Shown here: positions 1 through 64,000 of the stretch, in pieces
Layout: each line of letters opens with the position of its first letter
Numbering within the stretch: the stretch's first letter is position 1
Source of the DNA: Duganella sp. CF402
GTDB taxonomy: Bacteria; Pseudomonadota; Gammaproteobacteria; Burkholderiales; Burkholderiaceae_D
NCBI RefSeq assembly: GCF_900109645.1
Contig: NZ_FOBG01000001.1
Location: 3,834,520-3,898,519 of the forward strand
Reading direction: 5' to 3'
DNA: 64,000 nt
The notes under the pieces: model-generated
Told to the model about the DNA's origin: nothing
The model's input: only the letters and a program-made list of their open reading frames with translations
Database searches by the model: none
Program-made: the position numbers and the translations under genes

Positions 1-861
1 TACGCCCGCGAAGGCGTTGACCTGGACCGCGCGCCTGTGGACCTACGTGCGTGACGACCGGCCCGCTGGCGATGCCACGCCGCCAGCCGTCTGGTTTACC
101 TACACGCCCGACCGCAAGGGCATCCATTCACAGACGCACCTGGCCAAGTTCGAGGGCGTGCTGCAAGCCGATGCATACGCCGGCTTCAACGCCTTGTTCG
201 ACGACGGCACGGTCCGCGAAGCTGCCTGCTAGGCGCACGCCCGTCGTAAGTTCTACGATCTGCATGCGGCGCGACCGACCGCGCTGACTACCGAAGCGCT
301 ACGCCGCATTGCCGAACTGTACGTAATCGAAGCGGAGATCCGAGGCCAGCCACCAGATGAACGAAAGCAGGTTCGACAAGCTCGTGCGCGACCTTTGCTC
401 GATGATCTTGAGCGCTGGCTGCGCACCACGCTCGATACGTTGTCGCGCAAGTCCGACACGGCGGCCGAGATCCTGTACGCGCTCAAGCTGTGGCCGGCAC
501 TGCTGCGCTACTGCGACGACGGCGTCATCGAGATTGATAACTCGGCCGCCGAACGCGCCTTGCGTGGCGTCGCCATTGGGCGCCGCAACTACCTGTTTGC
601 TGGCGCCGACAGCGGCGGCGAACGCGCAGCTGCGATCTACTCGCTGATCGGCACGGCCAAGCTGAACGGAGTCGACCCCGAAGCCTGGTTGCGTCACGTG
701 CTGACGCATATCGCCGATCATCCCGTCAACCGGGTTGATGATTTCTTGCCTTGGAACTGCAACCTACCCGCAGCCCTCTGAGATAACTCCGCTTCCCAGC
801 GGGGACGCCATCATCGACAGATCGCCACAGCACTCAAGAGGGCGCTTGAGCGGAGGCTAAC
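1..861 (+). mobile_element. IS66-family insertion sequence, 3' part
   Basis: This is the right-hand part of an IS66-type element whose left end lies outside the window. It holds the tnpC-like transposase tail and an 80-base non-coding end that finishes in GCTTGAGCGGAGGCTAAC. Read inward from 861 this starts GTTAGCCTCCGC, which resembles the GTAAGC-type terminal inverted repeats known for IS66 elements. The end lies 13 bases from the stop of the following LysR gene. The exact boundary is inferred, since the left end and target duplication cannot be compared. Confidence 0.75.
2..781 (+). pseudogene. IS66 transposase (TnpC-type), 5'-cut by window and broken by a nonsense codon
   Basis: One frame runs from the window edge to the TGA at 779-781 and reads as the C-terminal half of an IS66 transposase: RLWTYVRDDRP, QADAYAGFNALF, then [10 protein letters not shown], then [20 protein letters not shown] (the conserved ENxxER-like region), ending [17 protein letters not shown]. 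The frame is interrupted once, at 230-232, by TAG where relatives have the Trp of the CWAHARRKF motif, so a single G-to-A change (TGG to TAG) is the simplest cause. Everything downstream is intact, so inactivation looks recent. Unless the stop is suppressed, the transposase is dead. Confidence 0.85.
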
Positions 862-874
862 CCTGGGAACGTAT

Positions 875-1807
875 TCACCCGAATTTATTCCAGTTTTTTT
901 TGGCCAGAAGTTCCATTGCAATGGTTTTTACTTCTGCGACAATCGGATCTCTAAGCGCACTTTTTAGCCAACCAAGCTCAATCGGGTAACGAGGCATAGA
1001 TACAGGGCAGCGTACCATTTTCAGTCCAGTCATTTGGGCAATTTGATGGGCGGCATGGGTGGGCATAGTGGCCACGGCATCGGTCCCCTTCAACAAAAAC
1101 GGCAACGCTGAAAAATGCGTGGTCGACGCCAGCACATGGCGTTGATGCCCAAGCGCGGCAAGTACCTCATCCACTACACCGATAAAGCCTCCCGAAGAGA
1201 TGAGAATGTGCTTTCGATCCAGATATCCACCCAGATCAAGAGCCTTAGATTTTGTGTTAGCAGAGCCTGGATCAATCAAGCAGGCATAACCGCCCTCTCC
1301 CAAAGCTTCGCGACTGACCAAGGGCGAGGACAGGCCGCCGGAAGTAATGGTTAAGTCTGTCTCACGCCGCATTACCATCTCAAGCGCTATCTGGCTGTGG
1401 GTCTGTCGCAACGCTAGTCTCAGTCCTGGCATCCGCTTATTAATCGCATTGAGAAGCACTTTCCCGATCGCGATTTCATAGTCATCCGACATGCCTATCA
1501 ATACTGATCGGCCCAGATATCCACTTTCGCCATGTGATCCCATGCCAAGGCTTTGGCGGAATTTATTGAGCGCGTCTGAAATAATGGGTTTGAGCTCGTG
1601 AGCGCGCGACGTCGGCGCCAGTCCTCGTCCAGTGCGGGTGAACAGCTGGTCGCCGTAAATCGTCCGTAGGCGATTCAAGGCGGCGCTGACCGCAGACTGC
1701 GTTATCGCCAGTCGCAGTCCAGCCCGACTTGCGCCCCCCTCCTCGTAGAGCGCTTCGAATATTTTCAGCACATTCAAATCAATCTTACTGATATTAATCT
1801 GCTTCAT
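875..1807 (-). CDS. LysR-family transcriptional regulator
   Basis: A 310-residue LysR-type regulator. The N-terminal winged helix-turn-helix covers about residues 8-66 (LNVLKIFEALYEEGGASRAG followed by ITQSAVSAALNRLR); the rest is the usual effector-binding domain. The frame opens further upstream, but the ATG at 1807 gives the normal LysR start (MKQINISKIDL) and leaves an 81-base divergent intergenic region before the nitrilase gene. LysR proteins typically control the divergent operon, so it probably responds to a substrate or product of the nitrilase/PLP enzymes; that is inference. It ends just beside the IS66 end. Confidence 0.85.
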   Translation of the reverse strand: MKQINISKIDLNVLKIFEALYEEGGASRAGLRLAITQSAVSAALNRLRTIYGDQLFTRTGRGLAPTSRAHELKPIISDALNKFRQSLGMGSHGESGYLGRSVLIGMSDDYEIAIGKVLLNAINKRMPGLRLALRQTHSQIALEMVMRRETDLTITSGGLSSPLVSREALGEGGYACLIDPGSANTKSKALDLGGYLDRKHILISSGGFIGVVDEVLAALGHQRHVLASTTHFSALPFLLKGTDAVATMPTHAAHQIAQMTGLKMVRCPVSMPRYPIELGWLKSALRDPIVAEVKTIAMELLAKKNWNKFG

Positions 1808-1829
1808 ATCTTTTAGTCCTGATATTGGA

Positions 1830-1858
1830 TTGATCCATTTTACGTCATTTCCTATACT
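1830..1858 (+). promoter_or_regulatory. Sigma-70-type promoter of the nitrilase operon
   Basis: TTGATC at 1830-1835 and TATACT at 1853-1858 are separated by exactly 17 bases, close to the consensus TTGACA-17-TATAAT. They sit in the LysR/nitrilase divergent intergenic region, 30 bases before the nitrilase start codon. The LysR protein likely binds overlapping sequence. Confidence 0.55.
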
Positions 1859-1888
1859 CGGAAGATCGCCATCGATTAAGGAAATATT

Positions 1889-2812
1889 GTGCAAGAAACT
1901 GTCATCGCGGCCTTGCAAATTGGTTCGCATCCTGAAGGAAAACAGCAGACATGCGAACAGATCATGTCCTTTGCGGACCAGATCGTGGAATCGAAAGCGA
2001 GTCTGGTGGTCATGCCCGAGGCTTTAGTGGGTGGATATCCCAAAGGCGAGATGTTTGGAACTCGGCTGGGCTACCGCTCAGAAGAAGGACGCCAGACCTT
2101 CGCACGCTATTATCACAACGCCATTGATGTGCCTGGGCCGGAGACGGGTGAGTTAGCGCAACTCGCACGCGTGACCAATGCGGTTCTGGTGATCGGCGTG
2201 ATCGAACGTGGCGGCAGTTCGCTGTACTGCTCAGTGCTGTTTTTTGATCCTGAGAAAGGTCTGGTGGGCAAGCACCGCAAGCTCATGCCCACCGGAACCG
2301 AGAGACTGATCTGGGGCCAGGGCGATGGATCGACCTTGACCGCGCTGGACAGCAAGGCAGGCCGTATCGGCGCCGCGATTTGCTGGGAAAATCACATGCC
2401 GCTATTTCGCACCGCCATGTATGCAAAAGGCGTGCAGCTATGGTGTGCCCCCACAGTGGATGAACGCGAGATCTGGCAGTGCTCAATGCGCCATATTGCC
2501 CATGAGGGACGATGCTTTGTCGTTAGCGCGTGCCAGGTACAGCCATCGCCCAGGGCGCTAGGCATTGAGGTTCCGGGATGGGATGCCGACCGTCCGTTGA
2601 TCAAGGGCGGCAGCACAATTATCGGTCCGATGGGCGATGTGCTGGCTGAACCGCTGCTGAACCAGACTGGTTTGGTGACCGCGACCGTGGATTTGGAGGC
2701 ACTGGTGCGTGCACGCTACGACTTTGACGTGGTGGGCCACTACGCCCGCCCAGATGTGTTTACGCTCTCAGTGGATGAACGTAGCAAAGAAACCGTGCGC
2801 TTTTTAAAGTAA
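1889..2812 (+). CDS. Nitrilase (carbon-nitrogen hydrolase)
   Basis: A 307-residue nitrilase that hydrolyses a nitrile to acid and ammonia. The Glu-Lys-Cys triad is visible: Glu in VVMPEALVGG (about residue 52), Lys in KHRKLMPTG (about 132), Cys in GAAICWENHMP (about 167). The stretch KLMPTGTERLIWGQGDGST and the context of the Cys resemble plant NIT4/NIT1-type enzymes, which act on beta-cyanoalanine or aryl nitriles; substrate assignment is inference. The start is GTG at 1889, preceded by TAAGGAA. It is the first gene of an operon with a PLP enzyme 10 bases downstream and a GlxA-type regulator. Confidence 0.88.
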   Translation: MQETVIAALQIGSHPEGKQQTCEQIMSFADQIVESKASLVVMPEALVGGYPKGEMFGTRLGYRSEEGRQTFARYYHNAIDVPGPETGELAQLARVTNAVLVIGVIERGGSSLYCSVLFFDPEKGLVGKHRKLMPTGTERLIWGQGDGSTLTALDSKAGRIGAAICWENHMPLFRTAMYAKGVQLWCAPTVDEREIWQCSMRHIAHEGRCFVVSACQVQPSPRALGIEVPGWDADRPLIKGGSTIIGPMGDVLAEPLLNQTGLVTATVDLEALVRARYDFDVVGHYARPDVFTLSVDERSKETVRFLK

Positions 2813-2822
2813 GGAGGCAAGG

Positions 2823-4019
2823 ATGTTTAAGAACGATCAGAGTGCTTACGGATTCCGGACCATGGCAATCCACGCCGGCAAATGCGCGTCGTCCGATACG
2901 GGTGCACTGGCACTACCAATTTACGCGACAACATCATTCGGATACGGTGATTTCGATAGCGGCGAGCGGCGCTTCGCTGGGGTGGAACGCGGCTTCCTCT
3001 ATAGCAGGTTCTCCAATCCTACTGTGCAGGTTTTTGAACAAAAAATGGCGCTTCTCGAGGGGGGAGAAACCGCACTGGCCGCTTCAAGTGGCATGGCGGC
3101 CATCTGTGCTGCTCTGTTCGGCTTGCTGTCGGCGGGGGACGAGTTGATTTTCGTGGGCACGCTATACGGTGGCACGCTGGGCGTGATGCAAACACTTTTG
3201 CCACGAATGGGAGTAAACGTCCTGGGCGTCAAGGACGTCGGGGAGCTGGGCAACGCGATCACCGCAAAAACCAAGTTGGTCTACGTTGAAACGCCATCCA
3301 ATCCCACCTTGGAAATCATCGATCTGGGCGCAGTCGCTGCGCTGGCCAGAGAACACGCCGTGATTAGCATTGCCGACAACACCTTTGCCACGCCCTACCT
3401 GACCAGACCGATCGATCTCGGAATTGATATCGTCGTGCACTCGGCCACCAAGTACATAGGCGGACATGGCGATGCCACCGGAGGCGTGGTGATCGGCAGC
3501 AAGCAGCACATCGAACTGATACGCACCGCAGGGGTCAAGCAGTTTGGAGGATGCATGAGCCCACAAGACGCGTTCCTGTTTGTACGCGGACTCAAGACCT
3601 TGCCTTTGCGGATGGAAGCCGTATGCGATTCCGCTTTAGCGATCGCACAGGCGTTACATCGGCATCCTCTGGTTGAACAGGTGTTTTACCCCGGGCTGGC
3701 AGCACATGCCGGGCACGATATCGCCGCCAGGCAAATGAAGAAATTCGGCGGCATTTTGGCGTTCACGCTGCGCGGCGGCAAAGCTAACGCGCGCCGTTTC
3801 CTCAACCAGTTGATGGTGATTACCCAAGCCGTTTCGGTCGGCGACGTCGACTCGCTCGCTTGTCATCCTGCCTCCACCACCCATAGCGCAGTGCCAGCCG
3901 AGGTCCGGCTGCAACAAGGCGTCACCGATCAGTTGATACGTCTGAGCGTCGGTATCGAGGACTTATCGGATCTGCTGACGGATATCTATGCGGCGCTCGC
4001 GGCGCTCACTCTTGAATAA
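2823..4019 (+). CDS. Cys/Met-metabolism PLP-dependent enzyme (gamma-lyase/synthase or sulfhydrylase type)
   Basis: A 398-residue fold-type I PLP enzyme of the trans-sulfuration family. Visible features are the AIHAGK N-terminal motif, YSRFSNPTV, the PLP-stacking ASSGMAAI region, the DNTFATPYL aspartate motif and the Schiff-base lysine in SATKYIGGHGD (about residue 216). The residue after YG in LYGGTLGVM is Gly where methionine gamma-lyases carry the diagnostic Cys, so a classical methionine gamma-lyase is less likely than a synthase or sulfhydrylase. It starts 10 bases after the nitrilase stop with a strong AAGGAGG. Its partner nitrilase suggests the enzyme makes or consumes a cyano-amino acid; that is inference. 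Confidence 0.85.
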   Translation: MFKNDQSAYGFRTMAIHAGKCASSDTGALALPIYATTSFGYGDFDSGERRFAGVERGFLYSRFSNPTVQVFEQKMALLEGGETALAASSGMAAICAALFGLLSAGDELIFVGTLYGGTLGVMQTLLPRMGVNVLGVKDVGELGNAITAKTKLVYVETPSNPTLEIIDLGAVAALAREHAVISIADNTFATPYLTRPIDLGIDIVVHSATKYIGGHGDATGGVVIGSKQHIELIRTAGVKQFGGCMSPQDAFLFVRGLKTLPLRMEAVCDSALAIAQALHRHPLVEQVFYPGLAAHAGHDIAARQMKKFGGILAFTLRGGKANARRFLNQLMVITQAVSVGDVDSLACHPASTTHSAVPAEVRLQQGVTDQLIRLSVGIEDLSDLLTDIYAALAALTLE

Positions 4020-4026
4020 GAATAAT

Positions 4027-5019
4027 ATGCGACACGTCGTCTTTTTGATCATTTCCCCCATCGTCGAACTTGATTTGTTTGGGCCACTCAATGTGTTTGC
4101 ACTAGCCGGTGGGGATGGTCCTAAGCCGCCGGACCTCGACAAACGTAAATACAAAACCACCATCGTCACCACGGGTGAGGACTTGAACATCATTGGCGAA
4201 TGCGGCGTCAATATGCTAGCTCATAAACGCTATCGCGACCTCGACGAGCCGATCGATACACTGCTGGTGGTCGGCGGTGGTGGTGCCTACACCTTTGACG
4301 GCAACGCTGAGGTTTGCGCATGGCTACAGGTCCGCGCCAACCACATCCGCCGCATCGGTGCAATCTGTACTGGCGCCTTTGTGCTAGCGGCGGCTGGCTT
4401 GCTCGACGGGCGGCGAGCCGCTACCCACTGGGGCTGTACAGATGAACTCGGGGTGCGCTATCCCAAAGTGAAGGTCGATCCGGAGCCCGTATGGATCAAA
4501 GATGGCAAGCTTTATACGTCCGCCGGCATCACGGCCGGTATCGATCTGGCGCTCGGCCTGGTGGAGGAAGATATGGGCAGCAAGGCCGCACTGGCGATTG
4601 CGCGTTTGCTGGTAGTATTTCTGAAACGCCCCGGAGGCCAACGGCAGTTCAGCATCGCGTTATCGGCGCAAGCCCCCAAGACCCAGACTTTCGCCGATTT
4701 GGTCAGCTGGATCGCCGAGCATCTGGCGGATTCACTGTCGGTGGAAGAACTGGCCGACCGCATGGCTATGAGCCCGCGCAACTTCACCCGCGTGTTCACC
4801 GAAGAGCTTGGCGTGACGCCGGCACGCTATGTGCGGCAAGTCCGGATCGAGGCAGCCCGCATCATGCTGGAGCAAACGCGCAAAGGCATGGATGAAATTG
4901 CTGAGCTGTGTGGTTTCGGCAGCGATGAGCTAATGCGTCGTGCATTTATCAGCGATATCGGCGTGCCGCCGAGCCAGTATCGCGCCACGTTCGAGAGTGG
5001 TCCGCTTGAAAAACGGTAG
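4027..5019 (+). CDS. GlxA-family transcriptional regulator (DJ-1/PfpI domain plus AraC HTH)
   Basis: A 330-residue regulator with an N-terminal DJ-1/PfpI glutamine-amidotransferase-like domain (about 1-190; VVFLIISPIVELDLFGP, and the nucleophile-elbow region IGAICTGAFVLAAAGLL) and a C-terminal AraC HTH (about 225-325; SVEELADRMAMSPRNFTRVF, ending GVPPSQYR). Such proteins sense amino-acid or quaternary-amine metabolites. The longer open frame begins inside the PLP gene; the ATG at 4027 gives the family start and follows the PLP stop by 7 bases. It is the third gene of the operon, giving the locus two regulators of different families. Confidence 0.83.
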   Translation: MRHVVFLIISPIVELDLFGPLNVFALAGGDGPKPPDLDKRKYKTTIVTTGEDLNIIGECGVNMLAHKRYRDLDEPIDTLLVVGGGGAYTFDGNAEVCAWLQVRANHIRRIGAICTGAFVLAAAGLLDGRRAATHWGCTDELGVRYPKVKVDPEPVWIKDGKLYTSAGITAGIDLALGLVEEDMGSKAALAIARLLVVFLKRPGGQRQFSIALSAQAPKTQTFADLVSWIAEHLADSLSVEELADRMAMSPRNFTRVFTEELGVTPARYVRQVRIEAARIMLEQTRKGMDEIAELCGFGSDELMRRAFISDIGVPPSQYRATFESGPLEKR

Positions 5020-5241
5020 TCCCCCAACGGCCACTGGCAGCTATCGTGGGTTGCCTGTCGCAATTAGTGGGAGTGGCAAATGAATCGTTTGAAATTGGCA
5101 GTTATGTAGGGCTGCCTGTCCTTCGAATTGGAAGTTTAAAGTGAGAAAGTAGATCCATTGAATCAGCCAAGGCACAACAGCAACGGCGGATTCAAGGGAA
5201 GAACCTTTCGCAGCTAACTGAACTTACACAAGGAGCAGGAC

Positions 5242-5988
5242 ATGAACATCACCAAAGAAATCAAGCAGGTCGCCATCGTCACCGGTTCGTCGCGCGGCAT
5301 CGGCGCGGCGGTTGCAGAACGTCTGGCAAATGACGGCTTTGCCGTGGTCATCAACTATGCAGGCAGCGCCACCGAGGCTGAAGAACTGGCCGCCAAGATT
5401 GAGAAAAATGGCGGCCACGCATTGCCACTGCAAGCGGATGTCAGCGATCCATCGGCTGTGGCCGCCATGTTCGCCAAAACCGAAGAGGTATTCGGCGGTG
5501 TTGATGTGCTGGTCAACAATGCCGGCATCATGGCCTTGTCGAGTATTGCAGAAACCGATGATGCCAGCGTCGATCGTCAAATCGATATCAATTTCAAGGG
5601 CAGTTTCAATACCATGCGCGAAGCTGCGCGTCGCCTGCGCCAGGGTGGCCGCATCGTCAACTTCTCGTCCAGTGTGGTCGGCATGCTGCAACCGACATAC
5701 GGCGTCTACGCCGGCACCAAGGCCGCCATCGAAGCTTTGACCAGCATTCTGGCCAAGGAACTGCGCGGCCGCAACATCACCGTCAACGCGATCGCCCCCG
5801 GCCCTACCGCGACCGCGCTGTTCCTCAACGGCAAACCCCAGGAAGTGATCGACCGCCTGTCGAAGCTGGCGCCACTGGAGCGTCTGGGCCAGCCGGCCGA
5901 CATCGCAGCCGCCGTGGCATTCCTGGTGGACCCTGACGGCGCCTGGATCAACGGCCAAGTGCTGCGCGCCAACGGCGGCATCATCTGA
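5242..5988 (+). CDS. SDR-family NAD(P)-dependent oxidoreductase
   Basis: A 248-residue classical short-chain dehydrogenase. It has the TGSSRGIG dinucleotide motif near residue 14, NNAG in LVNNAGIM, the catalytic Ser in NFSSSVVG, and YAGTK holding the Tyr-Lys pair (about 154-158). The end, WINGQVLRANGGII, is typical of 3-oxoacyl-ACP reductase or glucose-dehydrogenase relatives. The start has AAGGAGCAGGAC upstream. It is first in a same-strand run to 8651 with gaps of 36-63 bases that may be one transcript. No substrate can be named. Confidence 0.87.
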   Translation: MNITKEIKQVAIVTGSSRGIGAAVAERLANDGFAVVINYAGSATEAEELAAKIEKNGGHALPLQADVSDPSAVAAMFAKTEEVFGGVDVLVNNAGIMALSSIAETDDASVDRQIDINFKGSFNTMREAARRLRQGGRIVNFSSSVVGMLQPTYGVYAGTKAAIEALTSILAKELRGRNITVNAIAPGPTATALFLNGKPQEVIDRLSKLAPLERLGQPADIAAAVAFLVDPDGAWINGQVLRANGGII

Positions 5989-6031
5989 TTTTAACGCTTC
6001 ACCTCTCTCTATTCCCACGAAAGGAAATGCC

Positions 6032-6931
6032 ATGAAACAAGTTATCGTCATCACCGGTGCCTCCAGCGGTTTTGGTGCGCTCGCCGCACGCGCCTTGGCC
6101 CACGCTGGTCATACCGTCTACGCCAGCATGCGAGAAACTACCGGCCGCAATGCGCCACAAGTAACCGAGGTAGCACGTTACGCCGATGAACATCGCGTCG
6201 ATCTGCGCACCGTAGAACTGGACGTAGCCTCCAGCGACTCGGTCGATGCTGGCATCGCCAAGATCATCGCCGACAACGGCCGCCTGGATGTGGTAATCCA
6301 CAACGCTGGTCATATGTCTTTCGGTCCGGCTGAGGCGTTCACGCCGGAACAATTTGCACAGCTGTACGACATCAATGTGCTGAGCACTCAGCGGGTCAAC
6401 CGTGCCGCTTTACCGCAACTGCGCCAGCAGGGCCGTGGCCTGGTGCTGTGGGTATCGTCGAGCAGCACGCGTGGCGGCACACCGCCGTATCTGTCGCCGT
6501 ACTTTGCCGCGAAGGCAGCGATGGATTCGCTGGCGGTATCCTACGCCTCGGAACTGACGCGCTGGGGTATTGAGACTTCGATCGTGGTGCCGGGCGCCTT
6601 CACCAAAGGCACTAATCACTTCGCGCACTCTGGCTCGCCCGCAGACAAAGCACGCGCAGCGGAATATGACGATGGTCCTTATCAAGGCGTGCCAGACATG
6701 GCACTCAAAGGATTGGCTGCACTTGAACCCGCCGATGCCGATGTGGCCGACGTGGCCAAGGCCATCGTGGAGATTGTGGGAATGCCATTTGGTAGCCGTC
6801 CGTTCCGCCGCCATATCGACCCATCGCAGGATGGCGCCGAAGTGGTCAACGGCGTGGCAGACCGGGTCCGCACCGAGATGTATCGCCGGATCGGCCTGGA
6901 AGACCTGCTGACGCCTCGTCAACGCGGCTAA
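6032..6931 (+). CDS. SDR-family oxidoreductase
   Basis: A 299-residue short-chain dehydrogenase of the longer retinol-dehydrogenase-like type. TGASSGFG near residue 9, then HNAGHMSFGP, the catalytic Ser in WVSSSSTRG and the YFAAK Tyr-Lys pair (about 163-167) are present. It is only distantly like the preceding SDR, so this is not a recent duplication. The SD sequence GAAAGGAAA precedes the ATG. The two SDRs plus the LuxR-type regulator downstream suggest a small stress or carbonyl-detoxification module, which is inference. Confidence 0.86.
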   Translation: MKQVIVITGASSGFGALAARALAHAGHTVYASMRETTGRNAPQVTEVARYADEHRVDLRTVELDVASSDSVDAGIAKIIADNGRLDVVIHNAGHMSFGPAEAFTPEQFAQLYDINVLSTQRVNRAALPQLRQQGRGLVLWVSSSSTRGGTPPYLSPYFAAKAAMDSLAVSYASELTRWGIETSIVVPGAFTKGTNHFAHSGSPADKARAAEYDDGPYQGVPDMALKGLAALEPADADVADVAKAIVEIVGMPFGSRPFRRHIDPSQDGAEVVNGVADRVRTEMYRRIGLEDLLTPRQRG

Positions 6932-6994
6932 ACGCCTTCATCCGACCAGCCGCACGTTCCACGACGTGCGGCAAATGCAACCGAAAGGAAAGAT

Positions 6995-7579
6995 ATGCCA
7001 GTTTCTCATCCAGTCCGCGTTCAGGTGCTGCACGCCGATCCTCTGATGTCCGCCGGCCTGTTAAGCGTATTGCGTCACCGCGATGAAGTGCGCGTTGTTG
7101 ATGAGAACGCAGATGTTATCGTGGCCGACTACCAGCGCGCGCTAAGTACCATACGCCTTTCATTAGCGGGTGCACCGCGCATTGTGATTGTTACCCAGTT
7201 TGACAAGGAATGGCAGGTACGTTCGGCGCTGGCCGACGGCATCTGCGGCTACCTTTTGCAAAGCTGCACGGCGGATGAATTAATCGATGGGCTGTGTCTG
7301 GCTCGCCAGAACATGGTTTGCTTAAGCGCGACATTGCGCGGCCTGGTGGAACAGGCGCCAGTTCACGACTGCTTGACTGGCCGCGAGCGCGACGTGCTTC
7401 AACTTCTCGCGACCGGACGCTGCAACAAGGCAATCGCGCGCGATCTAGGTATCGGCGTTGGCACTGTCAAAACACATCTCAAAGGCGTGATGACTAAGCT
7501 AGGCGCCACCGCTCGTACACATGCGGTAGTGCTGGCTACGCAACGTGGCCTGGTCGATCAGAGGGCCGCATCGCATTAG
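6995..7579 (+). CDS. LuxR/NarL-type response regulator, degenerate receiver
   Basis: A 194-residue two-domain regulator. Residues about 7-115 look like a shortened CheY-type receiver: the acidic pair is reduced to HADP, and IVADYQR offers one Asp at the expected end of strand 3. The C-terminal LuxR HTH is canonical (LTGRERDVLQLLATG, then KAIARDLGIGVGTVKTHLKG). No histidine kinase is nearby. With the receiver weakened, phosphorylation-independent control is possible. The SD sequence AAAGGAA lies 5 bases from the ATG. Confidence 0.84.
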   Translation: MPVSHPVRVQVLHADPLMSAGLLSVLRHRDEVRVVDENADVIVADYQRALSTIRLSLAGAPRIVIVTQFDKEWQVRSALADGICGYLLQSCTADELIDGLCLARQNMVCLSATLRGLVEQAPVHDCLTGRERDVLQLLATGRCNKAIARDLGIGVGTVKTHLKGVMTKLGATARTHAVVLATQRGLVDQRAASH

Positions 7580-7630
7580 TTTGAAAATACCGTAAAAATT
7601 TTGAACGCTTACCATCTACAGGAGCATGAC

Positions 7631-8131
7631 ATGGACAGTACCTTAAAAATCTCTTCCCAGCCATCTGTGGTTAAGACGCTGGTTTATCCCCTGATCGCCG
7701 CAGCTGCTGCAGCTACAGCCTCAGGCTCCAGCGCTGCGTTGGCATTGCCGGTATGGGCGATGTTTATCGGGTGGGTAGCATTCTTTACCCGAGGCCCAAG
7801 TGTCAAGGACGGTGTGTGGAACGCCTTATGCCTCCTGGTCGGAATCGCGTTGGGCATGTTGGCCGCTCTGACTATCGGCGCGCTGGCACCGCTCATAGGT
7901 GCGATGGCATTGCCGGCTGTAGTCTTCGTCGTCGCTGTACTGGTGCTCTCTCTACGTTTGACCCGGCGCATGAACAACGTGCTGTGCTACTTCCTTGGGC
8001 TGATTACCTTCTTCGCATCACGCCTGCCGCCGAACGCGACCACATTTTCTGAGCTGAGTGGCGCCGTAGTGATTGGATTGATCGCCGGCGGCGTGACGTT
8101 TGTAGGTCAACGTCGCCTTATGAAAATCTAA
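7631..8131 (+). CDS. DUF1097-family inner-membrane protein
   Basis: A 166-residue hydrophobic protein with about five membrane segments, resembling the DUF1097 (YcdZ-like) family of unknown function. The open frame begins 10 codons earlier, but AGGAG at 7620-7624 is placed for the ATG at 7631. Segments run from about LVYPLIAAAAAATASG through the small-residue-rich middle to the last helix, GAVVIGLIAGGVTFVG. It follows the LuxR gene by about 50 bases. No transport substrate can be proposed. Confidence 0.8.
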   Translation: MDSTLKISSQPSVVKTLVYPLIAAAAAATASGSSAALALPVWAMFIGWVAFFTRGPSVKDGVWNALCLLVGIALGMLAALTIGALAPLIGAMALPAVVFVVAVLVLSLRLTRRMNNVLCYFLGLITFFASRLPPNATTFSELSGAVVIGLIAGGVTFVGQRRLMKI

Positions 8132-8168
8132 GGTTGCATACAACAATCTCTAGCCCAGGAGCCGCATC

Positions 8169-8651
8169 ATGAAATTTGCCCGCTATCTGCTCTCCATTAC
8201 GCTTGCTTCTTTCTTGAGCGGCTGCACAGCACAGGAGCCACAAATGAAACAGTCTGTCACCTATTTGCATTTGCTAAAAAAGACTCCTTTCTTCACCCGA
8301 CTCGATAAGAGCCAACTCAAGTGGGTGATCGCTCACTCGACTGAGTGGGAGGCACCGGCAGGAATGGAGGTGAGCAATCGTTTGGATGCGAATGGGCACC
8401 TTTGGATTCTATTAGATGGTGGCTGGCAGGTAGAGCAAGGTGGCCGGATCTATAAGTCTGGTCATGCAGACGCGGCTAAATGGTATGGGGGGGAATATGC
8501 GGAGTTGTTGCCAAGTGACAGTCGTTTAGTAACAAATCAACATAGCTATGTGATGCAGATTGCGCGTACCGACTTTAATGAAATGCTCAAGCTTGGTTTT
8601 GATTTCAGCGAGCATTTACAAGAGGGAAAACTGTTCTACATGTCGCATTAA
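8169..8651 (+). CDS. Lipoprotein with a cyclic-nucleotide-binding-like fold
   Basis: A 160-residue protein with a lipoprotein signal (hydrophobic segment, then LSGC with Cys19 as lipidation site). The mature part opens LHLLKKTPFFTRLDKSQL followed by EAPAGMEVSNR, which resembles the start of CRP-type cyclic-nucleotide-binding domains (pattern L..tplF..L...l....a.......aG). A beta-rich stretch follows (WILLDGGWQVEQGGRIY) but the usual phosphate-binding cassette (GE.ALL..) is not evident. Domain assignment rests on pattern only. An extracytoplasmic version of this fold would be unusual. The gene stops 7 bases before an IS66-like end. Confidence 0.72.
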   Translation: MKFARYLLSITLASFLSGCTAQEPQMKQSVTYLHLLKKTPFFTRLDKSQLKWVIAHSTEWEAPAGMEVSNRLDANGHLWILLDGGWQVEQGGRIYKSGHADAAKWYGGEYAELLPSDSRLVTNQHSYVMQIARTDFNEMLKLGFDFSEHLQEGKLFYMSH

Positions 8652-8658
8652 TTCCCAT

Positions 8659-8744
8659 CTGAGATAACGCCGCTTCCCAGCGGGGTGATGCCATCATCGA
8701 TTAAATTGCTGTTCCATTCAAGACGTCACTGAGCAGACGCTTAC
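8659..8744 (+). mobile_element. Solo IS66-type right end (no transposase)
   Basis: This stretch repeats the tail of the IS66 copy at 779-820: CTGAGATAAC(G)CCGCTTCCCAGC and GCCATCATCGA recur with few changes. It ends GAGCAGACGCTTAC, whose complement GTAAGCGTCTGCTC is a typical IS66 terminal inverted repeat. No transposase precedes it; the lipoprotein gene stops at 8651. It is therefore a decapitated element left by deletion or recombination. The rest to 8849 shows nothing recognisable. Confidence 0.65.
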
Positions 8745-8849
8745 ATATGCATTGAGGTGCAAGGGGTATGACAACCAAAAATTCTAGGGCCGATTAGAGC
8801 TCACTCCAGTAGGACCATGAGGGCATTGTGTATGTATGCACTCTGGTGC

Positions 8850-9326
8850 TTACTCAGGATCGAACTGCAGTATGCGTCCGGTGCGCCGTTGCAGCAGCTT
8901 GTCAGAGTCAGCCCTGCAATCTGCCGCGCGCACCCAGTATTCCTCACCGGGGAACCTGAACCAGATAAATCGCCATGCGTTGCGTCCCTTGGCATGACGG
9001 TTGGCGAATAGCGATGGGGTCAGGCTACTTCCATCATCGGACAGGATGCGATCACCTATCACCTTGGAGAATTCCGTGGTGTGGTGATAACTCGTTCTGA
9101 GGTTGGTGCCTTCGGGGAGGAAGACATTCTTCCATTGATAACCCCGTAGTCCCGACCCGTTCCTGAGCACGGCAAGCCGTTCCTTCTCAATTGTCAGCCA
9201 GCGCTCAAGCAGGTCCGCGATGAATGCCTCCAGTTTGACACCGGGCCGGGTGTCCATCAGGTGAAACTCCAAGTCCATTAATTCGCTCAAGGGCAGATCT
9301 ATCGAGCGCTTCGCCACGAATCCCAT
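8850..9326 (-). CDS. Hypothetical protein, possible ribbon-helix-helix N-terminus
   Basis: A 158-residue protein without a firm family. Residues about 4-50 fit a ribbon-helix-helix layout: a short strand (KRSIDLP), a helix (LSELMDLEFHLMD), a turn with Gly, and a second helix (KLEAFIADLLERWLTIEKE). The C-terminal part (about 65-145: YQWKNVFLPEGTNLR, then LTPSLFANRHAKGRNAWRF, FPGEEYWV) recalls small RAMA-like DNA-associated domains. Both assignments are by eye. The ATG at 9326 is preceded by GGAGG at 9335-9339. Its upstream region holds a TTAGAC repeat array and a GGTCTAA/TTAGACC palindrome, fitting a self-regulating DNA-binding protein. Confidence 0.6.
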   Translation of the reverse strand: MGFVAKRSIDLPLSELMDLEFHLMDTRPGVKLEAFIADLLERWLTIEKERLAVLRNGSGLRGYQWKNVFLPEGTNLRTSYHHTTEFSKVIGDRILSDDGSSLTPSLFANRHAKGRNAWRFIWFRFPGEEYWVRAADCRADSDKLLQRRTGRILQFDPE

Positions 9327-9344
9327 GATGTGATCCTCCAAACC

Positions 9345-9531
9345 GGTCTAAAAGTTAGACCACTGCACTGAAATTTGGTTCGATTTAGACTTCCGCTTGA
9401 AAAAAGTAGAGCGGTTTAGACTTTGAGGCCGATTTCCTGGACTGTTTTAGACTCGCGCTTGGCATTCTTAGACTCAAAGAGTCCGAGTTTGCCTCGTTTA
9501 GACCGATTTAGACGAAGAACGGATTTTAGAT
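9345..9531. repeat. Helically phased array of TTAGAC repeats
   Basis: Seven exact TTAGAC direct repeats start at 9355, 9385, 9416, 9447, 9468, 9498 and 9508, with a variant TTAGAT at 9526. Intervals are 30, 31, 31, 21, 30 and 10 bases, all near multiples of one helical turn, so the sites face the same side of DNA. Most are preceded by T (TTTAGAC). The first copy forms a palindrome with an inverted copy (GGTCTAA-AAG-TTAGACC, 9345-9361). A second palindrome, GACTC-AAA-GAGTC, is at 9471-9483. The array fills the divergent region between the hypothetical gene at 8850-9326 and uppP; no protein-coding gene is apparent in it. Confidence 0.8.
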
Positions 9532-9659
9532 ACCCAGCCCCTCCCCTCATTACAGTTGAGCGAGATTCATAAAAGATTAACTTTGCCGTGGTAAGCTTCG
9601 ACCCGGTAGCCTCCCTGCCGTCCCGTATATTTCCCAACTGCACGTAAATTACTGAATTC

Positions 9660-10499
9660 ATGGATATTGTTCTCGCGCTGAAGGCCCTGATCATGGGCCT
9701 GGTTGAAGGTTTGACCGAGTTCCTGCCTATCTCCTCCACCGGCCACCTGATTCTCACCGAGCACCTGCTGAGCTTCCAGGGCATGGAAGAAAAAATCAAT
9801 GTCTTCGAGATCGTGATCCAGGCCGGGGCCATCTTCGCCGTCTGCTGGGAATACCGCGCCCGTATCGCCAAAGTCACCACCGGGCTGACCACCGACCGCA
9901 AGCAGCAACGCTTCGCGCTGAATATCGCCATCGCCTTCCTGCCGCTGGCCATCCTCGGCCTGGTGCTGGGCAATTTCCTGAAAGAGCACCTGTTCAAGCC
10001 GGTCCCGGTGGCCCTGGCGCTGATCGTCGGCGGCTTCATCATCCTGATCGTCGAGCGCCACGTGGCCGCCAATCCGGTCTCGGTGCGCGTGCACTCGGTC
10101 GATGACATGACGCCGCTGGATGCCTTAAAAATGGGCATCGCCCAGGCCTTCGCGCTAATTCCAGGCACCAGCCGCTCGGGCTCCACCATCATCGGCGGCA
10201 TGATGTTCGGCTTTTCGCGCCAGGCCGCGACCGAGTTTTCCTTCCTGCTGGGCATTCCCACCCTGCTGGTCGCCTCCGCCTACTCGCTGTTCAAGGCGCG
10301 CCACCTGCTGGAAGCGTCGGACCTGCCGATGTTCACCATCGGCACCGTGTCGGCGTTTATCTCGGCATTCTTCTGCGTGCGCTGGTTGCTGCGCTATGTC
10401 GCCTCCCATACTTTCACGGTTTTTGCGTGGTATCGCATCGCGTTTGGCCTGTTGGTGCTGGTGACCGGTTACACTGGCGTTATTCTCTGGGCCGACTAA
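9660..10499 (+). CDS. uppP: Undecaprenyl-diphosphatase
   Basis: A 279-residue polytopic membrane enzyme that dephosphorylates undecaprenyl pyrophosphate to recycle the lipid carrier for peptidoglycan and other envelope polymers. The two family motifs are present: [14 protein letters not shown] (about 16-29) with the Glu-rich first motif, and [10 protein letters not shown] (about 170) as the second. Length matches the BacA/UppP family. No clear SD sequence precedes the ATG. It carries the high GC of the core chromosome and marks the end of the accessory left arm. Confidence 0.95.
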
Positions 10500-10527
10500 C
10501 CATTTTTTGTAAAGCAGTAGCAGTAAC

Positions 10528-12351
10528 ATGAATCATCAGGACAACAACGAACGCGCCCTCCACTTGCTGCAAACCGTGTTCGGCTATCCAGCCTTCCGCG
10601 GCCAGCAAGGGGAGATTGTCAGCCACGTGGCTGGAGGCGGCGATGCGCTGGTCCTGATGCCCACCGGCGGCGGCAAGTCGCTGTGCTACCAGATCCCGGC
10701 CCTGCTGCGCGACGGCGTCGGCGTGGTGGTGTCGCCGCTGATCGCGCTGATGCAGGATCAGGTCGATGCGCTGGAAGAAGTCGGCGTGCGCGCTGCCTTC
10801 CTGAACTCCACCCAGTCGTACGAAGAAGCGAGCCGCATCGAACGGCTGGTGCGCACCGGCGAGATCGACCTGGTCTACGTCGCGCCAGAGCGCTTGATGA
10901 CGGATCGCTGCCTGAACCTGTTCCAGAGTTCGAACATCTCGCTGTTTGCGATCGACGAGGCGCACTGCGTGTCGCAGTGGGGGCATGACTTCCGGCCCGA
11001 GTACATCAAGCTGTCGGTGCTGCACGAGCAGTTCCCCAACGTGCCGCGCATCGCGCTGACAGCGACCGCCGATCCGCAAACGCGCGCCGAAATCGTGCAC
11101 CGCCTGCAGCTGGAGGATGCGGCGCAATTCGTGTCCTCGTTCGACCGCCCGAACATCCGCTACCAGATCGTCGAGAAAGCCAATGGCCGCAAGCAGCTGC
11201 TGGACTTCATCACCACCGAGCATGGCGGCGATTGCGGCATCGTCTACTGCCTGTCGCGCAAGAAGGTAGAGGAGACGGCGGAGTTCCTGAACGAGAACGG
11301 CGTGCGCGCGCTGGCCTACCACGCCGGCATGGAGCACACCGTGCGTGCTGCGAATCAGGCCAAGTTCCTGCGCGAAGAAAACATCGTCATGTGCGCCACC
11401 ATTGCCTTCGGCATGGGCATCGACAAGCCGAACGTGCGCTTCGTCTGCCACCTGGATCTGCCGAAAAGTATCGAAGGCTACTACCAGGAGACCGGACGCG
11501 CAGGCCGCGACGGCGAACCTTCCAGCGCGTGGATGGCCTACGGCTTGCAGGACGTGGTGCTGCAGCGCCGGATGATCGACGAATCCGAGGCTGACGAAAC
11601 CTTCAAGCGCGTGCTGGGCAACAAGCTCGATGCGATGCTGGGTCTTTGCGAAACCCTGAGCTGCCGGCGCGTGCGCCTGCTCGACTACTTCGGCGAACAG
11701 GCCGGCCCTTGCGGCAATTGCGATACCTGCCTGATTCCACCGGTGTCCTTCGACGGCACGGTGCCGGTGCAGAAACTGCTGTCGACCGTGTACCGGGTCG
11801 ACCAGCGCTTCGCGGCCGGCCACGTGATCGACGTGCTGCGCGGGCAGGAGACGGACCGGATTAAAACCTGGCACCACGATTCGCTGTCGGTGTTCGGCAT
11901 CGGCGCCGACCGCAGCGAGCAGGAATGGCGCGCCATCCTGCGCCAGGTGATCGCGCTTGGCCTGCTGACGGTCGATCACGAACAATTCAGCTCATTGAAG
12001 CTGACCGACGCCGCGCGGCCGGTGCTCAAAGGTGGGCAGAAAGTGCAGCTGCGCCAGTACCAGAAACCGGTCAAGCAGAAACCGAGCCGCGCGGCCAAGG
12101 GTTACGTGGAAAGCGACCTGTCGGCGCAAGAGCAAAAAATCTTCGACCGCCTGCGCTCGTGGCGCATGGGTACGGCGCGCGAACACAACGTCGCCGCCTA
12201 CATCATCTTCAACGACGCCACCCTGCGCGAAATCGCCAAAGCCCGCCCGACGGCTTTGGACGACCTGCGCGGCATCTCCGGCGTCGGCGAGAAAAAGCTC
12301 ACGTCCTACGGCGACGAAATCGTCAGCCTGATCAGCGAGATGGAAGACTAG
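10528..12351 (+). CDS. recQ: ATP-dependent DNA helicase RecQ
   Basis: A 607-residue 3'-5' DNA helicase acting in recombination and replication-fork repair. Walker A is [12 protein letters not shown] (about 46-57), the DEAH box is [19 protein letters not shown], and the ETGRAGRDG arginine-finger motif follows in helicase domain 2. The RecQ-C-terminal zinc site is visible as CRR..., CGNC and C (about 380-405), and a C-terminal HRDC domain spans about 525-600. Full length for bacterial RecQ. It follows uppP by 28 bases and may be co-transcribed. Its 3' end overlaps the convergent AraC gene by 4 bases. Confidence 0.96.
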
Positions 12352-13274
12352 GCCAGCACGATGCTGCGGTAGCGGCTGGGTGGGGCGCCGAGGGCGGCGC
12401 GGAAGCGGTGACTGAAGTGGCTCAGGTCCGCGTAGCCGCAGGCGTCGGCGATTTGTTGCAGCGGTTGATCCGTGGTTTTCAGCAGCACGCGCGCGTGCTC
12501 GATGCGGCGCGCGGCGATCCATGCGGAGGGCGGCATGCCGAACGAGACTTTGAACATGCGCACCAGATGGTATTCGGACAGGCACGCAAGCTGCGCCAGC
12601 ATGCCCAGTGTGATGTCCTGCCCAAGATGCGCTTCGATGTAGTCGGCCAAGCGGCGCCGCACCACCGGCGCCAGACCGCCGCGCACGCGCGCCTGGTGTA
12701 GCGGCGCCGATTGCGCCAGCAACAGGTGGCTCAGTGTTTCGTGCGTGACTTCGTTGGCGCGCAGTTGGGCGTCCGCGCCGTCCCACGGCATGTCGGCCAG
12801 CGCCGCGCACAGGTGGCCGATGCGTTCGTGCTCGAAGTAGGTACGGTCGGCCAGCGTCAGCTCGCGCGGCTCGCGGTCCAGTTCCACCACCGCGCGCCGC
12901 GTGAAGTGCTCGGGCAGGAAGTAGATGTGCAGGAAGTGCATTTCGCCGCGCACGGTCCATGACGATTCATGCCAGTCCGGCAAGGTGCACAGCCGCTTCG
13001 GCGCACCATACAGGCCGGGGAGTTCGGTGCGCTCGGTGCGATGGCCGCCGTCCAGATAGTAGGACAGTGTGTGGTGGCCCGGCTGGTTGTAGCTGGTTTC
13101 CGCCACCGGCGTGTCGCGCCGCCAGATCGCCAGCGCCAATTCGTCACCCAGCCACGCAAAGCGCTCCAGCTGCGCATCGGTCTCGGACATGGTCTTGAAG
13201 ACGGAATGCGACAATTGCCCGTCCGGCAAGGCGGACAGCAAGGTGGCAGGCAGGTTGTTGGCGCGGGAGGACAT
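12348..13274 (-). CDS. AraC-family transcriptional regulator
   Basis: A 308-residue regulator with an N-terminal sensing region and a C-terminal double HTH (about 205-305: [40 protein letters not shown], then [20 protein letters not shown] and GAPPSRYR). The sensing half has no assigned ligand. It reads convergently to recQ, and the divergent gene at 13386 encodes an EamA-type transporter 111 bases away, making that transporter a candidate target. Confidence 0.87.
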
Positions 13275-13385
13275 GGATAAAGTCTAGCACGGTGCCCCGC
13301 CACGTGCCGGACGCGGGACCGTCCTCAAGCCGATATGCGCAATTTCAGACAAGTCGCCGCGTCGCGCGGACGGCATGCTGGCGGC

Positions 13386-14282
13386 ATGAATACTTTCCTC
13401 TACCTTCTCACGGTGCTCATCTGGGGCACCACATGGATCGCCATCACGTTCCAACTGGGCGTGGTGCCGGCCCCGGTGTCGATCGCCTATCGCTTCTGGA
13501 TCGCCGCCGCCGTGCTGCTGGCCGGCCTGCTGCTCACGCGCCGCCAATGGTGGCCGCCGCGCCAGGCCTGGCCTTATCTGTTCGCGCAGGGGATTGCGCT
13601 GTTTTGCCTGAACTTCCTGTGCTTCTACTACGCCAGCCAGTGGGTCACCAGCGGCCTCGAAGCGGTGGTATTTTCCACCGCGCCGCTGTGGAACGCGATC
13701 AATGGCCGTATCTTCCTCGGCCGACCGATCAAGCCGCAGGTGATGGCCGGGGCGCTGCTCGGCCTCGCCGGCATCGTGCTGCTGTTCGCGCCGCAGATGG
13801 CCGGCCACTGGCATGACAGCCACACCCTGCTCGGCCTCGCGCTCACGCTCGGCGGTACGCTGTGCTTCTCGTGCGGGAATCTGCTGTCCAGCCGCATGCA
13901 GTCGCTCGGCCTGACGCCGTGGCTGACCAACACCTGGGCCATGCTGATCGGCTCCACCACGCTGGGCGTGGCGGCGCTGGCGCTGGGCATGCCGTTCACG
14001 CTGGACGAGTCGCCGCGCTATCTCGGCGCGCTGCTGTATCTGGCCATTCCCGGTTCAGTGGTCGGCTTTACCGCCTACCTGATGCTGGTCGGCCGCATCG
14101 GCCCTGACCGCGCGGCCTATTCCACGGTATTATTCCCCATCGTCGCGCTAACTATTTCGACTATTTACGAAGGCTACCATTGGACGCCGCTGGCCCTGTG
14201 CGGGCTGGCGCTGGTTCTGGCGGGGAATCTGCTGGCATTCTTACCGCCGTCCCTACGCGCCAAACTGATGGGAGCCGCATAG
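13386..14282 (+). CDS. EamA/DMT-superfamily transporter
   Basis: A 298-residue inner-membrane protein with about ten helices in two EamA repeats, as in drug/metabolite exporters of the RhaT/YdcZ kind. The first repeat begins FLYLLTVLIWGTTWIAI, the typical WGxxW opening; the second starts near LGLALTLGGTLCFSCGNLL. The frame opens 17 codons earlier, but the ATG at 13386 yields the family N-terminus directly at the first helix. It is divergent from the AraC-type gene. Exported substrate unknown. Confidence 0.86.
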   Translation: MNTFLYLLTVLIWGTTWIAITFQLGVVPAPVSIAYRFWIAAAVLLAGLLLTRRQWWPPRQAWPYLFAQGIALFCLNFLCFYYASQWVTSGLEAVVFSTAPLWNAINGRIFLGRPIKPQVMAGALLGLAGIVLLFAPQMAGHWHDSHTLLGLALTLGGTLCFSCGNLLSSRMQSLGLTPWLTNTWAMLIGSTTLGVAALALGMPFTLDESPRYLGALLYLAIPGSVVGFTAYLMLVGRIGPDRAAYSTVLFPIVALTISTIYEGYHWTPLALCGLALVLAGNLLAFLPPSLRAKLMGAA

Positions 14283-14295
14283 AACTGGAGATTGC

Positions 14296-16071
14296 ATGAT
14301 ACGCACCGGCCTTCTCGCCGCACTGATCGCAACCAACGCATACGCCGCAGACAAGCCGGCCGACACGGTCTACCGCAACGGCTATGTCTACACGGTGGAC
14401 GCGAAGGATAGCGTGCAGCAGGCGCTGGCCGTGCGCGCTGGCCGCATTGTCTATGTCGGCGATAACGCCGGCGCGCAAGCCCTCACCGGCAAGAAGACCG
14501 AGGTGATCGACCTGCAGGGCCGCATGCTGATGCCCGGCCTGGTCGATGCCCACATGCATCCGCAATCGGGCGGCAGCCGCCTGCTCAACTGCAGTCTGAA
14601 TTACGAATCGCTGACAGTGGCTCAGTTCCAGTCGCGCATTCAGGCCTGCATCGACAACGATAAGAAATCCGGGCCGGAGCGCTGGCTGATCGTGGTCAAC
14701 TGGTTCCAGCAAGGGATGCTGCCGGATGGCGTGGAAACCACCGCCGCCATGCTGGATGCGCTCAAGACCTCGCGCCCGATCATCGTGCGCTCGTCGTTCG
14801 GCCACTCGGCGCTGCTGAACTCCAAGGGCATCAAGCTGGCGAAGATTGAGCGCGACACGCCCAATCCGCCCGGCGGCGTGATTACCCGCGACGACAAGGG
14901 CAACGCCACCGGCCTGCTGGAAGACGCCGCTCAAGATTTGGCCATGAATCTGCTGCCACCGCTGACGGTGGCCGAGAATCTCGCCGCCTCCAAGGCGGCG
15001 TTGGCGGCAATGCGCCAGCAAGGCATCACTACCTTCCTCGACGCCTACACCGATCCGGAGACCATGACCGCCTTCGCCGATCTGCACAAGCAGGGCAAGC
15101 TGACGGCGCGCGCACACTTCGCGGTGCTGATCGATCTCGATAAAGGCGCGACGCCGCAAAGCGCGGTGGCCGAGCTGCTCAAGCAGCAGAAGCAGTTCGA
15201 TCAAGGCCCGACCAAGGTGGCGCCGTCGATGCAGGTGCGCCACGCCAAGCTGTTTATGGATGGCGTGATTTCCGCACCGGCCTTCACCGGCGCGATGATT
15301 GATCCGTACCTCGTCAACAAAGGCACGCCGGAGAAGCCGGACTGGCAGCCCGGCCCGCACAACGGGCCGGCCAGCTACTTCTCGGCGGAGTCCTTGCGCG
15401 CGACGCTGAAGGAGCTGGCGCATGCACATATCGACCCGCACATCCACGTCGACGGCGACCGCGCGGTGCGCGAATCGCTGGACGCGATTGCCGACTTGCG
15501 CAAAACGCCGGAGGGCAAGCGCGTGCGGCCGGCGTTGGCGCATGATGAAATCGTCGCGCCCGAAGACTATCCGCGCTTTGCGCAGCTGGATGTGACGCCG
15601 GTACTGTCGTTCCAGTGGGCCAAGCCGGCGCCGGACACGGTGGGCGCGCTGAAGGATTTCATGGGGCCGCAGCGTTATGCGCTGGTGGAGCCGCAAGCGC
15701 TGCTGCTTAACGCCGGCGCGCGCATCGCCTATGGCAGCGATTGGCCGGTAGATCCTTTGGATGAATGGTTCGCGCTGAAGGTCGGCATCACCCGCACTGC
15801 TGCGCCGGATGCGGGCAAGGAGTACGCCGGCACGCTGACTGCGCAACCGGGTTTGCCGCGTGCTGCCGCGCTGCGCGCCATCACGCTCAACGCGGCCTAC
15901 ACGCTGCGGCAGGAGACGCAAACCGGTTCGCTGGAAGTGGGCAAGCTGGCGGACTTCATTGTATTAGACCGTAACTTCTTCACGATTCCGGCCGAGGACA
16001 TTGCCAACATCAAGGTGCTGCAGACGGTGGTGGGCGGGAAAATCGTCTATCAGTCGAAAGGCATGCGGTAA
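14296..16071 (+). CDS. Exported amidohydrolase (YtcJ-like)
   Basis: A 591-residue metal-dependent hydrolase with a cleavable signal peptide (MIRTGLLAALIATNAYAAD). The amidohydrolase fold is seen in the beta-sandwich start (YRNGYVYTVDAKD), the metal motif LVDAHMHPQSGG (about 90), further His ligands in HIDPHIHVDGDRA (about 380) and the late Asp in AYGSDWPVDP (about 485). It belongs to the YtcJ/AepA type, whose substrates are mostly unknown, including N-substituted amides. It starts 13 bases after the EamA stop, so transporter and hydrolase probably form a transcription unit. Confidence 0.86.
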   Translation: MIRTGLLAALIATNAYAADKPADTVYRNGYVYTVDAKDSVQQALAVRAGRIVYVGDNAGAQALTGKKTEVIDLQGRMLMPGLVDAHMHPQSGGSRLLNCSLNYESLTVAQFQSRIQACIDNDKKSGPERWLIVVNWFQQGMLPDGVETTAAMLDALKTSRPIIVRSSFGHSALLNSKGIKLAKIERDTPNPPGGVITRDDKGNATGLLEDAAQDLAMNLLPPLTVAENLAASKAALAAMRQQGITTFLDAYTDPETMTAFADLHKQGKLTARAHFAVLIDLDKGATPQSAVAELLKQQKQFDQGPTKVAPSMQVRHAKLFMDGVISAPAFTGAMIDPYLVNKGTPEKPDWQPGPHNGPASYFSAESLRATLKELAHAHIDPHIHVDGDRAVRESLDAIADLRKTPEGKRVRPALAHDEIVAPEDYPRFAQLDVTPVLSFQWAKPAPDTVGALKDFMGPQRYALVEPQALLLNAGARIAYGSDWPVDPLDEWFALKVGITRTAAPDAGKEYAGTLTAQPGLPRAAALRAITLNAAYTLRQETQTGSLEVGKLADFIVLDRNFFTIPAEDIANIKVLQTVVGGKIVYQSKGMR

Positions 16072-16102
16072 GATATCGGCCTTTGCATAAAACAGACGCG
16101 CC

Positions 16103-16612
16103 ATGACCTTCGCCATTTCCCTGTTGATCATCCTCGCCACGGCGGCCGTGGTGTACGCGATTATCAAGACCAATCCGAACAAGCCGCAGCCACTGCCACT
16201 GCCGAGCGGCGTACCGTATGAGCCCAAGCTGCCGGATGCCGCGCCTGCGCTGCACTGGAACGATGGCGGGCGTTTCATGGTGGAGGTGATGACGGAGTCG
16301 CGCTACCAGCCGACGCTCAAAGCGCTGGCAGGAGAACATGGCGAGCGTGCGGCCGCCGCGCAGTATCTGGCGACGCTGGTTCCGGACGATCACAACGCCT
16401 ATGAGAACGAGGCGGTGGCGGTGTTTATCGAAGGCCGCATGGTGGGCTACCTGTCGCAGAAAGCATCCATCAAGTTCCGCGAACTGCTGCGCAAGAAGGA
16501 AGCCGCCGGCCAGCCTAGCACCACCGACGCGCAAGTACGCGGCGGCGCGCTGTGGGAAGGCAAGCGCCTGCAATACGTGGTGGTGCTGGACGTGGAGCCG
16601 CTGGAAAAATGA
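16103..16612 (+). CDS. Membrane-anchored HIRAN-like domain protein
   Basis: A 169-residue protein with one N-terminal membrane helix (FAISLLIILATAAVVYAII) and a Pro-rich linker. The following domain (about 52-130) matches HIRAN: FMVEVMTESRYQ, then ATLVPDDHNAYENEAVAVFI, then GRMVGYLSQKASIKFRELL. HIRAN domains are usually cytosolic and bind DNA 3' ends or replication-fork structures as parts of helicases; a stand-alone membrane-tethered version has no clear role. Its stop overlaps the next start (ATGA). Confidence 0.75.
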   Translation: MTFAISLLIILATAAVVYAIIKTNPNKPQPLPLPSGVPYEPKLPDAAPALHWNDGGRFMVEVMTESRYQPTLKALAGEHGERAAAAQYLATLVPDDHNAYENEAVAVFIEGRMVGYLSQKASIKFRELLRKKEAAGQPSTTDAQVRGGALWEGKRLQYVVVLDVEPLEK

Positions 16613-16986
16613 AGATGCTGATCGCCGCAATGCTCGTCAGCGGCGCAGCAGCAGCCGAGACGCCACTGCTCATTCACTACAACGAGCGTCCGCCATATCA
16701 CTACAGCCAGTACGGCGTGCCGCAAGGCCCGGCCATCGACAAGCTGACCAACGCGCTCGATGCTGCGCGCATTCCCTACCGGCTGCGCAGCACGCCGGCC
16801 AAGCAGCAACTGATTATCCTGCAAGCGAACCAGGCGCCCGCCTGCATGCTCGGCTGGGCGGACCTGCCGGGCCGCGACAGCAGGGGCAAACTATCGGAAA
16901 AAATCTACGACGAGCGCCGCCTGTGGTGCACCAAAGCGACGCCGGATGAGACGATGCAGCGCCTGAATCAGGCGCTGATCAAATGA
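16609..16986 (+). CDS. Single-lobe relative of family 3 solute-binding proteins
   Basis: A 125-residue exported protein (signal peptide about MKMLIAAMLVSGAAAA). The mature part follows the first lobe of SBP_bac_3 amino-acid-binding proteins: LLIHYNERPPYHY, GPAIDKLTNALDAARIPY, STPAKQQLIILQANQAPAC, MLGWADLPGRDS. It then jumps to DETMQRLNQALIK, which resembles the final helix of full-length relatives. The second lobe is missing, making it about half the usual 230-260 residues without a broken frame. It overlaps the HIRAN gene by 4 bases, implying translational coupling. Confidence 0.7.
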   Translation: MKMLIAAMLVSGAAAAETPLLIHYNERPPYHYSQYGVPQGPAIDKLTNALDAARIPYRLRSTPAKQQLIILQANQAPACMLGWADLPGRDSRGKLSEKIYDERRLWCTKATPDETMQRLNQALIK

Positions 16987-17706
16987 TTACTTCTTGGTGA
17001 ACACCAGATCCCACACGCCGTGGCCCAGCTTCAGGCCGCGGTTTTCAAACTTGGTCAGCGGACGATACGCCGGCTGCGGCGCGTAGCCGGCGGCGGTATT
17101 CTGCAAGCCTTCTTCAGCGCTCAGCACTTCCAGCATCTGCACCGCGTAGTCTTCCCAGTCGGTCGCCAGGTGGAGATAGCCGCCCACTTCCAGCTTCTGC
17201 ACCAGCTGCTTCACAAACGGCGCCTGAATCAGACGGCGCTTGTTGTGACGGGCCTTGTGCCACGGATCCGGGAAGTACACGTGCACGCCGTGCAGCGAAC
17301 CATCCGGGATCATGAAGTTCAGCACTTCGACTGCATCGTGCTGGATCGCCTTCAGGTTGGTCAGGCCCTGTTCGCCGATCAGCTTGAGCAGACTGCCCAC
17401 GCCCGGCGTATGCACTTCCACGCCGATGAAGTCCTTCTCCGGCATCACGCCGGCGATGTGCGCGGTGGTGCCGCCCATGCCGAAGCCGATTTCCAGCACC
17501 ACCGGCGCCTTGCGGCCAAACGCCTGCTCGTAGTCGAGCGGCGCTTTCTGATACTGGATCAGGAACTTCGGTCCCAGCTCTTCCAGCGAACGCGCCTGCG
17601 CGGTCGACAGGCGGCCGGCACGGGTCACGAAGCTGCGGATGCGGTGTTCGGTCGGGTCGTACAGCATGCCCCGCGCTGGGGCGTCTTTAGGCGTATCGGA
17701 AGACAT
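16987..17706 (-). CDS. trmB: tRNA (guanine-N7)-methyltransferase
   Basis: A 239-residue SAM-dependent enzyme that methylates G46 of tRNA. The SAM-binding motif is [17 protein letters not shown] (about 70-86). The TrmB signature is [18 protein letters not shown] (about 145-162), with the catalytic Asp in DPW. Length and motifs match bacterial TrmB throughout. The stop is convergent with the preceding + strand gene, 1 base away. Confidence 0.94.
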
Positions 17707-17820
17707 GTTGGCAATCGGCGTTAATTTATTTGAGGCGGCATTATATCAGGCTTAACCCCTTGTTTTTCCAAATCGATTGACACTCGCAGGCAGTTGAGGT
17801 CTAATCGTCACCTGAGGCGT

Positions 17821-17832
17821 GAAATCGTTTTC
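17821..17832. promoter_or_regulatory. LacI-type operator upstream of GH1 gene
   Basis: GAAATCGTTTTC is an imperfect palindrome with a central CG, as expected for LacI-family operators. It fits the GAAAWCGWTTTC pattern of the four sites at 29456-29530. It lies 46 bases before the beta-glucosidase start codon, so a bound repressor could block that promoter. Confidence 0.65.
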
Positions 17833-17878
17833 AAACGTAGCAATGCCCTCCCAACGATCCTGACAAACTTATTAAAAA

Positions 17879-19219
17879 ATGACCGATTTCACGCAATTCC
17901 CACCTTCGTTCACCTGGGGCGTCGCCACCAGTGCATTCCAGATTGAAGGCGGCGCCACCGCCGACGGCAAAGGCCCGTCGATCTGGGACACCTTCAGCCA
18001 CACGCCCGGCAAAGTCATCGACGGCACCAACGGCGACGTCGCCTGCGACCACTACAACCGCTACCCGGAAGACGTGGCCATCATGGCCAGCCTGGGCGTG
18101 GACGCCTACCGCTTCTCGATGGCCTGGTCGCGCGTGCAGCCGCAAGGCAAAGGCGCCTGGAACGAAGCCGGCTGGGACTTCTACGACCGCCTGCTGAAGG
18201 AACTGGAAGCCAAGGGCATCGCCGCCCACATCACCCTGTACCACTGGGACCTGCCACAAGGCCTGCAGGATGAAGGCGGCTGGCTGAACCGCGACACCGC
18301 CTACCACTTCGCCGAGTACGCGGCGGAGGTGGCGCGCCGCTTCGGCAACCGCGTGAAAACGATTGCAACGCACAATGAGCCGTGGTGCACGGCCAACCTC
18401 GGCTACGGCAACGCGCAGTTCGCGCCGGGCGTGGCCGACCTGAAACAGTCGATTCAAGTGTCGCACCACCTGGTGCTGTCGCACGGCCTGGCGATGAGCG
18501 CCATGCGCAAGGTCGGCAGCTCGGCCCAGCTCGGCATCGTGCTGAACCAGTGGACCGCCGACCCGGCCACCGACAGCGAAGCCGACAAGGCCGCCGCCGA
18601 ATTCGAATATTCGCGCTCGGTCGAATGGTTCATGGATCCTATCTTCAAGGGCAAGTACCCGGAGTACGCGCTCAAGGTCCACGGTGACAACGCGCCAGAC
18701 GTGCAGCCCGGCGACCTGGAAGCCGCGCATCAGAAGATCGACTTCCTCGGCGTGAACTACTACTTCCGCGCCTTCTGCTCGACCGAAACCCCGCCGCGCC
18801 AGCCGGAGTGCAAGCTGGGCAAGACCGACATGGGTTGGGAAATCTACCCGGACGGCCTGACCGAACTGCTGCTCAAGCTGAACGCCGCCTACGAACTGCC
18901 GCCGATCTACATCACCGAAAACGGCATGGCCAATCCGGACACCATCGTCAACGGCGAGATCCCGGACAGCGCCCGTATCGATTTCGTGCAGCGCCACCTG
19001 AAGGCCCTGAACGACGCCCGCCTGCAAGGCGTGAACATCCAGGGTTACTTCCTGTGGTCGCTGCTGGACAACTTTGAATGGAACTCGGGCTACGCCAAGC
19101 GCTTCGGCATCGTCCACGTCGACTACGCGACCCAGAAGCGCACCTTGAAGCACAGCGCCCTGTGGTACCGTGACTACCTGATCCAACAGCGTCCGCAAAA
19201 GACTGCGCACGCAGCCTGA
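17879..19219 (+). CDS. GH1 family beta-glucosidase
   Basis: A 446-residue glycoside hydrolase family 1 enzyme, cytoplasmic by lack of signal peptide. It cleaves beta-glucosides such as cellobiose. The start FTWGVATSAFQIEGG, the acid/base Glu in THNEPW (about 166) and the nucleophile Glu in YITENGMA (about 350) are intact, as is the C-terminal WSLLDNFEWNSGY. Length equals typical bacterial BglA/BglB. A LacI-type operator lies in its promoter region and an MFS sugar-type transporter follows 106 bases later. Confidence 0.94.
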   Translation: MTDFTQFPPSFTWGVATSAFQIEGGATADGKGPSIWDTFSHTPGKVIDGTNGDVACDHYNRYPEDVAIMASLGVDAYRFSMAWSRVQPQGKGAWNEAGWDFYDRLLKELEAKGIAAHITLYHWDLPQGLQDEGGWLNRDTAYHFAEYAAEVARRFGNRVKTIATHNEPWCTANLGYGNAQFAPGVADLKQSIQVSHHLVLSHGLAMSAMRKVGSSAQLGIVLNQWTADPATDSEADKAAAEFEYSRSVEWFMDPIFKGKYPEYALKVHGDNAPDVQPGDLEAAHQKIDFLGVNYYFRAFCSTETPPRQPECKLGKTDMGWEIYPDGLTELLLKLNAAYELPPIYITENGMANPDTIVNGEIPDSARIDFVQRHLKALNDARLQGVNIQGYFLWSLLDNFEWNSGYAKRFGIVHVDYATQKRTLKHSALWYRDYLIQQRPQKTAHAA

Positions 19220-19237
19220 GCAACGCAACAGCAGTAC

Positions 19238-19263
19238 CGCCGCCAGCCCTCGGGTTGGCGGCG
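19238..19263. other. GC-rich hairpin between GH1 and MFS genes
   Basis: CGCCGCCAGCC and GGTTGGCGGCG form an 11-bp stem (one G-U pair) with a 4-base loop. There is no T-run on either side, so it is more likely an attenuating or mRNA-stabilising hairpin than a full terminator. It could allow unequal expression of the two genes. Confidence 0.45.
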
Positions 19264-19325
19264 CCCGTTGAAGCCGGCCGCAGAGCTGGTGCTACACTCC
19301 GACCGAGAATAACGAGGACGACAAC

Positions 19326-20690
19326 ATGACCACCGCGCAAAAAGTGCAGCAAGAGCTGCCGGACCAACCGTCTCCGGGCGCCACGCCGCCTTCCCTGTTC
19401 CGCGCCATGTTCGCGCGCGGCACGCCGATGCTGTGGGTGCCGAGCGGCTACTTCGCGATGGCGCTGACCTACATGATGCTCACCAGCGTGACCTCCATCA
19501 TGTTCAAAAACCTCGGCATGGACAACGGCCAGGCCGCGCAATACGCGAGCTACCTGATCCTGGCGTACACCATCAAGCCGCTGTTCGCACCGTTCGTCGA
19601 AATGTACCGCACCAAGAAATTCTTCGTGCTGGCCGCGCAGCTGATCGTCGGCGCCGGCTTTGCCGCCGTGGCGCTGGCCATGTCGCTGCCCGATTACATG
19701 GTGATCATGGTATTCCTGTTCGGCGTGCTGTCGCTGGTCGGCGCAACCCAGGACATCGCCTCCGACGGCGTGTACGTCACCGCGCTCGACACCAAGACGC
19801 AATCGCTGTTCTGCGGCATCCAGAGCCTGAGCTGGAACATCGGCCCCATCGTCGCCTCGGGCGGCATGGTGTACCTGAGCGGCTGGCTGCACACCCACTA
19901 CTTCAAGCACCAGGCCGGCACCTTTGGCCCGGAGTGGATCGATTCGTGGCGCATCATCTTCTTCATCGTGGCCGGCATCACCATCCTGACCGCGCTGTGG
20001 CATATGCGCGTGATGCCGGACGGCGCCAAGGCCGAGAACGCGCCGAAGTCGGTCAACGAAGCGGTCTTCATCCTCAAGGATTCCTTCGTCACCTTCTTCC
20101 AGAAGCGCGACGTGTGGCTGATGGTGGGCTTCGCCTTCGTGTTCCGCCTCAGTATCGGCCTGCTGGAAAAAATCGGCCCGTTCTTCATGGTCGATCCGGT
20201 GGCGCAAGGCGGCCTCGGTTTGTCGAACGAGATGCTGGGCCTGATCTACGGCACCTACGGCCTGATCGCCGTGCTGCTGGGTTCCCTGCTGGGCGGCATC
20301 TTCGTGGCGCGTCGCGGCCTGCAGAAAACCCTGTTCACGCTGTGCTGCGCGGTCAACATCCCGAACGTGACGTTCCTGCTGATGTCGATCTACCAGCCAG
20401 ACAACCTGATCGTGATCTGCGCCGGCGTGGCGGTCGAGAAGTTCTTCTTCGGCTTCGGCTCGGTGGGCTTCATGATCTACCTGATGCAGCAGCTGGCGCC
20501 GGGCAAATACACCACCACCCACTACGCCTTCGGCACCGGCCTGATGGGTCTGTGCATGATGGTGACCGGCGTGGTCAGCGGCCACCTGCAGCAGTTGCTG
20601 GGCTATGTGCACTACTTCTGGCTGGTGATGGCGGCCACCATTCCATCGTTCCTGGTCACGTGGTTCGCGCCGTTCCACCATAAGGAATAA
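19326..20690 (+). CDS. MFS transporter, AmpG-like/sugar-type
   Basis: A 454-residue major-facilitator protein with about twelve helices. The opening helices (LWVPSGYFAMALTYMMLTSV) and the VGATQDIASDGVYVTALD segment are typical of the AmpG-like branch, which carries muropeptides or oligosaccharides. Next to a beta-glucosidase it probably imports a beta-linked disaccharide across the inner membrane, which is inference from position. GAGGACGACAAC provides the SD sequence. Its last 35 bases overlap the convergent acyltransferase gene. Confidence 0.83.
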   Translation: MTTAQKVQQELPDQPSPGATPPSLFRAMFARGTPMLWVPSGYFAMALTYMMLTSVTSIMFKNLGMDNGQAAQYASYLILAYTIKPLFAPFVEMYRTKKFFVLAAQLIVGAGFAAVALAMSLPDYMVIMVFLFGVLSLVGATQDIASDGVYVTALDTKTQSLFCGIQSLSWNIGPIVASGGMVYLSGWLHTHYFKHQAGTFGPEWIDSWRIIFFIVAGITILTALWHMRVMPDGAKAENAPKSVNEAVFILKDSFVTFFQKRDVWLMVGFAFVFRLSIGLLEKIGPFFMVDPVAQGGLGLSNEMLGLIYGTYGLIAVLLGSLLGGIFVARRGLQKTLFTLCCAVNIPNVTFLLMSIYQPDNLIVICAGVAVEKFFFGFGSVGFMIYLMQQLAPGKYTTTHYAFGTGLMGLCMMVTGVVSGHLQQLLGYVHYFWLVMAATIPSFLVTWFAPFHHKE

Positions 20691-21711
20691 GCGGAAACCA
20701 CGCCGCCCGCCGGCGCATGAATGGCTGCTCGACCACCTGGTACAGCAGCCATCCGCCGGCCACTCCGGCAAGCATGACCAGCGCGATTCCCGGCGCGCCA
20801 TGCTTGTCGATTCCCATCCCTTCCGACACCACCTTGTACAACGGCTTGTGCGCGAGATAGATCGCGTAAGACCACAGTGCCAGGCTCTCCGCCCCCGGCA
20901 CCCGCACCCGCGCCAGCAGCGAGGTGCCGCTCAAGGCCGCCAGCAGCAACAGGCTGAACGCCACCGCCAGCAACGTAAAGCCGAACGCGGTGATAAAGAA
21001 GGACTCGTCCTCAAAGCGCATCAGCAGCCAGATGGCCAGCGCCAGTCCTGCCGCCAGCAGCAGGTTGCCGTGCCGCAGAATGCGTTCGTACAGCGGCCGG
21101 TGGAAGTTCTTCAGCATGGCGATGGCGACGCCGGGCAGCAGTTCGTCGAAGCGCGCGAAAGTGGCGTAGTACAGCTCTTGCGAGAACGGCGTCCGTCCAT
21201 CGCCCCACGCCAGCGCGCGGAACGTGACGGCGCCGGCCACCGCCAGCACGATCACGGCCCACAGCGCGCGCGGACCGCGCAACAGCAGGATGGCCAGCGG
21301 CAGCAGCAGGTAGAACTGCTCCTCGATACACAGCGACCATGAATGCGTGAAGGTCTGCCCGTATTGCAGGCCGAAATTCTGCGTGAAGGTCAGGAAGCGC
21401 CACAGCGGCGCGGTGGCGCTGCCGCCCAGCACCGCCGGGAACAGAAAATACGCCGCCAGCACCACCGTGTAATTGGGCAGTGTGCGCAGCAGGCGGCGGC
21501 CAAAGAACGTGGCCAGCGGCGCCGGCTGCGACAACAACTGGTTGCCGATCAGGTAGCCGCTGAGCACAAAGAACAAGTCCACGCCGGCCCAGCCGATGCG
21601 GCCGACCGCGCCGAAGTCGCTGCCGCCGGCCACCACGCCGTAGTGGTACATCAAAACCAGCGCAATCGCGGTGGCGCGCAAGGTGTCCAGGCCGTGGATC
21701 CGGGGAGTCAT
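20656..21711 (-). CDS. Acyltransferase 3 family (OafA-like) membrane protein
   Basis: A 351-residue membrane acyltransferase of the type that O-acetylates envelope polysaccharides. The N-terminus RIHGLDTLRATAIALVL and the following MYHYG hold the invariant R..D..RA and the catalytic His. DLFFVLSGYLIG follows, and SWSLCIEEQFYLLLP marks the second conserved block. About ten membrane helices. The frame opens 22 codons earlier, but the ATG at 21711 has GGAAAGGAATGCG upstream. It overlaps the MFS gene tail to tail. Confidence 0.86.
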   Translation of the reverse strand: MTPRIHGLDTLRATAIALVLMYHYGVVAGGSDFGAVGRIGWAGVDLFFVLSGYLIGNQLLSQPAPLATFFGRRLLRTLPNYTVVLAAYFLFPAVLGGSATAPLWRFLTFTQNFGLQYGQTFTHSWSLCIEEQFYLLLPLAILLLRGPRALWAVIVLAVAGAVTFRALAWGDGRTPFSQELYYATFARFDELLPGVAIAMLKNFHRPLYERILRHGNLLLAAGLALAIWLLMRFEDESFFITAFGFTLLAVAFSLLLLAALSGTSLLARVRVPGAESLALWSYAIYLAHKPLYKVVSEGMGIDKHGAPGIALVMLAGVAGGWLLYQVVEQPFMRRRAAWFPLIPYGGTARTT

Positions 21712-21848
21712 CGCATTCCTTTCCGAGTGAGGGGAATGGCGATTCTGCCAACGCCGCGCGGCGCCCGCATCCAACAAGGGACGAAGCCCCGGTTCGGCGT
21801 GACGGCGCGCCGCAGCAGCCCTGCATGCCTTTGCTATACTCGCTGCCG

Positions 21849-22865
21849 ATGAATACTTCCCCTGTCCTCGCCGCGCTCAAGATGCTGGTACTGAACGTGC
21901 TGGCGTGGATTGCGATCAGCGCTGTTGGTGCTTACGGCGCGGCCACCGCTACCGGCTATCTGCGCCTGTGGCAGCAGTGGTGCATCGACTACGTGCCGAT
22001 GATGGTGCTCAGTTCCAGCCTGTGCCTGGCGCTGCTGCGCTGGCCGGCGCTGTTTTCCTCGCGCCGCAACGTGGTGGCCTGGTTCATCGTGGTGATGGTG
22101 CTGTTCCAGCCATTGCAATGGCTGTACCTCGACTGGGTGCGCAGCGGCGACGCCTTCAGTCTGCAAAGCGTGTATCAGGCGCGCCTGCGGATGCGGCGCT
22201 TCAGTTGGTTCGTGACCGGCGCCACGTTTGCCATCATCGTCGCTATCGGCAACTGGCGGCTGGCGCGGGCGCGCGAGCTGGCGCTTGAGCAGCAGCGCAT
22301 GCTGGCCTTGCGCGCGCAGCTGGAGCCGCACTTCATCTTCAACGCCCTCAACGCCATCAGCGCCCTGGTGCGCGAGGGCGACAAGGCGGTTTCGCTGCAG
22401 GGCATCAGCCGCTTGAGCGACTTGCTGCGCTATGCGCTGTCGGCCAGCCTGCGCGACGCCGTGAGCCTGGGCGAGGAACTGCAGTTCGTCCGCGACTACA
22501 CCGGCCTGCAACGCCTGCGCTACGGCGAGCGCCTGCAGATCCAGGTCGACGGCGACGAGCCGCAACTGCACGACATCCCCTGCCCGCCGCTGCTGTTGCA
22601 GCCGCTGATCGAGAACGCGCTGCGCCACGATCTCGATTGCCATCAGGAGCGCAGCGATATCCGCGTGCAGATCGCCCGCCAGGCGGATCTGTTGCTGCTC
22701 ACCGTCTCCAATCCGGTCAATGCGCACGCGCCGGCCAATCCCGGCACCGGGCTCGGACTGAAGAACACGCGCGAACGACTGGCCCTGTTCAATCCCGCCG
22801 CCACGCTGCGCGCCGAACGGCGCGGCGACCGTTTCTACGCCGAGGTTGCGCTGCCATGCGATTGA
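21849..22865 (+). CDS. LytS/AlgZ-type sensor histidine kinase
   Basis: A 338-residue membrane histidine kinase with four N-terminal helices (to about residue 140) and a His-kinase module of the LytS/YehU group: the phospho-acceptor region QLEPHFIFNALNAISALV (about 158-175), an N-box in LIENALRH (about 255) and the GTGLGLKNTRERL Gly box. The upstream TATACT at 21835-21840 lies only 8 bases from the ATG, so the mRNA may be nearly leaderless. Its end overlaps the LytTR regulator by 10 bases, so the two form one signalling unit. Confidence 0.87.
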   Translation: MNTSPVLAALKMLVLNVLAWIAISAVGAYGAATATGYLRLWQQWCIDYVPMMVLSSSLCLALLRWPALFSSRRNVVAWFIVVMVLFQPLQWLYLDWVRSGDAFSLQSVYQARLRMRRFSWFVTGATFAIIVAIGNWRLARARELALEQQRMLALRAQLEPHFIFNALNAISALVREGDKAVSLQGISRLSDLLRYALSASLRDAVSLGEELQFVRDYTGLQRLRYGERLQIQVDGDEPQLHDIPCPPLLLQPLIENALRHDLDCHQERSDIRVQIARQADLLLLTVSNPVNAHAPANPGTGLGLKNTRERLALFNPAATLRAERRGDRFYAEVALPCD

Positions 22866-23611
22866 TCGACTACCTGATCGTCGACGACGAGGCGCCCGGC
22901 CGCGCCAACCTGCGCCTGGCGCTGGCCGCGCATCCCGGCTGGCGCCTGCTGGCCGAATGCGACAGCGCGGCGGCCGCGCGCAGCGCCCTGGCGCAGACAC
23001 AGGCTGACGTCATCTTCCTCGATATCCAGATGCCGCAGGAGAGCGGGCTGGCACTGGCGCGCGAGCTCAGCCGGCGGGCGGTGCCGCCGTTGATCATCTT
23101 CGTCACCGCCTACGACAGTCACGCGCTCGATGCGTTTGAAGTCCACGCGCTGGACTACCTGCTCAAGCCCATCGACGACCGGCGGCTGGCGCAGGCGCTG
23201 GAACGCGCGGTGGCGATGCTCGCCTACCGCCAGCAGGACGGCTACCGCAACGCCCTGCGCAACTACGCCGACGCCCCCCATGACCGCTACGCCGATGCGC
23301 TCAGCGTGCGTTCGATCGGATCTATCGAACAAATCAAGGTGGAAGACATACTGTGGCTGCAATCGGCCGGCAACTACGTCGAGTTGCACCTGGCCGCTCG
23401 CGCGGTATTGCACCGCGTTCCCTTAAGCCGGCTGGAACAACTGCTGCGGCCCGATGAGTTCCTGCGCGTGCACCGCACCGCCATCGTGCGGCGCACGCAG
23501 ATCCGGCGCTTGTCGGTGATCGGCGATGGCCGCTACGAACTGGCGCTGGCCTGCGGCGCGCAATTGGCCGTCAGCGAGCGCTATGTGAACGAACTCAAAG
23601 CCTGCCTGTAA
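22856..23611 (+). CDS. LytTR-family response regulator
   Basis: A 251-residue regulator: receiver domain at about 5-120 (LIVDDEAPGR acidic pair, phospho-Asp in VIFLDIQMP, Lys in LLKPIDD) and a LytTR DNA-binding domain at about 145-250 (IEQIKVEDILWLQSAGNYVE, FLRVHRTAIV). The ATG at 22856 lies within the end of the kinase gene and gives the normal receiver start. Partner of the preceding kinase. LytTR regulators bind short direct repeats; no target is obvious here. Confidence 0.9.
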   Translation: MRLIDYLIVDDEAPGRANLRLALAAHPGWRLLAECDSAAAARSALAQTQADVIFLDIQMPQESGLALARELSRRAVPPLIIFVTAYDSHALDAFEVHALDYLLKPIDDRRLAQALERAVAMLAYRQQDGYRNALRNYADAPHDRYADALSVRSIGSIEQIKVEDILWLQSAGNYVELHLAARAVLHRVPLSRLEQLLRPDEFLRVHRTAIVRRTQIRRLSVIGDGRYELALACGAQLAVSERYVNELKACL

Positions 23612-23616
23612 GCTGG

Positions 23617-23853
23617 TCAGGCGCCGCCAGCGAGGGAGCGCAAGTCTTCCTCGCGCACGCGGCGCTCGGGACCGAGCACGCGGGCGATCACTTGCGGCTT
23701 GAGCCCCATGTTCTGTAACAGCTCCACCGCGCCGGGCGTGCCGATATCACGCTGGACTTGCAGCGCCTGCCGCACGATGAAATCGTACGAGTGCCAACCG
23801 GCAGTGTCCGACGTTTGCGGCGCGCGCTGGCGCCGCTCCTGATCCGGAACCAT
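23617..23853 (-). CDS. Small hypothetical protein
   Basis: A 78-residue soluble, charged protein of unknown function. GAGGAGG sits just upstream of the ATG at 23853, which is the best argument that it is translated. It contains two short amphipathic helices (YDFIVRQALQVQRDIG and GAVELLQNMGLKPQVIARVL) and an Arg/Glu-rich tail. It lies tail to tail with the LytTR gene and downstream of the TorT-like operon, 71 bases after it. Confidence 0.6.
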   Translation of the reverse strand: MVPDQERRQRAPQTSDTAGWHSYDFIVRQALQVQRDIGTPGAVELLQNMGLKPQVIARVLGPERRVREEDLRSLAGGA

Positions 23854-23924
23854 GACGACCTCCTCATCTTTGCATTGCAGGCGCTAGGGTAGCGCAAGAG
23901 CGCGCGCAGCGGCGTACGGTAGGC

Positions 23925-25064
23925 TCAGTCCTTGGCCGGGTCGTGCGACAACACCACCTTGTAGCCCTCGGGCGCGATCGAGGTATCAAAAGGATAGCTG
24001 GACAGGTTCTGCTGGTCCAGCATGCCCAGCTTGATCAGGATGGTATGCGGCTGCTCCTTGCTGCGCCCTTCCAGCAGGTTGACGGCGGCGTTGATCGCTA
24101 CCCGCGCCTGGCTCACGCCCTTGGTGTCGGCGGCGGCATAAATCTCCCTGGTGCGCACCAGGTGCGCGATCTCGCTGGTCAGGTCGTAAGCCACCACGCG
24201 GACCTTGTCGGCCAGCCCGGCCGCCTTTAGCGGCCCCAGCACCGCCGGCGCGCAGCCGGTGCAGCCGAGGATGTAATCGAGCCGCTTGCCATGCTTGGCC
24301 AGGATGCTGCCGGCCAGCTGCGATTGCAAGCCGCGCTCGCTGTCGCCGTAGCGGATATCGAGGATGTTCACTTCGATCGGCGCTTCCTGCGCGGCGATGC
24401 GGGTGCCGTCCACCTCCCCTTTCACCCAGCCGGCGCCCAGCGGCCCCGGCAGCAAGGCAATGTTGATCGACTTCAGGCCGCGCTGCTGGGCGTCGCGGAT
24501 CGCCCAGCGCGTGGCCTCCACGCCCATGCCGCGCAGCGAGGTGGTGACCTTGAGATTGAGTTCTTCGCTGCGGCTGTCGTTGGCCAGTTCCAGCACCGGA
24601 ATGCCGGCCGCGCGCGCGCGCACGATGGAGGGATTGTTGGCCGTCAGGCTGATCGGTGAAATCACGATGGCGTCGTACTTGGCGGCGATGGCCTCGTCCA
24701 TTCTCTGCAACTGGCCCTGCAGGTCGTCGTAGCCGGTGGCCGGCAGAATATCGGCCGCCACGCCGAGCCGCTTGGCCTCGCTGATGACGCCATAGGCGCA
24801 GCCGCCCCAGTACGGGTCCTTCAGGTGCGGGAACAGGAAGGCGATGCGCCAGCGCTTGCTCGCATGCGCAGCCGGCGGATACACGCCCTGCACCAGCCGG
24901 CCGCTGGCCAGCGCGTCGTCGGCCGTACCGTTGAGCTGCACCGGGCGGAAGATCGACGTCACCGGGATCGGCGCGAACTTGGCGCCCTGCTGCGCCAGCG
25001 CCGGCGCAGTGGCGGTCGCGCTGGCGGCCGCCAGTAAGGATAAGCTCAAACAAAACTTCTTCAT
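23925..25064 (-). CDS. TorT-like periplasmic substrate-binding protein
   Basis: A 379-residue exported protein with a signal peptide ending near PALAQQ. The rest is a type-1 periplasmic-binding fold as in ribose-binding proteins and TorT: IAFLFPHLKDPYWGG, YDAIVISPISLTANNP, LDYILGCTGCAPAVLG. Resemblance to TorT (periplasmic partner of a TMAO sensor kinase) is strongest at DPYWGGCAYGV. No transporter genes adjoin it, which fits a sensing role. TGACCATG links it to the preceding SBP gene; the ATG at 25064 is preferred over an upstream TTG. Confidence 0.78.
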   Translation of the reverse strand: MKKFCLSLSLLAAASATATAPALAQQGAKFAPIPVTSIFRPVQLNGTADDALASGRLVQGVYPPAAHASKRWRIAFLFPHLKDPYWGGCAYGVISEAKRLGVAADILPATGYDDLQGQLQRMDEAIAAKYDAIVISPISLTANNPSIVRARAAGIPVLELANDSRSEELNLKVTTSLRGMGVEATRWAIRDAQQRGLKSINIALLPGPLGAGWVKGEVDGTRIAAQEAPIEVNILDIRYGDSERGLQSQLAGSILAKHGKRLDYILGCTGCAPAVLGPLKAAGLADKVRVVAYDLTSEIAHLVRTREIYAAADTKGVSQARVAINAAVNLLEGRSKEQPHTILIKLGMLDQQNLSSYPFDTSIAPEGYKVVLSHDPAKD

Positions 25065-25066
25065 GG

Positions 25067-25876
25067 TCAAGGCCTGTGTTTATCGCTGCATGTTGAGGAC
25101 TGCTGGGGTGCGCCGTCATTCTGCGGCACCAGCACACCGTGGCGAGCGCCCAGCCGCGCCAGTTCGCCCGAACGCACCATCTCGGTGAACAGCGCGTTGT
25201 AGCGGTCGCGCACAGCTTTGAATCTGGCGTCGAGCGGAAAGGCCAGATAGCCATCCAGCTGCGTGATATCGGGGCACAGCACCGCCAGCGATGCGCGCAA
25301 GCGCAGGGTGTCGATCAAACCGATGGTGTTGCGCTCGTTGGTGGCCAGCAGGTCGACGCGGCCGACGGCCAGCATCTGCATACCGTTTTCCAGCTGCGAC
25401 ACTTCGCTGATATCGAGCTGCGGGCGCGCCTGCTCGAACCGCGCGCCGTAATGCCAGCCGCGCACGGCGGCGATCTTGTACTTGCGCAGCGCGGCCAGCT
25501 CGCCTTGCCACACCGGCTCCGTATCGCGGCGCGCGTAAAACACCATGCGGTCGCGGTAGAACGGATGGTCGAGGAAGGCGAAGCGCTTCAGGCGTTCTGG
25601 CGATCGGTACGGCCCGACCAGGATATCGGCCTGCGCCCGCTCCACCATCGCCTGCGCGCGCGGCCACGGATACAGCCTGAATTCGATGCTGTCGCCGGCG
25701 CGCGCGGCCAGGGCGCGCAGCACGTCCACGCCCAGCCCATGCCAGCGGCCGTCCTCGCCCTGCTCGAACAAATGGCTGAACGTGGTGCCGACCGCCACCC
25801 GCTGCGCCGCATGGCTGTCCTGCGGCGCGCTTGCGCCGAGGGCCACCGCCAGCACCAAAGAGATCGTTACACGCAT
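25067..25876 (-). CDS. Family 3 extracellular solute-binding protein
   Basis: A 269-residue exported binding protein of the SBP_bac_3 type (signal peptide MRVTISLVLAVALGASAPQD). Motifs include GLGVDVLRALAARAG, the WPRAQAMVERAQADILVGP segment and YRDRMVFYARRDT, with both lobes present. No permease or ATPase follows, so it may work with the TorT-like protein as a sensor input instead of a transporter. The frame extends far upstream, but the ATG at 25876 gives the signal peptide. The stop is 2 bases before the TorT-like start. Confidence 0.8.
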   Translation of the reverse strand: MRVTISLVLAVALGASAPQDSHAAQRVAVGTTFSHLFEQGEDGRWHGLGVDVLRALAARAGDSIEFRLYPWPRAQAMVERAQADILVGPYRSPERLKRFAFLDHPFYRDRMVFYARRDTEPVWQGELAALRKYKIAAVRGWHYGARFEQARPQLDISEVSQLENGMQMLAVGRVDLLATNERNTIGLIDTLRLRASLAVLCPDITQLDGYLAFPLDARFKAVRDRYNALFTEMVRSGELARLGARHGVLVPQNDGAPQQSSTCSDKHRP

Positions 25877-25899
25877 AGTGGAACCAATACTAGCACGAG

Positions 25900-26817
25900 C
25901 TAGCGCAACTGCCGGCGTAGAAAAGCCACGCTGGCGTCGACGGTCGGCTGCAGCCACGGATCGAACAGCCAGAAGGAATGCGGCGTCTCCGGCAGCAGCA
26001 CCTTTTCGCTGGCCACCCCCGCTTGCGCCATGCGCGCCATCATATCCTCGCGTCCGGCCGCGAAGCGCGGCTGCGCGCTGCCGATGAACAGCATGGGCGG
26101 CATGCCGGGACGAACGTACTGGATCGGCGAGGCCTGGCGCCACAGCGCGCCCTTCTCGGCATAGCGGCCGCCGAACCAGGCGCCGGCCGACGAGGGATTT
26201 TTATTCGGATCGTCCTCGTACCTGAGCGCCAGCTCGCTGGTGAAGTCGGACAGGCCGTCGATGTTGATGATGGCTTGCACGCCCTCGCCGCCCGGCAGCG
26301 TCACGCCGGCCAGGCTGGCCAGCTGGCCGCCGGCCGAACCGCCGGCCAGCGCAATGCGCTGCGGATCGATGTGCAGCTCGTCGGCATGCGCGCGCACCCA
26401 GCGCACCGCGTCCTGCACGTCCTGCACCGCCGCCGGGTAGCGCGCCTCGCCGGACAAGCGATAGCTGATGGCCAGCGCCGCAAAGCCCTGCTGCGCCAGC
26501 CGCACCGCCATCGGCGCGAACTCCGAGCGGTAGCCGGACTTCCAGCCGCCGCCATGCACCAGGATCACCGCAGGCAAACGCTCGCCCGCCGGCAGCCAGG
26601 CGTCCAGCTTCAGACAGCGCGCGCCATGCTGCGCATAGACCTGATCGGCGACTTTGCGCACGCCGTCCGGCAGCGCGGCGCCGGCGATCTGGATCTGCGG
26701 ATAGTCGCGCGCCAGCTTCGCATAAGTGTGCGGCGCATCGTAGGTGTTGGCGGGATCGGGCGGCGGCTCCACGCAGGCCAGCGTGGCCGCTGCGAGGACG
26801 GTACTCAGGAACGGCAT
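25900..26817 (-). CDS. Exported alpha/beta-hydrolase (esterase/lipase, BD-FAE-like)
   Basis: A 305-residue hydrolase with a short signal-like N-terminus (MPFLSTVLAAATLACVEPPP). The oxyanion motif is VILVHGGGWKSG (about 105), the nucleophile Ser is in LAGGSAGGQLAS (about 180) and the C-terminal His in PETPHSFW (about 280). These fit the hormone-sensitive-lipase-like family that removes acyl groups from small esters or polysaccharides. A Cys at the end of the leader may indicate a lipoprotein, uncertain. First gene of the operon with the two binding proteins. Confidence 0.82.
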   Translation of the reverse strand: MPFLSTVLAAATLACVEPPPDPANTYDAPHTYAKLARDYPQIQIAGAALPDGVRKVADQVYAQHGARCLKLDAWLPAGERLPAVILVHGGGWKSGYRSEFAPMAVRLAQQGFAALAISYRLSGEARYPAAVQDVQDAVRWVRAHADELHIDPQRIALAGGSAGGQLASLAGVTLPGGEGVQAIINIDGLSDFTSELALRYEDDPNKNPSSAGAWFGGRYAEKGALWRQASPIQYVRPGMPPMLFIGSAQPRFAAGREDMMARMAQAGVASEKVLLPETPHSFWLFDPWLQPTVDASVAFLRRQLR

Positions 26818-26855
26818 GCAAACCTCAGGGGAGAAACACACGCCGCCAGTATCGC

Positions 26856-26896
26856 ATAAAAAAAACCCCTCGACCCGGGGAAGGCGCGAGGGGTTT
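26856..26896 (-). terminator. Rho-independent terminator of the TonB-receptor gene
   Basis: AAACCCCTCG (26863-26872) pairs with CGAGGGGTTT (26887-26896), a 10-bp stem. Read on the minus strand the hairpin is followed by a run of eight T. It lies 42 bases past the receptor stop codon. Confidence 0.85.
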
Positions 26897-26937
26897 AAGA
26901 CCACAGACAACACTGGACTACATGAAAAACTCTTTGC

Positions 26938-29397
26938 TTAGAACGAGCGGCCCACGTTGATGCCGAAGGTACGTGGCGGCAGGTACTGCGCTTGCCACGG
27001 ACCGTTGGCGTTCATGGCGCTGGTCTTGATCTTGCCGTCTTCGACGTTGCGGACGAAGGCGTCGAAGTACCATTTCGAGTTGGCGTCGTAACGCAGACCC
27101 AGGTCGGTACGGTTGTAAGCCTTCTGGCGATCCGGCTCACCCAGGTTGAACACGCTCAGCCAGCTGGCGGTTTCGTAGTGGGTGCTGATGCGCGGGATCA
27201 GCGTGCCATCGGCCAGCGCGAAGCTGTGCTGGTACTGCAGCTGCGCGCTGAACGATGGCGAGTGCGGCATGGTGTTGCCACTCACGTCCAGGCAAGGATT
27301 GGTGATGCCCGGCACCGTGCAAGCTGGCAGGTTGTAGTCGTTGGAGCCACCGATCAGGTGTTTCAGCTTGGCGTTGGTGTAGGCGGCGGTGAGCTGCACG
27401 CGGTCATCCGGCGTGATCTTGGCGGCGATCTCGGTTTCCAGGCCCCACACTTTGGCGCCATCGGCGTTGCTGGTGGCCAGGCCGCGCGAGCCGTCGGCGT
27501 TGGTCACCGGTGCGCTGAACTGGAAGTCCTTGAACTTCGAGTAGTACGCCGCGTTGTTCATGCGCAGTTTGCCGCCGAAGAAGGTCGACTTCGAACCGAT
27601 CTCGTAGTTGGTCAGCGTCTCGGCGCCGTAAGGACGGCCGCCGTCTTGCAGGCCGCCCGACTTGTAGCCGGTCGATACCGACGCGAACACGATGTTGTTC
27701 TTGTCGATGTCGTAGGTCACGCGCGCCAGGCCGGTCAGCTTGTTGCCGCTGTAGCTGCCGCTGTTGAACGAGTAGGTGCTGAAGCCGTTGTTGCCGCCAG
27801 GGGCCAGCGGGTTCATCGACGGGCTCACCGGCACCTGCGGCACGGTGTCGGTGTTGCTCCAGCCATTGCCGGTGCCGCCGATGTTTTCGCGCTTGTCCGA
27901 GGTGTAGCGGAAGCCGCCGGTCAGGTGCCACTGGTCATTGACGTTCCAGGTGGCCTGGCCGAAGGCCGCTTTCGAATCCACGGTTTCCTTCGGCTGGATG
28001 AAGGAACCCTGCCAGCTCACGGTGCCGTTCTCGGTGCCGTTCATGATCGGGATGTCGAAGCGGATGCCGTTGTCTTCGTTGGCGTAGTACAGGCCCAGCA
28101 GCCAGTCGACGTCGCGTTTGCCGGTCGACATGATCTCCAGCTCATGGCTGTAGTTCTTGTACTTGGACCAGACGGTGTTGTTGGCCTGGTAGCCCGCGCT
28201 GCCGGTGCTGCTGGCGGCGGTGGTGAAGCTGGTGGCCGGATTGGCGCCGCCATCCTGGTCGAAGGTCGAGGAGCCGTTGAAGCGCGAGTAGCCGGCGATG
28301 TAGGCCAGCGCCACATCGTTGTTGATCTGGTAGTCGACGCGGCTGCGCACCGAGTTCGAATCGCGGTTGACGTTAGGCGCGGTGTCGACCAGCGCCGACC
28401 AGAACTCCTGGCCTGCGCGCTGCTGTTGCAGCATGTTGATGTTCGGGGTGCCGCGATCGACGTAGTGCTCGTACGAGATATTCCACTTCAGGTCGGCCGA
28501 TGGCTGCCACAGGAAGCCCAGGCGCACCGCGCTCTGGTCCTGGGCGTTGTACTTCTGGCCGTTGCGGATGTAGTTGTTCTCGTTGATCGGGCGGAAGGCG
28601 ATCGGGTTCAGCGGGTGCGCCTTGTTCCAGGCGGCGATCACCGGCGCGGCGGCAGCCTGCTGCGAAGCCAGCGATGGAATGACGGGCGCCTGGTAGTCGA
28701 CGTAACCGTCGTGCTGCTCGTGCACCACCGACACGCGCATGGCCATCGTGTTGCTCAGCGGGATGTTGAACGCGCCGCGCGCGCCGATGCGGGTGTAGTT
28801 GCCATAGCCCAGCTCGAAATTGCCGGCGTTGCTGCCGATTTCAGGCTTGACGGTCTGCATGTTGACCGCGCCCACGGTCGAGTTGCGGCCCCACAGCGTG
28901 CCTTGCGGGCCGCGCAGGACTTCGATCGCTTCCAGGTCGAACAGCAGCGCGGTCGCGCCTTCCGGACGCGGCGAGTAGATGCCGTCGACGAAGGTCGCCA
29001 CTTCCGGGTCGGCGTACTCGGTCTTGGCCGAGTCGTTGCCGATGCCGCGCAGGGTCATGGTGATCACGCCGTGGTCGCCCTGGCCGGTGGCCGAGAAGCC
29101 CGGCACCAGATTGACGACGTCCTGAATGGTCTGGACGTGGTTGTCATCCAGCGCGGCCGAGTTCAGCGCGGTCACGGCTACCGGGGTTTTCTGCAGCGAA
29201 GTCGTGCGCTTGGTCGCAGTAACAAACACCTCGGTGATCTTGCCGGCGTCGGCCGGTGCGGCTTGTTCAGCGGCGGCTGCGCCGGTGGTATTGGCTTGGG
29301 CGTAGGCCACATTGGCGCCGGTTGCCAGGGCGAGGATGGCGATAGAGATTGGGGACAGCAGCAAGCGCTTCCCGGACTGCGGTACGTGGACGTTCAT
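26938..29397 (-). CDS. TonB-dependent outer-membrane receptor
   Basis: An 819-residue receptor: signal peptide (about 1-34, ending NVAYAQ), a TonB-box-like stretch ITEVFVTATKR, plug domain (about 55-170; IEVLRGPQGTLWGRNSTVGA) and a long beta-barrel ending in the terminal Phe motif TFGINVGRSF. The class resembles receptors for plant-derived or carbohydrate ligands. The frame opens 51 codons earlier, but the ATG at 29397 has AAAGGAGACTT and yields the signal peptide. It diverges from a halogenase-like gene across four LacI-type operators, so both are probably repressed together. Confidence 0.92.
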   Translation of the reverse strand: MNVHVPQSGKRLLLSPISIAILALATGANVAYAQANTTGAAAAEQAAPADAGKITEVFVTATKRTTSLQKTPVAVTALNSAALDDNHVQTIQDVVNLVPGFSATGQGDHGVITMTLRGIGNDSAKTEYADPEVATFVDGIYSPRPEGATALLFDLEAIEVLRGPQGTLWGRNSTVGAVNMQTVKPEIGSNAGNFELGYGNYTRIGARGAFNIPLSNTMAMRVSVVHEQHDGYVDYQAPVIPSLASQQAAAAPVIAAWNKAHPLNPIAFRPINENNYIRNGQKYNAQDQSAVRLGFLWQPSADLKWNISYEHYVDRGTPNINMLQQQRAGQEFWSALVDTAPNVNRDSNSVRSRVDYQINNDVALAYIAGYSRFNGSSTFDQDGGANPATSFTTAASSTGSAGYQANNTVWSKYKNYSHELEIMSTGKRDVDWLLGLYYANEDNGIRFDIPIMNGTENGTVSWQGSFIQPKETVDSKAAFGQATWNVNDQWHLTGGFRYTSDKRENIGGTGNGWSNTDTVPQVPVSPSMNPLAPGGNNGFSTYSFNSGSYSGNKLTGLARVTYDIDKNNIVFASVSTGYKSGGLQDGGRPYGAETLTNYEIGSKSTFFGGKLRMNNAAYYSKFKDFQFSAPVTNADGSRGLATSNADGAKVWGLETEIAAKITPDDRVQLTAAYTNAKLKHLIGGSNDYNLPACTVPGITNPCLDVSGNTMPHSPSFSAQLQYQHSFALADGTLIPRISTHYETASWLSVFNLGEPDRQKAYNRTDLGLRYDANSKWYFDAFVRNVEDGKIKTSAMNANGPWQAQYLPPRTFGINVGRSF

Positions 29398-29455
29398 AAG
29401 TCTCCTTTTGCGTAGCGATCGCCGAGGGGGAGGGGCGGTGCTACCATTTATCTTA

Positions 29456-29530
29456 GAAAACGATTTCATGTTGTGTGAAAACGATTTCAATTTATCTGAA
29501 AACGTTTTCGTTATTTGTGAAATCGATTTC
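29456..29530. promoter_or_regulatory. Four LacI-type operators at 21-bp spacing
   Basis: GAAAACGATTTC (29456), GAAAACGATTTC (29477), GAAAACGTTTTC (29498) and GAAATCGATTTC (29519) are palindromes with a central CG. Start-to-start distance is exactly 21 bp each time, two helical turns. They lie 59-133 bases upstream of the TonB-receptor start and 105-180 bases upstream of the halogenase start. The pattern fits cooperative binding of a LacI-family dimer or tetramer on one DNA face. Confidence 0.85.
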
Positions 29531-29635
29531 ATGGTACATAATCTGATCAAGCAATGTCAAATTAAAAATTGTAGCAGCGTTGTATCTTCGGCTGCCCCCT
29601 CTGCCGAAATACGGCTTTACGGAGACAAAAAGATC

Positions 29636-31207
29636 ATGAAAACGTTACCAAAAGATGGCGTCAAGCAAGTTCTGATCGTCGGCGGCGGCACTGCCGGCTG
29701 GCTGACGGCCTGCTTTTTAGCCAAGCAACTGGGCACCGGCGCCGATGGCGCGGTCAGCATCACGCTGGTGGAATCGAAGGAAATCGGCATCATCGGCGTC
29801 GGCGAAGGCACTTTCCCGTCGATTCGCGGCACGCTGGCCACCATCGGCATCGACGAGGCGCGCTTCATCCGTGAATGCAACGGCACCTTCAAGCAGGGCA
29901 TCCGCTTCAACGACTGGGTGCGCGAACCGGGCACGCCGGGCGCGGACCACTACTTCCATCCGTTCAGCCTGCCGAGCCAGCGCCCCGGCGGTCCGGAACT
30001 GCTGCCCTACTGGCTGCAGGGTGCGGCCGGCAAGGACGTGGCGTTTGCCGCCGCCGCCACCATGCAAAAGCGCGTGGCCGACGCTGCGCACGCACCGAAG
30101 CGCCCAAGCGACGCCGACTTCATGGGACCGCTCAACTACGCCTACCACTTCGACGCCGGCAAGTTCGCCGCCCTGCTCTCCACCCATGCGCAATCGCTGG
30201 GCGTGAAGCACGTGCAAGCTACGGTGGAACGGGTGGCGCTGGACGGCGACGGCGCTATCGGCGCGGTGCACACCAAGGAAGCGGGCGTGCTCACGGCCGA
30301 CCTGTACATCGACTGCACCGGCTTCCGTGCGGCGCTGATCGGCGAGGCGCTGGGCACCTCCTTCCGCAACATCAACGACGTGCTGTTCGTCGACCGCGCG
30401 CTGGCGATGCAGGTGCCGTACGAGCGGCCGGATGCGCCGATCGCCTCCTACACCATCGCCCAGGCGCACGAAGCGGGATGGACCTGGGACATCGGCCTGC
30501 ACGAACGGCGCGGCGTCGGCTATGTCTACTCGAGCCGCTACACCGACGACGCGCGCGCCGAGCAGGTGCTGCGCAACTACATCGGCAAGCAGGCCGACGG
30601 CCTGAACCCGCGCCAGCTCAAGCTCAACGTCGGCTACCGCGACCAGCATTGGGTGAAGAACTGCGTGGCGGTGGGCTTGTCGGGCGGCTTCCTGGAGCCG
30701 CTGGAATCGTCGGGCATCGGCCTGATTGAAACGGCAGCCTATCTGGTCAGCTATCTGTTCCCGCACGACGGCGACTTCGAGCCGGTGGCGAAGGTATTCA
30801 ACGAGATGATGAAGGCGCGCTACGAGCGCATCGTCGATTTCGTCAAGCTGCACTACTGCCTGACGCAGCGCAAGGACCACCAGTTCTGGATCGATAACGC
30901 CGACATGAAAAGCGTGCCGCAATCGCTGCAGGACAAGCTGGCCATGTGGCGCAAGCGCGCGCCGCAGCGCATGGACTTCGTGGTGGATTACGAGATGTAC
31001 CCGCCGTCGAGCTGGCAGTACGTGCTGTACGGGATGGAGTATCCGACCGAGTTGTACGCCAACGCCAGAACGCTGCCGCGCACCGAGGAAGCACGCCACG
31101 AGTTCGCGATGATCCAGCAAATGTCGCAGCGCGCGCTGGCCGACCTGCCGACCCACCGCGCGATGGTCGAGCACCTGGCGCGGCGCGGCGAACGCAAGAT
31201 CGCCTGA
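29636..31207 (+). CDS. Tryptophan-halogenase-like flavoprotein
   Basis: A 523-residue member of the flavin-dependent tryptophan halogenase family. The FAD motif is VLIVGGGTAGW (about 12-22), the conserved GVGEGTFPS stretch follows, and a candidate catalytic Lys is K86 in GTFKQGIRF. The WxWxIP signature reads WTWDIG, with Gly for Pro. Homologues beside TonB receptors occur in many carbohydrate-uptake loci of Xanthomonas and Caulobacter, where halogenation has not been shown. The upstream in-frame extension overlaps the operators and is rejected; GGAGAC precedes the ATG at 29636. Confidence 0.87.
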   Translation: MKTLPKDGVKQVLIVGGGTAGWLTACFLAKQLGTGADGAVSITLVESKEIGIIGVGEGTFPSIRGTLATIGIDEARFIRECNGTFKQGIRFNDWVREPGTPGADHYFHPFSLPSQRPGGPELLPYWLQGAAGKDVAFAAAATMQKRVADAAHAPKRPSDADFMGPLNYAYHFDAGKFAALLSTHAQSLGVKHVQATVERVALDGDGAIGAVHTKEAGVLTADLYIDCTGFRAALIGEALGTSFRNINDVLFVDRALAMQVPYERPDAPIASYTIAQAHEAGWTWDIGLHERRGVGYVYSSRYTDDARAEQVLRNYIGKQADGLNPRQLKLNVGYRDQHWVKNCVAVGLSGGFLEPLESSGIGLIETAAYLVSYLFPHDGDFEPVAKVFNEMMKARYERIVDFVKLHYCLTQRKDHQFWIDNADMKSVPQSLQDKLAMWRKRAPQRMDFVVDYEMYPPSSWQYVLYGMEYPTELYANARTLPRTEEARHEFAMIQQMSQRALADLPTHRAMVEHLARRGERKIA

Positions 31208-31219
31208 ATTCCTGAATAC

Positions 31220-31246
31220 TGCGCCCAGCTGTCATATGTGGGCGCA
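31220..31246. terminator. Hairpin after the halogenase gene
   Basis: TGCGCCCA and TGGGCGCA form a perfect 8-bp stem with an 11-base loop, 12 bases after the halogenase stop. There is no T-run, so termination would be weak or Rho-assisted. Confidence 0.4.
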
Positions 31247-31305
31247 CGAACAGAGCGCACAGCCAGCGCGGCGCATGATGGGCTTCCAACAATCAAGGAG
31301 CCATC

Positions 31306-32226
31306 ATGCAAACACAAACATTACAAGCGAGCCACGCCGGCATAGCCGTCGCCAGCGCGCCCGATGGAGACGGCTATACCTCTGGTACCTCATGGGGCGC
31401 CATCGTGGCCGGCGCCGCCGCTGCGGCAGCGTTATCGTTCATCCTGCTGATACTGGGCGTCGGTCTCGGACTGTCGTCCGTGTCGCCGTACCAGTACAAC
31501 GCCGCGCCGCTCGGTGTCGCCAGCATTGCGTGGATCGCCTTCATGCAGCTGGCCGCTTCCGGCATCGGCGGCTACATCGCCGGCCGCCTGCGCGTGAAGT
31601 GGGCCGCCGTACATGGCGACGAAGTGTATTTTCGTGATACCGCGCACGGCCTGCTGACGTGGGCCGTCGCCACGCTGATGACCGTGGCCGTGATGGCAGG
31701 CGGTGCGCGCGCCGTATTGAGCGGCGCCATCGACGCCGGCGCGGCAGCCGCCAACGCTGCCACCGCAGTGGCGCCAGCTGTCGGCGCAGGTGCAGGCGCA
31801 GGTGCAGGCACGGGCCGCAGCAACACCTACTTTGCCGACATGCTGCTGCGCTCGCCCAATGGCGAAGTCGCCACCGAATCGCAGCGCAGTGAAATCAACC
31901 GCATCCTGCTGACCGACCTGGCCTCCGGAAAAATCAGCGGCGACGACCGTGCCTATCTTGCCCAGCTGGTCGCCAAGCGGACCGGCTTGGCGCCAGCCGA
32001 CGCCGAACAGCGCGTGGACCTGATCTACGCCCAGGCCACCCAGGCGGCAGCCGAAGCCAAAGCCAAGGCTACCGCCGCCGCCGAACAGGCCCGCGCAGCG
32101 GCAGCCCATTCGGCGCTATGGATGTTCGTCGCCCTGCTGCTGGGCGCCTTCATCGCCGCCATCAGCGCCATTGCTGGCGGCCGTCACCGCGATCACGCGC
32201 GGGTCATGATTAAACGAGGAGAATAA
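31306..32226 (+). CDS. Membrane protein of unknown function with coiled-coil region
   Basis: A 306-residue protein with membrane helices at about 30-58, 70-92, 112-135 and 275-295. Between the third and last helix lies a low-complexity Gly/Ala stretch (AVAPAVGAGAGAGAGTG), a short acidic domain and an Ala/Gln/Lys-rich helix (AQATQAAAEAKAKATAAAEQ) likely to form a coiled coil. It has no recognised family; the middle resembles proteins found with general-stress envelope genes. A GAGGAG-led 23-residue membrane peptide follows 1 base later. AAGGAG lies upstream of the ATG. Confidence 0.72.
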   Translation: MQTQTLQASHAGIAVASAPDGDGYTSGTSWGAIVAGAAAAAALSFILLILGVGLGLSSVSPYQYNAAPLGVASIAWIAFMQLAASGIGGYIAGRLRVKWAAVHGDEVYFRDTAHGLLTWAVATLMTVAVMAGGARAVLSGAIDAGAAAANAATAVAPAVGAGAGAGAGTGRSNTYFADMLLRSPNGEVATESQRSEINRILLTDLASGKISGDDRAYLAQLVAKRTGLAPADAEQRVDLIYAQATQAAAEAKAKATAAAEQARAAAAHSALWMFVALLLGAFIAAISAIAGGRHRDHARVMIKRGE

Positions 32227-32227
32227 T

Positions 32228-32299
32228 ATGCGCTCGATCCTGCTCTGGATGCTTGGCGTCCCCCTGCCCATCATTATCCTGATCGCCCTGATACGTTAG
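32228..32299 (+). CDS. Conserved-type small membrane peptide, 23 aa
   Basis: ATG at 32228 to TAG at 32297-32299 encodes a 23-residue peptide, MRSILLWMLGVPLPIIILIA plus three more residues, essentially one membrane helix. GAGGAG at 32217-32222 is well placed. Similar short peptides with the GVPLPIII core occur beside envelope-stress genes in other proteobacteria, as far as I recall. It starts 1 base after the preceding gene, so it is probably translated with it. Its end overlaps the convergent hydrolase gene by 4 bases. Confidence 0.7.
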   Translation: MRSILLWMLGVPLPIIILIALIR

Positions 32300-33279
32300 A
32301 GCTTTTCCAGGTCCAGCACCGCCTGCGCAAAAGCTGCAGGCGCTTCCTGCGGCAAGTTGTGGCCGACGCCGCCGGTAATCAGCTGGTGCTTGTACTTGCC
32401 GGTGAAGCGTTTCGCATATGCAGCCGGTTCCGGATGCGGCGCACCGTTGGCATCGCCTTCCATCGTGATGGTCGGCACCGAGATGCTCGGGAACTTGGCC
32501 AGCTGCGCTTCCAGCTGCGCGTATTTCGCTTCGCCCGCTTCCAGGCCGAGGCGCCAGCGGTAGTTGGACACCGTGACCGCCGCGTGGTCTGGATTCTCCA
32601 GCGAGACCGCGCTGCGGGCATAGGTGGCGTCGTCGAAATTCCACTGCGGCGACGCCAGCTTCCAGATCAACTTGGCGAAGTCGCGGTGATTCTTTTCATA
32701 GCCGATGCGGCCGCGCTCCGTGGCGAAGTAGAACTGATACCACCATTGCAGCTCCGCTTCCGGCGGCAACGGCTGCTTCCCCGCCTCCTGGCTGCCGATC
32801 AGGTAACCGCTGACCGAGACCAGTCCTTTCACGCGCTGCGGCCACAGGGCGGCGACGATATCGGCGGTGCGCGCGCCCCAGTCGTAGCCGGCCAGCGTGG
32901 CCTTGTCGATCTTCAGCGCATCCATCAGCGCGATCACGTCGGCGGCCAGCGCGGCCGGTTCGCCGTTGCGCGGCGCTTGCGGATCGAGGAAGCGCGTGGT
33001 GCCGTAGCCACGCAGGTGCGGCACGATCACGCGATAGCCTTGCGCGGTCAGCTTGGGCACCACATCGACGTAGCTGTTGATGTCATACGGCCAGCCGTGC
33101 AGCAAGATCACCACCGGGCCGTTGGCCGGGCCTTCGTCGACATAGCCGACATTGAGGTCGCCGGCATTCACCTGCTTGATGGTGTTGAAGGTCGCTGGCG
33201 CGGCGGCATACGCCGGCGCGGCCAAGGCGGCGAAGGTGAGTGCGACGGCGGCGGCTACTTGACGATAGGTGGTGTTCAT
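32296..33279 (-). CDS. Exported alpha/beta-hydrolase, epoxide-hydrolase-like
   Basis: A 327-residue alpha/beta-hydrolase with signal peptide (MNTTYRQVAAAVALTFAALA). HGWP (VVILLHGWPYDINS, about 58-71) is the oxyanion motif. The nucleophile is an Asp in AGYDWGARTADIV (about 134), typical of epoxide hydrolases and haloalkane dehalogenases; the late His is in GGVGHNLPQEAP. A periplasmic location is inferred from the signal. Its ATG overlaps the stop of the upstream GFA gene (TAATG), so both are translated together. Confidence 0.85.
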   Translation of the reverse strand: MNTTYRQVAAAVALTFAALAAPAYAAAPATFNTIKQVNAGDLNVGYVDEGPANGPVVILLHGWPYDINSYVDVVPKLTAQGYRVIVPHLRGYGTTRFLDPQAPRNGEPAALAADVIALMDALKIDKATLAGYDWGARTADIVAALWPQRVKGLVSVSGYLIGSQEAGKQPLPPEAELQWWYQFYFATERGRIGYEKNHRDFAKLIWKLASPQWNFDDATYARSAVSLENPDHAAVTVSNYRWRLGLEAGEAKYAQLEAQLAKFPSISVPTITMEGDANGAPHPEPAAYAKRFTGKYKHQLITGGVGHNLPQEAPAAFAQAVLDLEKL

Positions 33280-33656
33280 TACGCGTCCTCCAGGATAACG
33301 GTTGAAAGGCTGGCGCCATCATTGACGCCGGCATCGAGTGCATACGGATCGACGCCATCAAGGCAGCCGATGTTCACGCGCCACAGCAACGGATCTTTGC
33401 GCGTTTGGTGAAACGGATAAATCCCGCAGTGCTTGCAAAAGTAGTGCTTGGCCACGCGGGTATTGAACTGGTAGAGGGTGAGCGCATCCTCGCCCTTCAC
33501 GATCTTCAACTCGGCGGCCGCGAACGGTGGCGACATCAGCGCGCCTTTACGGCGGCACAGACTGCAGTTGCAACGTGCGGCCGGCGTCAGCGCGGTGCGC
33601 ACTTCAAACTGGACGGCGCCGCAGTGGCAGGAACCGTGGTGCAGATCGTTGGACAT
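33279..33656 (-). CDS. GFA-family (glutathione-dependent formaldehyde-activating-like) protein
   Basis: A 125-residue zinc protein of the Gfa/CENP-V fold. The zinc ligands are all visible: CHCGAV (about 9-14), CNCSLC (about 29-34) and CKHCG (about 74-78). Members act on or bind S-hydroxymethylglutathione-type adducts or have unknown activity. The open frame starts 38 codons earlier inside the Ohr gene; the ATG at 33656 is the family start. It lies between ohr (16 bases upstream) and the hydrolase it overlaps. Confidence 0.87.
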   Translation of the reverse strand: MSNDLHHGSCHCGAVQFEVRTALTPAARCNCSLCRRKGALMSPPFAAAELKIVKGEDALTLYQFNTRVAKHYFCKHCGIYPFHQTRKDPLLWRVNIGCLDGVDPYALDAGVNDGASLSTVILEDA

Positions 33657-33672
33657 GATGCGCTCTCCCCGC

Positions 33673-34080
33673 TCAGACCAGATTGATCTCGACGTCGATA
33701 TTGCCGCGCGAGAGTTTCGAGTACGGGCAAGTCTGGTGCGCGCCGTCCACGATGGCTTGCGCCGTCTCACGGTCCAGGCCAGGCAAGCTCACGTTCAGGC
33801 GCGCCTGCAGGAAATAGCCAGTCTCATTGTTGACCAGATCGACTTCGGCATCCACTGCCGTTTGGCCAGGGAGTTTGACTTTCAAGGCGCCAGCGGCCAG
33901 ACCCATCGCGCCGATGAAGCAGGCCGACCAGCCGGCGGCAAACAGCTGCTCGGGGTTGGTGCCGGGCGCGCTGCTGCCGGGCGCGGACAGTTGCACGTCC
34001 AGGCGGCCGTCGCTGCTGCGGGTGGCGCCGTCGCGGCCGCCGGTGGTGTGGGTTTTGCCGGTGTAGAGAACTTTGGTCAT
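33673..34080 (-). CDS. ohr: Organic hydroperoxide resistance protein (Ohr/OsmC family)
   Basis: A 135-residue thiol peroxidase that reduces organic hydroperoxides with lipoyl-protein electrons. The two catalytic Cys are visible in AAGWSACFIGAMG (about 54) and AHQTCPYSKLSRGN (about 118), and the N-terminal VLYTGKTHTTGGRDG is typical. It is divergent from an OhrR-type gene, with one operator close to each start. GAGTTTTATC precedes the ATG. Confidence 0.93.
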   Translation of the reverse strand: MTKVLYTGKTHTTGGRDGATRSSDGRLDVQLSAPGSSAPGTNPEQLFAAGWSACFIGAMGLAAGALKVKLPGQTAVDAEVDLVNNETGYFLQARLNVSLPGLDRETAQAIVDGAHQTCPYSKLSRGNIDVEINLV

Positions 34081-34108
34081 GATAAAACTCCTTGTTGGTT
34101 GAATTTGT

Positions 34109-34198
34109 ATCGCATCCGATAGAAGCGCATGCGTTGCATATTACCAGCATTTTTAGCGGTGTCAAGCTGTTTCGATTAAATCGTATCCGATGTATAAT
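34109..34198. promoter_or_regulatory. Twin OhrR-type operators and ohrR promoter
   Basis: ATCGCATCCGAT (34109-34120) and ATCGTATCCGAT (34180-34191) are near-identical, each with palindromic ATCG/CGAT arms around 4 bases. The second lies between a weak -35 (34170-34175) and TATAAT (34193-34198) of the ohrR promoter, 17-base spacing; the first is 29 bases from the ohr start. Placement at both promoters fits repression by OhrR. Confidence 0.7.
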
Positions 34199-34224
34199 CG
34201 GGCATCTACCAAAGGAGGTGCATC

Positions 34225-34671
34225 ATGAACAAACCAAGCACACCGCAGCTGTCTGATTTCCTGTGTTTTGCGGTCTATTCGGCCAACCTGGCGTTCGGCA
34301 AGGCCTACAAGCCGATCCTGGACAAGCTGGGCCTGACCTACACCCAGTACATCGCCATCATTGCGTTGTGGGAAGAAGATAACCAGACCGTGAGCGGGCT
34401 GGGCGAAAAGCTGTTCCTTGAGTCCAACACGCTGACGCCGATTTTGAAAAAACTGGAAGCGATGGGCTACGTCCACCGCGCGCGCGATAGCGCCGACGAA
34501 CGCATTGTCCGCGTCGGCCTGACGGCGGAAGGACGCGCCCTGCGCGAAAGCGCCCTCAGCATGAACCTGCGCAGCGCCACCGGCCTGACGCCGGAGGAAT
34601 TCCCGGTGCTGCAAAAAGCCGTGGTCAAACTGCGCAACAACCTGGTGAAGGCAGCGCCGGGCAAGGGCTAG
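34225..34671 (+). CDS. ohrR: MarR-family peroxide-sensing repressor (OhrR-type)
   Basis: A 148-residue MarR regulator. The N-terminal DFLCFAVYSAN (Cys14) matches the peroxide-sensing Cys of OhrR, whose oxidation releases DNA. The winged HTH runs about 50-110 (TVSGLGEKLFLESNTLTPIL, ARDSADERIVRVGLT). A second Cys near the end, as in two-Cys OhrR, is absent, so it would be the one-Cys type. Divergent from ohr. AAAGGAGG precedes the ATG. Confidence 0.9.
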   Translation: MNKPSTPQLSDFLCFAVYSANLAFGKAYKPILDKLGLTYTQYIAIIALWEEDNQTVSGLGEKLFLESNTLTPILKKLEAMGYVHRARDSADERIVRVGLTAEGRALRESALSMNLRSATGLTPEEFPVLQKAVVKLRNNLVKAAPGKG

Positions 34672-34724
34672 GACGCCGGGGGGGCTACTATAAGGGCTGT
34701 TAAAAGACCTTTAAAGGCGCCATC

Positions 34725-34895
34725 ATGAATGCAATATTGGCCCCCTCGTCAGTCGGCATTAGCGAACTGAAAGCGAACCCTACCGCGGTACTCGAAGCAT
34801 CGGGCGACCAGCCGGTCGCCATCCTCAACAGGAACAAGCCGGTCGGCTACCTGCTGACGGCAGAAGCCTGTAAGGGTCACGCTCGATGACCTATA
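34725..34895 (+). pseudogene. Phd/YefM-type antitoxin, frame-disrupted relic
   Basis: The ATG at 34725 starts a Phd/YefM N-terminus: SVGISELKANPTAVLEASGD then VAILNRNKPVGYLLTAEA. It then runs out of register: the frame gives CKGHAR and stops at 34887-34889, about 30 residues early. A different frame gives VTLDDL plus TAA at 34893-34895, a normal antitoxin tail overlapping the toxin ATG. Deletion with frame change between 34870 and 34877 explains this. It is unlikely to neutralise anything. Confidence 0.7.
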
Positions 34896-34962
34896 ACCTC
34901 GCTCGGCTGGAAAACGACAAGATAACGCCGCCTACAAGAAGGCTCTTGAACGCAATGCCTGA
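34886..34962 (+). pseudogene. RelE/ParE-type toxin, internally deleted relic
   Basis: An ATG at 34886 begins MTYNLARLEN, like RelE toxins, inside the end of the antitoxin as in intact pairs. Within 30 bases the sequence switches frame to DNAAYKKALERNA plus TGA (34960-34962), which matches the usual RelE tail (…ENDAAYKAA..). About 60-70 codons, including the catalytic region, are missing. The relic stops 1 base before the tRNA-Gly CCA end. Confidence 0.62.
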
Positions 34963-34963
34963 A

Positions 34964-35037
34964 TGGAGCGGGTGAAGGGAATCGAACCCTCGTATGAAGC
35001 TTGGGAAGCTGCCGTTCTACCATTGAACTACACCCGC
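34964..35037 (-). tRNA. tRNA-Gly (anticodon CCC)
   Basis: Read on the minus strand: acceptor GCGGGTG, D-arm TAGTTCAATGGTAGAAC, anticodon loop TTCCCAA with anticodon CCC, T-arm CGAGGGTTCGATTCCCT, acceptor CACCCGC, then TCCA. The CCA end is encoded at 34964-34966. The anticodon stem has one mismatch (C-U). It reads GGG glycine codons. Toxin-antitoxin debris touches its 3' end. Confidence 0.93.
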
Positions 35038-35269
35038 GTTGCCTGCATTCTACGGGCTTCGGATGCTACTGACAATGTTGTAACTTGCTACAGTCCATTC
35101 GCTGCACGAACAATGCGTTCTTGTTGTCCCGAAATGTCATCGCTATCGATAGCGCACTGCGCCAGTTCTGCCGCTATGCCTGGGCAATCCGAAATTCCCC
35201 GGCCTGCTCTAGACGCGCCAGTTCCGCATCATCGAATTCATAATAATCGTCCAGACAGACCCAGGTTGG
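35038..35269. other. Unassigned gene debris after tRNA-Gly
   Basis: No intact gene is seen in these 232 bases. On the minus strand a short open stretch reads DDYYEFDDAELARLEQAGEF before a stop (about 35185-35257), which looks protein-like but matches no family I can name. With relics on both sides this is probably more decayed coding sequence. Confidence 0.4.
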
Positions 35270-35570
35270 CTAGGGAAATCGATGCCCGGATTCACGCTTG
35301 CTGAACAACTCAGCATCGAAGTTTGCCTTGGCAGTGATGCTCAAAGCCCGACCTTTTTGCGAACTCGTACACCGTAAGGTCCAGCTTTTGCTGCATATCC
35401 GCCGCTGGCTGTTCAACTTCATTTTGCAACTCGACAGGAACAGGCCCCTTGGGCCAGGCGAAATACTGCAAGCCAGTTACCGATCGGCCTACGTCGCGGT
35501 AATGCTGAAAATCCCGAAAATAGAGCAGCTTCCAAAGCTGCACTTTGCCAAGGTTACGGGTGTTTTGTAG
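35270..35570 (-). pseudogene. Panacea-domain (DUF4065/SocA-like) protein, relic
   Basis: The minus-strand frame reads NTRNLGKVQLWKLLYFRDFQ, HYRDVGRSVTGLQYFAWPKG, PVPVELQNEVEQP, a clear Panacea (DUF4065) N-terminal half. That frame ends at 35310, but the adjacent frame continues KANFDAELFSKRE before a TAG at 35270-35272. So there is a frameshift near 35320-35335, and both the N-terminus and the C-terminal half are missing. Panacea proteins are antitoxins or proteolytic adaptors for varied toxins; no partner toxin is visible. Confidence 0.65.
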
Positions 35571-35668
35571 CTGTTAGCAGCGCCTCTCCTCACCTTATAC
35601 CATTTGTAATTATTCCGCCGCAGTGAATAACAGACCAAGCTTTCATTGCTATTGGCAACCTGAATGGC

Positions 35669-35692
35669 GAAAGCCCCGCAAGCGGGGCTTTC
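35669..35692. terminator. Hairpin downstream of the PEP-CTERM gene
   Basis: GAAAGCCCCGC (35669-35679) pairs with GCGGGGCTTTC (35682-35692), an 11-bp perfect stem. It lies 35 bases past the PEP-CTERM stop. The T-run on either strand is short (CTTTC), so strength is uncertain. Confidence 0.6.
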
Positions 35693-35726
35693 GGTCCAGC
35701 AGGACAGGCGCAGCCTGGCCGTGGCC

Positions 35727-36302
35727 TTACTTGGCGGCGCGGCGGCGGGCGGCGAAACCGATCAGGCCCAGGCCGGCCAGCAGCATGCCGTAGGTTTCCG
35801 GTTCCGGCACTGCCGAGGTCATTTTCGTGAATTTGACCGAACCACCGTTTGCCGTCACCGAGTTGACGTGCAGCTCGAACGCGCTGAAGTCGGTCAGTTT
35901 GGTGTTGTTGAAGGTCCAGGTGGCAACTTCGCCATCGGTAAAGCGGCCGGCTTTGTTGGCCGTCAGGAAGTTCACCGCAGTGGCGCTCAGGCTTTTCGCC
36001 ACGATGGTGCCGTTAGTCGCGTTGAAGTTGACTGGGCTGGCCGTCTTCGTATCGGTAAATTGCAGGCCGAAGATGAACGGGTTGCGCGTGTTGAGTGCGT
36101 TGTCCCAGTCAGCCGCCAGCGTCCACACCGTGTTGTTGCCCACTTCGGCGATGGTCAGGTGAGCCATGTCCTGGCTGGCAAAACTTGGAGTGTTGCTGGT
36201 GCCCAGGACGAAGGTTTGCGTGACGCCGGCAAAGGCGGCAGGAGCCGTAACCATTGCAGCGGCAAATGCACAGGCGGCGATAGCGATTTTCGAAAATTTC
36301 AC
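35727..36302 (-). CDS. PEP-CTERM sorting-domain protein
   Basis: A 191-residue exported protein: signal peptide (VKFSKIAIAACAFAAAMVTA then PAAFA), a beta-rich Thr/Asn-rich body, and a C-terminal PEP-CTERM signal, VPEPETYGMLLAGLGLIGFA followed by ARRRAAK. Such proteins are cut and anchored by an exosortase linked to exopolysaccharide production; no exosortase is in this window. I choose the GTG at 36302 because AGAGGAC lies 5 bases upstream; the frame opens 8 codons earlier. Confidence 0.85.
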   Translation of the reverse strand: MKFSKIAIAACAFAAAMVTAPAAFAGVTQTFVLGTSNTPSFASQDMAHLTIAEVGNNTVWTLAADWDNALNTRNPFIFGLQFTDTKTASPVNFNATNGTIVAKSLSATAVNFLTANKAGRFTDGEVATWTFNNTKLTDFSAFELHVNSVTANGGSVKFTKMTSAVPEPETYGMLLAGLGLIGFAARRRAAK

Positions 36303-36410
36303 GATAGTCCTCTTTGGGAATGGCAACTCAGTGTTCTAAATATAGCATAAGAATTGCAATAACGTAATTTTAATTTCCAAAAAAGAACTTTTTGTTGTAA
36401 AAACGCGAGG

Positions 36411-37868
36411 CTAGTGATCTTCCGGGTCCGACCACAGCGCCATGTACAACTGGGAGCGGTTGAGCAGGTTTTTGTCCATCTCCGGCAGGCGGTCTTTCGG
36501 TGGCTGGAACGGATGCTGGTTGAAGGCGCTGTAGCCGAGCCCCATGCGGCCGCCGGCAACCTGGTAGCCGGTGAATTCGAGGATCGACGGCATCAGGTCA
36601 AAGTGCAGCACCTGCTTGCGGTTCTGCGCCGGCATGTCTTGCGAAATGAAGCGGTTGAAGATGGTGCGGTCCTGGAGTTGCGACAGCTTGGGCGTCGCCG
36701 GGTTCTTGCGCGACAGGTGATCGCCAAGGATCACGATGTTGGTGTCGTCGAGATAGCCATTGTCGCGCGCATAGCGCGCGAAGTCCGCCACCTCCGCCGC
36801 CGTGCAAGAGACCACGCCTTCAAACCCGCTGTAGCCGCGCTGTGCGCACTGCGTCGACAAATGCCCTTCCGGTTCGTGCGTATCGACCGTCAGCAAAGTC
36901 AGGTTGAACTTCTGCTTCGACGCCGACAGCTCGCGCAGCTTGGTCTTGGCGCGGCTGAACAAGTCGGCGTCGTACAAACCCCAGCCGTTCATGTCGCTGG
37001 CCTGCGCCCCGCTCTTCAGCCATTCCTCCTTGCCATACACCTCGTGATAGTGGTGCTGGCCGAGGAACTTGTCCTTGCCGGCGAAGTTGGTCGAGGCGCC
37101 GCCCATGAACACATTGCGATAGCCGCGCGCGGCCAGCAAGTCGGTCAGGCAGGTGGCGTTCTTGAGGAAGGAGTTCATCACCTGCCCCTGCGTATTGCCA
37201 TCGAAGATGGTCATGCGCTCGAGCGGCACGCCGCACTGGGTCGCGACGATGGCGGCGATGGTCCAGCCGGTGCCCGGCACCTGCTGGTAGTCGGCGAAGC
37301 TGCTGCCTTGCAGGCCGTTGAGCGGCGCCAGCAGATCGCTGCCGAAAACCGCCTTGCTGCTGTAGCCCTGCTCCAGGCTTTCCACATAAATCAGGATCAG
37401 GTTTTTCGGTTTCTGCTCTAGCACAGAAACGGCTTCCGGGCGAACGTAGTTGGCGCCGAAATAATCGGGGCCGAAATCTGCTGTTACATACTTAAAGGCC
37501 GACACATCGCACATCCAGAAGGTGGTCGCGCCGAACACCAGCAGCTGCGGGAACCAGCGATGCAGGCGATAGCACAGCACATGGCAGCACTGCGGCGCGC
37601 GCGCGATGGCGGCGCGCACTCTGGCCTCCACGTAGAACACCAGCGCCAGCAAGGCCAACGGCGCCAGCACGCACCAGCGCACGAAGCGCCATGTGACCGC
37701 CGGGTCGACCGTGTCCATCAGCTCCACACCGAAGTTCATGTGGTAGACAATCTGGTTCAGTTCCGGCTGTCCGAACGAGCGATGGATCCAGTAGCTGAAG
37801 CAGAGCAGGAAGATCGCCAGCAAATACAGGCAGCTGCGCAGCAGGCGTGAGCGGAGAGAGGTTTTCAT
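36411..37868 (-). CDS. Sulfatase-type phosphoglycerol transferase (OpgB/LTA-synthase-like)
   Basis: A 485-residue inner-membrane protein with helices at about 10-32, 65-88 and 108-125, then a periplasmic alkaline-phosphatase-fold domain. Features are LILIYVESLEQGYSS (metal/nucleophile region), VPGTGWTIAAIVATQCGVPL (nucleophile Thr or Ser), HEPEGHLS and VILGDHLSRKN (metal-binding Asp-His). This fits OpgB/MdoB, which transfers phosphoglycerol to periplasmic glucans. Start at ATG 37868. It is divergent from the M28 peptidase gene. Confidence 0.83.
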   Translation of the reverse strand: MKTSLRSRLLRSCLYLLAIFLLCFSYWIHRSFGQPELNQIVYHMNFGVELMDTVDPAVTWRFVRWCVLAPLALLALVFYVEARVRAAIARAPQCCHVLCYRLHRWFPQLLVFGATTFWMCDVSAFKYVTADFGPDYFGANYVRPEAVSVLEQKPKNLILIYVESLEQGYSSKAVFGSDLLAPLNGLQGSSFADYQQVPGTGWTIAAIVATQCGVPLERMTIFDGNTQGQVMNSFLKNATCLTDLLAARGYRNVFMGGASTNFAGKDKFLGQHHYHEVYGKEEWLKSGAQASDMNGWGLYDADLFSRAKTKLRELSASKQKFNLTLLTVDTHEPEGHLSTQCAQRGYSGFEGVVSCTAAEVADFARYARDNGYLDDTNIVILGDHLSRKNPATPKLSQLQDRTIFNRFISQDMPAQNRKQVLHFDLMPSILEFTGYQVAGGRMGLGYSAFNQHPFQPPKDRLPEMDKNLLNRSQLYMALWSDPEDH

Positions 37869-38010
37869 GACCCCATCTTGGCAATCCAACTTGTCTGCAA
37901 AGTTGCAGTGCGCTGCCGTTTTGTATCGTAGTGTTGTGCAGCGCTTACATAGATTTACTTCACAAGTTCATGCACAATGACCGGGCCTCTTTTGACGATA
38001 AGGACTTGAT

Positions 38011-39237
38011 ATGAAAGTAGTTTTAGGTTTGAGCGTGGCGCTGGCGCTGGCCGCGCCGCTGGCCTCCGCGCAGGCGCCCGCCGATCCGGTTGCGGTGCTG
38101 GTGAAACAGCTGGAACTGGAGAAGTACAAAGCCACCATCAAGAGCCTGACCCGGTTCGGCGACCGCCGCCAGGGCACCGAGCGCAATCGCCAGGCGCTGG
38201 ACTGGATCGAGGCGCAACTCAAGTCCTACGGCTGCACCAACACCGAACGTTTGCAATATCAATTTACACAGCCGGCGCCGGGCGAACCTGCACCCAAGCG
38301 CGCGCCGGGCATTCCGAGCGGCGGCGCCGGCGGTCCGCCGGGCCAGGGCGGCAGCACGCTGTTCGGCAACCGCATCCCGACCGGCGTGAACACCGATCCG
38401 CTGCGCCAGCCCGACGAACGCCTGCGCGCGCTGAACGCCGAGCAAACGCCGGTGGGCACCTCGCTGCGCGAGAACGTCTACTGCACCAAGGTCGGCACCA
38501 CGCATCCGGAAGAAATGTACATTGTCAGCGCGCACATGGACGGCATCGGCTTCGGCGAAGCGGCCAACGACGACGGCTCCGGCACCGCGCTGGTGATGGA
38601 GCTGGCGCGCATCTTCAGCATGCCGGGCGTGGAGACCGATCGCTCGATCCGCTTCATCTTGTGGAACAACGAAGAGACGGGGTTGAATGGCGCCGCCGCC
38701 TACGTCGAGCAGCGCAAGCATTTGCAGGGAATTGAATCGCCTAAAGGCTCGGGCAAGTATCCGGAACCGAAGTGGCTGGGCATGATCCAGCACGACATGA
38801 TGATGTACGACCACGGCATGCCGATTCCGAAGATGGGCGCCGATGGCAGGATCACCTACGTATCGCCGCCGGAGCAGCGCCTTGAGGCGGACGTCAACAT
38901 CGAGTACCAGTCGGTGTCGAAACAGGCCGAGGGTTCGGCCAGGCTGGCGTGGGCCTTCCGCGCCGCCAACGACAAGTACGCGACCAACTACCCGGCCGCC
39001 GTCGGCTTCCACATGACCAACACCGATTCGACGCCGTTCATGGACCTGGTGCCATCGATCTCGCTGCGCGAGAACGAGCGCGGACAGCAGATCGGCGCCG
39101 GCTGGAATCCGAACTGGCACCAGCCGACCGACAACTACGACAACTACTCCGACAAGGACTTCCTGCTTGGCCTGAACGCGGCGCAGACCACGCTGTCCGG
39201 CGTGGCGCAGCTGGCCGGCGTCCGCAGCAAGCAGTAA
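38011..39237 (+). CDS. Exported M28-family zinc aminopeptidase
   Basis: A 408-residue peptidase with signal peptide (MKVVLGLSVALALAAPLASA). M28 metal and catalytic residues are visible: His/Asp in VSAHMDGIGFGEAANDDGSG (about 173-192), the Glu pair in WNNEETGLNG (about 217), a later Asp near MIQHDMMMYD and the final His in WHQPTDNYDN (about 370). It contains a Gly/Pro-rich insert around 85-120. Secreted or periplasmic removal of N-terminal residues from peptides is expected. Confidence 0.88.
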   Translation: MKVVLGLSVALALAAPLASAQAPADPVAVLVKQLELEKYKATIKSLTRFGDRRQGTERNRQALDWIEAQLKSYGCTNTERLQYQFTQPAPGEPAPKRAPGIPSGGAGGPPGQGGSTLFGNRIPTGVNTDPLRQPDERLRALNAEQTPVGTSLRENVYCTKVGTTHPEEMYIVSAHMDGIGFGEAANDDGSGTALVMELARIFSMPGVETDRSIRFILWNNEETGLNGAAAYVEQRKHLQGIESPKGSGKYPEPKWLGMIQHDMMMYDHGMPIPKMGADGRITYVSPPEQRLEADVNIEYQSVSKQAEGSARLAWAFRAANDKYATNYPAAVGFHMTNTDSTPFMDLVPSISLRENERGQQIGAGWNPNWHQPTDNYDNYSDKDFLLGLNAAQTTLSGVAQLAGVRSKQ

Positions 39238-39240
39238 GCC

Positions 39241-39906
39241 TTACTGCTTCTGGTAGTTGGCCGAACGCGGGCCGTACAGGATGCCGTTGTTCAGGCCAGC
39301 CGACAGCAGGCGCGCGCTGGCCACGCCGGCTACCGGGTGCGACTGGTCGGTGGTGCTGTTGATGATCTGCTTGACCGCCGCCGCCACCAACGCACCAATC
39401 AAGCCGCCGGTGTTGTTATTGCCGCCTTCATTATTGGCCGCGCTGGCGGTGCCGCTCCACAGCACCGCGCCGGTCTTCAGGTCGACCAGCTTGGCCTCGG
39501 CTGCCACCACCACCACGCTATCGACCACCGTGTAGCTGGCGCCGTACTTGGTGATGGTGATGTACATGCCGGCGTCCGCGCCGAAGATCTCCTGCAGCTT
39601 GGTGGTCGGCAGCGCATGGATGTCGGCCGACGTGGTCATGCCGTTCTGCTTGAAGGTCTCGTTGACCAGCGCCACCGGCAGCACGTAGTAGCCGGCTTCC
39701 GCCAGCGGATACGTCACCTGCGCATACACGCTGTTGCCGGCGTTGACTTCCGGCGAGTTGTTCAGCGGCGGCAGCACCAGGATGGAGCGCGGCTTGGCCG
39801 CTTTGAAGGCGGTATAGTCGTACGGCGCTTGCTTGGTGCCGGCGCAGCCGACGGCCAGCACCAGCGGCGCCAGGCAGGCCGCCAGTTTCAGGATACGTTG
39901 CATCAT
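39241..39906 (-). CDS. DUF799-family lipoprotein
   Basis: A 221-residue lipoprotein (signal with LAVGC) of the DUF799/GNA1162 family known from Neisseria as a surface-associated antigen with a periplasmic-helper fold. Motifs: SILVLPPLNNSPEV, VTYPLAEAGYYVLPVALVNE, ADAGMYITITKYG. It is the last gene of a trio with a DUF4810 and a CsgG-like lipoprotein; its start overlaps the DUF4810 stop by 4 bases. The three probably act together at the outer membrane; the role is not established. Confidence 0.87.
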   Translation of the reverse strand: MMQRILKLAACLAPLVLAVGCAGTKQAPYDYTAFKAAKPRSILVLPPLNNSPEVNAGNSVYAQVTYPLAEAGYYVLPVALVNETFKQNGMTTSADIHALPTTKLQEIFGADAGMYITITKYGASYTVVDSVVVVAAEAKLVDLKTGAVLWSGTASAANNEGGNNNTGGLIGALVAAAVKQIINSTTDQSHPVAGVASARLLSAGLNNGILYGPRSANYQKQ

Positions 39907-40274
39907 AATTTCTCACCCTTGTTTACTTTCGCCAGCAGGAAGTCCATGTAGGCGGCCGATTCCGGGAACAGTTTTTTCTCGTCCTCGAACTGCGCCACCA
40001 TCTGGTCCAGCTTGCCGGTCATCGAATACAGCATGCCGAGGTGGGCGTGGAAGCCCGGCGGCACCGAGGCGCCCTTGGCGCTGATGGCCTGCAGCGATTT
40101 TTCCATTTCAGCGATCTGCTGGTCCGGGCTCTCGCCCTTGAAGTGCTGGTACACCTGCGGCTGATAACCATCCCAGCCGTACAGCGTTTTCGGTCCCGAG
40201 GCGCAGCCGGTCAGCAGGGCGGCGCCGGCCAGCGCCAGCGCCAGGGCGGCGCGTTTGATCATAGCGTTGTTCAT
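39903..40274 (-). CDS. DUF4810-family lipoprotein
   Basis: A 123-residue lipoprotein with lipobox LLTGC (Cys near residue 24). The mature domain is helical: YGWDGYQPQVYQHFKGESP, then PGFHAHLGMLYSMTGKLDQM like a single TPR-type repeat, and ESAAYMDFLLAK. Middle gene of the CsgG/DUF4810/DUF799 cluster. The open frame begins earlier, but the ATG at 40274 sits 7 bases after the CsgG-like stop; an alternative Met lies four codons on. Confidence 0.85.
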   Translation of the reverse strand: MNNAMIKRAALALALAGAALLTGCASGPKTLYGWDGYQPQVYQHFKGESPDQQIAEMEKSLQAISAKGASVPPGFHAHLGMLYSMTGKLDQMVAQFEDEKKLFPESAAYMDFLLAKVNKGEKL

Positions 40275-40281
40275 GCGGGCC

Positions 40282-40962
40282 TCACTGCGCACGCAGGTTA
40301 AGCGCACCGGCGTCGACGCCGGCCACCAGCTTGTCCACCGCTTCGCGCATGGCCAGGTCCAGCACCTTGCCGTTCAGCGTGGCGTCGTAGCTGGCGGTGC
40401 CGCCAAAGCCCAGCACTTCGCGATTGGACAGGCTGTATTCGCCCGCACCGGCGGCCGAGTACACCACTTCCGAAGTCTTGATATTGACGATGTTAAGCGT
40501 GACCTTGGCGTAGGCCACCTGGGTCTTGCCGCGGCCGGCAAGCCCGAACAGCTGCTGGTCGCCCACTTCCTTGCGGCCGAATTCGGTGACGTCGCCGGTG
40601 ACGATGAAATCGGCGCCCTTGATGTTCTGGCCTTGCTGTTTGAAGCCGGCTTCCTGCTTCATCTCGTTCAGGTTGTCGCGGTCGAGCACGCTAAAGCGGT
40701 TGGTCTGTTGCAAATGCGAGATCAGCACGGTCTTGGCCTGGCCGCCCAGGCGGTCCACGCCGTCCGAGAACACGCCGCGCATGAAGCTCGAACGGTTGTC
40801 GAATTTGCCGACGGCGATCAGCGAGCGCGGGCCGACATACGGTTTGTACGCGCTGGTAACGGTCGGCACCGCCACGGCTTGCGAGCTTTCGGTGGCGCAG
40901 CCCGCCAGTGCCGAGACGGCCAGTGCAGCTGCCAGCAGCTGAGTGATTTTGGCAACGTTCAT
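40282..40962 (-). CDS. CsgG-like lipoprotein
   Basis: A 226-residue outer-membrane-type lipoprotein (LSALAGC lipobox form ALAGC) with the CsgG fold: LIAVGKFDNRS, VLISHLQQTNRFSVLDRDNL, GADFIVTGDVTEFG. In curli systems CsgG forms a secretion pore, but this subgroup accompanies DUF4810/DUF799 proteins and lacks curli genes nearby. The ATG at 40962 follows AGGGGAAAAG. First gene of the trio. Confidence 0.87.
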   Translation of the reverse strand: MNVAKITQLLAAALAVSALAGCATESSQAVAVPTVTSAYKPYVGPRSLIAVGKFDNRSSFMRGVFSDGVDRLGGQAKTVLISHLQQTNRFSVLDRDNLNEMKQEAGFKQQGQNIKGADFIVTGDVTEFGRKEVGDQQLFGLAGRGKTQVAYAKVTLNIVNIKTSEVVYSAAGAGEYSLSNREVLGFGGTASYDATLNGKVLDLAMREAVDKLVAGVDAGALNLRAQ

Positions 40963-41032
40963 CTTTTCCCCTAAAATAATTCCAAGGGGCAATTTTATAG
41001 ACTTTAGTGACTGACAAACTATCCAATAGTCA

Positions 41033-41932
41033 CTATTGGTTATCTTGTTGCAATGCCTGCAGCACGATGTCGTGCAGGCGCTGCGCCGGCGCAGGCAGTT
41101 CCGCTTCGGCGCGGTGCAGCAGCAGGCCGACTTCGGGCAGCGGCGGCAGGCGCGGGTCGTCCAGCGCGCGCAGCGAGGGCGGCAAACCCATGTCGGTGCG
41201 TACCGTCAGGCCCAGTCCCGCCGCCGCTGCGGCCCACACGCCGGACAGGCCGGGACTGGTGAAGGCGATGCGCCACGCGATGCCGGCATGGTCCAGCGCG
41301 CGCGTGGCGGCGCTGCGCATGATGCAGGGCGCGTCCATCATCGCCAGCGGCAGCGGTTCGTGCGCGGCGCCGTCGGCCAGCGCCAGGCGCGTGTCGTCGG
41401 CCGGGCCGATCCAGCGCATCGGCAGGCGCGCTACCGTCACCGCATGCGGCGAGGCCGCGCCACCGGCGCCGCTGCCACCGTCCCATGCCAGCGCCAGGTC
41501 CAGCTTGCCGCTGCCCAGCAACTCCATCAATTCCGAATTGCGCGCCACCCGCGCTTCGATGCGCACCTGCGGATGCACGCGGGTGTAGCGGCCCAGCACT
41601 TCGGTCAGCATTTGCTCGCCGAAGTCCTGCTGGATGCCGAGCCGCACCACGCCCGCCAGTTCGGCGCCGCGCACGGCGGTCGCCGCTTCGTCATTCAGTT
41701 CCAGCAGGCGGCGCGCGTAGCCGAGCAGCGATTCGCCGGCCGGCGTGGTGGCCATGCCGCGCCCTTCTTTGCGCAGCACCGGCATGCCGAGTTGGTCCTC
41801 CAGCTTTTTCAGCTGCGCGCTGACGGCGGAGGTGGAGCGCCCCAACCGGTCCGCCGCCTTGGCGAAACTGCCCATGTCGACGCCGGTGACGAAGGTGCGC
41901 AGGACGTCGAGGTCAAAGGTGATTCGTCGCAT
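41033..41932 (-). CDS. LysR-family transcriptional regulator
   Basis: A 299-residue LysR regulator with HTH at about 4-62 (FDLDVLRTFVTGVDMGSFAK, LGRSTSAVSAQLKKLEDQLG) and the effector-binding domain after it. A second in-frame ATG lies at 41938; GGGA is better spaced for 41932. It diverges from a tautomerase/DUF4865 pair 101 bases away, a gene set that recurs in proteobacteria, and probably controls it. Confidence 0.88.
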   Translation of the reverse strand: MRRITFDLDVLRTFVTGVDMGSFAKAADRLGRSTSAVSAQLKKLEDQLGMPVLRKEGRGMATTPAGESLLGYARRLLELNDEAATAVRGAELAGVVRLGIQQDFGEQMLTEVLGRYTRVHPQVRIEARVARNSELMELLGSGKLDLALAWDGGSGAGGAASPHAVTVARLPMRWIGPADDTRLALADGAAHEPLPLAMMDAPCIMRSAATRALDHAGIAWRIAFTSPGLSGVWAAAAAGLGLTVRTDMGLPPSLRALDDPRLPPLPEVGLLLHRAEAELPAPAQRLHDIVLQALQQDNQ

Positions 41933-42033
41933 AATCATCCCGATTTATCGAACTGTTTATCAAAATATTCCTGATTTTCAGGATCAATTTAGGCGGGTAT
42001 CGTGTGACTGTCAAATCAAAAAAGGAGGTCATC

Positions 42034-42429
42034 ATGCCGATGAGCCGTATTTCGCTGTTGAAGGGGAAGTCGCCCGAATACATCCGCGCACTGGGCGATA
42101 GTTTGCAGCGGGCGATGGAGGAGTCGTTCAATGTGCCGAAGAACGACCGCTTCCAGCTGGTGCACCAGCACGAGCCGTACGAGATGATGTTCGATCGTTT
42201 TTACGAAGGCGAGCGGTCAGATGATTTTGTACTGATCGCGATCACCATCGGCAAGCCGCGCAACACCGAGATGAAGCAGGCGTTTTACCGGCGGCTGGTG
42301 GCGCTGCTGGTGGAGTCGCCTGGCTTGCGGCCGGAGGAGGTGATGGTGGTGGTGTCGTCGTCGCAGGGGGATGACTGGTCGTTTGGCGGCGGCCGTCCTG
42401 CGGCTTCCCTGCTGGGAGTGCGCTCATGA
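42034..42429 (+). CDS. Tautomerase-family protein
   Basis: A 131-residue protein of the 4-oxalocrotonate tautomerase superfamily, long form. The start MPMSRISLLKGKSPEYIRAL places Pro2 as N-terminal catalytic base once Met is removed. The best SD (AAAGGAGG, 42021-42028) fits the ATG at 42034, so the longer frame is rejected. The body (VPKNDRFQLVHQHEP, FVLIAITIGKPRNTEMKQAF) has the usual beta-alpha-beta repeats. Stop overlaps the next start. Confidence 0.88.
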   Translation: MPMSRISLLKGKSPEYIRALGDSLQRAMEESFNVPKNDRFQLVHQHEPYEMMFDRFYEGERSDDFVLIAITIGKPRNTEMKQAFYRRLVALLVESPGLRPEEVMVVVSSSQGDDWSFGGGRPAASLLGVRS

Positions 42430-42974
42430 TCGCGATGCAGTACAGCTTTGTGCTGCCGGCGGATTACGACATGGGCGTGGTCCGCGAGCGCATTGCGGTG
42501 AAGGGGCCGTTGCTCGATGATTTGCCGGGATTGGTCTTCAAGGCGTATCTGCATGCAGAGGCGCCGGAGCAAACCTATGCGCCGTTTTATCTGTGGCGCG
42601 ATGAGGAGGCGATGCATGGCTTTCTGAACGGGCCGGCGTTTGCCGGTGTGGCGCGGGCATTTGGATGGCCGTCGGTGAAGACGTGGACGCCGTGGCATGC
42701 GACCATCCGCGCGGACGTGCGACAGGCGCGGTTTGCGACGCGCGGTGGCATGGTGATCGCGCCGTATAGCGCGCTTGGTGAACTGCGTCTTCAGGAAGAA
42801 GCTTATGCGCAGCAGGCGCTGGCGCAGGGCGCGCTGGCCGTGGTGATCGGCTTCGAACCAGTGGCGTGGACCATCACGCGGCTATGCCTGTGGCGCGATG
42901 AGCCCGCGACGACAGCGGGCGAACGGCGCTACGACGTCGGCCACGTATCCGCGCCGGGTGTCACCGCGACGTAA
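42426..42974 (+). CDS. DUF4865-family protein
   Basis: A 182-residue protein of unknown function that resembles DUF4865 and commonly follows a tautomerase gene. It has two ferredoxin-like halves: MQYSFVLPADYDMGVVRERI with FYLWRDEEAMHGFL, and LAVVIGFEPVAWTITRLCLW, suggesting a monooxygenase-like dimeric barrel. ATGA overlap with the tautomerase gene implies coupled translation. Substrate unknown. Confidence 0.8.
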   Translation: MIAMQYSFVLPADYDMGVVRERIAVKGPLLDDLPGLVFKAYLHAEAPEQTYAPFYLWRDEEAMHGFLNGPAFAGVARAFGWPSVKTWTPWHATIRADVRQARFATRGGMVIAPYSALGELRLQEEAYAQQALAQGALAVVIGFEPVAWTITRLCLWRDEPATTAGERRYDVGHVSAPGVTAT

Positions 42975-43021
42975 CGCGGTGGCGGTGGCGCGTGATGGCG
43001 GGCGGCAGCGGTGGGCGGTGA

Positions 43022-43063
43022 CGATGGGCGATGGGCGATGGGCGATGGGAGATGGGCGATGGG
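43022..43063. repeat. Heptanucleotide tandem repeat
   Basis: Six copies of CGATGGG (one variant AGATGGG at 43050-43056) run in tandem and end 1 base before the flagellin stop codon. Seven-base units are prone to slippage, so copy number may vary between isolates. It is non-coding here. Confidence 0.85.
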
Positions 43064-43064
43064 G

Positions 43065-44522
43065 TTAGCGTAGCAGCAGCAAGGCTTGCTGCGGCAGGAC
43101 GTTGGCTTGGGCGACCATTGAGGCGCCGGCTTCGCGCAGGATGCGGGTGCGGGTCAGCTGCGCTGTTTCGTCGGCATAATCCGCGTCGAGAATGCGCGAG
43201 CGTGCCGAGGACAGGTTGTCGGCAGCATTGCCGGCGTTGCTGGCAGCAGCCGTCAGCCGGTTGCTGGTCGCGCCCAGCTGGCCGCGAATCTCGCTCACCT
43301 GATTGATCTTCCCATCGAGGTAATCCAGCGCATCATTGGCGCCGCTGTAGGTCGATAAATCCATCGGCGGTTCACCCGGCGTATAAATCTCGCGCGACTG
43401 ATAGTCTGGTGCGCCGATACTCACCGAGGCCAGCTTTCCGGCACTCAACCCCGCCTGCGCCGGATTATTCCCGCTGATCTTCATGGTATGCGCGCCAGGG
43501 CGCGGCGCTTCATTCACCGTCACCGTGCCCTTGTGCGACCCGCCGCTCAAGCCGACGGAACCCAGTGCCCCGGCCACCGCTTCCGACAACACGATATCGC
43601 GCCCATCGACCGCCGTCAGCGTCAGCGTGCTGCCGCTGGCGCTGGCCGTAACGCCGCTGGCGCCGGCAGTGGCACTGATCGCCCCCGCCGCATTGGCCGC
43701 GCGCACCGCCGCCGTACCGCCGCCTATCGCGCCCACATCCACACCATTGATCGAAAACGCCGCCCCTGCCAGCACACCGCCGATGCTCACTGCGCCATCG
43801 ATGGTATTGTTCGCCGTGGCCGAAATATTGTGGATGCCGGCCGCATTGATCGCCGCCGCCACCGCATACGCACTCCCGGCAGCCTGCCCTACCTGCGCAC
43901 CGGCCACCGATGCGCCTACCGCCGCGTTATTGATTACCAGATCGCCACGGCCGATAGCGCCCAGCACCGCGCCGCCGACCGCCGTCGACTGCTGTGGCGC
44001 CACGTCCACCATGCCAGTCGAATAGCCGGCTGTGATCACCGCGCGCGGTATCGCCAGTTGCATGGTCTGCCCGGACGCCGCCCCCACCTGTAGCTGCTGC
44101 GTGAACGAACCATCGAGCAAACGCTCATTGTTAAAGCGCGCAGCGTCGACAATATCGGCATTCGCCAACACCAACGCATTCACCTCGTTCTGGATCGCCG
44201 TTCGATCAAGCTTGCTGTTCGTATCATTCGCCGCCTGCACCGCCAGCTCGCGCATGCGCTGATAGTTATCGTTCAGCTGCCCGGCCGCGCCATCGGCCAC
44301 CTGCAGTAACGAAATGCCATCATTGATATTTTGATTCGCCCGCCGTAAGCCGTTGATCTGCGCCGTCATGCGCGAACTGACCGATGTCCCGGCCGCGTCG
44401 TCGCGCGCGGAGTTGATGCGCTGCCCGCTCGACATGCGCTGCAAATGCACGGCCATATCCTCGCCCGCGCGCGTCAAACTGCGCTGGGCGTTCAAGGATG
44501 TGATGTTCGTGTTGATCTGCAT
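43065..44522 (-). CDS. fliC: Flagellin
   Basis: A 485-residue flagellar filament protein. The N-terminal D0/D1 region (about 1-150: MQINTNITSLNAQRSLTRAG, LQRMSSGQRINSARDDAAG) and C-terminal D1/D0 region (about 400-485: NRLTAAASNAGNAADNLSSA, ending VLPQQALLLLR) are conserved. Between them is a long Ala/Gly-rich variable domain, exposed on the filament, with a flagellin-IN-like part (FSINGVDVGAIGG). No other flagellar gene is in the window. A sigma-28 promoter precedes it. Confidence 0.93.
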   Translation of the reverse strand: MQINTNITSLNAQRSLTRAGEDMAVHLQRMSSGQRINSARDDAAGTSVSSRMTAQINGLRRANQNINDGISLLQVADGAAGQLNDNYQRMRELAVQAANDTNSKLDRTAIQNEVNALVLANADIVDAARFNNERLLDGSFTQQLQVGAASGQTMQLAIPRAVITAGYSTGMVDVAPQQSTAVGGAVLGAIGRGDLVINNAAVGASVAGAQVGQAAGSAYAVAAAINAAGIHNISATANNTIDGAVSIGGVLAGAAFSINGVDVGAIGGGTAAVRAANAAGAISATAGASGVTASASGSTLTLTAVDGRDIVLSEAVAGALGSVGLSGGSHKGTVTVNEAPRPGAHTMKISGNNPAQAGLSAGKLASVSIGAPDYQSREIYTPGEPPMDLSTYSGANDALDYLDGKINQVSEIRGQLGATSNRLTAAASNAGNAADNLSSARSRILDADYADETAQLTRTRILREAGASMVAQANVLPQQALLLLR

Positions 44523-44565
44523 GGGCGGCTATCATCCCGGGCGCGGAATTGCGCCCGACGTCTAA

Positions 44566-44592
44566 ATAACGGCCATGCCAAGGGGAACTTGA
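44566..44592 (-). promoter_or_regulatory. Sigma-28 (FliA) promoter of the flagellin gene
   Basis: Minus strand TCAAGTTC, 11 bases, GCCGTTAT closely matches the flagellar sigma-28 consensus TAAAGTTT-N11-GCCGATAA. It lies 44-70 bases upstream of the flagellin ATG, in the short gap after the Sel1 gene. Late-class flagellar control is expected. Confidence 0.7.
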
Positions 44593-44594
44593 AC

Positions 44595-46190
44595 TTAACC
44601 CGGTAACAATTCCATGCGCTCGCGCGCCTGCGCCAGCTGCAGCGGATCCATGCGGCTGGCGGCATTCGGCAGATAGCGCGCGGCGGCGTTGTAGCCCGAG
44701 CGCTCCGCCATCGTCAGCCACATCCAGGCCTGCGCGGCGTCCGAACGCACGCCCTGCCCGGCCAGGAACATCAGGCCCAGATTGAACTGTGCCCGCGTGT
44801 GGCCCTGCGACGCCGCCTGCAGATACCAGTGATGCGCCTGCGCGTAATCCTGCGCTACGCCGAGGCCATTGTCGTAGCGCAGGCCGAGCGCGAACTGCGC
44901 CTGCGTGTGGCCCTGCTCTGCCGCCTTTTGATACCAGTGGTGCGCCTGCCTGCAATCGGGCTGCGGGCCTTCGTCGTTGTCGTACAAGAGGCCAAGGCTG
45001 TACTGGGCCGCCACATAATCCTGCTCGGCGGCGCGGCGATACCAGCCCATCGCCTTGCGATAATCCTGCGGCACGCCGCGTCCCGTTTCATAGCGCAGGC
45101 CGAGATCGAACTGCGCGCGCAGGTGGCCCTGGTCGGCCGCCTTGCGATACCAGAAAATCGCTTCCTGATGATCGACCACCACGCCGTGGCCGGCGTCGTA
45201 CAGCAAGCCAAGGTGATACTGCGCGCCGGGGAAGCCCTGCTCCGCCGCCTTGCGATACCAGAAATGCGCCTGCTCGTAATCCTGCTCTACGCCCTGTCCG
45301 TGGTCATAGCGCAGGCCGAGGTTATTCTGTGCCGCCGCGTGGCCCTGCTCGGCCGCCTTGCGATACCAGTCCAGCGCCTTCTGCTCATCGCGCGGCACGC
45401 CCTGGCCGTTATCGTAGATCAGGCCCAGATTGAACTGCGAGCTGGCGTGATCCTGCTCCGCCGCGCGGCGATACCAGAGGATGGCCTTCTGCGAATCCTG
45501 CGCGATGCCGTCGCCTTTATCGAAGCGCAGCGCCAGATTAAACTGCGCCGGCGCATAGCCCTGGTCGGCCGCCTTGCGATACCACGACATGGCCTGGCCC
45601 ACATCCTGCGGCACGCCCTGCCCATTGTCATAGCGCAGGCCGAGGTTGAACTGCGCGCGCGCGTAGCCCTGCTCCGCCGCCTTGCGATACCAGAAAATGG
45701 CCTGCTTGAAGTCCTGCGGCACGCCCTTGCCGGTGTCGTACATCATGCCGAGATTATTTTGCGCGCCGGCGTCGCCCTGTTCGGCGGCCTTGCTGAACCA
45801 GTGCATGGCCTGCTGGGTGTCGTTCGGCACGCCCTGACCCTTGGCATACAGCCAGCCAAGGTTGTACTGCGCGGCCGCGTAGCCCTGCTCCGCCGCCAGC
45901 CGATACCACGCCGCCGCCTCTTCGAAATTCTGTTCGACGCCCTGGCCCTTCTGGTACATCACGCCGAGGTTGTACTGCGCGTGTTCGAGGCCGGCCTGCG
46001 CGGCCTGGCGATACCAGACCACCGCCAGCTCGAAGCTCTGCGCCACGCCCTGCCCGTTGAAGTACATGAAGCCCAGGCTATGCTGGGCGTTGGCGACGCC
46101 GCGTTCCGCCAGTCCCTTGACGCGCAGGAATTCAGCTGTGTAGGTGCTGCCGTTGTTCGCGTCGGCTTCGTTGGGACTGTATTTCGTCAT
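44595..46190 (-). CDS. Sel1-repeat (TPR-like) protein
   Basis: A 531-residue protein made of 13 full and one partial 36-residue Sel1 repeats (consensus YRKAAEQG..AQFNLGL.YDNGQGV.QD...A..W), with a short capless N-terminus and no signal peptide. Sel1 solenoids are scaffolds for protein-protein contacts. It follows the REC-GGDEF-EAL gene by 9 bases, so it may be an adaptor of that c-di-GMP module. The near-identical DNA of neighbouring repeats makes copy-number change likely. Confidence 0.92.
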   Translation of the reverse strand: MTKYSPNEADANNGSTYTAEFLRVKGLAERGVANAQHSLGFMYFNGQGVAQSFELAVVWYRQAAQAGLEHAQYNLGVMYQKGQGVEQNFEEAAAWYRLAAEQGYAAAQYNLGWLYAKGQGVPNDTQQAMHWFSKAAEQGDAGAQNNLGMMYDTGKGVPQDFKQAIFWYRKAAEQGYARAQFNLGLRYDNGQGVPQDVGQAMSWYRKAADQGYAPAQFNLALRFDKGDGIAQDSQKAILWYRRAAEQDHASSQFNLGLIYDNGQGVPRDEQKALDWYRKAAEQGHAAAQNNLGLRYDHGQGVEQDYEQAHFWYRKAAEQGFPGAQYHLGLLYDAGHGVVVDHQEAIFWYRKAADQGHLRAQFDLGLRYETGRGVPQDYRKAMGWYRRAAEQDYVAAQYSLGLLYDNDEGPQPDCRQAHHWYQKAAEQGHTQAQFALGLRYDNGLGVAQDYAQAHHWYLQAASQGHTRAQFNLGLMFLAGQGVRSDAAQAWMWLTMAERSGYNAAARYLPNAASRMDPLQLAQARERMELLPG

Positions 46191-46199
46191 GCTGTCTTA

Positions 46200-48470
46200 T
46201 CAGGCTTGAATCGCAATCATCGCCGGTTGTTGTTCTTCGACGGTGGCGGGCACCGCGTGCAGCACAGCGACCGATGGCGACGACCGGCGGTTCTGCTCTT
46301 GCAATACATCGATAAAGCTCGCCAGCGAAATCGGGCGATGGTACAGATAGCCCTGCATGGTGGTGCAGCCGTTGGCTTCCAGGTAGCGTGCCTGCACCTC
46401 GGTCTCCACGCCTTCCGCCACCAGGTGCAGACCCAGGCCGCGCGCGATGGAGATGATCGCCAAAATCACCGGATAGTGGCCGTTCTCGTCGTGGATCTCT
46501 TTCACGAACGACTGGTCGATCTTGATGGTGTGGATCGGGAAGCGGTGCAGGTAAGCCAGCGACGAATAGCCGGTGCCGAAATCGTCAATCGCCACCGATA
46601 CGCCCAGCTGGCACAATTTGTTCAGCTGCTCAATCGCATACTGCGGATTGCGGATGCAGATGTTCTCGGTGATCTCGACCTCGATCTGCGCCGGCGAAAT
46701 GCCGTAGCGCGTCAGCGCGCCGCGCATCTTCTCGAAGAAGTCACCACGGTCCAGATATTGCGGCGACAGGTTGAGCGACAGGCGCAGCGCCTCGCCGCCG
46801 TGCGCATTCCACTGCAGCAGGTCGCGGCACAGCGCGCCCAGCATCCAGTCGGAGATCGGCAGCATCAGGCCATTCTCTTCGGCGAACGGCAGGAACTCGC
46901 CGGCCGACAGCAGGCCGCGCTGCGGATGGTTCCAGCGCATCAGGCCTTCGGCGCCGATGATGCGGCCGGTGGCCACGTCGACTTGCGGCTGGTAGTACAT
47001 TTCCAGCTCGTTGAACTCCAGCGCCTTGCGCAGCGCCTGCTCCAGTGCGATCTTCTGGTGCGACACGTCCAGCATCGAGTTGTGATAGAAGCTGTGGCCA
47101 TTCTTGCCCAGCGCCTTGACCTGATACATGGCGATGTCCGCATGGCGCAGCAGTTCGTCGATGGTCTCGCCGTCGCCCGGATAGATAGCGATACCAATCG
47201 ACGCGGAGATGTGCACCTGATGGCCATCCAGGTCGAACGGGCGTTGCAGGCTTTCGAGGAACTTGTCGGCGATGGCCTTGGCGTCCGCGCGGTCGCGCAG
47301 TTCCGGCAACACGATGGTGAATTCATCGCCGCCCTGGCGCGCCAGCGTGTCGCCGCGACGCAGGCAATCCTTCAGGCGTTGCGCCGCTTGCTGCAGCAGT
47401 TCGTCGCCTTTCACATGGCCCAGCGTATCGTTGACCAGCTTGAAGCGATCGAGGTCGACGAACATCACCGCCAACTCGGTCAGCTTGCGCTTGGCCTGGA
47501 TCACGGCGAGGCCAAGGCGGTCCTTGAACAGCATGCGGTTAGGCAGGTCGGTCAGGATATCGTGGTAAGCCTGGTAGGAGATGACTTCCTCGGCGCGCTT
47601 GCGGTCCGTGATATCGCGCGCCACACCGTAGGTGCCGAAGAACTCGCGCGTCTTCACTTCGTGGTCCGGGATATGCATGCCGATCGCGTTCAGCGAAATC
47701 GTCATCAGCGTGTTGTTGAAGGTGCGCTCGATGCCGCCGCCGGCGCCGGTGCCGGGATTGCACTTCAGCCGCAGCTCGACGTTGCGCGAGGCGCGTTCAT
47801 CGACGCGGCGCTCATTGAACGCATAGCGTGCGCGCTCCTGGTCTTCATCGTGCACCAGCACCGAGTAGTGCTTGCCGATCAGTTCTTCGCGGCTGAAACC
47901 CAGCAGCTGCGTCACGCGGTCGTTCACGAAAGTGAACTTGCCTTCGTGGTTCAGGGTGTAGATGATATCCGGCGACGAGTCGACCAGATAGCGGTACATC
48001 TTCTCCGAGTTTTCCAGCTTGGAGGCGATGCGCTCGTTGTCGATGGCGAGGCGGCGTTTTTGCAGCGCGTTCTCCACCGTCTTGAGCAGCTCTTCGCGGC
48101 TGTAAGGCTTGCGCAGGTAATCGTAGGCGCCGCGTTTCAGCGCGCCGATGGCCGCCTCGATGCCGACGTCGCCACTCATCACGATCACGTCGCCGTCGAT
48201 CTCGCGCGCGTTGATGTAGTCCATGATCTCATGGCCGCTCATGTCGGGCAGGCGCAGATCGAGCAGGATCAGATCGAATTTCAGTTTGGTCAGCTGGGCC
48301 AGCGCTTCGCTGCCGCAGGTGGCGGTCACCAGATGGTAGTCGCGGTCGCGCAGCAGTTCGTAGAGCGACGAGAGCAACCTCGGTTCGTCATCTACCAGCA
48401 GCAGGCGTGGGCGGTTATCGTTGGACAAAGATTCGACGGGGGCGAGGTCGACAGGGTTCAGGTTCATCAT
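46200..48470 (-). CDS. Response regulator with PAS, GGDEF and EAL domains
   Basis: A 756-residue cytoplasmic c-di-GMP enzyme. Receiver at about 20-140 (LLLVDDEPRL, phospho-Asp in LILLDLRLPD, Lys in LRKPYS), PAS at about 155-290 (SSPDIIYTLNHEGKFTFVND), GGDEF at about 310-480 (RQGGDEFTIV, intact) and EAL at about 490-735 (GAEGLMRW as EAL variant EGL, NLSPQYL, VEITEN, IDDFGTGYSS, LVAEGVE). Both active sites look complete, so it may make and break c-di-GMP. It starts 4 bases after the HDOD-kinase stop, its likely phosphodonor. Confidence 0.92.
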   Translation of the reverse strand: MMNLNPVDLAPVESLSNDNRPRLLLVDDEPRLLSSLYELLRDRDYHLVTATCGSEALAQLTKLKFDLILLDLRLPDMSGHEIMDYINAREIDGDVIVMSGDVGIEAAIGALKRGAYDYLRKPYSREELLKTVENALQKRRLAIDNERIASKLENSEKMYRYLVDSSPDIIYTLNHEGKFTFVNDRVTQLLGFSREELIGKHYSVLVHDEDQERARYAFNERRVDERASRNVELRLKCNPGTGAGGGIERTFNNTLMTISLNAIGMHIPDHEVKTREFFGTYGVARDITDRKRAEEVISYQAYHDILTDLPNRMLFKDRLGLAVIQAKRKLTELAVMFVDLDRFKLVNDTLGHVKGDELLQQAAQRLKDCLRRGDTLARQGGDEFTIVLPELRDRADAKAIADKFLESLQRPFDLDGHQVHISASIGIAIYPGDGETIDELLRHADIAMYQVKALGKNGHSFYHNSMLDVSHQKIALEQALRKALEFNELEMYYQPQVDVATGRIIGAEGLMRWNHPQRGLLSAGEFLPFAEENGLMLPISDWMLGALCRDLLQWNAHGGEALRLSLNLSPQYLDRGDFFEKMRGALTRYGISPAQIEVEITENICIRNPQYAIEQLNKLCQLGVSVAIDDFGTGYSSLAYLHRFPIHTIKIDQSFVKEIHDENGHYPVILAIISIARGLGLHLVAEGVETEVQARYLEANGCTTMQGYLYHRPISLASFIDVLQEQNRRSSPSVAVLHAVPATVEEQQPAMIAIQA

Positions 48471-48474
48471 GGCC

Positions 48475-50637
48475 TTAAACGGAATCCATCACCCGCGTGC
48501 TCACGCTGGCGACTTGGCTGGTACTGCCCTTGGCGGGCAGCAGGATTTCAAAGGTAGTACCCGTTTTGCCGGAGCGGCAGGTAATCAGGCCTTGCATTTT
48601 CTTGACCAGGCTATGGACGATCGACAGTCCCAGCCCGTGGTTGGCCCCCTCCTTGCTGCTGCGTACAGGCGAGAACAGGTTGGCCAGCACGTCGGCCGAC
48701 AGACCCGGACCGGTGTCGCTGACCACCAGTTCCAGATACAGCTTGCGTTCACGGTTCACGTGGCCGCGATTCGAAATCTCGATCTTGCCGCCGTCGCCCA
48801 GGGCTTCGACCGCGTTCTTGATCAGGTTCACCAGGATTTGCTTGAGCAGGTCGGCGTCGCCGTCGATTTCGGCCGGCTCCTCCTGCATGCGCACCACGAT
48901 CTGCACCGAAGCCGGCACGAAGTCGGTGGCGCGGAACAGGCGCAGCACATCGTCCACCACCTTGCCCACATCGGTGGTGCGCGAGGTTTCGGTCGGCTGC
49001 AGATCGGCCAGGCCGTTAATCAGCTGGCCGACGCGGTCGATCTCCTCGTTCAGGATCGACATCTCGCCGACCACCGGCTCGCGCTTGGCCAGCTTGCCGT
49101 CGAGGACAGACAGGTAGTTCTTGATGATCGACAGCGGGTTGTTCACCTCATGCACCACGCGGCGCGAGGCTTCGCGGTACTCTTCCGCCACATGCGCGAT
49201 CTGGCGCTTGGCGTGACCGCGCTCGCTGATCGCGGTTTCCAGCGAGGCCGCCGCCTGCGTGCCGAACGACTGCAGGAAGCGCTCGCGCTTTTGCACATGC
49301 GGCATCTGCCAGGTCGGCAAGCCGCCGATCAGCACACCGAGGCAGCGCTGGTTGGCCACCAGCGGCAAGCACACCATGCTCTCGCTGCCGAGAATGCGGA
49401 ACAGCTGTTCTTCCGACACGTTGAGCATCTGGCCTTCACGATTCACGTAAGCCAGCTTGCGCTCCAGCGCCGACTGCGCCACCGCGCCGCCCTTGTTCAA
49501 CGGGATGACGAATTCCGCCAGACGTTGCTGGCCTTCGCCGGTCGCCATGCCGTGCAGCGCGTGGCCGGTTGGATTCTCCAGCAGCAGGACAGCGTTTTCA
49601 AAATCAAACAGGATGCGCGCCGACCGCGTGATGGCTTCCAGCAGACCCGCTTCGCCATGCTGGCGCGCGAAGGTCTGGCCCATCTCGGACACCAGCATGA
49701 TGTTGCGCACCTCTTCCGACAGGCGTTGCTGCACCGGGTCGACCAGCGGCGGCGCGTAGGCGGTGGGCGCCACGATATCGTCGGCGCCGGCCAAATCGAT
49801 GCCGAGGTAGTCGGCCGATTTCGCCACCTGGCGCGCGGCGTTCTTGATGATCAGCTCCAGCTGCGCGGCATCGAGGTTGCACAGGCGCGCCGATTCGGCG
49901 ATGGCCTGTTCCTGATCGTCGTGGCAGCACAACAGGTGCGCGAGGCGCACCATGCGGATCAGCGGATGCGCTGCTTCCAGGCGCGTGATCGGTTCGTGGT
50001 GATACAGCACGCTGTCGGCCAGGAAGGAATCGAGATTCCAGCGCTCGATCAGCCATGCGCCGGCTTCCGAGTGGGTGATTTGCAGCGTGCGTTGTTCGAC
50101 CGCGCACAAGTCTTCGTCGTCGCGCGCGGTGAAGTTGAAGGCGTATTCTTTCGGCGCAGTGGCCAGCAGCGCAAGACGGCCGACGTTGTGCAGCAGGCCG
50201 GCGAGGTAGGCTTCCTCGACGTGCGGGTATTCCATCTGCTTGGCGATATCGCGTGCGATAACGGCGGTGGTGAGCGAGCCTTTCCAGAAGCCGCGCAAGT
50301 CGGTACTGCCCGAGTGCGGGAAGCTGTTAAAGGTCTGGAATACCGATTCGCTGATCACCAGCGTCTTGATCATGTCGGTGCCGAGCGACACCAGCGATTG
50401 TTCGAGGCCCACGGTGCGCTGGTTGCGGTGGTAGGCCGAGCTATTGGCGACGGTCAGGATTTTGCTGGTCATCGCCGCGTCTTTGGCGATGAGGGCGGCG
50501 AGTTCCGGCATGCCGGCATCGTCGGCCTGCAAGTGCTCAATCAACTTGATGAGTATCTGCGGCATGGCCGGCAGACGGGCAATCAACAGTCGATTGCGAA
50601 TATCATGGTCAGATTGTTGATGCATCGTATCAAGCAT
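48475..50637 (-). CDS. HDOD-GAF-histidine kinase
   Basis: A 720-residue cytoplasmic kinase. An HDOD domain covers about 15-215 (LIARLPAMPQILIKLIEHL, AGLLHNVGRLALL, where the HD dyad is HN). A GAF-like sensor region spans about 310-480, and a kinase core follows with H-box EASRRVVHEVNNPLSIIKNY (about 510) and N, G boxes LVNLIKNAVEAL, DTGPGLS, NHGLGLSIV. No membrane segment. HDOD proteins link signal transduction to motility and c-di-GMP. Gene order with the response regulator implies a cognate pair. Confidence 0.9.
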   Translation of the reverse strand: MLDTMHQQSDHDIRNRLLIARLPAMPQILIKLIEHLQADDAGMPELAALIAKDAAMTSKILTVANSSAYHRNQRTVGLEQSLVSLGTDMIKTLVISESVFQTFNSFPHSGSTDLRGFWKGSLTTAVIARDIAKQMEYPHVEEAYLAGLLHNVGRLALLATAPKEYAFNFTARDDEDLCAVEQRTLQITHSEAGAWLIERWNLDSFLADSVLYHHEPITRLEAAHPLIRMVRLAHLLCCHDDQEQAIAESARLCNLDAAQLELIIKNAARQVAKSADYLGIDLAGADDIVAPTAYAPPLVDPVQQRLSEEVRNIMLVSEMGQTFARQHGEAGLLEAITRSARILFDFENAVLLLENPTGHALHGMATGEGQQRLAEFVIPLNKGGAVAQSALERKLAYVNREGQMLNVSEEQLFRILGSESMVCLPLVANQRCLGVLIGGLPTWQMPHVQKRERFLQSFGTQAAASLETAISERGHAKRQIAHVAEEYREASRRVVHEVNNPLSIIKNYLSVLDGKLAKREPVVGEMSILNEEIDRVGQLINGLADLQPTETSRTTDVGKVVDDVLRLFRATDFVPASVQIVVRMQEEPAEIDGDADLLKQILVNLIKNAVEALGDGGKIEISNRGHVNRERKLYLELVVSDTGPGLSADVLANLFSPVRSSKEGANHGLGLSIVHSLVKKMQGLITCRSGKTGTTFEILLPAKGSTSQVASVSTRVMDSV

Positions 50638-50832
50638 TGCCGCCAGTAGACATCGTTCAGGGGGCGGAACTCAACGGCCAAATTCCGCAAACGTTAGGCT
50701 TTATGCGCTTCTCCGGCGTTTTTTGGGTCGGGAAACATTGCCTTAAAAAATTATATTATCACAAAGACTGATAATAACTTAACAGCAAGTAAAATTTCTT
50801 TCTAAACTAAGCCACTTTCCTGCCGTTAATAA

Positions 50833-52116
50833 TTATCGGTCTTGATAGCGCGATAATATGCTCCGGTAATAGCGCGACGTCAACCACAAAGCGAGAGCAG
50901 AGGCACTAAAGGCCGTCTGTCCTGCGGCTAACCACAGCGCGGAGTGTGATAGGACCGGTGCGATCACCCCCGCCACGATGGCGCCCAGCAGCGTCACCGC
51001 GAACGACTGGCACGAGGCCACCGTGCCCCGAATGTGCGGAAAGAGATCCAGCGCCAGCAAGGTCGCCCCCGGCGCCACCACCGACATGCCGAAGGTATAA
51101 AACAGCATCGGCAGCACCGTCCACGGCAGCGCCGGCGGCAGGAACAGGTGATAAATCAGGTTCAGGAAAGAGGCCGACAGCAGGAAGCAGAAGCCGATGC
51201 CGATCTGTCGCGAAAATGTCATTTTCCCGGCCATGCGATTGGCCGCCAGCGCGCCGAGGAACACCCCGCCCACCGATGGAATGAACAGCCAGCCGAATTG
51301 CGAGGCGCCGAGATGCAGCTGTTCGGGCAGGAACACCGGCGCGGCGGAGATGTAGATAAACAGGCCGGCGAAGTTGAGCGCCACCACCCCGGTCTTGAAG
51401 TGGAACAGCGGCGAGCGCAGGATTTCGCCGTAGTTCCGCGCCAGGAAGCGCGGGTTGAATGGATGGCGTTTTTCCGGCGGCAGCGTCTCCGGCAGGCGGC
51501 GGTAGCAGAAGATGAACAGCAATATGCTGTAGCCCAGCAGCGACAGGAAGATGGAGCGCCAGTCGAACAGCGTGACGATCCAGCCGCCGAGGATGGGCGC
51601 GATGGCCGGCGCGATCGAGAAGATCATGGTCACCAGCGACAGCAGGCGCGCGGCTTCGGCGTCGTGGTACAAGTCGCGGATGATGGCGCGGCCGACCACC
51701 ACCCCGGCCCCGGCCGACACGCCCTGCATGATGCGGAATACCCACAGGTAGTGCACCGTGTGGGCGGAAGCGCAGCCCAGCGTGCCGATGGCGAACATGG
51801 CCAGCGAAACTAATATGACGCTGCGGCGGCCGAAGGCATCGGACAGGGCACCGTGCCAGAGCACCATGCCGGCGAAGGCCAGCATGTAGAAGGTCAGACT
51901 TTGCTGGACTTCCAGCGGCGTGGCGTGCAGCGTGGCCTGGATGTTGGGGAAAGCGGGGAGATAAGCGTCGATCGAGAACGGGCCGATCATCGACAGGCCG
52001 GCCAGCATGACAGCGAGAGCGGCGGCGGTGAGCGGCTTGCGGTGCGGAGGTTCGGGCGGCGGGAAGTCCTCGATGGTGTCCTGATCGGGCAGGTCGGCGG
52101 GAGGTGTGGGCAGCAT
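50833..52116 (-). CDS. Bcr/CflA-type multidrug MFS transporter
   Basis: A 427-residue twelve-helix exporter of the DHA1 group. Typical motifs are LSMIGPFSIDAYLPAFPNI at helix 1, GALSDAFGRRSVIL (motif A) and RIMQGVSAGAGVVVGRAIIRD (motif C region). It exports drugs or metabolites such as bicyclomycin. AAGGAAAACGATTT precedes the ATG. The 195-base AT-rich gap upstream of the HDOD gene (50638-50832) holds no recognisable gene. Confidence 0.9.
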   Translation of the reverse strand: MLPTPPADLPDQDTIEDFPPPEPPHRKPLTAAALAVMLAGLSMIGPFSIDAYLPAFPNIQATLHATPLEVQQSLTFYMLAFAGMVLWHGALSDAFGRRSVILVSLAMFAIGTLGCASAHTVHYLWVFRIMQGVSAGAGVVVGRAIIRDLYHDAEAARLLSLVTMIFSIAPAIAPILGGWIVTLFDWRSIFLSLLGYSILLFIFCYRRLPETLPPEKRHPFNPRFLARNYGEILRSPLFHFKTGVVALNFAGLFIYISAAPVFLPEQLHLGASQFGWLFIPSVGGVFLGALAANRMAGKMTFSRQIGIGFCFLLSASFLNLIYHLFLPPALPWTVLPMLFYTFGMSVVAPGATLLALDLFPHIRGTVASCQSFAVTLLGAIVAGVIAPVLSHSALWLAAGQTAFSASALALWLTSRYYRSILSRYQDR

Positions 52117-52146
52117 AAATCGTTTTCCTTACGAATGGCCCTCACC

Positions 52147-52227
52147 CGTCATTCCGGCGCAGGCCGGAATCCAATACGCAGCGGGCCGGCACGCTCAGCA
52201 TAGGTTCCGGCCTGCGCCGGAACGACG
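52147..52227. repeat. REP-like inverted repeat pair
   Basis: CGTCATTCCGGCGCAGGCCG (plus GAATCCA, 52147-52173) and its inverted partner TTCCGGCCTGCGCCGGAACG (52205-52224) flank a 29-base spacer. Each arm is itself palindromic around CCGGC..GCCGG. The same unit recurs at 55187-55259. Such REP pairs form mRNA hairpins and lie between genes, here after the RNA methyltransferase-facing MFS start. Confidence 0.8.
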
Positions 52228-52232
52228 TCGGC

Positions 52233-53432
52233 TTACTCTTTCGGCTTGGCGGCTTCACGGCGGTTGAAGCCCGCCACCATATCAAAGCGGAACAGGCGGC
52301 ATTCCAGCGCGCCGTTGAAGAACGGCGTCTTGCGCGCTTCCTTCAACCGCAGCAGCTTGGGCACGCCCAGATCCGCCGTGAACAGGAACACCGTCCAACC
52401 AGCAAAGCGCTGCTTCAAGGTGCTGCTGAAATCCGCATAGAAGCTGTTGGCCAGATCATCCTGCGCCAGCGAGCTGTCACCACGCACGCCAATCCGCTCG
52501 CCATACGGAGGATTGGTCAGCAGGATGCCCGGCTGCGCGGTCGGCGCCTGCACTTGCTGCGCCTCGATCTGCTTCAGCGGCACATCAAACAAAATCCCCG
52601 CGCTGCGCAGGTTGTGACGCGCCATCGCCACCATATCGCCCGAAATATCGGAACCGAAAATGGTCGGCTCGGCCGGCAGCGGATTCGGCTTGATTGCCGT
52701 CTTCATATCCATCCACGGCTGCGGATCGAAATCATGGAACTTCTCGAACGCGAAACTGCGACGCGCGCCCGGCGGCACGCCCTGCACCATCTGCGCCGCT
52801 TCGCACAGGATGGTTCCGGAGCCGCACATCGGGTCGAACAGCGGCATACCCGGCTTCCAGCCCGCTACGCGCAGCAGGCCGGCAGCCAGGTTCTCACGCA
52901 GCGGCGCATCACCGGTTTCAGTACGCCAGCCGCGCTTGAACAGCGCCTCGCCCGAGGTATCCAGATACACGATGAACTGGTGCGCGTCGACAAAGCCGAA
53001 GATGCGCATATCCGGTTCCTTGGTATCAACCGAAGGACGTTTCTTATACAGATCGAGGAAGCGGTCGCAGATCGCATCCTTGATTTTCAGCGTGGTGAAT
53101 TCCAGGCTTTTCAGCGGCGACTTCACCGCCGTCAGGTCAACGCGGATGGTGTGGTCGTAGCCGAACCACTCTTCCCACGGCTGCGCCAGGGTCAGGTCGT
53201 AGATATCGTTCTCGTTCTTGTAGCCGCCGGCGGCCATGCGCATCAACACGCGCGAGGCAATGCGCGAGTGCAGGTTGATGCGGTACGAATCCGTGAGATC
53301 GCCGGAAGCGTGCACGCCGCCCGGGACTTCGTTGTGCACCTTCATGGTGGTGCTTTGTTGCGCGATCTCGCGCAGTTCTTCGGCTAACGCCGCTTCCATG
53401 CCGCGCGGGCATGGGCAAAAGAAGGATGCCAT
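52233..53432 (-). CDS. THUMP-domain class I SAM RNA methyltransferase (RlmL/YcbY-N-like)
   Basis: A 399-residue enzyme like the N-terminal methyltransferase part of RlmL, which makes m2G2445 in 23S rRNA. A THUMP RNA-binding domain lies at about 45-155, followed by the methyltransferase: LFDPMCGSGTILCEAA (SAM, about 200-215), IFGSDISGDMVAMARHN, and the catalytic TNPPYGERIG (about 305). The stand-alone form without the RlmK half is common in betaproteobacteria. A REP pair follows. Confidence 0.88.
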   Translation of the reverse strand: MASFFCPCPRGMEAALAEELREIAQQSTTMKVHNEVPGGVHASGDLTDSYRINLHSRIASRVLMRMAAGGYKNENDIYDLTLAQPWEEWFGYDHTIRVDLTAVKSPLKSLEFTTLKIKDAICDRFLDLYKKRPSVDTKEPDMRIFGFVDAHQFIVYLDTSGEALFKRGWRTETGDAPLRENLAAGLLRVAGWKPGMPLFDPMCGSGTILCEAAQMVQGVPPGARRSFAFEKFHDFDPQPWMDMKTAIKPNPLPAEPTIFGSDISGDMVAMARHNLRSAGILFDVPLKQIEAQQVQAPTAQPGILLTNPPYGERIGVRGDSSLAQDDLANSFYADFSSTLKQRFAGWTVFLFTADLGVPKLLRLKEARKTPFFNGALECRLFRFDMVAGFNRREAAKPKE

Positions 53433-53450
53433 AGGTGTACCTTTTGTCCG

Positions 53451-53484
53451 TTAAAAAAAACCGCCGTTTTACGATTAAAACGGC
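53451..53484 (-). terminator. Rho-independent terminator of the leuS-hemJ operon
   Basis: On the minus strand GCCGTTTTA and TAAAACGGC form a 9-bp stem with a 4-base loop, followed by GG and eight T. The hemJ stop codon (53475-53477) lies within the stem, so termination structure and gene end overlap. Confidence 0.85.
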
Positions 53485-53891
53485 TTCACTACTACCAAAA
53501 TCACGATCGCCAGCATCACAAACACTGGCAACTCGTTAAATACGCGGAACCACTTGTGGCTACGCTTGTTTTCACCGCGCTCGAAGCGCTTGAGGATACC
53601 GCCGCACATGTGGTGATAGCCGATCACCAACACCACCAGCGTCAGCTTGGCGTGCAGCCAGCCCGGCATGTGCGCGCCGTACTGCATGTACACCAGGATC
53701 GCCCCGAAGATCACTGCAAACACCGACAGCCACATCGAGAACCGGTACAGCTTGCGCGCCATCAGCAGCAGGCGCGCGGTGGTGTTCTTGTCGGTCTCCA
53801 TTGCCAGGTTGACGAAGATGCGCGGCAGGTAGAACACGCCGGCCATCCATGCGATGACGAAGAAGATGTGCAGTGCTTTAATCCAGAGCAT
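53475..53891 (-). CDS. hemJ: HemJ-type protoporphyrinogen oxidase (CopD-like)
   Basis: A 138-residue, four-helix membrane protein. The conserved His in LWIKALHIFFVIAWMAGVFY (His8) and the Lys in HAKLTLVVLVIGYHH (about 86) match HemJ, the heme-dependent oxidase that converts protoporphyrinogen IX to protoporphyrin IX. Annotation as generic CopD family is also possible. It is 8 bases downstream of proA and ends in a terminator. Confidence 0.85.
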   Translation of the reverse strand: MLWIKALHIFFVIAWMAGVFYLPRIFVNLAMETDKNTTARLLLMARKLYRFSMWLSVFAVIFGAILVYMQYGAHMPGWLHAKLTLVVLVIGYHHMCGGILKRFERGENKRSHKWFRVFNELPVFVMLAIVILVVVKPF

Positions 53892-53899
53892 GGGCTTCC

Positions 53900-55171
53900 T
53901 TAGTTACGTACTTCACCGTGGCCGAACACCACGTATTTCAGCGAGGTCAAACCTTCCAGTCCGACCGGGCCGCGCGCGTGCAGCTTGTCGTTCGAGATGC
54001 CGATTTCCGCGCCGAGGCCATATTCAAAGCCGTCCGCAAAGCGCGTCGATGCGTTCACCATCACCGAGGCCGAATCCACTTCGCGCAGGAAGCGCATCGC
54101 CGCCGAATGGTCTTCGGTGATGATGGACTCCGTGTGCTTGGACGAGTAGTGGTTGATGTGATCCATCGCCTCGTCCATGTCGGCCACGATCTTGACCGAC
54201 AAAATCGCGGCCAGGTATTCGGTCGACCAGTCTTCTTCCGCCGCATCGGCCAGGTGCGGGTAGCCGGCGGCGGCGAGGATGGCTTTCGCCTCGGCGTCCG
54301 CGCGCAGTTCGACTTCCTTGGTCGCATACAGCTTGGCCAGTTCCGGCAGCACCGCCGGCGCGATCGAACGCGCCACCAGCAGCGTCTCCATCGTGTTGCA
54401 GGTACCGTAGCGGTGGCACTTGGCGTTGAAGCCGATGTCCACCGCCTTCTTCATGTCGGCCTTGCTGTCGATGTAGACGTGGCAGATACCATCCAGGTGC
54501 TTAATCATCGGCACCGTGGCTTCTTTCATCAATCGCGCGATCAGGCCCTTGCCGCCGCGCGGCACGATCACGTCCACGTACTGCGGCATGGTGATCAGGG
54601 CGCCAACGGCAGCGCGGTCGGTGGTCTCCACCACTTGCACGCCATCGGCAGGGAGGCCTGCGCCTTCCAGACCTTCCTTCACCAGCTTGGCCAACGCGCG
54701 GTTGCAGTGGATCGCTTCCGAACCGCCGCGCAGGATGGTGGCGTTGCCGCTCTTGATGCACAGGCCCGCCGCATCCACCGTCACGTTCGGGCGCGATTCG
54801 TAGATGATGCCGATGACGCCCAGCGGCACGCGCATCTGGCCGACCTGGATGCCGGTCGGGCGGAATTTCAGGCCGGAGATCTCGCCGATCGGATCCGGCA
54901 GCGCGACGATCTGGCGCAGGCCTTCCACCATCGTGGCGATGGCCTTGTCCGACAATGCCAGGCGGTCCAGCATGGCTGGTTCCAGGCCGTTGGCGGCGGC
55001 GGCGTCCATGTCCAGCTTATTGGCGGCGCGCAGCGCGTCGGCGTCGCGTTCGATTGCATCGGCGATCAGCGTCAGCGCGCGGTTGCGCTGCGCCGTATCG
55101 GCGCGGGCCATCGCGCGCGCAGCCTTGCGCGCCTGCTGGCCCAGTTGTTCCATGTAGTGCTTGATATCCAT
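53900..55171 (-). CDS. proA: Glutamate-5-semialdehyde dehydrogenase
   Basis: A 423-residue proline-biosynthesis enzyme reducing gamma-glutamyl phosphate to glutamate-5-semialdehyde. Clear motifs: [20 protein letters not shown] (about 105-124), [17 protein letters not shown] with the catalytic Cys (about 250), and the C-terminal [16 protein letters not shown]. The frame opens 7 codons earlier; the ATG at 55171 has AGAGGA upstream. A REP pair separates it from holA in the same direction. Confidence 0.95.
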
Positions 55172-55186
55172 CGTTGTCCTCTGCTC

Positions 55187-55259
55187 CGTCATCCCGGCGG
55201 AGGCCGGAATCCAAGCTGAGCTAGCGTTCCTTGGATTCCGGCCTGCGCCGGAATGACGG
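55187..55259. repeat. REP-like inverted repeat pair
   Basis: CGTCATCCCGGCGGAGGCCG (with GAATCCA, 55187-55213) and TGGATTCCGGCCTGCGCCGG (with AATGACGG, 55232-55259) face each other, 18 bases apart. It is the second copy of the element at 52147-52227. It fills nearly the whole holA-proA gap, so the operon transcript would carry a strong hairpin there. Confidence 0.8.
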
Positions 55260-55264
55260 CGTTG

Positions 55265-56281
55265 TTAGCCGCGTGCGACTTTCAAGGCCAATTGCAGCAT
55301 CGCGTCCCACGCGTCGCCCGCATACGCTTTCGCACGCAAGCCTTTGATCATCTTGTCCACTTGCGCGGCGTCCTTCATTGCCGCTTCCAGCGTCTGCAGC
55401 GAAACACGGCGCAGCGCCGGATCCATCAAACGTTCCTTCGGTCCCCAGATGCGATGCTCTTTCAGCAGCGCGCCCAAAGGCCTGCCTTGCGCCATGCCCG
55501 CCTTCAGCTTGAGCAGCGTGCGGATCTCGTCCGACACCGCCCACAGCACCAGCGGCAAAGCCTCGCCCTCGCCTTTCAGGCCATCGAGCATGCGGATCAA
55601 CCGCGCCGGATCGCCTGCCAGCATCGCTTCACTGAGCTTGAACACATCATAGCGCGCCACATTCAGCACCGCCTCGTGTACCTGCTCGTAGGTCAGCTTG
55701 CCCGGCTCGTGCAGCAAAGCCAGTTTCTGAATCTCCTGATGGGCCGCAAGCAGATTGCCTTCCACGCGGTCCGCGATGAAATCAATGCTCTGCCGGTCCG
55801 CGCTCTGCCCTTGTTGGGCGAGGCGCTGGCCTATCCAATTGGGCAAATGCGCCCGTTCCACCTGCGGGATGTCGATATACACCGCCGCTTGCTGCAGCGC
55901 GGTCACCCACGCCGCCTTCTGCGTCTGCCAGTCCAGCTTCGGCAGCGTGATCAGAGTCAGGTTGTCCGGACTCAGATCCTTCACATAATTCTGCAGCGCC
56001 GCGCCGCCATCCTTGCCCGGCTTGCCGGTAGGGATGCGCAGCTCGATCAGCTTCTTGTCACCGAACAGCGACAGCGCCTGATTGGCCGCCAGCAGTTCGC
56101 CCCACTTGAAGCTGCGCTCCACGGTCAGCACGTCGCGCTCGGAATAGCCCTGCGCGCGCGCCGCCTTGCGGATTTTGTCCGCAGCTTCCAGCGCCAGCAA
56201 ATGTTCGTCGCTGGTGATCACGTACAGCTGCGACAGCGATTTGCTCAAGTGGCCGTCGAGCGCCTCCAACCGTAATTGCAT
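55265..56281 (-). CDS. holA: DNA polymerase III delta subunit
   Basis: A 338-residue clamp-loader subunit that opens the beta clamp during replication. The sequence matches HolA along its length: YVITSDEHLLALEAADKIRK, ERSFKWGELLAANQALSLFG, FIADRVEGNLLAAHQEIQKL, YDVFKLSEAMLAGDPARLIR, LWAVSDEIRTLLKLK. It follows lptE by 9 bases in the conserved leuS-lptE-holA order. Confidence 0.94.
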   Translation of the reverse strand: MQLRLEALDGHLSKSLSQLYVITSDEHLLALEAADKIRKAARAQGYSERDVLTVERSFKWGELLAANQALSLFGDKKLIELRIPTGKPGKDGGAALQNYVKDLSPDNLTLITLPKLDWQTQKAAWVTALQQAAVYIDIPQVERAHLPNWIGQRLAQQGQSADRQSIDFIADRVEGNLLAAHQEIQKLALLHEPGKLTYEQVHEAVLNVARYDVFKLSEAMLAGDPARLIRMLDGLKGEGEALPLVLWAVSDEIRTLLKLKAGMAQGRPLGALLKEHRIWGPKERLMDPALRRVSLQTLEAAMKDAAQVDKMIKGLRAKAYAGDAWDAMLQLALKVARG

Positions 56282-56290
56282 GCGGCGCCT

Positions 56291-56893
56291 TTACTGAATC
56301 GGCACGGCCGGCGGGATGGTCGACGGCTGGCCGGAAGGCTGTTTATCGGCGGCTGGCGGCGGCAGCGACACGCCCGGCGTTTTCACGGCGGCGATGCGGC
56401 GCATCATCTGCTGCACCAGATCGGTCTGCATGTCCTTGTACAGCAGCGCTTCTTCCTGCTCCTTGGCCAGCAGCTGCGTCTCGTTAAAGTCGATCGGGCG
56501 CGTCAGCGTGATCGTGGTCGGCCCCAGCAGCTCGTTGCCTTGCTTGTCCAGCACGCGGAACACGATGTTGTAGGTCAGCAGATACTGACGCACGCGGCCA
56601 TTGCTGTTCAGCGACAGAATGGTCTTGGTCTTGGTCTTCTCGGGATTGGTCAGCACCTCGATCACGCCGTCGGCATCCTTGGCGGCGTTGACCACCGTGG
56701 TGCCGCCGTTGGCGCGGATGTTGCGCTTCAAATCGATCGCCAATGGCGACGACTCCGGCAGCCCCACGTACAGCGTCGGGAACGGCAGCGTGTAATGGCC
56801 GCTGTCGCCGCGCAGGTGGAAGCCGCAGCCGGTCAGCGCCAGCGAGGCCGCCAGCACTGCCGCACTCAAAAACTTCGAAGTAGTCGTCGCCAT
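56291..56893 (-). CDS. lptE: LPS-assembly lipoprotein LptE
   Basis: A 200-residue outer-membrane lipoprotein (lipobox LALTGC, Cys near residue 23) that plugs the LptD barrel during LPS insertion. The GFHLRGDSG start of the mature part is characteristic, and QYLLTYNIVFRVLDKQGNEL is the core strand-helix. A Pro-rich tail follows. It sits between leuS and holA as in most proteobacteria. Confidence 0.93.
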   Translation of the reverse strand: MATTTSKFLSAAVLAASLALTGCGFHLRGDSGHYTLPFPTLYVGLPESSPLAIDLKRNIRANGGTTVVNAAKDADGVIEVLTNPEKTKTKTILSLNSNGRVRQYLLTYNIVFRVLDKQGNELLGPTTITLTRPIDFNETQLLAKEQEEALLYKDMQTDLVQQMMRRIAAVKTPGVSLPPPAADKQPSGQPSTIPPAVPIQ

Positions 56894-56903
56894 AATCCCT
56901 GCC

Positions 56904-60443
<3,540 letters not shown>

Positions 60444-60480
60444 TGTGCCATGATGGTGTTTTGACTATCTGGAGACGCAC

Positions 60481-60846
60481 ATGATCAAGGGATTACGCAC
60501 GGTAGCCTACCCGGTGGCCGACCTCGCCGCCGCCAAGGAGTGGTACAGCAAGGTGTTCGACACCGCGCCGTATTTCGACCAGCCGTTCTACGTCGGCTTC
60601 AACGTCGGCGGCTTCGAACTGGGCTTGATCCCGGACGGCACGCCCGGCACCACCGGCAGCGCGGTGTACTGGGGCGTAGAGGATATCGACGCGGAAGTCG
60701 AACGCATCGTCGCGCTGGGCGCCACTGTGCATGGCGCGATTCAGGACGTCGGCGAAGGCATCCGCACGGTGGAACTGGCCGACCCGTTCGGCAACCTGCT
60801 GTGCCTGATCCTCAACCCGCATTTCGATTTGAAGGCGGTGCGCTAG
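60481..60846 (+). CDS. VOC-family (glyoxalase/bleomycin-resistance-like) protein
   Basis: A 121-residue vicinal-oxygen-chelate protein: LRTVAYPVADLAAAKEWYSK at the start, FELGLIPDG in the middle and VELADPFGNLLCLILNP at the end show the two beta-alpha-beta-beta-beta units. Metal ligands of true glyoxalase I are not all evident. The ATG follows GGAGACGCAC. It may be a binding or resistance protein controlled by the AraC gene before it. Confidence 0.85.
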   Translation: MIKGLRTVAYPVADLAAAKEWYSKVFDTAPYFDQPFYVGFNVGGFELGLIPDGTPGTTGSAVYWGVEDIDAEVERIVALGATVHGAIQDVGEGIRTVELADPFGNLLCLILNPHFDLKAVR

Positions 60847-60890
60847 CGATTGTGGGACAATACCGCCTCAGCAAATAACGAGGTAGTCCC

Positions 60891-61727
60891 ATGTCCCGCC
60901 GTAACGCCAATCTCATCAAAACGCCCGAGCAAATGGTCCAGGCCCGCGTCGCCGCCCAACTGGCGGCCGATGTGCTGACCATGATCGCTCCCCACGTCAA
61001 AGCGGGCGTGACCACGGCCTACCTCGACCAGCTGTGCAACGACTACATCGTCAATGTGCAGCAGGCGATCCCGGCCAACGTCGGCTACGGCGGCTTCCCG
61101 GCCACCGTGTGCAGCTCGGTCAACCACGTGGTGTGCCACGGCATTCCGTCGGCGGACCAAGTGCTGAAGAACGGCGACATCATCAACATCGACGTGGCCG
61201 TCATCAAGGATGGCTGGCACGGCGACACCAGCCGCATGTACTACGTCGGCGAGCCGAGCAAGCCTACCCGCAAGCTGGTCGAAACCACCTACGCCGCCAT
61301 GTGGGCCGGCATCCGCGCCGTGAAGCCGAAAGCCACCTTGGGCGACGTCGGCTTCGCGATCCAGACCGTGGCCGAGAAAGCCGGCTACAGTGTGGTGCTC
61401 GATTACTGCGGCCACGGCATCGGCATGGTCTACCATGAAGATCCGCAGGTGACGCACTACGGCCGTCCGGGCCAGGGCCTGGTGCTGAAGCCGGGCATGC
61501 TGTTCACCATCGAGCCGATGATCAATGCCGGCAAGGCCGCAACCAAAGAACTGAGCGACGGCTGGACCGTCGAGACGCGCGACAAATCCTTGTCGGCACA
61601 GTGGGAACACATGGTGCACGTGACCGAAACCGGCTTTGAAGTGCTGACGCTGGCGCCGGGCGAAACCGGCTCCAAGGCCAACATTCCGAATGCGGTGCCG
61701 GCCGGCGCGGAAGTCAGCGCAGGGTAA
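60891..61727 (+). CDS. map: Type I methionine aminopeptidase
   Basis: A 278-residue enzyme removing N-terminal Met. The metal ligands are visible: Asp in INIDVAVIKDGWHGD (two Asp), His in CGHGIG (about 173), Glu in FTIEPMI (about 206) and Glu in SAQWEHMVHVTE (about 240). It carries the VCHGIPS substrate-side His. Isolated here, not beside rpsB, so it may be a second Map copy. Its last 14 bases overlap the convergent barstar gene. Confidence 0.93.
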   Translation: MSRRNANLIKTPEQMVQARVAAQLAADVLTMIAPHVKAGVTTAYLDQLCNDYIVNVQQAIPANVGYGGFPATVCSSVNHVVCHGIPSADQVLKNGDIINIDVAVIKDGWHGDTSRMYYVGEPSKPTRKLVETTYAAMWAGIRAVKPKATLGDVGFAIQTVAEKAGYSVVLDYCGHGIGMVYHEDPQVTHYGRPGQGLVLKPGMLFTIEPMINAGKAATKELSDGWTVETRDKSLSAQWEHMVHVTETGFEVLTLAPGETGSKANIPNAVPAGAEVSAG

Positions 61728-62040
61728 GCTTGAGGGCCGGCTTCTCGCCGTAGTCTTCGTAGCGCTCGTTGAGGCCGGCCACGCAGTAGGTAATTTCTTC
61801 GAGGATGTCCGGCACGGCGGCCTTCATGGCCTCGGCGTCCTTGATGACGATTTCCAGCACTTCATTGCCCTTCAGGCAGAACTTGCTCATGCTGTCTTCA
61901 TCGCGCAGGTAGCTCAGGCAATCCACCCAGGCGTCCATCGTATTGCCGTAAGAATCAGGGAAACCCATCGCGGCCTTGCATTCGGCGTGGAAGCTGTCGA
62001 AATCCTTGATCGCTGCGCCGTTCAGTTCTGCGGTAGCCAT
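61714..62040 (-). CDS. Barstar-family (barnase-inhibitor-like) protein
   Basis: A 108-residue acidic protein of the barstar fold: DFDSFHAECKAAMGFPDSYG and NTMDAWVDCLSYL match the core in which barstar binds ribonuclease active sites. No barnase-type RNase gene lies nearby. Its ATG overlaps the exbD stop (TAATG), placing it last in the dapB-exbB-exbD operon. It may regulate a distant ribonuclease or have another partner. Confidence 0.82.
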   Translation of the reverse strand: MATAELNGAAIKDFDSFHAECKAAMGFPDSYGNTMDAWVDCLSYLRDEDSMSKFCLKGNEVLEIVIKDAEAMKAAVPDILEEITYCVAGLNERYEDYGEKPALKLTLR

Positions 62041-62477
62041 TATTTGTTCTCCTGGGGGGGCGCCGAGCCATCGGTGACGAAGCCCAATTTCGTTAATCCA
62101 TTACTCTGCGCTGCGGCCATCACTTGCGCCACCACTTCGTAGCGCGTGTCCTTGTCGGCGCGCAGCTGCAGTTCCGGTTGCGGGTCCAGCCTGGCCGCGT
62201 CAATCAAGCGCGATGCCAATGCCTCCCGCTCCACCGGGTCGTTATTCCAGAAAATCTTGCCCTTGCCGTCGATCGACAGCGTGACCGTGGCGGCCGGCGC
62301 CGTCGGTGCGGCCGGGGCTTGCGCCTTCGGCAGTTCCAGTTGCACCGAGCCGGTGAACATCGGCGCAGCCAGAATGAAAATCACCAGCAGCACCAGCATC
62401 ACATCGACCATCGGCGTGACATTGATGTCCGCCATCGGGCCGGGATTGCGATGGTGATTGAATGCGCCGAAAGCCAT
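62040..62477 (-). CDS. exbD: ExbD/TolR-family biopolymer transport protein
   Basis: A 145-residue inner-membrane protein with one N-terminal helix (INVTPMVDVMLVLLVIFILA) carrying the functional Asp of the proton channel, and a periplasmic domain. It works with the ExbB homologue to energise TonB or Tol at the outer membrane. No tonB or tolA gene is adjacent, so the ExbBD/TolQR choice is open. It starts 1 base after the exbB stop. Confidence 0.88.
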   Translation of the reverse strand: MAFGAFNHHRNPGPMADINVTPMVDVMLVLLVIFILAAPMFTGSVQLELPKAQAPAAPTAPAATVTLSIDGKGKIFWNNDPVEREALASRLIDAARLDPQPELQLRADKDTRYEVVAQVMAAAQSNGLTKLGFVTDGSAPPQENK

Positions 62478-62478
62478 G

Positions 62479-63144
62479 TTATTTGGTCAGATAGGCGTGC
62501 AGGTCGTGGGCGAAGGCATCCAGCTCGGCCAGGGTCAGCCGGTTGACGCGGTTGAATCCGTTATACGCCAATACGGCCGGAATCGCCACCGTCAGGCCGA
62601 TCGCAGTCATCACCAGCGCCTCGCCCACCGGGCCGGCCACTTTGTCGATCTGCACCGTGCCGTGCGAGGACACATTGGCCAGCGCATGGTAGATGCCCCA
62701 CACCGTGCCCAGCAGGCCGACAAACGGCGCCGTGGCGCCGATGGAAGCCAGCAGCGTCAAGCCGCTTTCAAGACGATTGGTGGAAGCCTGGATGGCCGCC
62801 CGCAGCACGCGTGTGGCTTGCGCCGAGCGGTCCATTTCGCCGCCCAGCGAAGGACGCGCGGAAGCGGACAATTGCGCGGCGCCTTGTTGCGCCAGCGGCA
62901 GGAAAATCTTTTCGGAATCGGCCAGCGCCAGCGCATTGACGCCATCCTGCATGCTCGGCGCATCCCAGAACGCCTGTACCGCCGGCGCGCTGCGGCGGAT
63001 GCGCCACGACGCATAGGCCTTGGCCAGGATGAAGAACCAGCTCACCAGCGACATGGCCAGCAGCACGAACGCAACCGCGTGGCTGATGGCGTCACCCTGC
63101 TCCCAGAAGCGGCTCAGGGTGAATTGGCTGGCGGCCGGGTTCAT
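62479..63144 (-). CDS. exbB: ExbB/TolQ/MotA-type proton channel protein
   Basis: A 221-residue membrane protein with three helices (about 20-42, 120-145, 160-182). The MotA/TolQ/ExbB signature is [20 protein letters not shown] (about 128-147), followed by [20 protein letters not shown]. It forms the pentameric motor with ExbD. The stop of dapB overlaps its ATG (ATGA). Confidence 0.9.
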
Positions 63145-63947
63145 TTGTCTTTCAGACCCAGCACGTCGTACATGTCGAACAGGCCGGTCGGCTTGTCGGC
63201 CAGGAAGCGGCAGGCGCGAATCGCTCCGTGCGCGTAGGTCACACGGCTGCTCGACTTGTGGCTGATCTCGATGCGCTCGCCGATGCCGGCAAACAGCACG
63301 GTGTGGTCGCCGACGATGTCGCCGCCGCGAATGGTGGCAAAGCCGATCGACGATGGATCGCGCTCGCCGGTCACGCCTTCGCGCGCGAATACGCCGTGTT
63401 CTTTCAGATCGCGGCCCAGCGCATCGGCAATCACCTCGCCCATTTTCAGCGCGGTGCCGGATGGCGCATCAACCTTGAAGCGGTGGTGGGCTTCGACGAT
63501 CTCGATATCGTAGCCGGTCGACAGCGCCTTGGCGGCCTGCTCCAGCAGCTTCATGGTCACATTCACGCCAACCGAGAAGTTAGGCGAAAACACGATGGCG
63601 GTTTTCTTGGCCGCTTCGGCGATGGCGGCCTTGCCGGCGTCGTCGAAACCGGTGGTGCCGATCACCAGCTTGATGCCGTGCTCGGCGCAGTATTTCAAAT
63701 GGTCCAGCGTCGCTTCCGGGCGGGTGAAGTCGATCAGGTATTCCGCGCCGGCCAGGCCTTTGCTGAACTCCGACTCCACCGGCACGCCGGCCGGCTTGCC
63801 GAGGAAGGCTGCGGCATCGGCCTGCTCCGAACCGGCACGATCCAGCGCGCCGGACAGGCGGGCGTCGTCCGCGTTCTGCACGGCTTCGATCAGGATACGG
63901 CCCATGCGGCCGCCGGCGCCGGCGATGGCGATGTTCATTTCGGTCAT
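63141..63947 (-). CDS. dapB: 4-hydroxy-tetrahydrodipicolinate reductase
   Basis: A 268-residue NAD(P)H-dependent enzyme of lysine and diaminopimelate synthesis. The nucleotide motif is [14 protein letters not shown] (about 5-18). The catalytic [16 protein letters not shown] segment (about 155-170) holds the His-His and Lys. AAGGA precedes the ATG at 63947. It continues the bamE-dapB order and overlaps exbB. Confidence 0.95.
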
Positions 63948-63959
63948 GCTAAATCCTTG

Positions 63960-64000
63960 TTATTTCTTGTCGTTGCTGATCGTCGCGCCCACCGGGTTGT
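63960..64000 (-). CDS. bamE: Partial CDS, probably BamE C-terminus
   Basis: Only the last 12 codons are in the window, ending NPVGATISNDKK plus TAA, 12 bases upstream of dapB on the same strand. In related betaproteobacteria bamE (outer-membrane assembly lipoprotein) directly precedes dapB, and the SNDKK-type tail fits, but sequence alone is too short to prove it. Confidence 0.5.
   Translation of the reverse strand, partial: NPVGATISNDKK

Follow-up and report, generated by a model that had tools for sequence, protein, structure and literature searches.

The array of TTAGAC hexamers lying ahead of a short gene in the 64,000-nucleotide stretch of Duganella sp. CF402 DNA analysed here (the window; bare coordinates below are positions in it) is best read as one end of a non-autonomous mobile cassette with the order array, gene and mirror array, the product of which would bind the arrays and probably regulate its own gene. 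We give this reading a probability of about 60%. The cassettes have two ends and fixed spacing, they lie at differing genomic positions with empty orthologous sites in relatives, gene and arrays occur together, and both are conserved between the window copy and its ortholog. The parts are of known kinds and their arrangement is new, no description of it having been found in the literature searched.

The upstream array (9346..9513, plus strand) consists of seven exact TTAGAC copies, starting at 9355, 9385, 9416, 9447, 9468, 9498 and 9508 (spacing 30, 31, 31, 21, 30 and 10), together with an inverted copy, GTCTAA, at 9346-9351. All seven starts agree with those given in an earlier reading of this DNA made from its letters (the sequence-only reading). 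Since TTAGAC is not enriched over the window as a whole (11 copies against 8.1 expected), it is the clustering that counts: none of 5000 dinucleotide shuffles of 9345-9531 reached seven copies (maximum two), in keeping with the earlier view that the number is beyond chance. The helical phasing of about 10.2 bp claimed there is likewise borne out, with a best period of 10.25 bp for the seven starts (vector length 0.977; p = 5e-5 against random positions).

The innermost copy is part of the palindrome GGTCTAA-aag-TTAGACC (9345..9361, unstranded), found beside the gene where it had been reported and directly upstream of a Shine-Dalgarno-like GGAGG. Its TTAGAC half keeps a constant distance to the start codon in most close homologues, and the other half reads GTCCAA in many copies, as judged by eye from the aligned upstream ends. 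A palindrome fixed before the start codon fits putative self-regulation by the encoded protein. An RNA hairpin was also considered for this palindrome and was dropped because GTCCAA breaks a pair; no consensus promoter was found. At the far side of the array, the tip box GATACCC (9529..9535, plus strand; GGGTATC when read inward) marks the outer limit of conservation when 24 upstream ends, from 23 loci and the window, are aligned without gaps; conservation there begins at GGGTATnCC, approximately 184 bp from the inner site.

The gene itself (8850..9326, minus strand) is confirmed as an ATG open reading frame encoding 158 residues. The product is uncharacterised and probably binds DNA; Pfam returns nothing for it at E ≤ 1, and its N-terminus, searched alone, is likewise without a match. 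Of the two models built, the first used 19 sequences and reached a mean pLDDT of 72.1, the second 37 sequences and 80.6. The earlier proposal of a ribbon-helix-helix (RHH) N-terminus, for which structure prediction had been suggested as the check, is upheld in part: residues 11-40 form two predicted helices (pLDDT about 90) and residues 4-48 align with NikR (Z 4.2, below Z 8; rmsd 3.1, 43 residues aligned), but neither monomer model assigns a strand ahead of the first helix and no Pfam profile matches. The N-terminus also resembles SegB weakly (Z 3.0, rmsd 4.6), and residues 8 and 10, the would-be base contacts of an RHH strand, vary by eye while the site is constant. An RHH-like N-terminus is plausible on these models. 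For residues 64-145, the RAMA domain of MPND gives Z 7.4 (rmsd 2.4-2.7, 74-76 residues aligned), CcrM Z 5.7 (rmsd 3.4, 76 aligned) and SAND domains Z 5.2, all below Z 8; rows of the RAMA type head the structure list, and the same leading families come up with the first model. The RAMA and NikR rows come solely from VIA re-alignment, Foldseek alone giving no match at E ≤ 0.001 for either model. The models suggest, without proving, a 158-residue protein with an RHH N-terminus and a RAMA/SAND-like C-terminus. The invariant residues comprise one serine and no acidic residue, histidine, tyrosine or cysteine, and hence give no pointer to a nuclease or recombinase.

The RAMA domains of MPND and CcrM, which provide the best structural rows for residues 64-145, contact the DNA backbone according to PMC9963953; the difference from the proteins described there is that the RAMA-like part is here joined to an RHH-like N-terminus, and that the scores stay below Z 8. 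No paper on an RHH protein with a RAMA domain was found in a literature search made mostly without subscription papers. A wider family shares the conserved C-terminal domain (GYQWK..FLP.GT.LR; L002-L006 and L167-L183), with five further matches in the window genome and members in 52 of 294 family genomes in all; it is mostly without arrays and has no Pfam match where scanned.

Beyond the left edge of the window, about 1.75-1.88 kb before its first base and 11.4 kb away from the window array, lies a second array that runs in the opposite direction as a mirror image of the first (G000:C2:3832643-3832771). The sequence-only reading had covered one half of this structure, and mentioned neither the cassette nor the RAMA/SAND-like C-terminus. 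A search of the whole genome for three TTAGAC at short distances returns these two arrays only, and the same pattern read backward gives no match in this genome. Counted from the outermost site, the sites of an array form a fixed block with offsets 10, 30 or 40, 61, 71, 92, 123 and 153, and many ends are closed by an inverted copy at offset 162, some by one at 131-132. In the relatives, the upstream sites lie typically at -189, -179, -128, -97, -66 and -36 from the start codon with TTAGAC at -27, and the mirror array follows the stop codon, also at fixed offsets; in several copies the stop codon TAA even lies within the inner GTCTAA. The two arrays of the relatives flank the gene directly, giving a cassette of about 0.8-0.9 kb.

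The pairing of gene and array, which the sequence-only reading had proposed to look for in relatives, recurs among the close loci (≥49% identity, named genomes, n = 35, of which L139, L144, L154 and L166 end near a contig edge): 24 carry at least four exact sites, 7 carry one to three and 4 carry none. The homologues thus do not consistently lack TTAGAC arrays, only these 4 of 35 being without an exact site. Of the four, L159 has 14 CTAGAC instead and the other three are copies from P. flava (G210), in which three of four gene copies are without an exact site and the fourth has one. Among the more distant loci (n = 16), exact sites near the gene number four at L180 and one each at L168, L175 and L178, the other 12 having none. 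In the Rugamonas and P. rivuli copies (flanks of L139, L141, L143, L140 and L163), further repeats are shared past the usual tip and hint at elements that are longer or nested.

The wide separation of the two arrays in the window genome is due to an interruption. In Duganella rivi FT55W (G254), the downstream array comes directly after the gene, and the homology between the window and this genome ends at the end of the gene (window 8854). In the window genome, some 10.5 kb lie between the gene and the second array (window 1-8745; L083 about 3820-14265), carrying IS66 transposase genes, the large one in fragments, along with genes for a carbon-nitrogen hydrolase, a Cys/Met-metabolism PLP enzyme, a DJ-1/AraC-type regulator and two short-chain dehydrogenases. 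A string at 8722..8744 (minus strand) we take to be the IS66-type end of the insertion between the 3′ end of the gene and the second array, the transposase pieces lying in the insert; no left counterpart was found elsewhere in L083 at ≤6 mismatches. The IS66 debris noticed earlier beside the gene is present, but as a separate insertion inside the cassette, which accounts for its appearance in the window.

A sequence-only profile of 23 ends was used at a cut-off of E ≤ 0.001. It matches 48 of 74 genus genomes, a lower bound like the other counts made with it, since upstream ends and one of the two types of right end supplied most of its rows. The 148 listed matches, grouped when less than 1000 bp apart, make 104 groups (67 single and 37 multi-match), a rule by which the pair of the window genome is scored as two single matches. 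Inversion is seen in 36 of the 37 multi-match groups, 21 of them spanning 780-900 bp and 15 being shorter (132-744 bp), and some of the shorter ones are gene-deleted forms. Throughout the 74 genus genomes, end matches pair at 132-892 bp, the exception being the 11.4 kb of the window genome. Of the 294 genomes in the family sample, 21 have ends: all 16 with a close gene (E ≤ 1e-30), six of which supplied profile rows (G254, G075, G283, G155, G011 and G188), versus 5 of the 278 without, where G289 with its truncated gene is counted.

The cassettes lie in different genomic contexts, the neighbouring ORFs, picked as the longest ones, differing among most of the 13 loci compared. The window copy is flanked by uppP (9660..10499, plus strand; Pfam BacA 5.4e-84), a host gene outside the cassette, and on the other side by a TonB-receptor gene and the terminator of that gene. 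The array was rightly placed upstream of uppP. No cassette is present at this site in G306, G166, G318 and G248, while D. rivi FT55W has a gene-only cassette there. A second site is occupied in G319 and empty in G316 and G294, and at the site of G322 the arrays are retained in G316 with most of the gene region gone. Broken copies include an in-frame stop (L101), an internal deletion (L084) and a frame change (L162). No transposase was recognised on board or on a larger relative, judging from the spacing of ends in the 74 genus genomes and from part of the 21 family genomes with ends. In Pseudoduganella violacea (L165:3699-5753), tniB (Pfam 8.4e-69) and tniQ (4.4e-26) adjoin the right end of the cassette, next to a short ORF interpreted as the last part of tniA, although Pfam does not match it. 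A mobiliser of the Tn402/Tn7 type was considered and dropped, because such genes were seen at L165 only and none were noticed in the ORF starts of 12 other loci.

Candidate ends of another kind are seen at some copies. The edges of L162 carry GGTTCTCCACGGATT on one side and TGTTCTTCGCGGATT on the other, and an element of P. flava has this type of repeat precisely at either end. A 1315-bp insertion sequence in G303 (L238:1501-2815; ends GGTTCTTCACGGATT) is bounded by the same repeats; its transposase matches the ISL3 DDE family (1.6e-67), and it has a clear 8-bp target duplication, TTTTTTTA, at a terminator-like T-run. Several cassettes adjoin terminator-like sequences by eye, as this insertion sequence does. 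Its end sequence is found in 27 of 74 genus genomes, a few of the matches being coding by eye. When 45 array edges were scored, the eight best matches fell 60-76 bp outside the array (p ≤ 0.052 each, uncorrected). Clear ISL3-like edges were obtained for L162 (both) and L134 (one), the other best matches being weak and most of the remainder background; the matches at the L162 left end and at one end of a P. flava element are partly circular because the TIR matrix included both. No ISL3-type inverted ends were found at the two edges of the window copy, and no clear target duplication at L162 or at the window site. ISL3 mobilisation is plausible for some copies and unproven for that of the window.

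The window copy and that of D. rivi FT55W, which occupy the same site, were compared for signs of selection. The gene has dN 0.090 and dS 0.856 (dN/dS 0.106), and the median dN/dS is 0.21 over 19 pairs with pS < 0.62, most of which are not established as orthologous. In the upstream array, 2 of 48 site bases have changed versus 49 of 167 spacer bases, and in the downstream array 0 of 42 versus 43 of 169; taken over both arrays, the changes are 2/90 in sites versus 92/336 in spacers (combined Fisher 7e-9), with a hexamer counted as a site when intact in either sequence. A column test that does without this mask, ranking conservation in the other 22 rows, gives 11 differences in 72 columns of the highest class versus 20 in 45 of the lowest (p = 7.6e-4). 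From these substitution patterns, gene and sites look protected by selection in the one orthologous pair tested.

The sites can also change together. In Duganella fentianensis (G271), the two arrays contain 14 CTAGAC and no TTAGAC, and at the same place P. danionis (G242) has 11 TTAGAC and 5 CTAGAC, the two genomes being 91% identical over the 4 kb spanning the cassette. That all 14 hexamers of both D. fentianensis arrays read CTAGAC points to one trans-acting binder, which would best explain the switch, and local gene conversion could produce the same concerted change. Genome-wide, triple-TTAGAC groups number 0 in D. fentianensis and 4 in P. danionis; triple-CTAGAC groups number 12 and 10 there, 4 in Duganella qianjiadongensis (G260) and 0 in G000, G254, G319 and G309, counts that are weak alone because the backward control gives 3-13 per genome. 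These three species also have compact arrays of 10-bp units (GTCTAGAACG type) without the gene (L214-L226, L314-L320). Among the places compared, three are common to all three genomes and one to D. qianjiadongensis and D. fentianensis. Such solo arrays often lie just after stop codons, and 7 of 10 single arrays inspected in D. qianjiadongensis fall between convergent ORF ends on a crude longest-ORF pick. They could be relics or working sites.

In the mechanism that we propose for the cassette, dimers of a protein combining an RHH part with a RAMA/SAND-like second domain would line up on the sites along the same helical face, covering some 160 bp at either end. Occupation of the palindrome next to the start codon would repress the protein's own gene, and the two coated ends could pair with the gene looped out. 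A comparable design is seen in the IS607 family, where several dimers occupy multiple subterminal repeats and a filament on one end captures the other, as described in PMC6188088; the binder there is the serine transposase itself, whereas the cassette protein has no recognised catalytic domain. In mobile copies, the complex may assist or regulate movement by a transposase acting in trans, plausibly of the ISL3 family, and in fixed copies such as that of the window it would still be retained by selection.

Mobile insertion cassettes are transposase-less units that carry a gene, and the present elements resemble these and other miniature elements in lacking a transposase, in carrying a gene and in the resident-IS-like ends of L162 and P. 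flava. It is doubtful, on the other hand, that they are nothing but selfish ISL3-type miniature elements, with gene and arrays as passengers and with conservation reflecting recent movement rather than function. The ISL3-like ends at L162 (both), L134 (one) and the P. flava elements, the ISL3-family insertion sequence with identical ends, the gene-deleted short forms and the broken copies would all suit such an origin. However, most edges, including those of the window copy, are without an ISL3-type end, the gene here goes with site arrays of its own on either side, and the window and D. rivi copies share one site with a dN/dS of 0.106 and conserved hexamers. Selection at a fixed locus would fit a domesticated chromosomal site-binding protein that spread once by mobility and now organises or insulates DNA through its arrays. 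MatP, an RHH-type protein with dispersed chromosomal matS sites, would be such a protein in spirit, and the solo 10-bp-unit arrays, which two or three species of a single clade share at orthologous positions, resemble its sites. Yet the cassette has tandem phased arrays and a mobile gene, a macrodomain function is unsupported, ends are patchy (48 of 74 genus genomes), the window genome has two triple-TTAGAC arrays only and the solo arrays may be relics, so that we regard domestication as unlikely.

About as probable as the purely selfish element, and held tentatively, is a mobile centromere-like nucleoprotein system of a new class, in which an RHH-RAMA protein would coat and pair the helically phased mirror arrays, spread as one gene, change its sites in concert and, in one clade, organise or insulate the chromosome through conserved solo arrays seeded there. 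A true locus for partition (ParR/parC-like) or replication (iteron-like), the option offered by the earlier reading, is by comparison highly improbable. ParR is typically an RHH protein on phased direct repeats, that of pB171 binding 10-bp units with a solenoid-like coating (PMC9426499), and SegB is among the weak structural matches (Z 3.0). Unlike that system, the cassette has no NTPase partner and has two mirror arrays, a dispersed chromosomal location and an extra RAMA/SAND-like domain. A full cassette, at 780-900 bp, can hold no more than a single gene, Pfam detects no NTPase gene beside the putative adaptor gene among ten ORFs of the window locus and no Rep family among the ten neighbouring ORFs scanned, no match was obtained in plasmid or phage collections at E ≤ 1e-5, and the window copy lies on a 4.0-Mb contig. 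The non-autonomous cassette with an array-binding product is the reading that we prefer.

If binding is confirmed, the cassette would be a compact natural example of a DNA-binding protein that moves and switches together with more than a dozen of its sites, and the TTAGAC-CTAGAC difference between P. danionis and D. fentianensis would offer a direct test of whether a regulator co-evolves with an entire array. Such a cassette, transposase-less and with its own end-binding protein under selection, would further connect mobile elements with chromosomal site systems.
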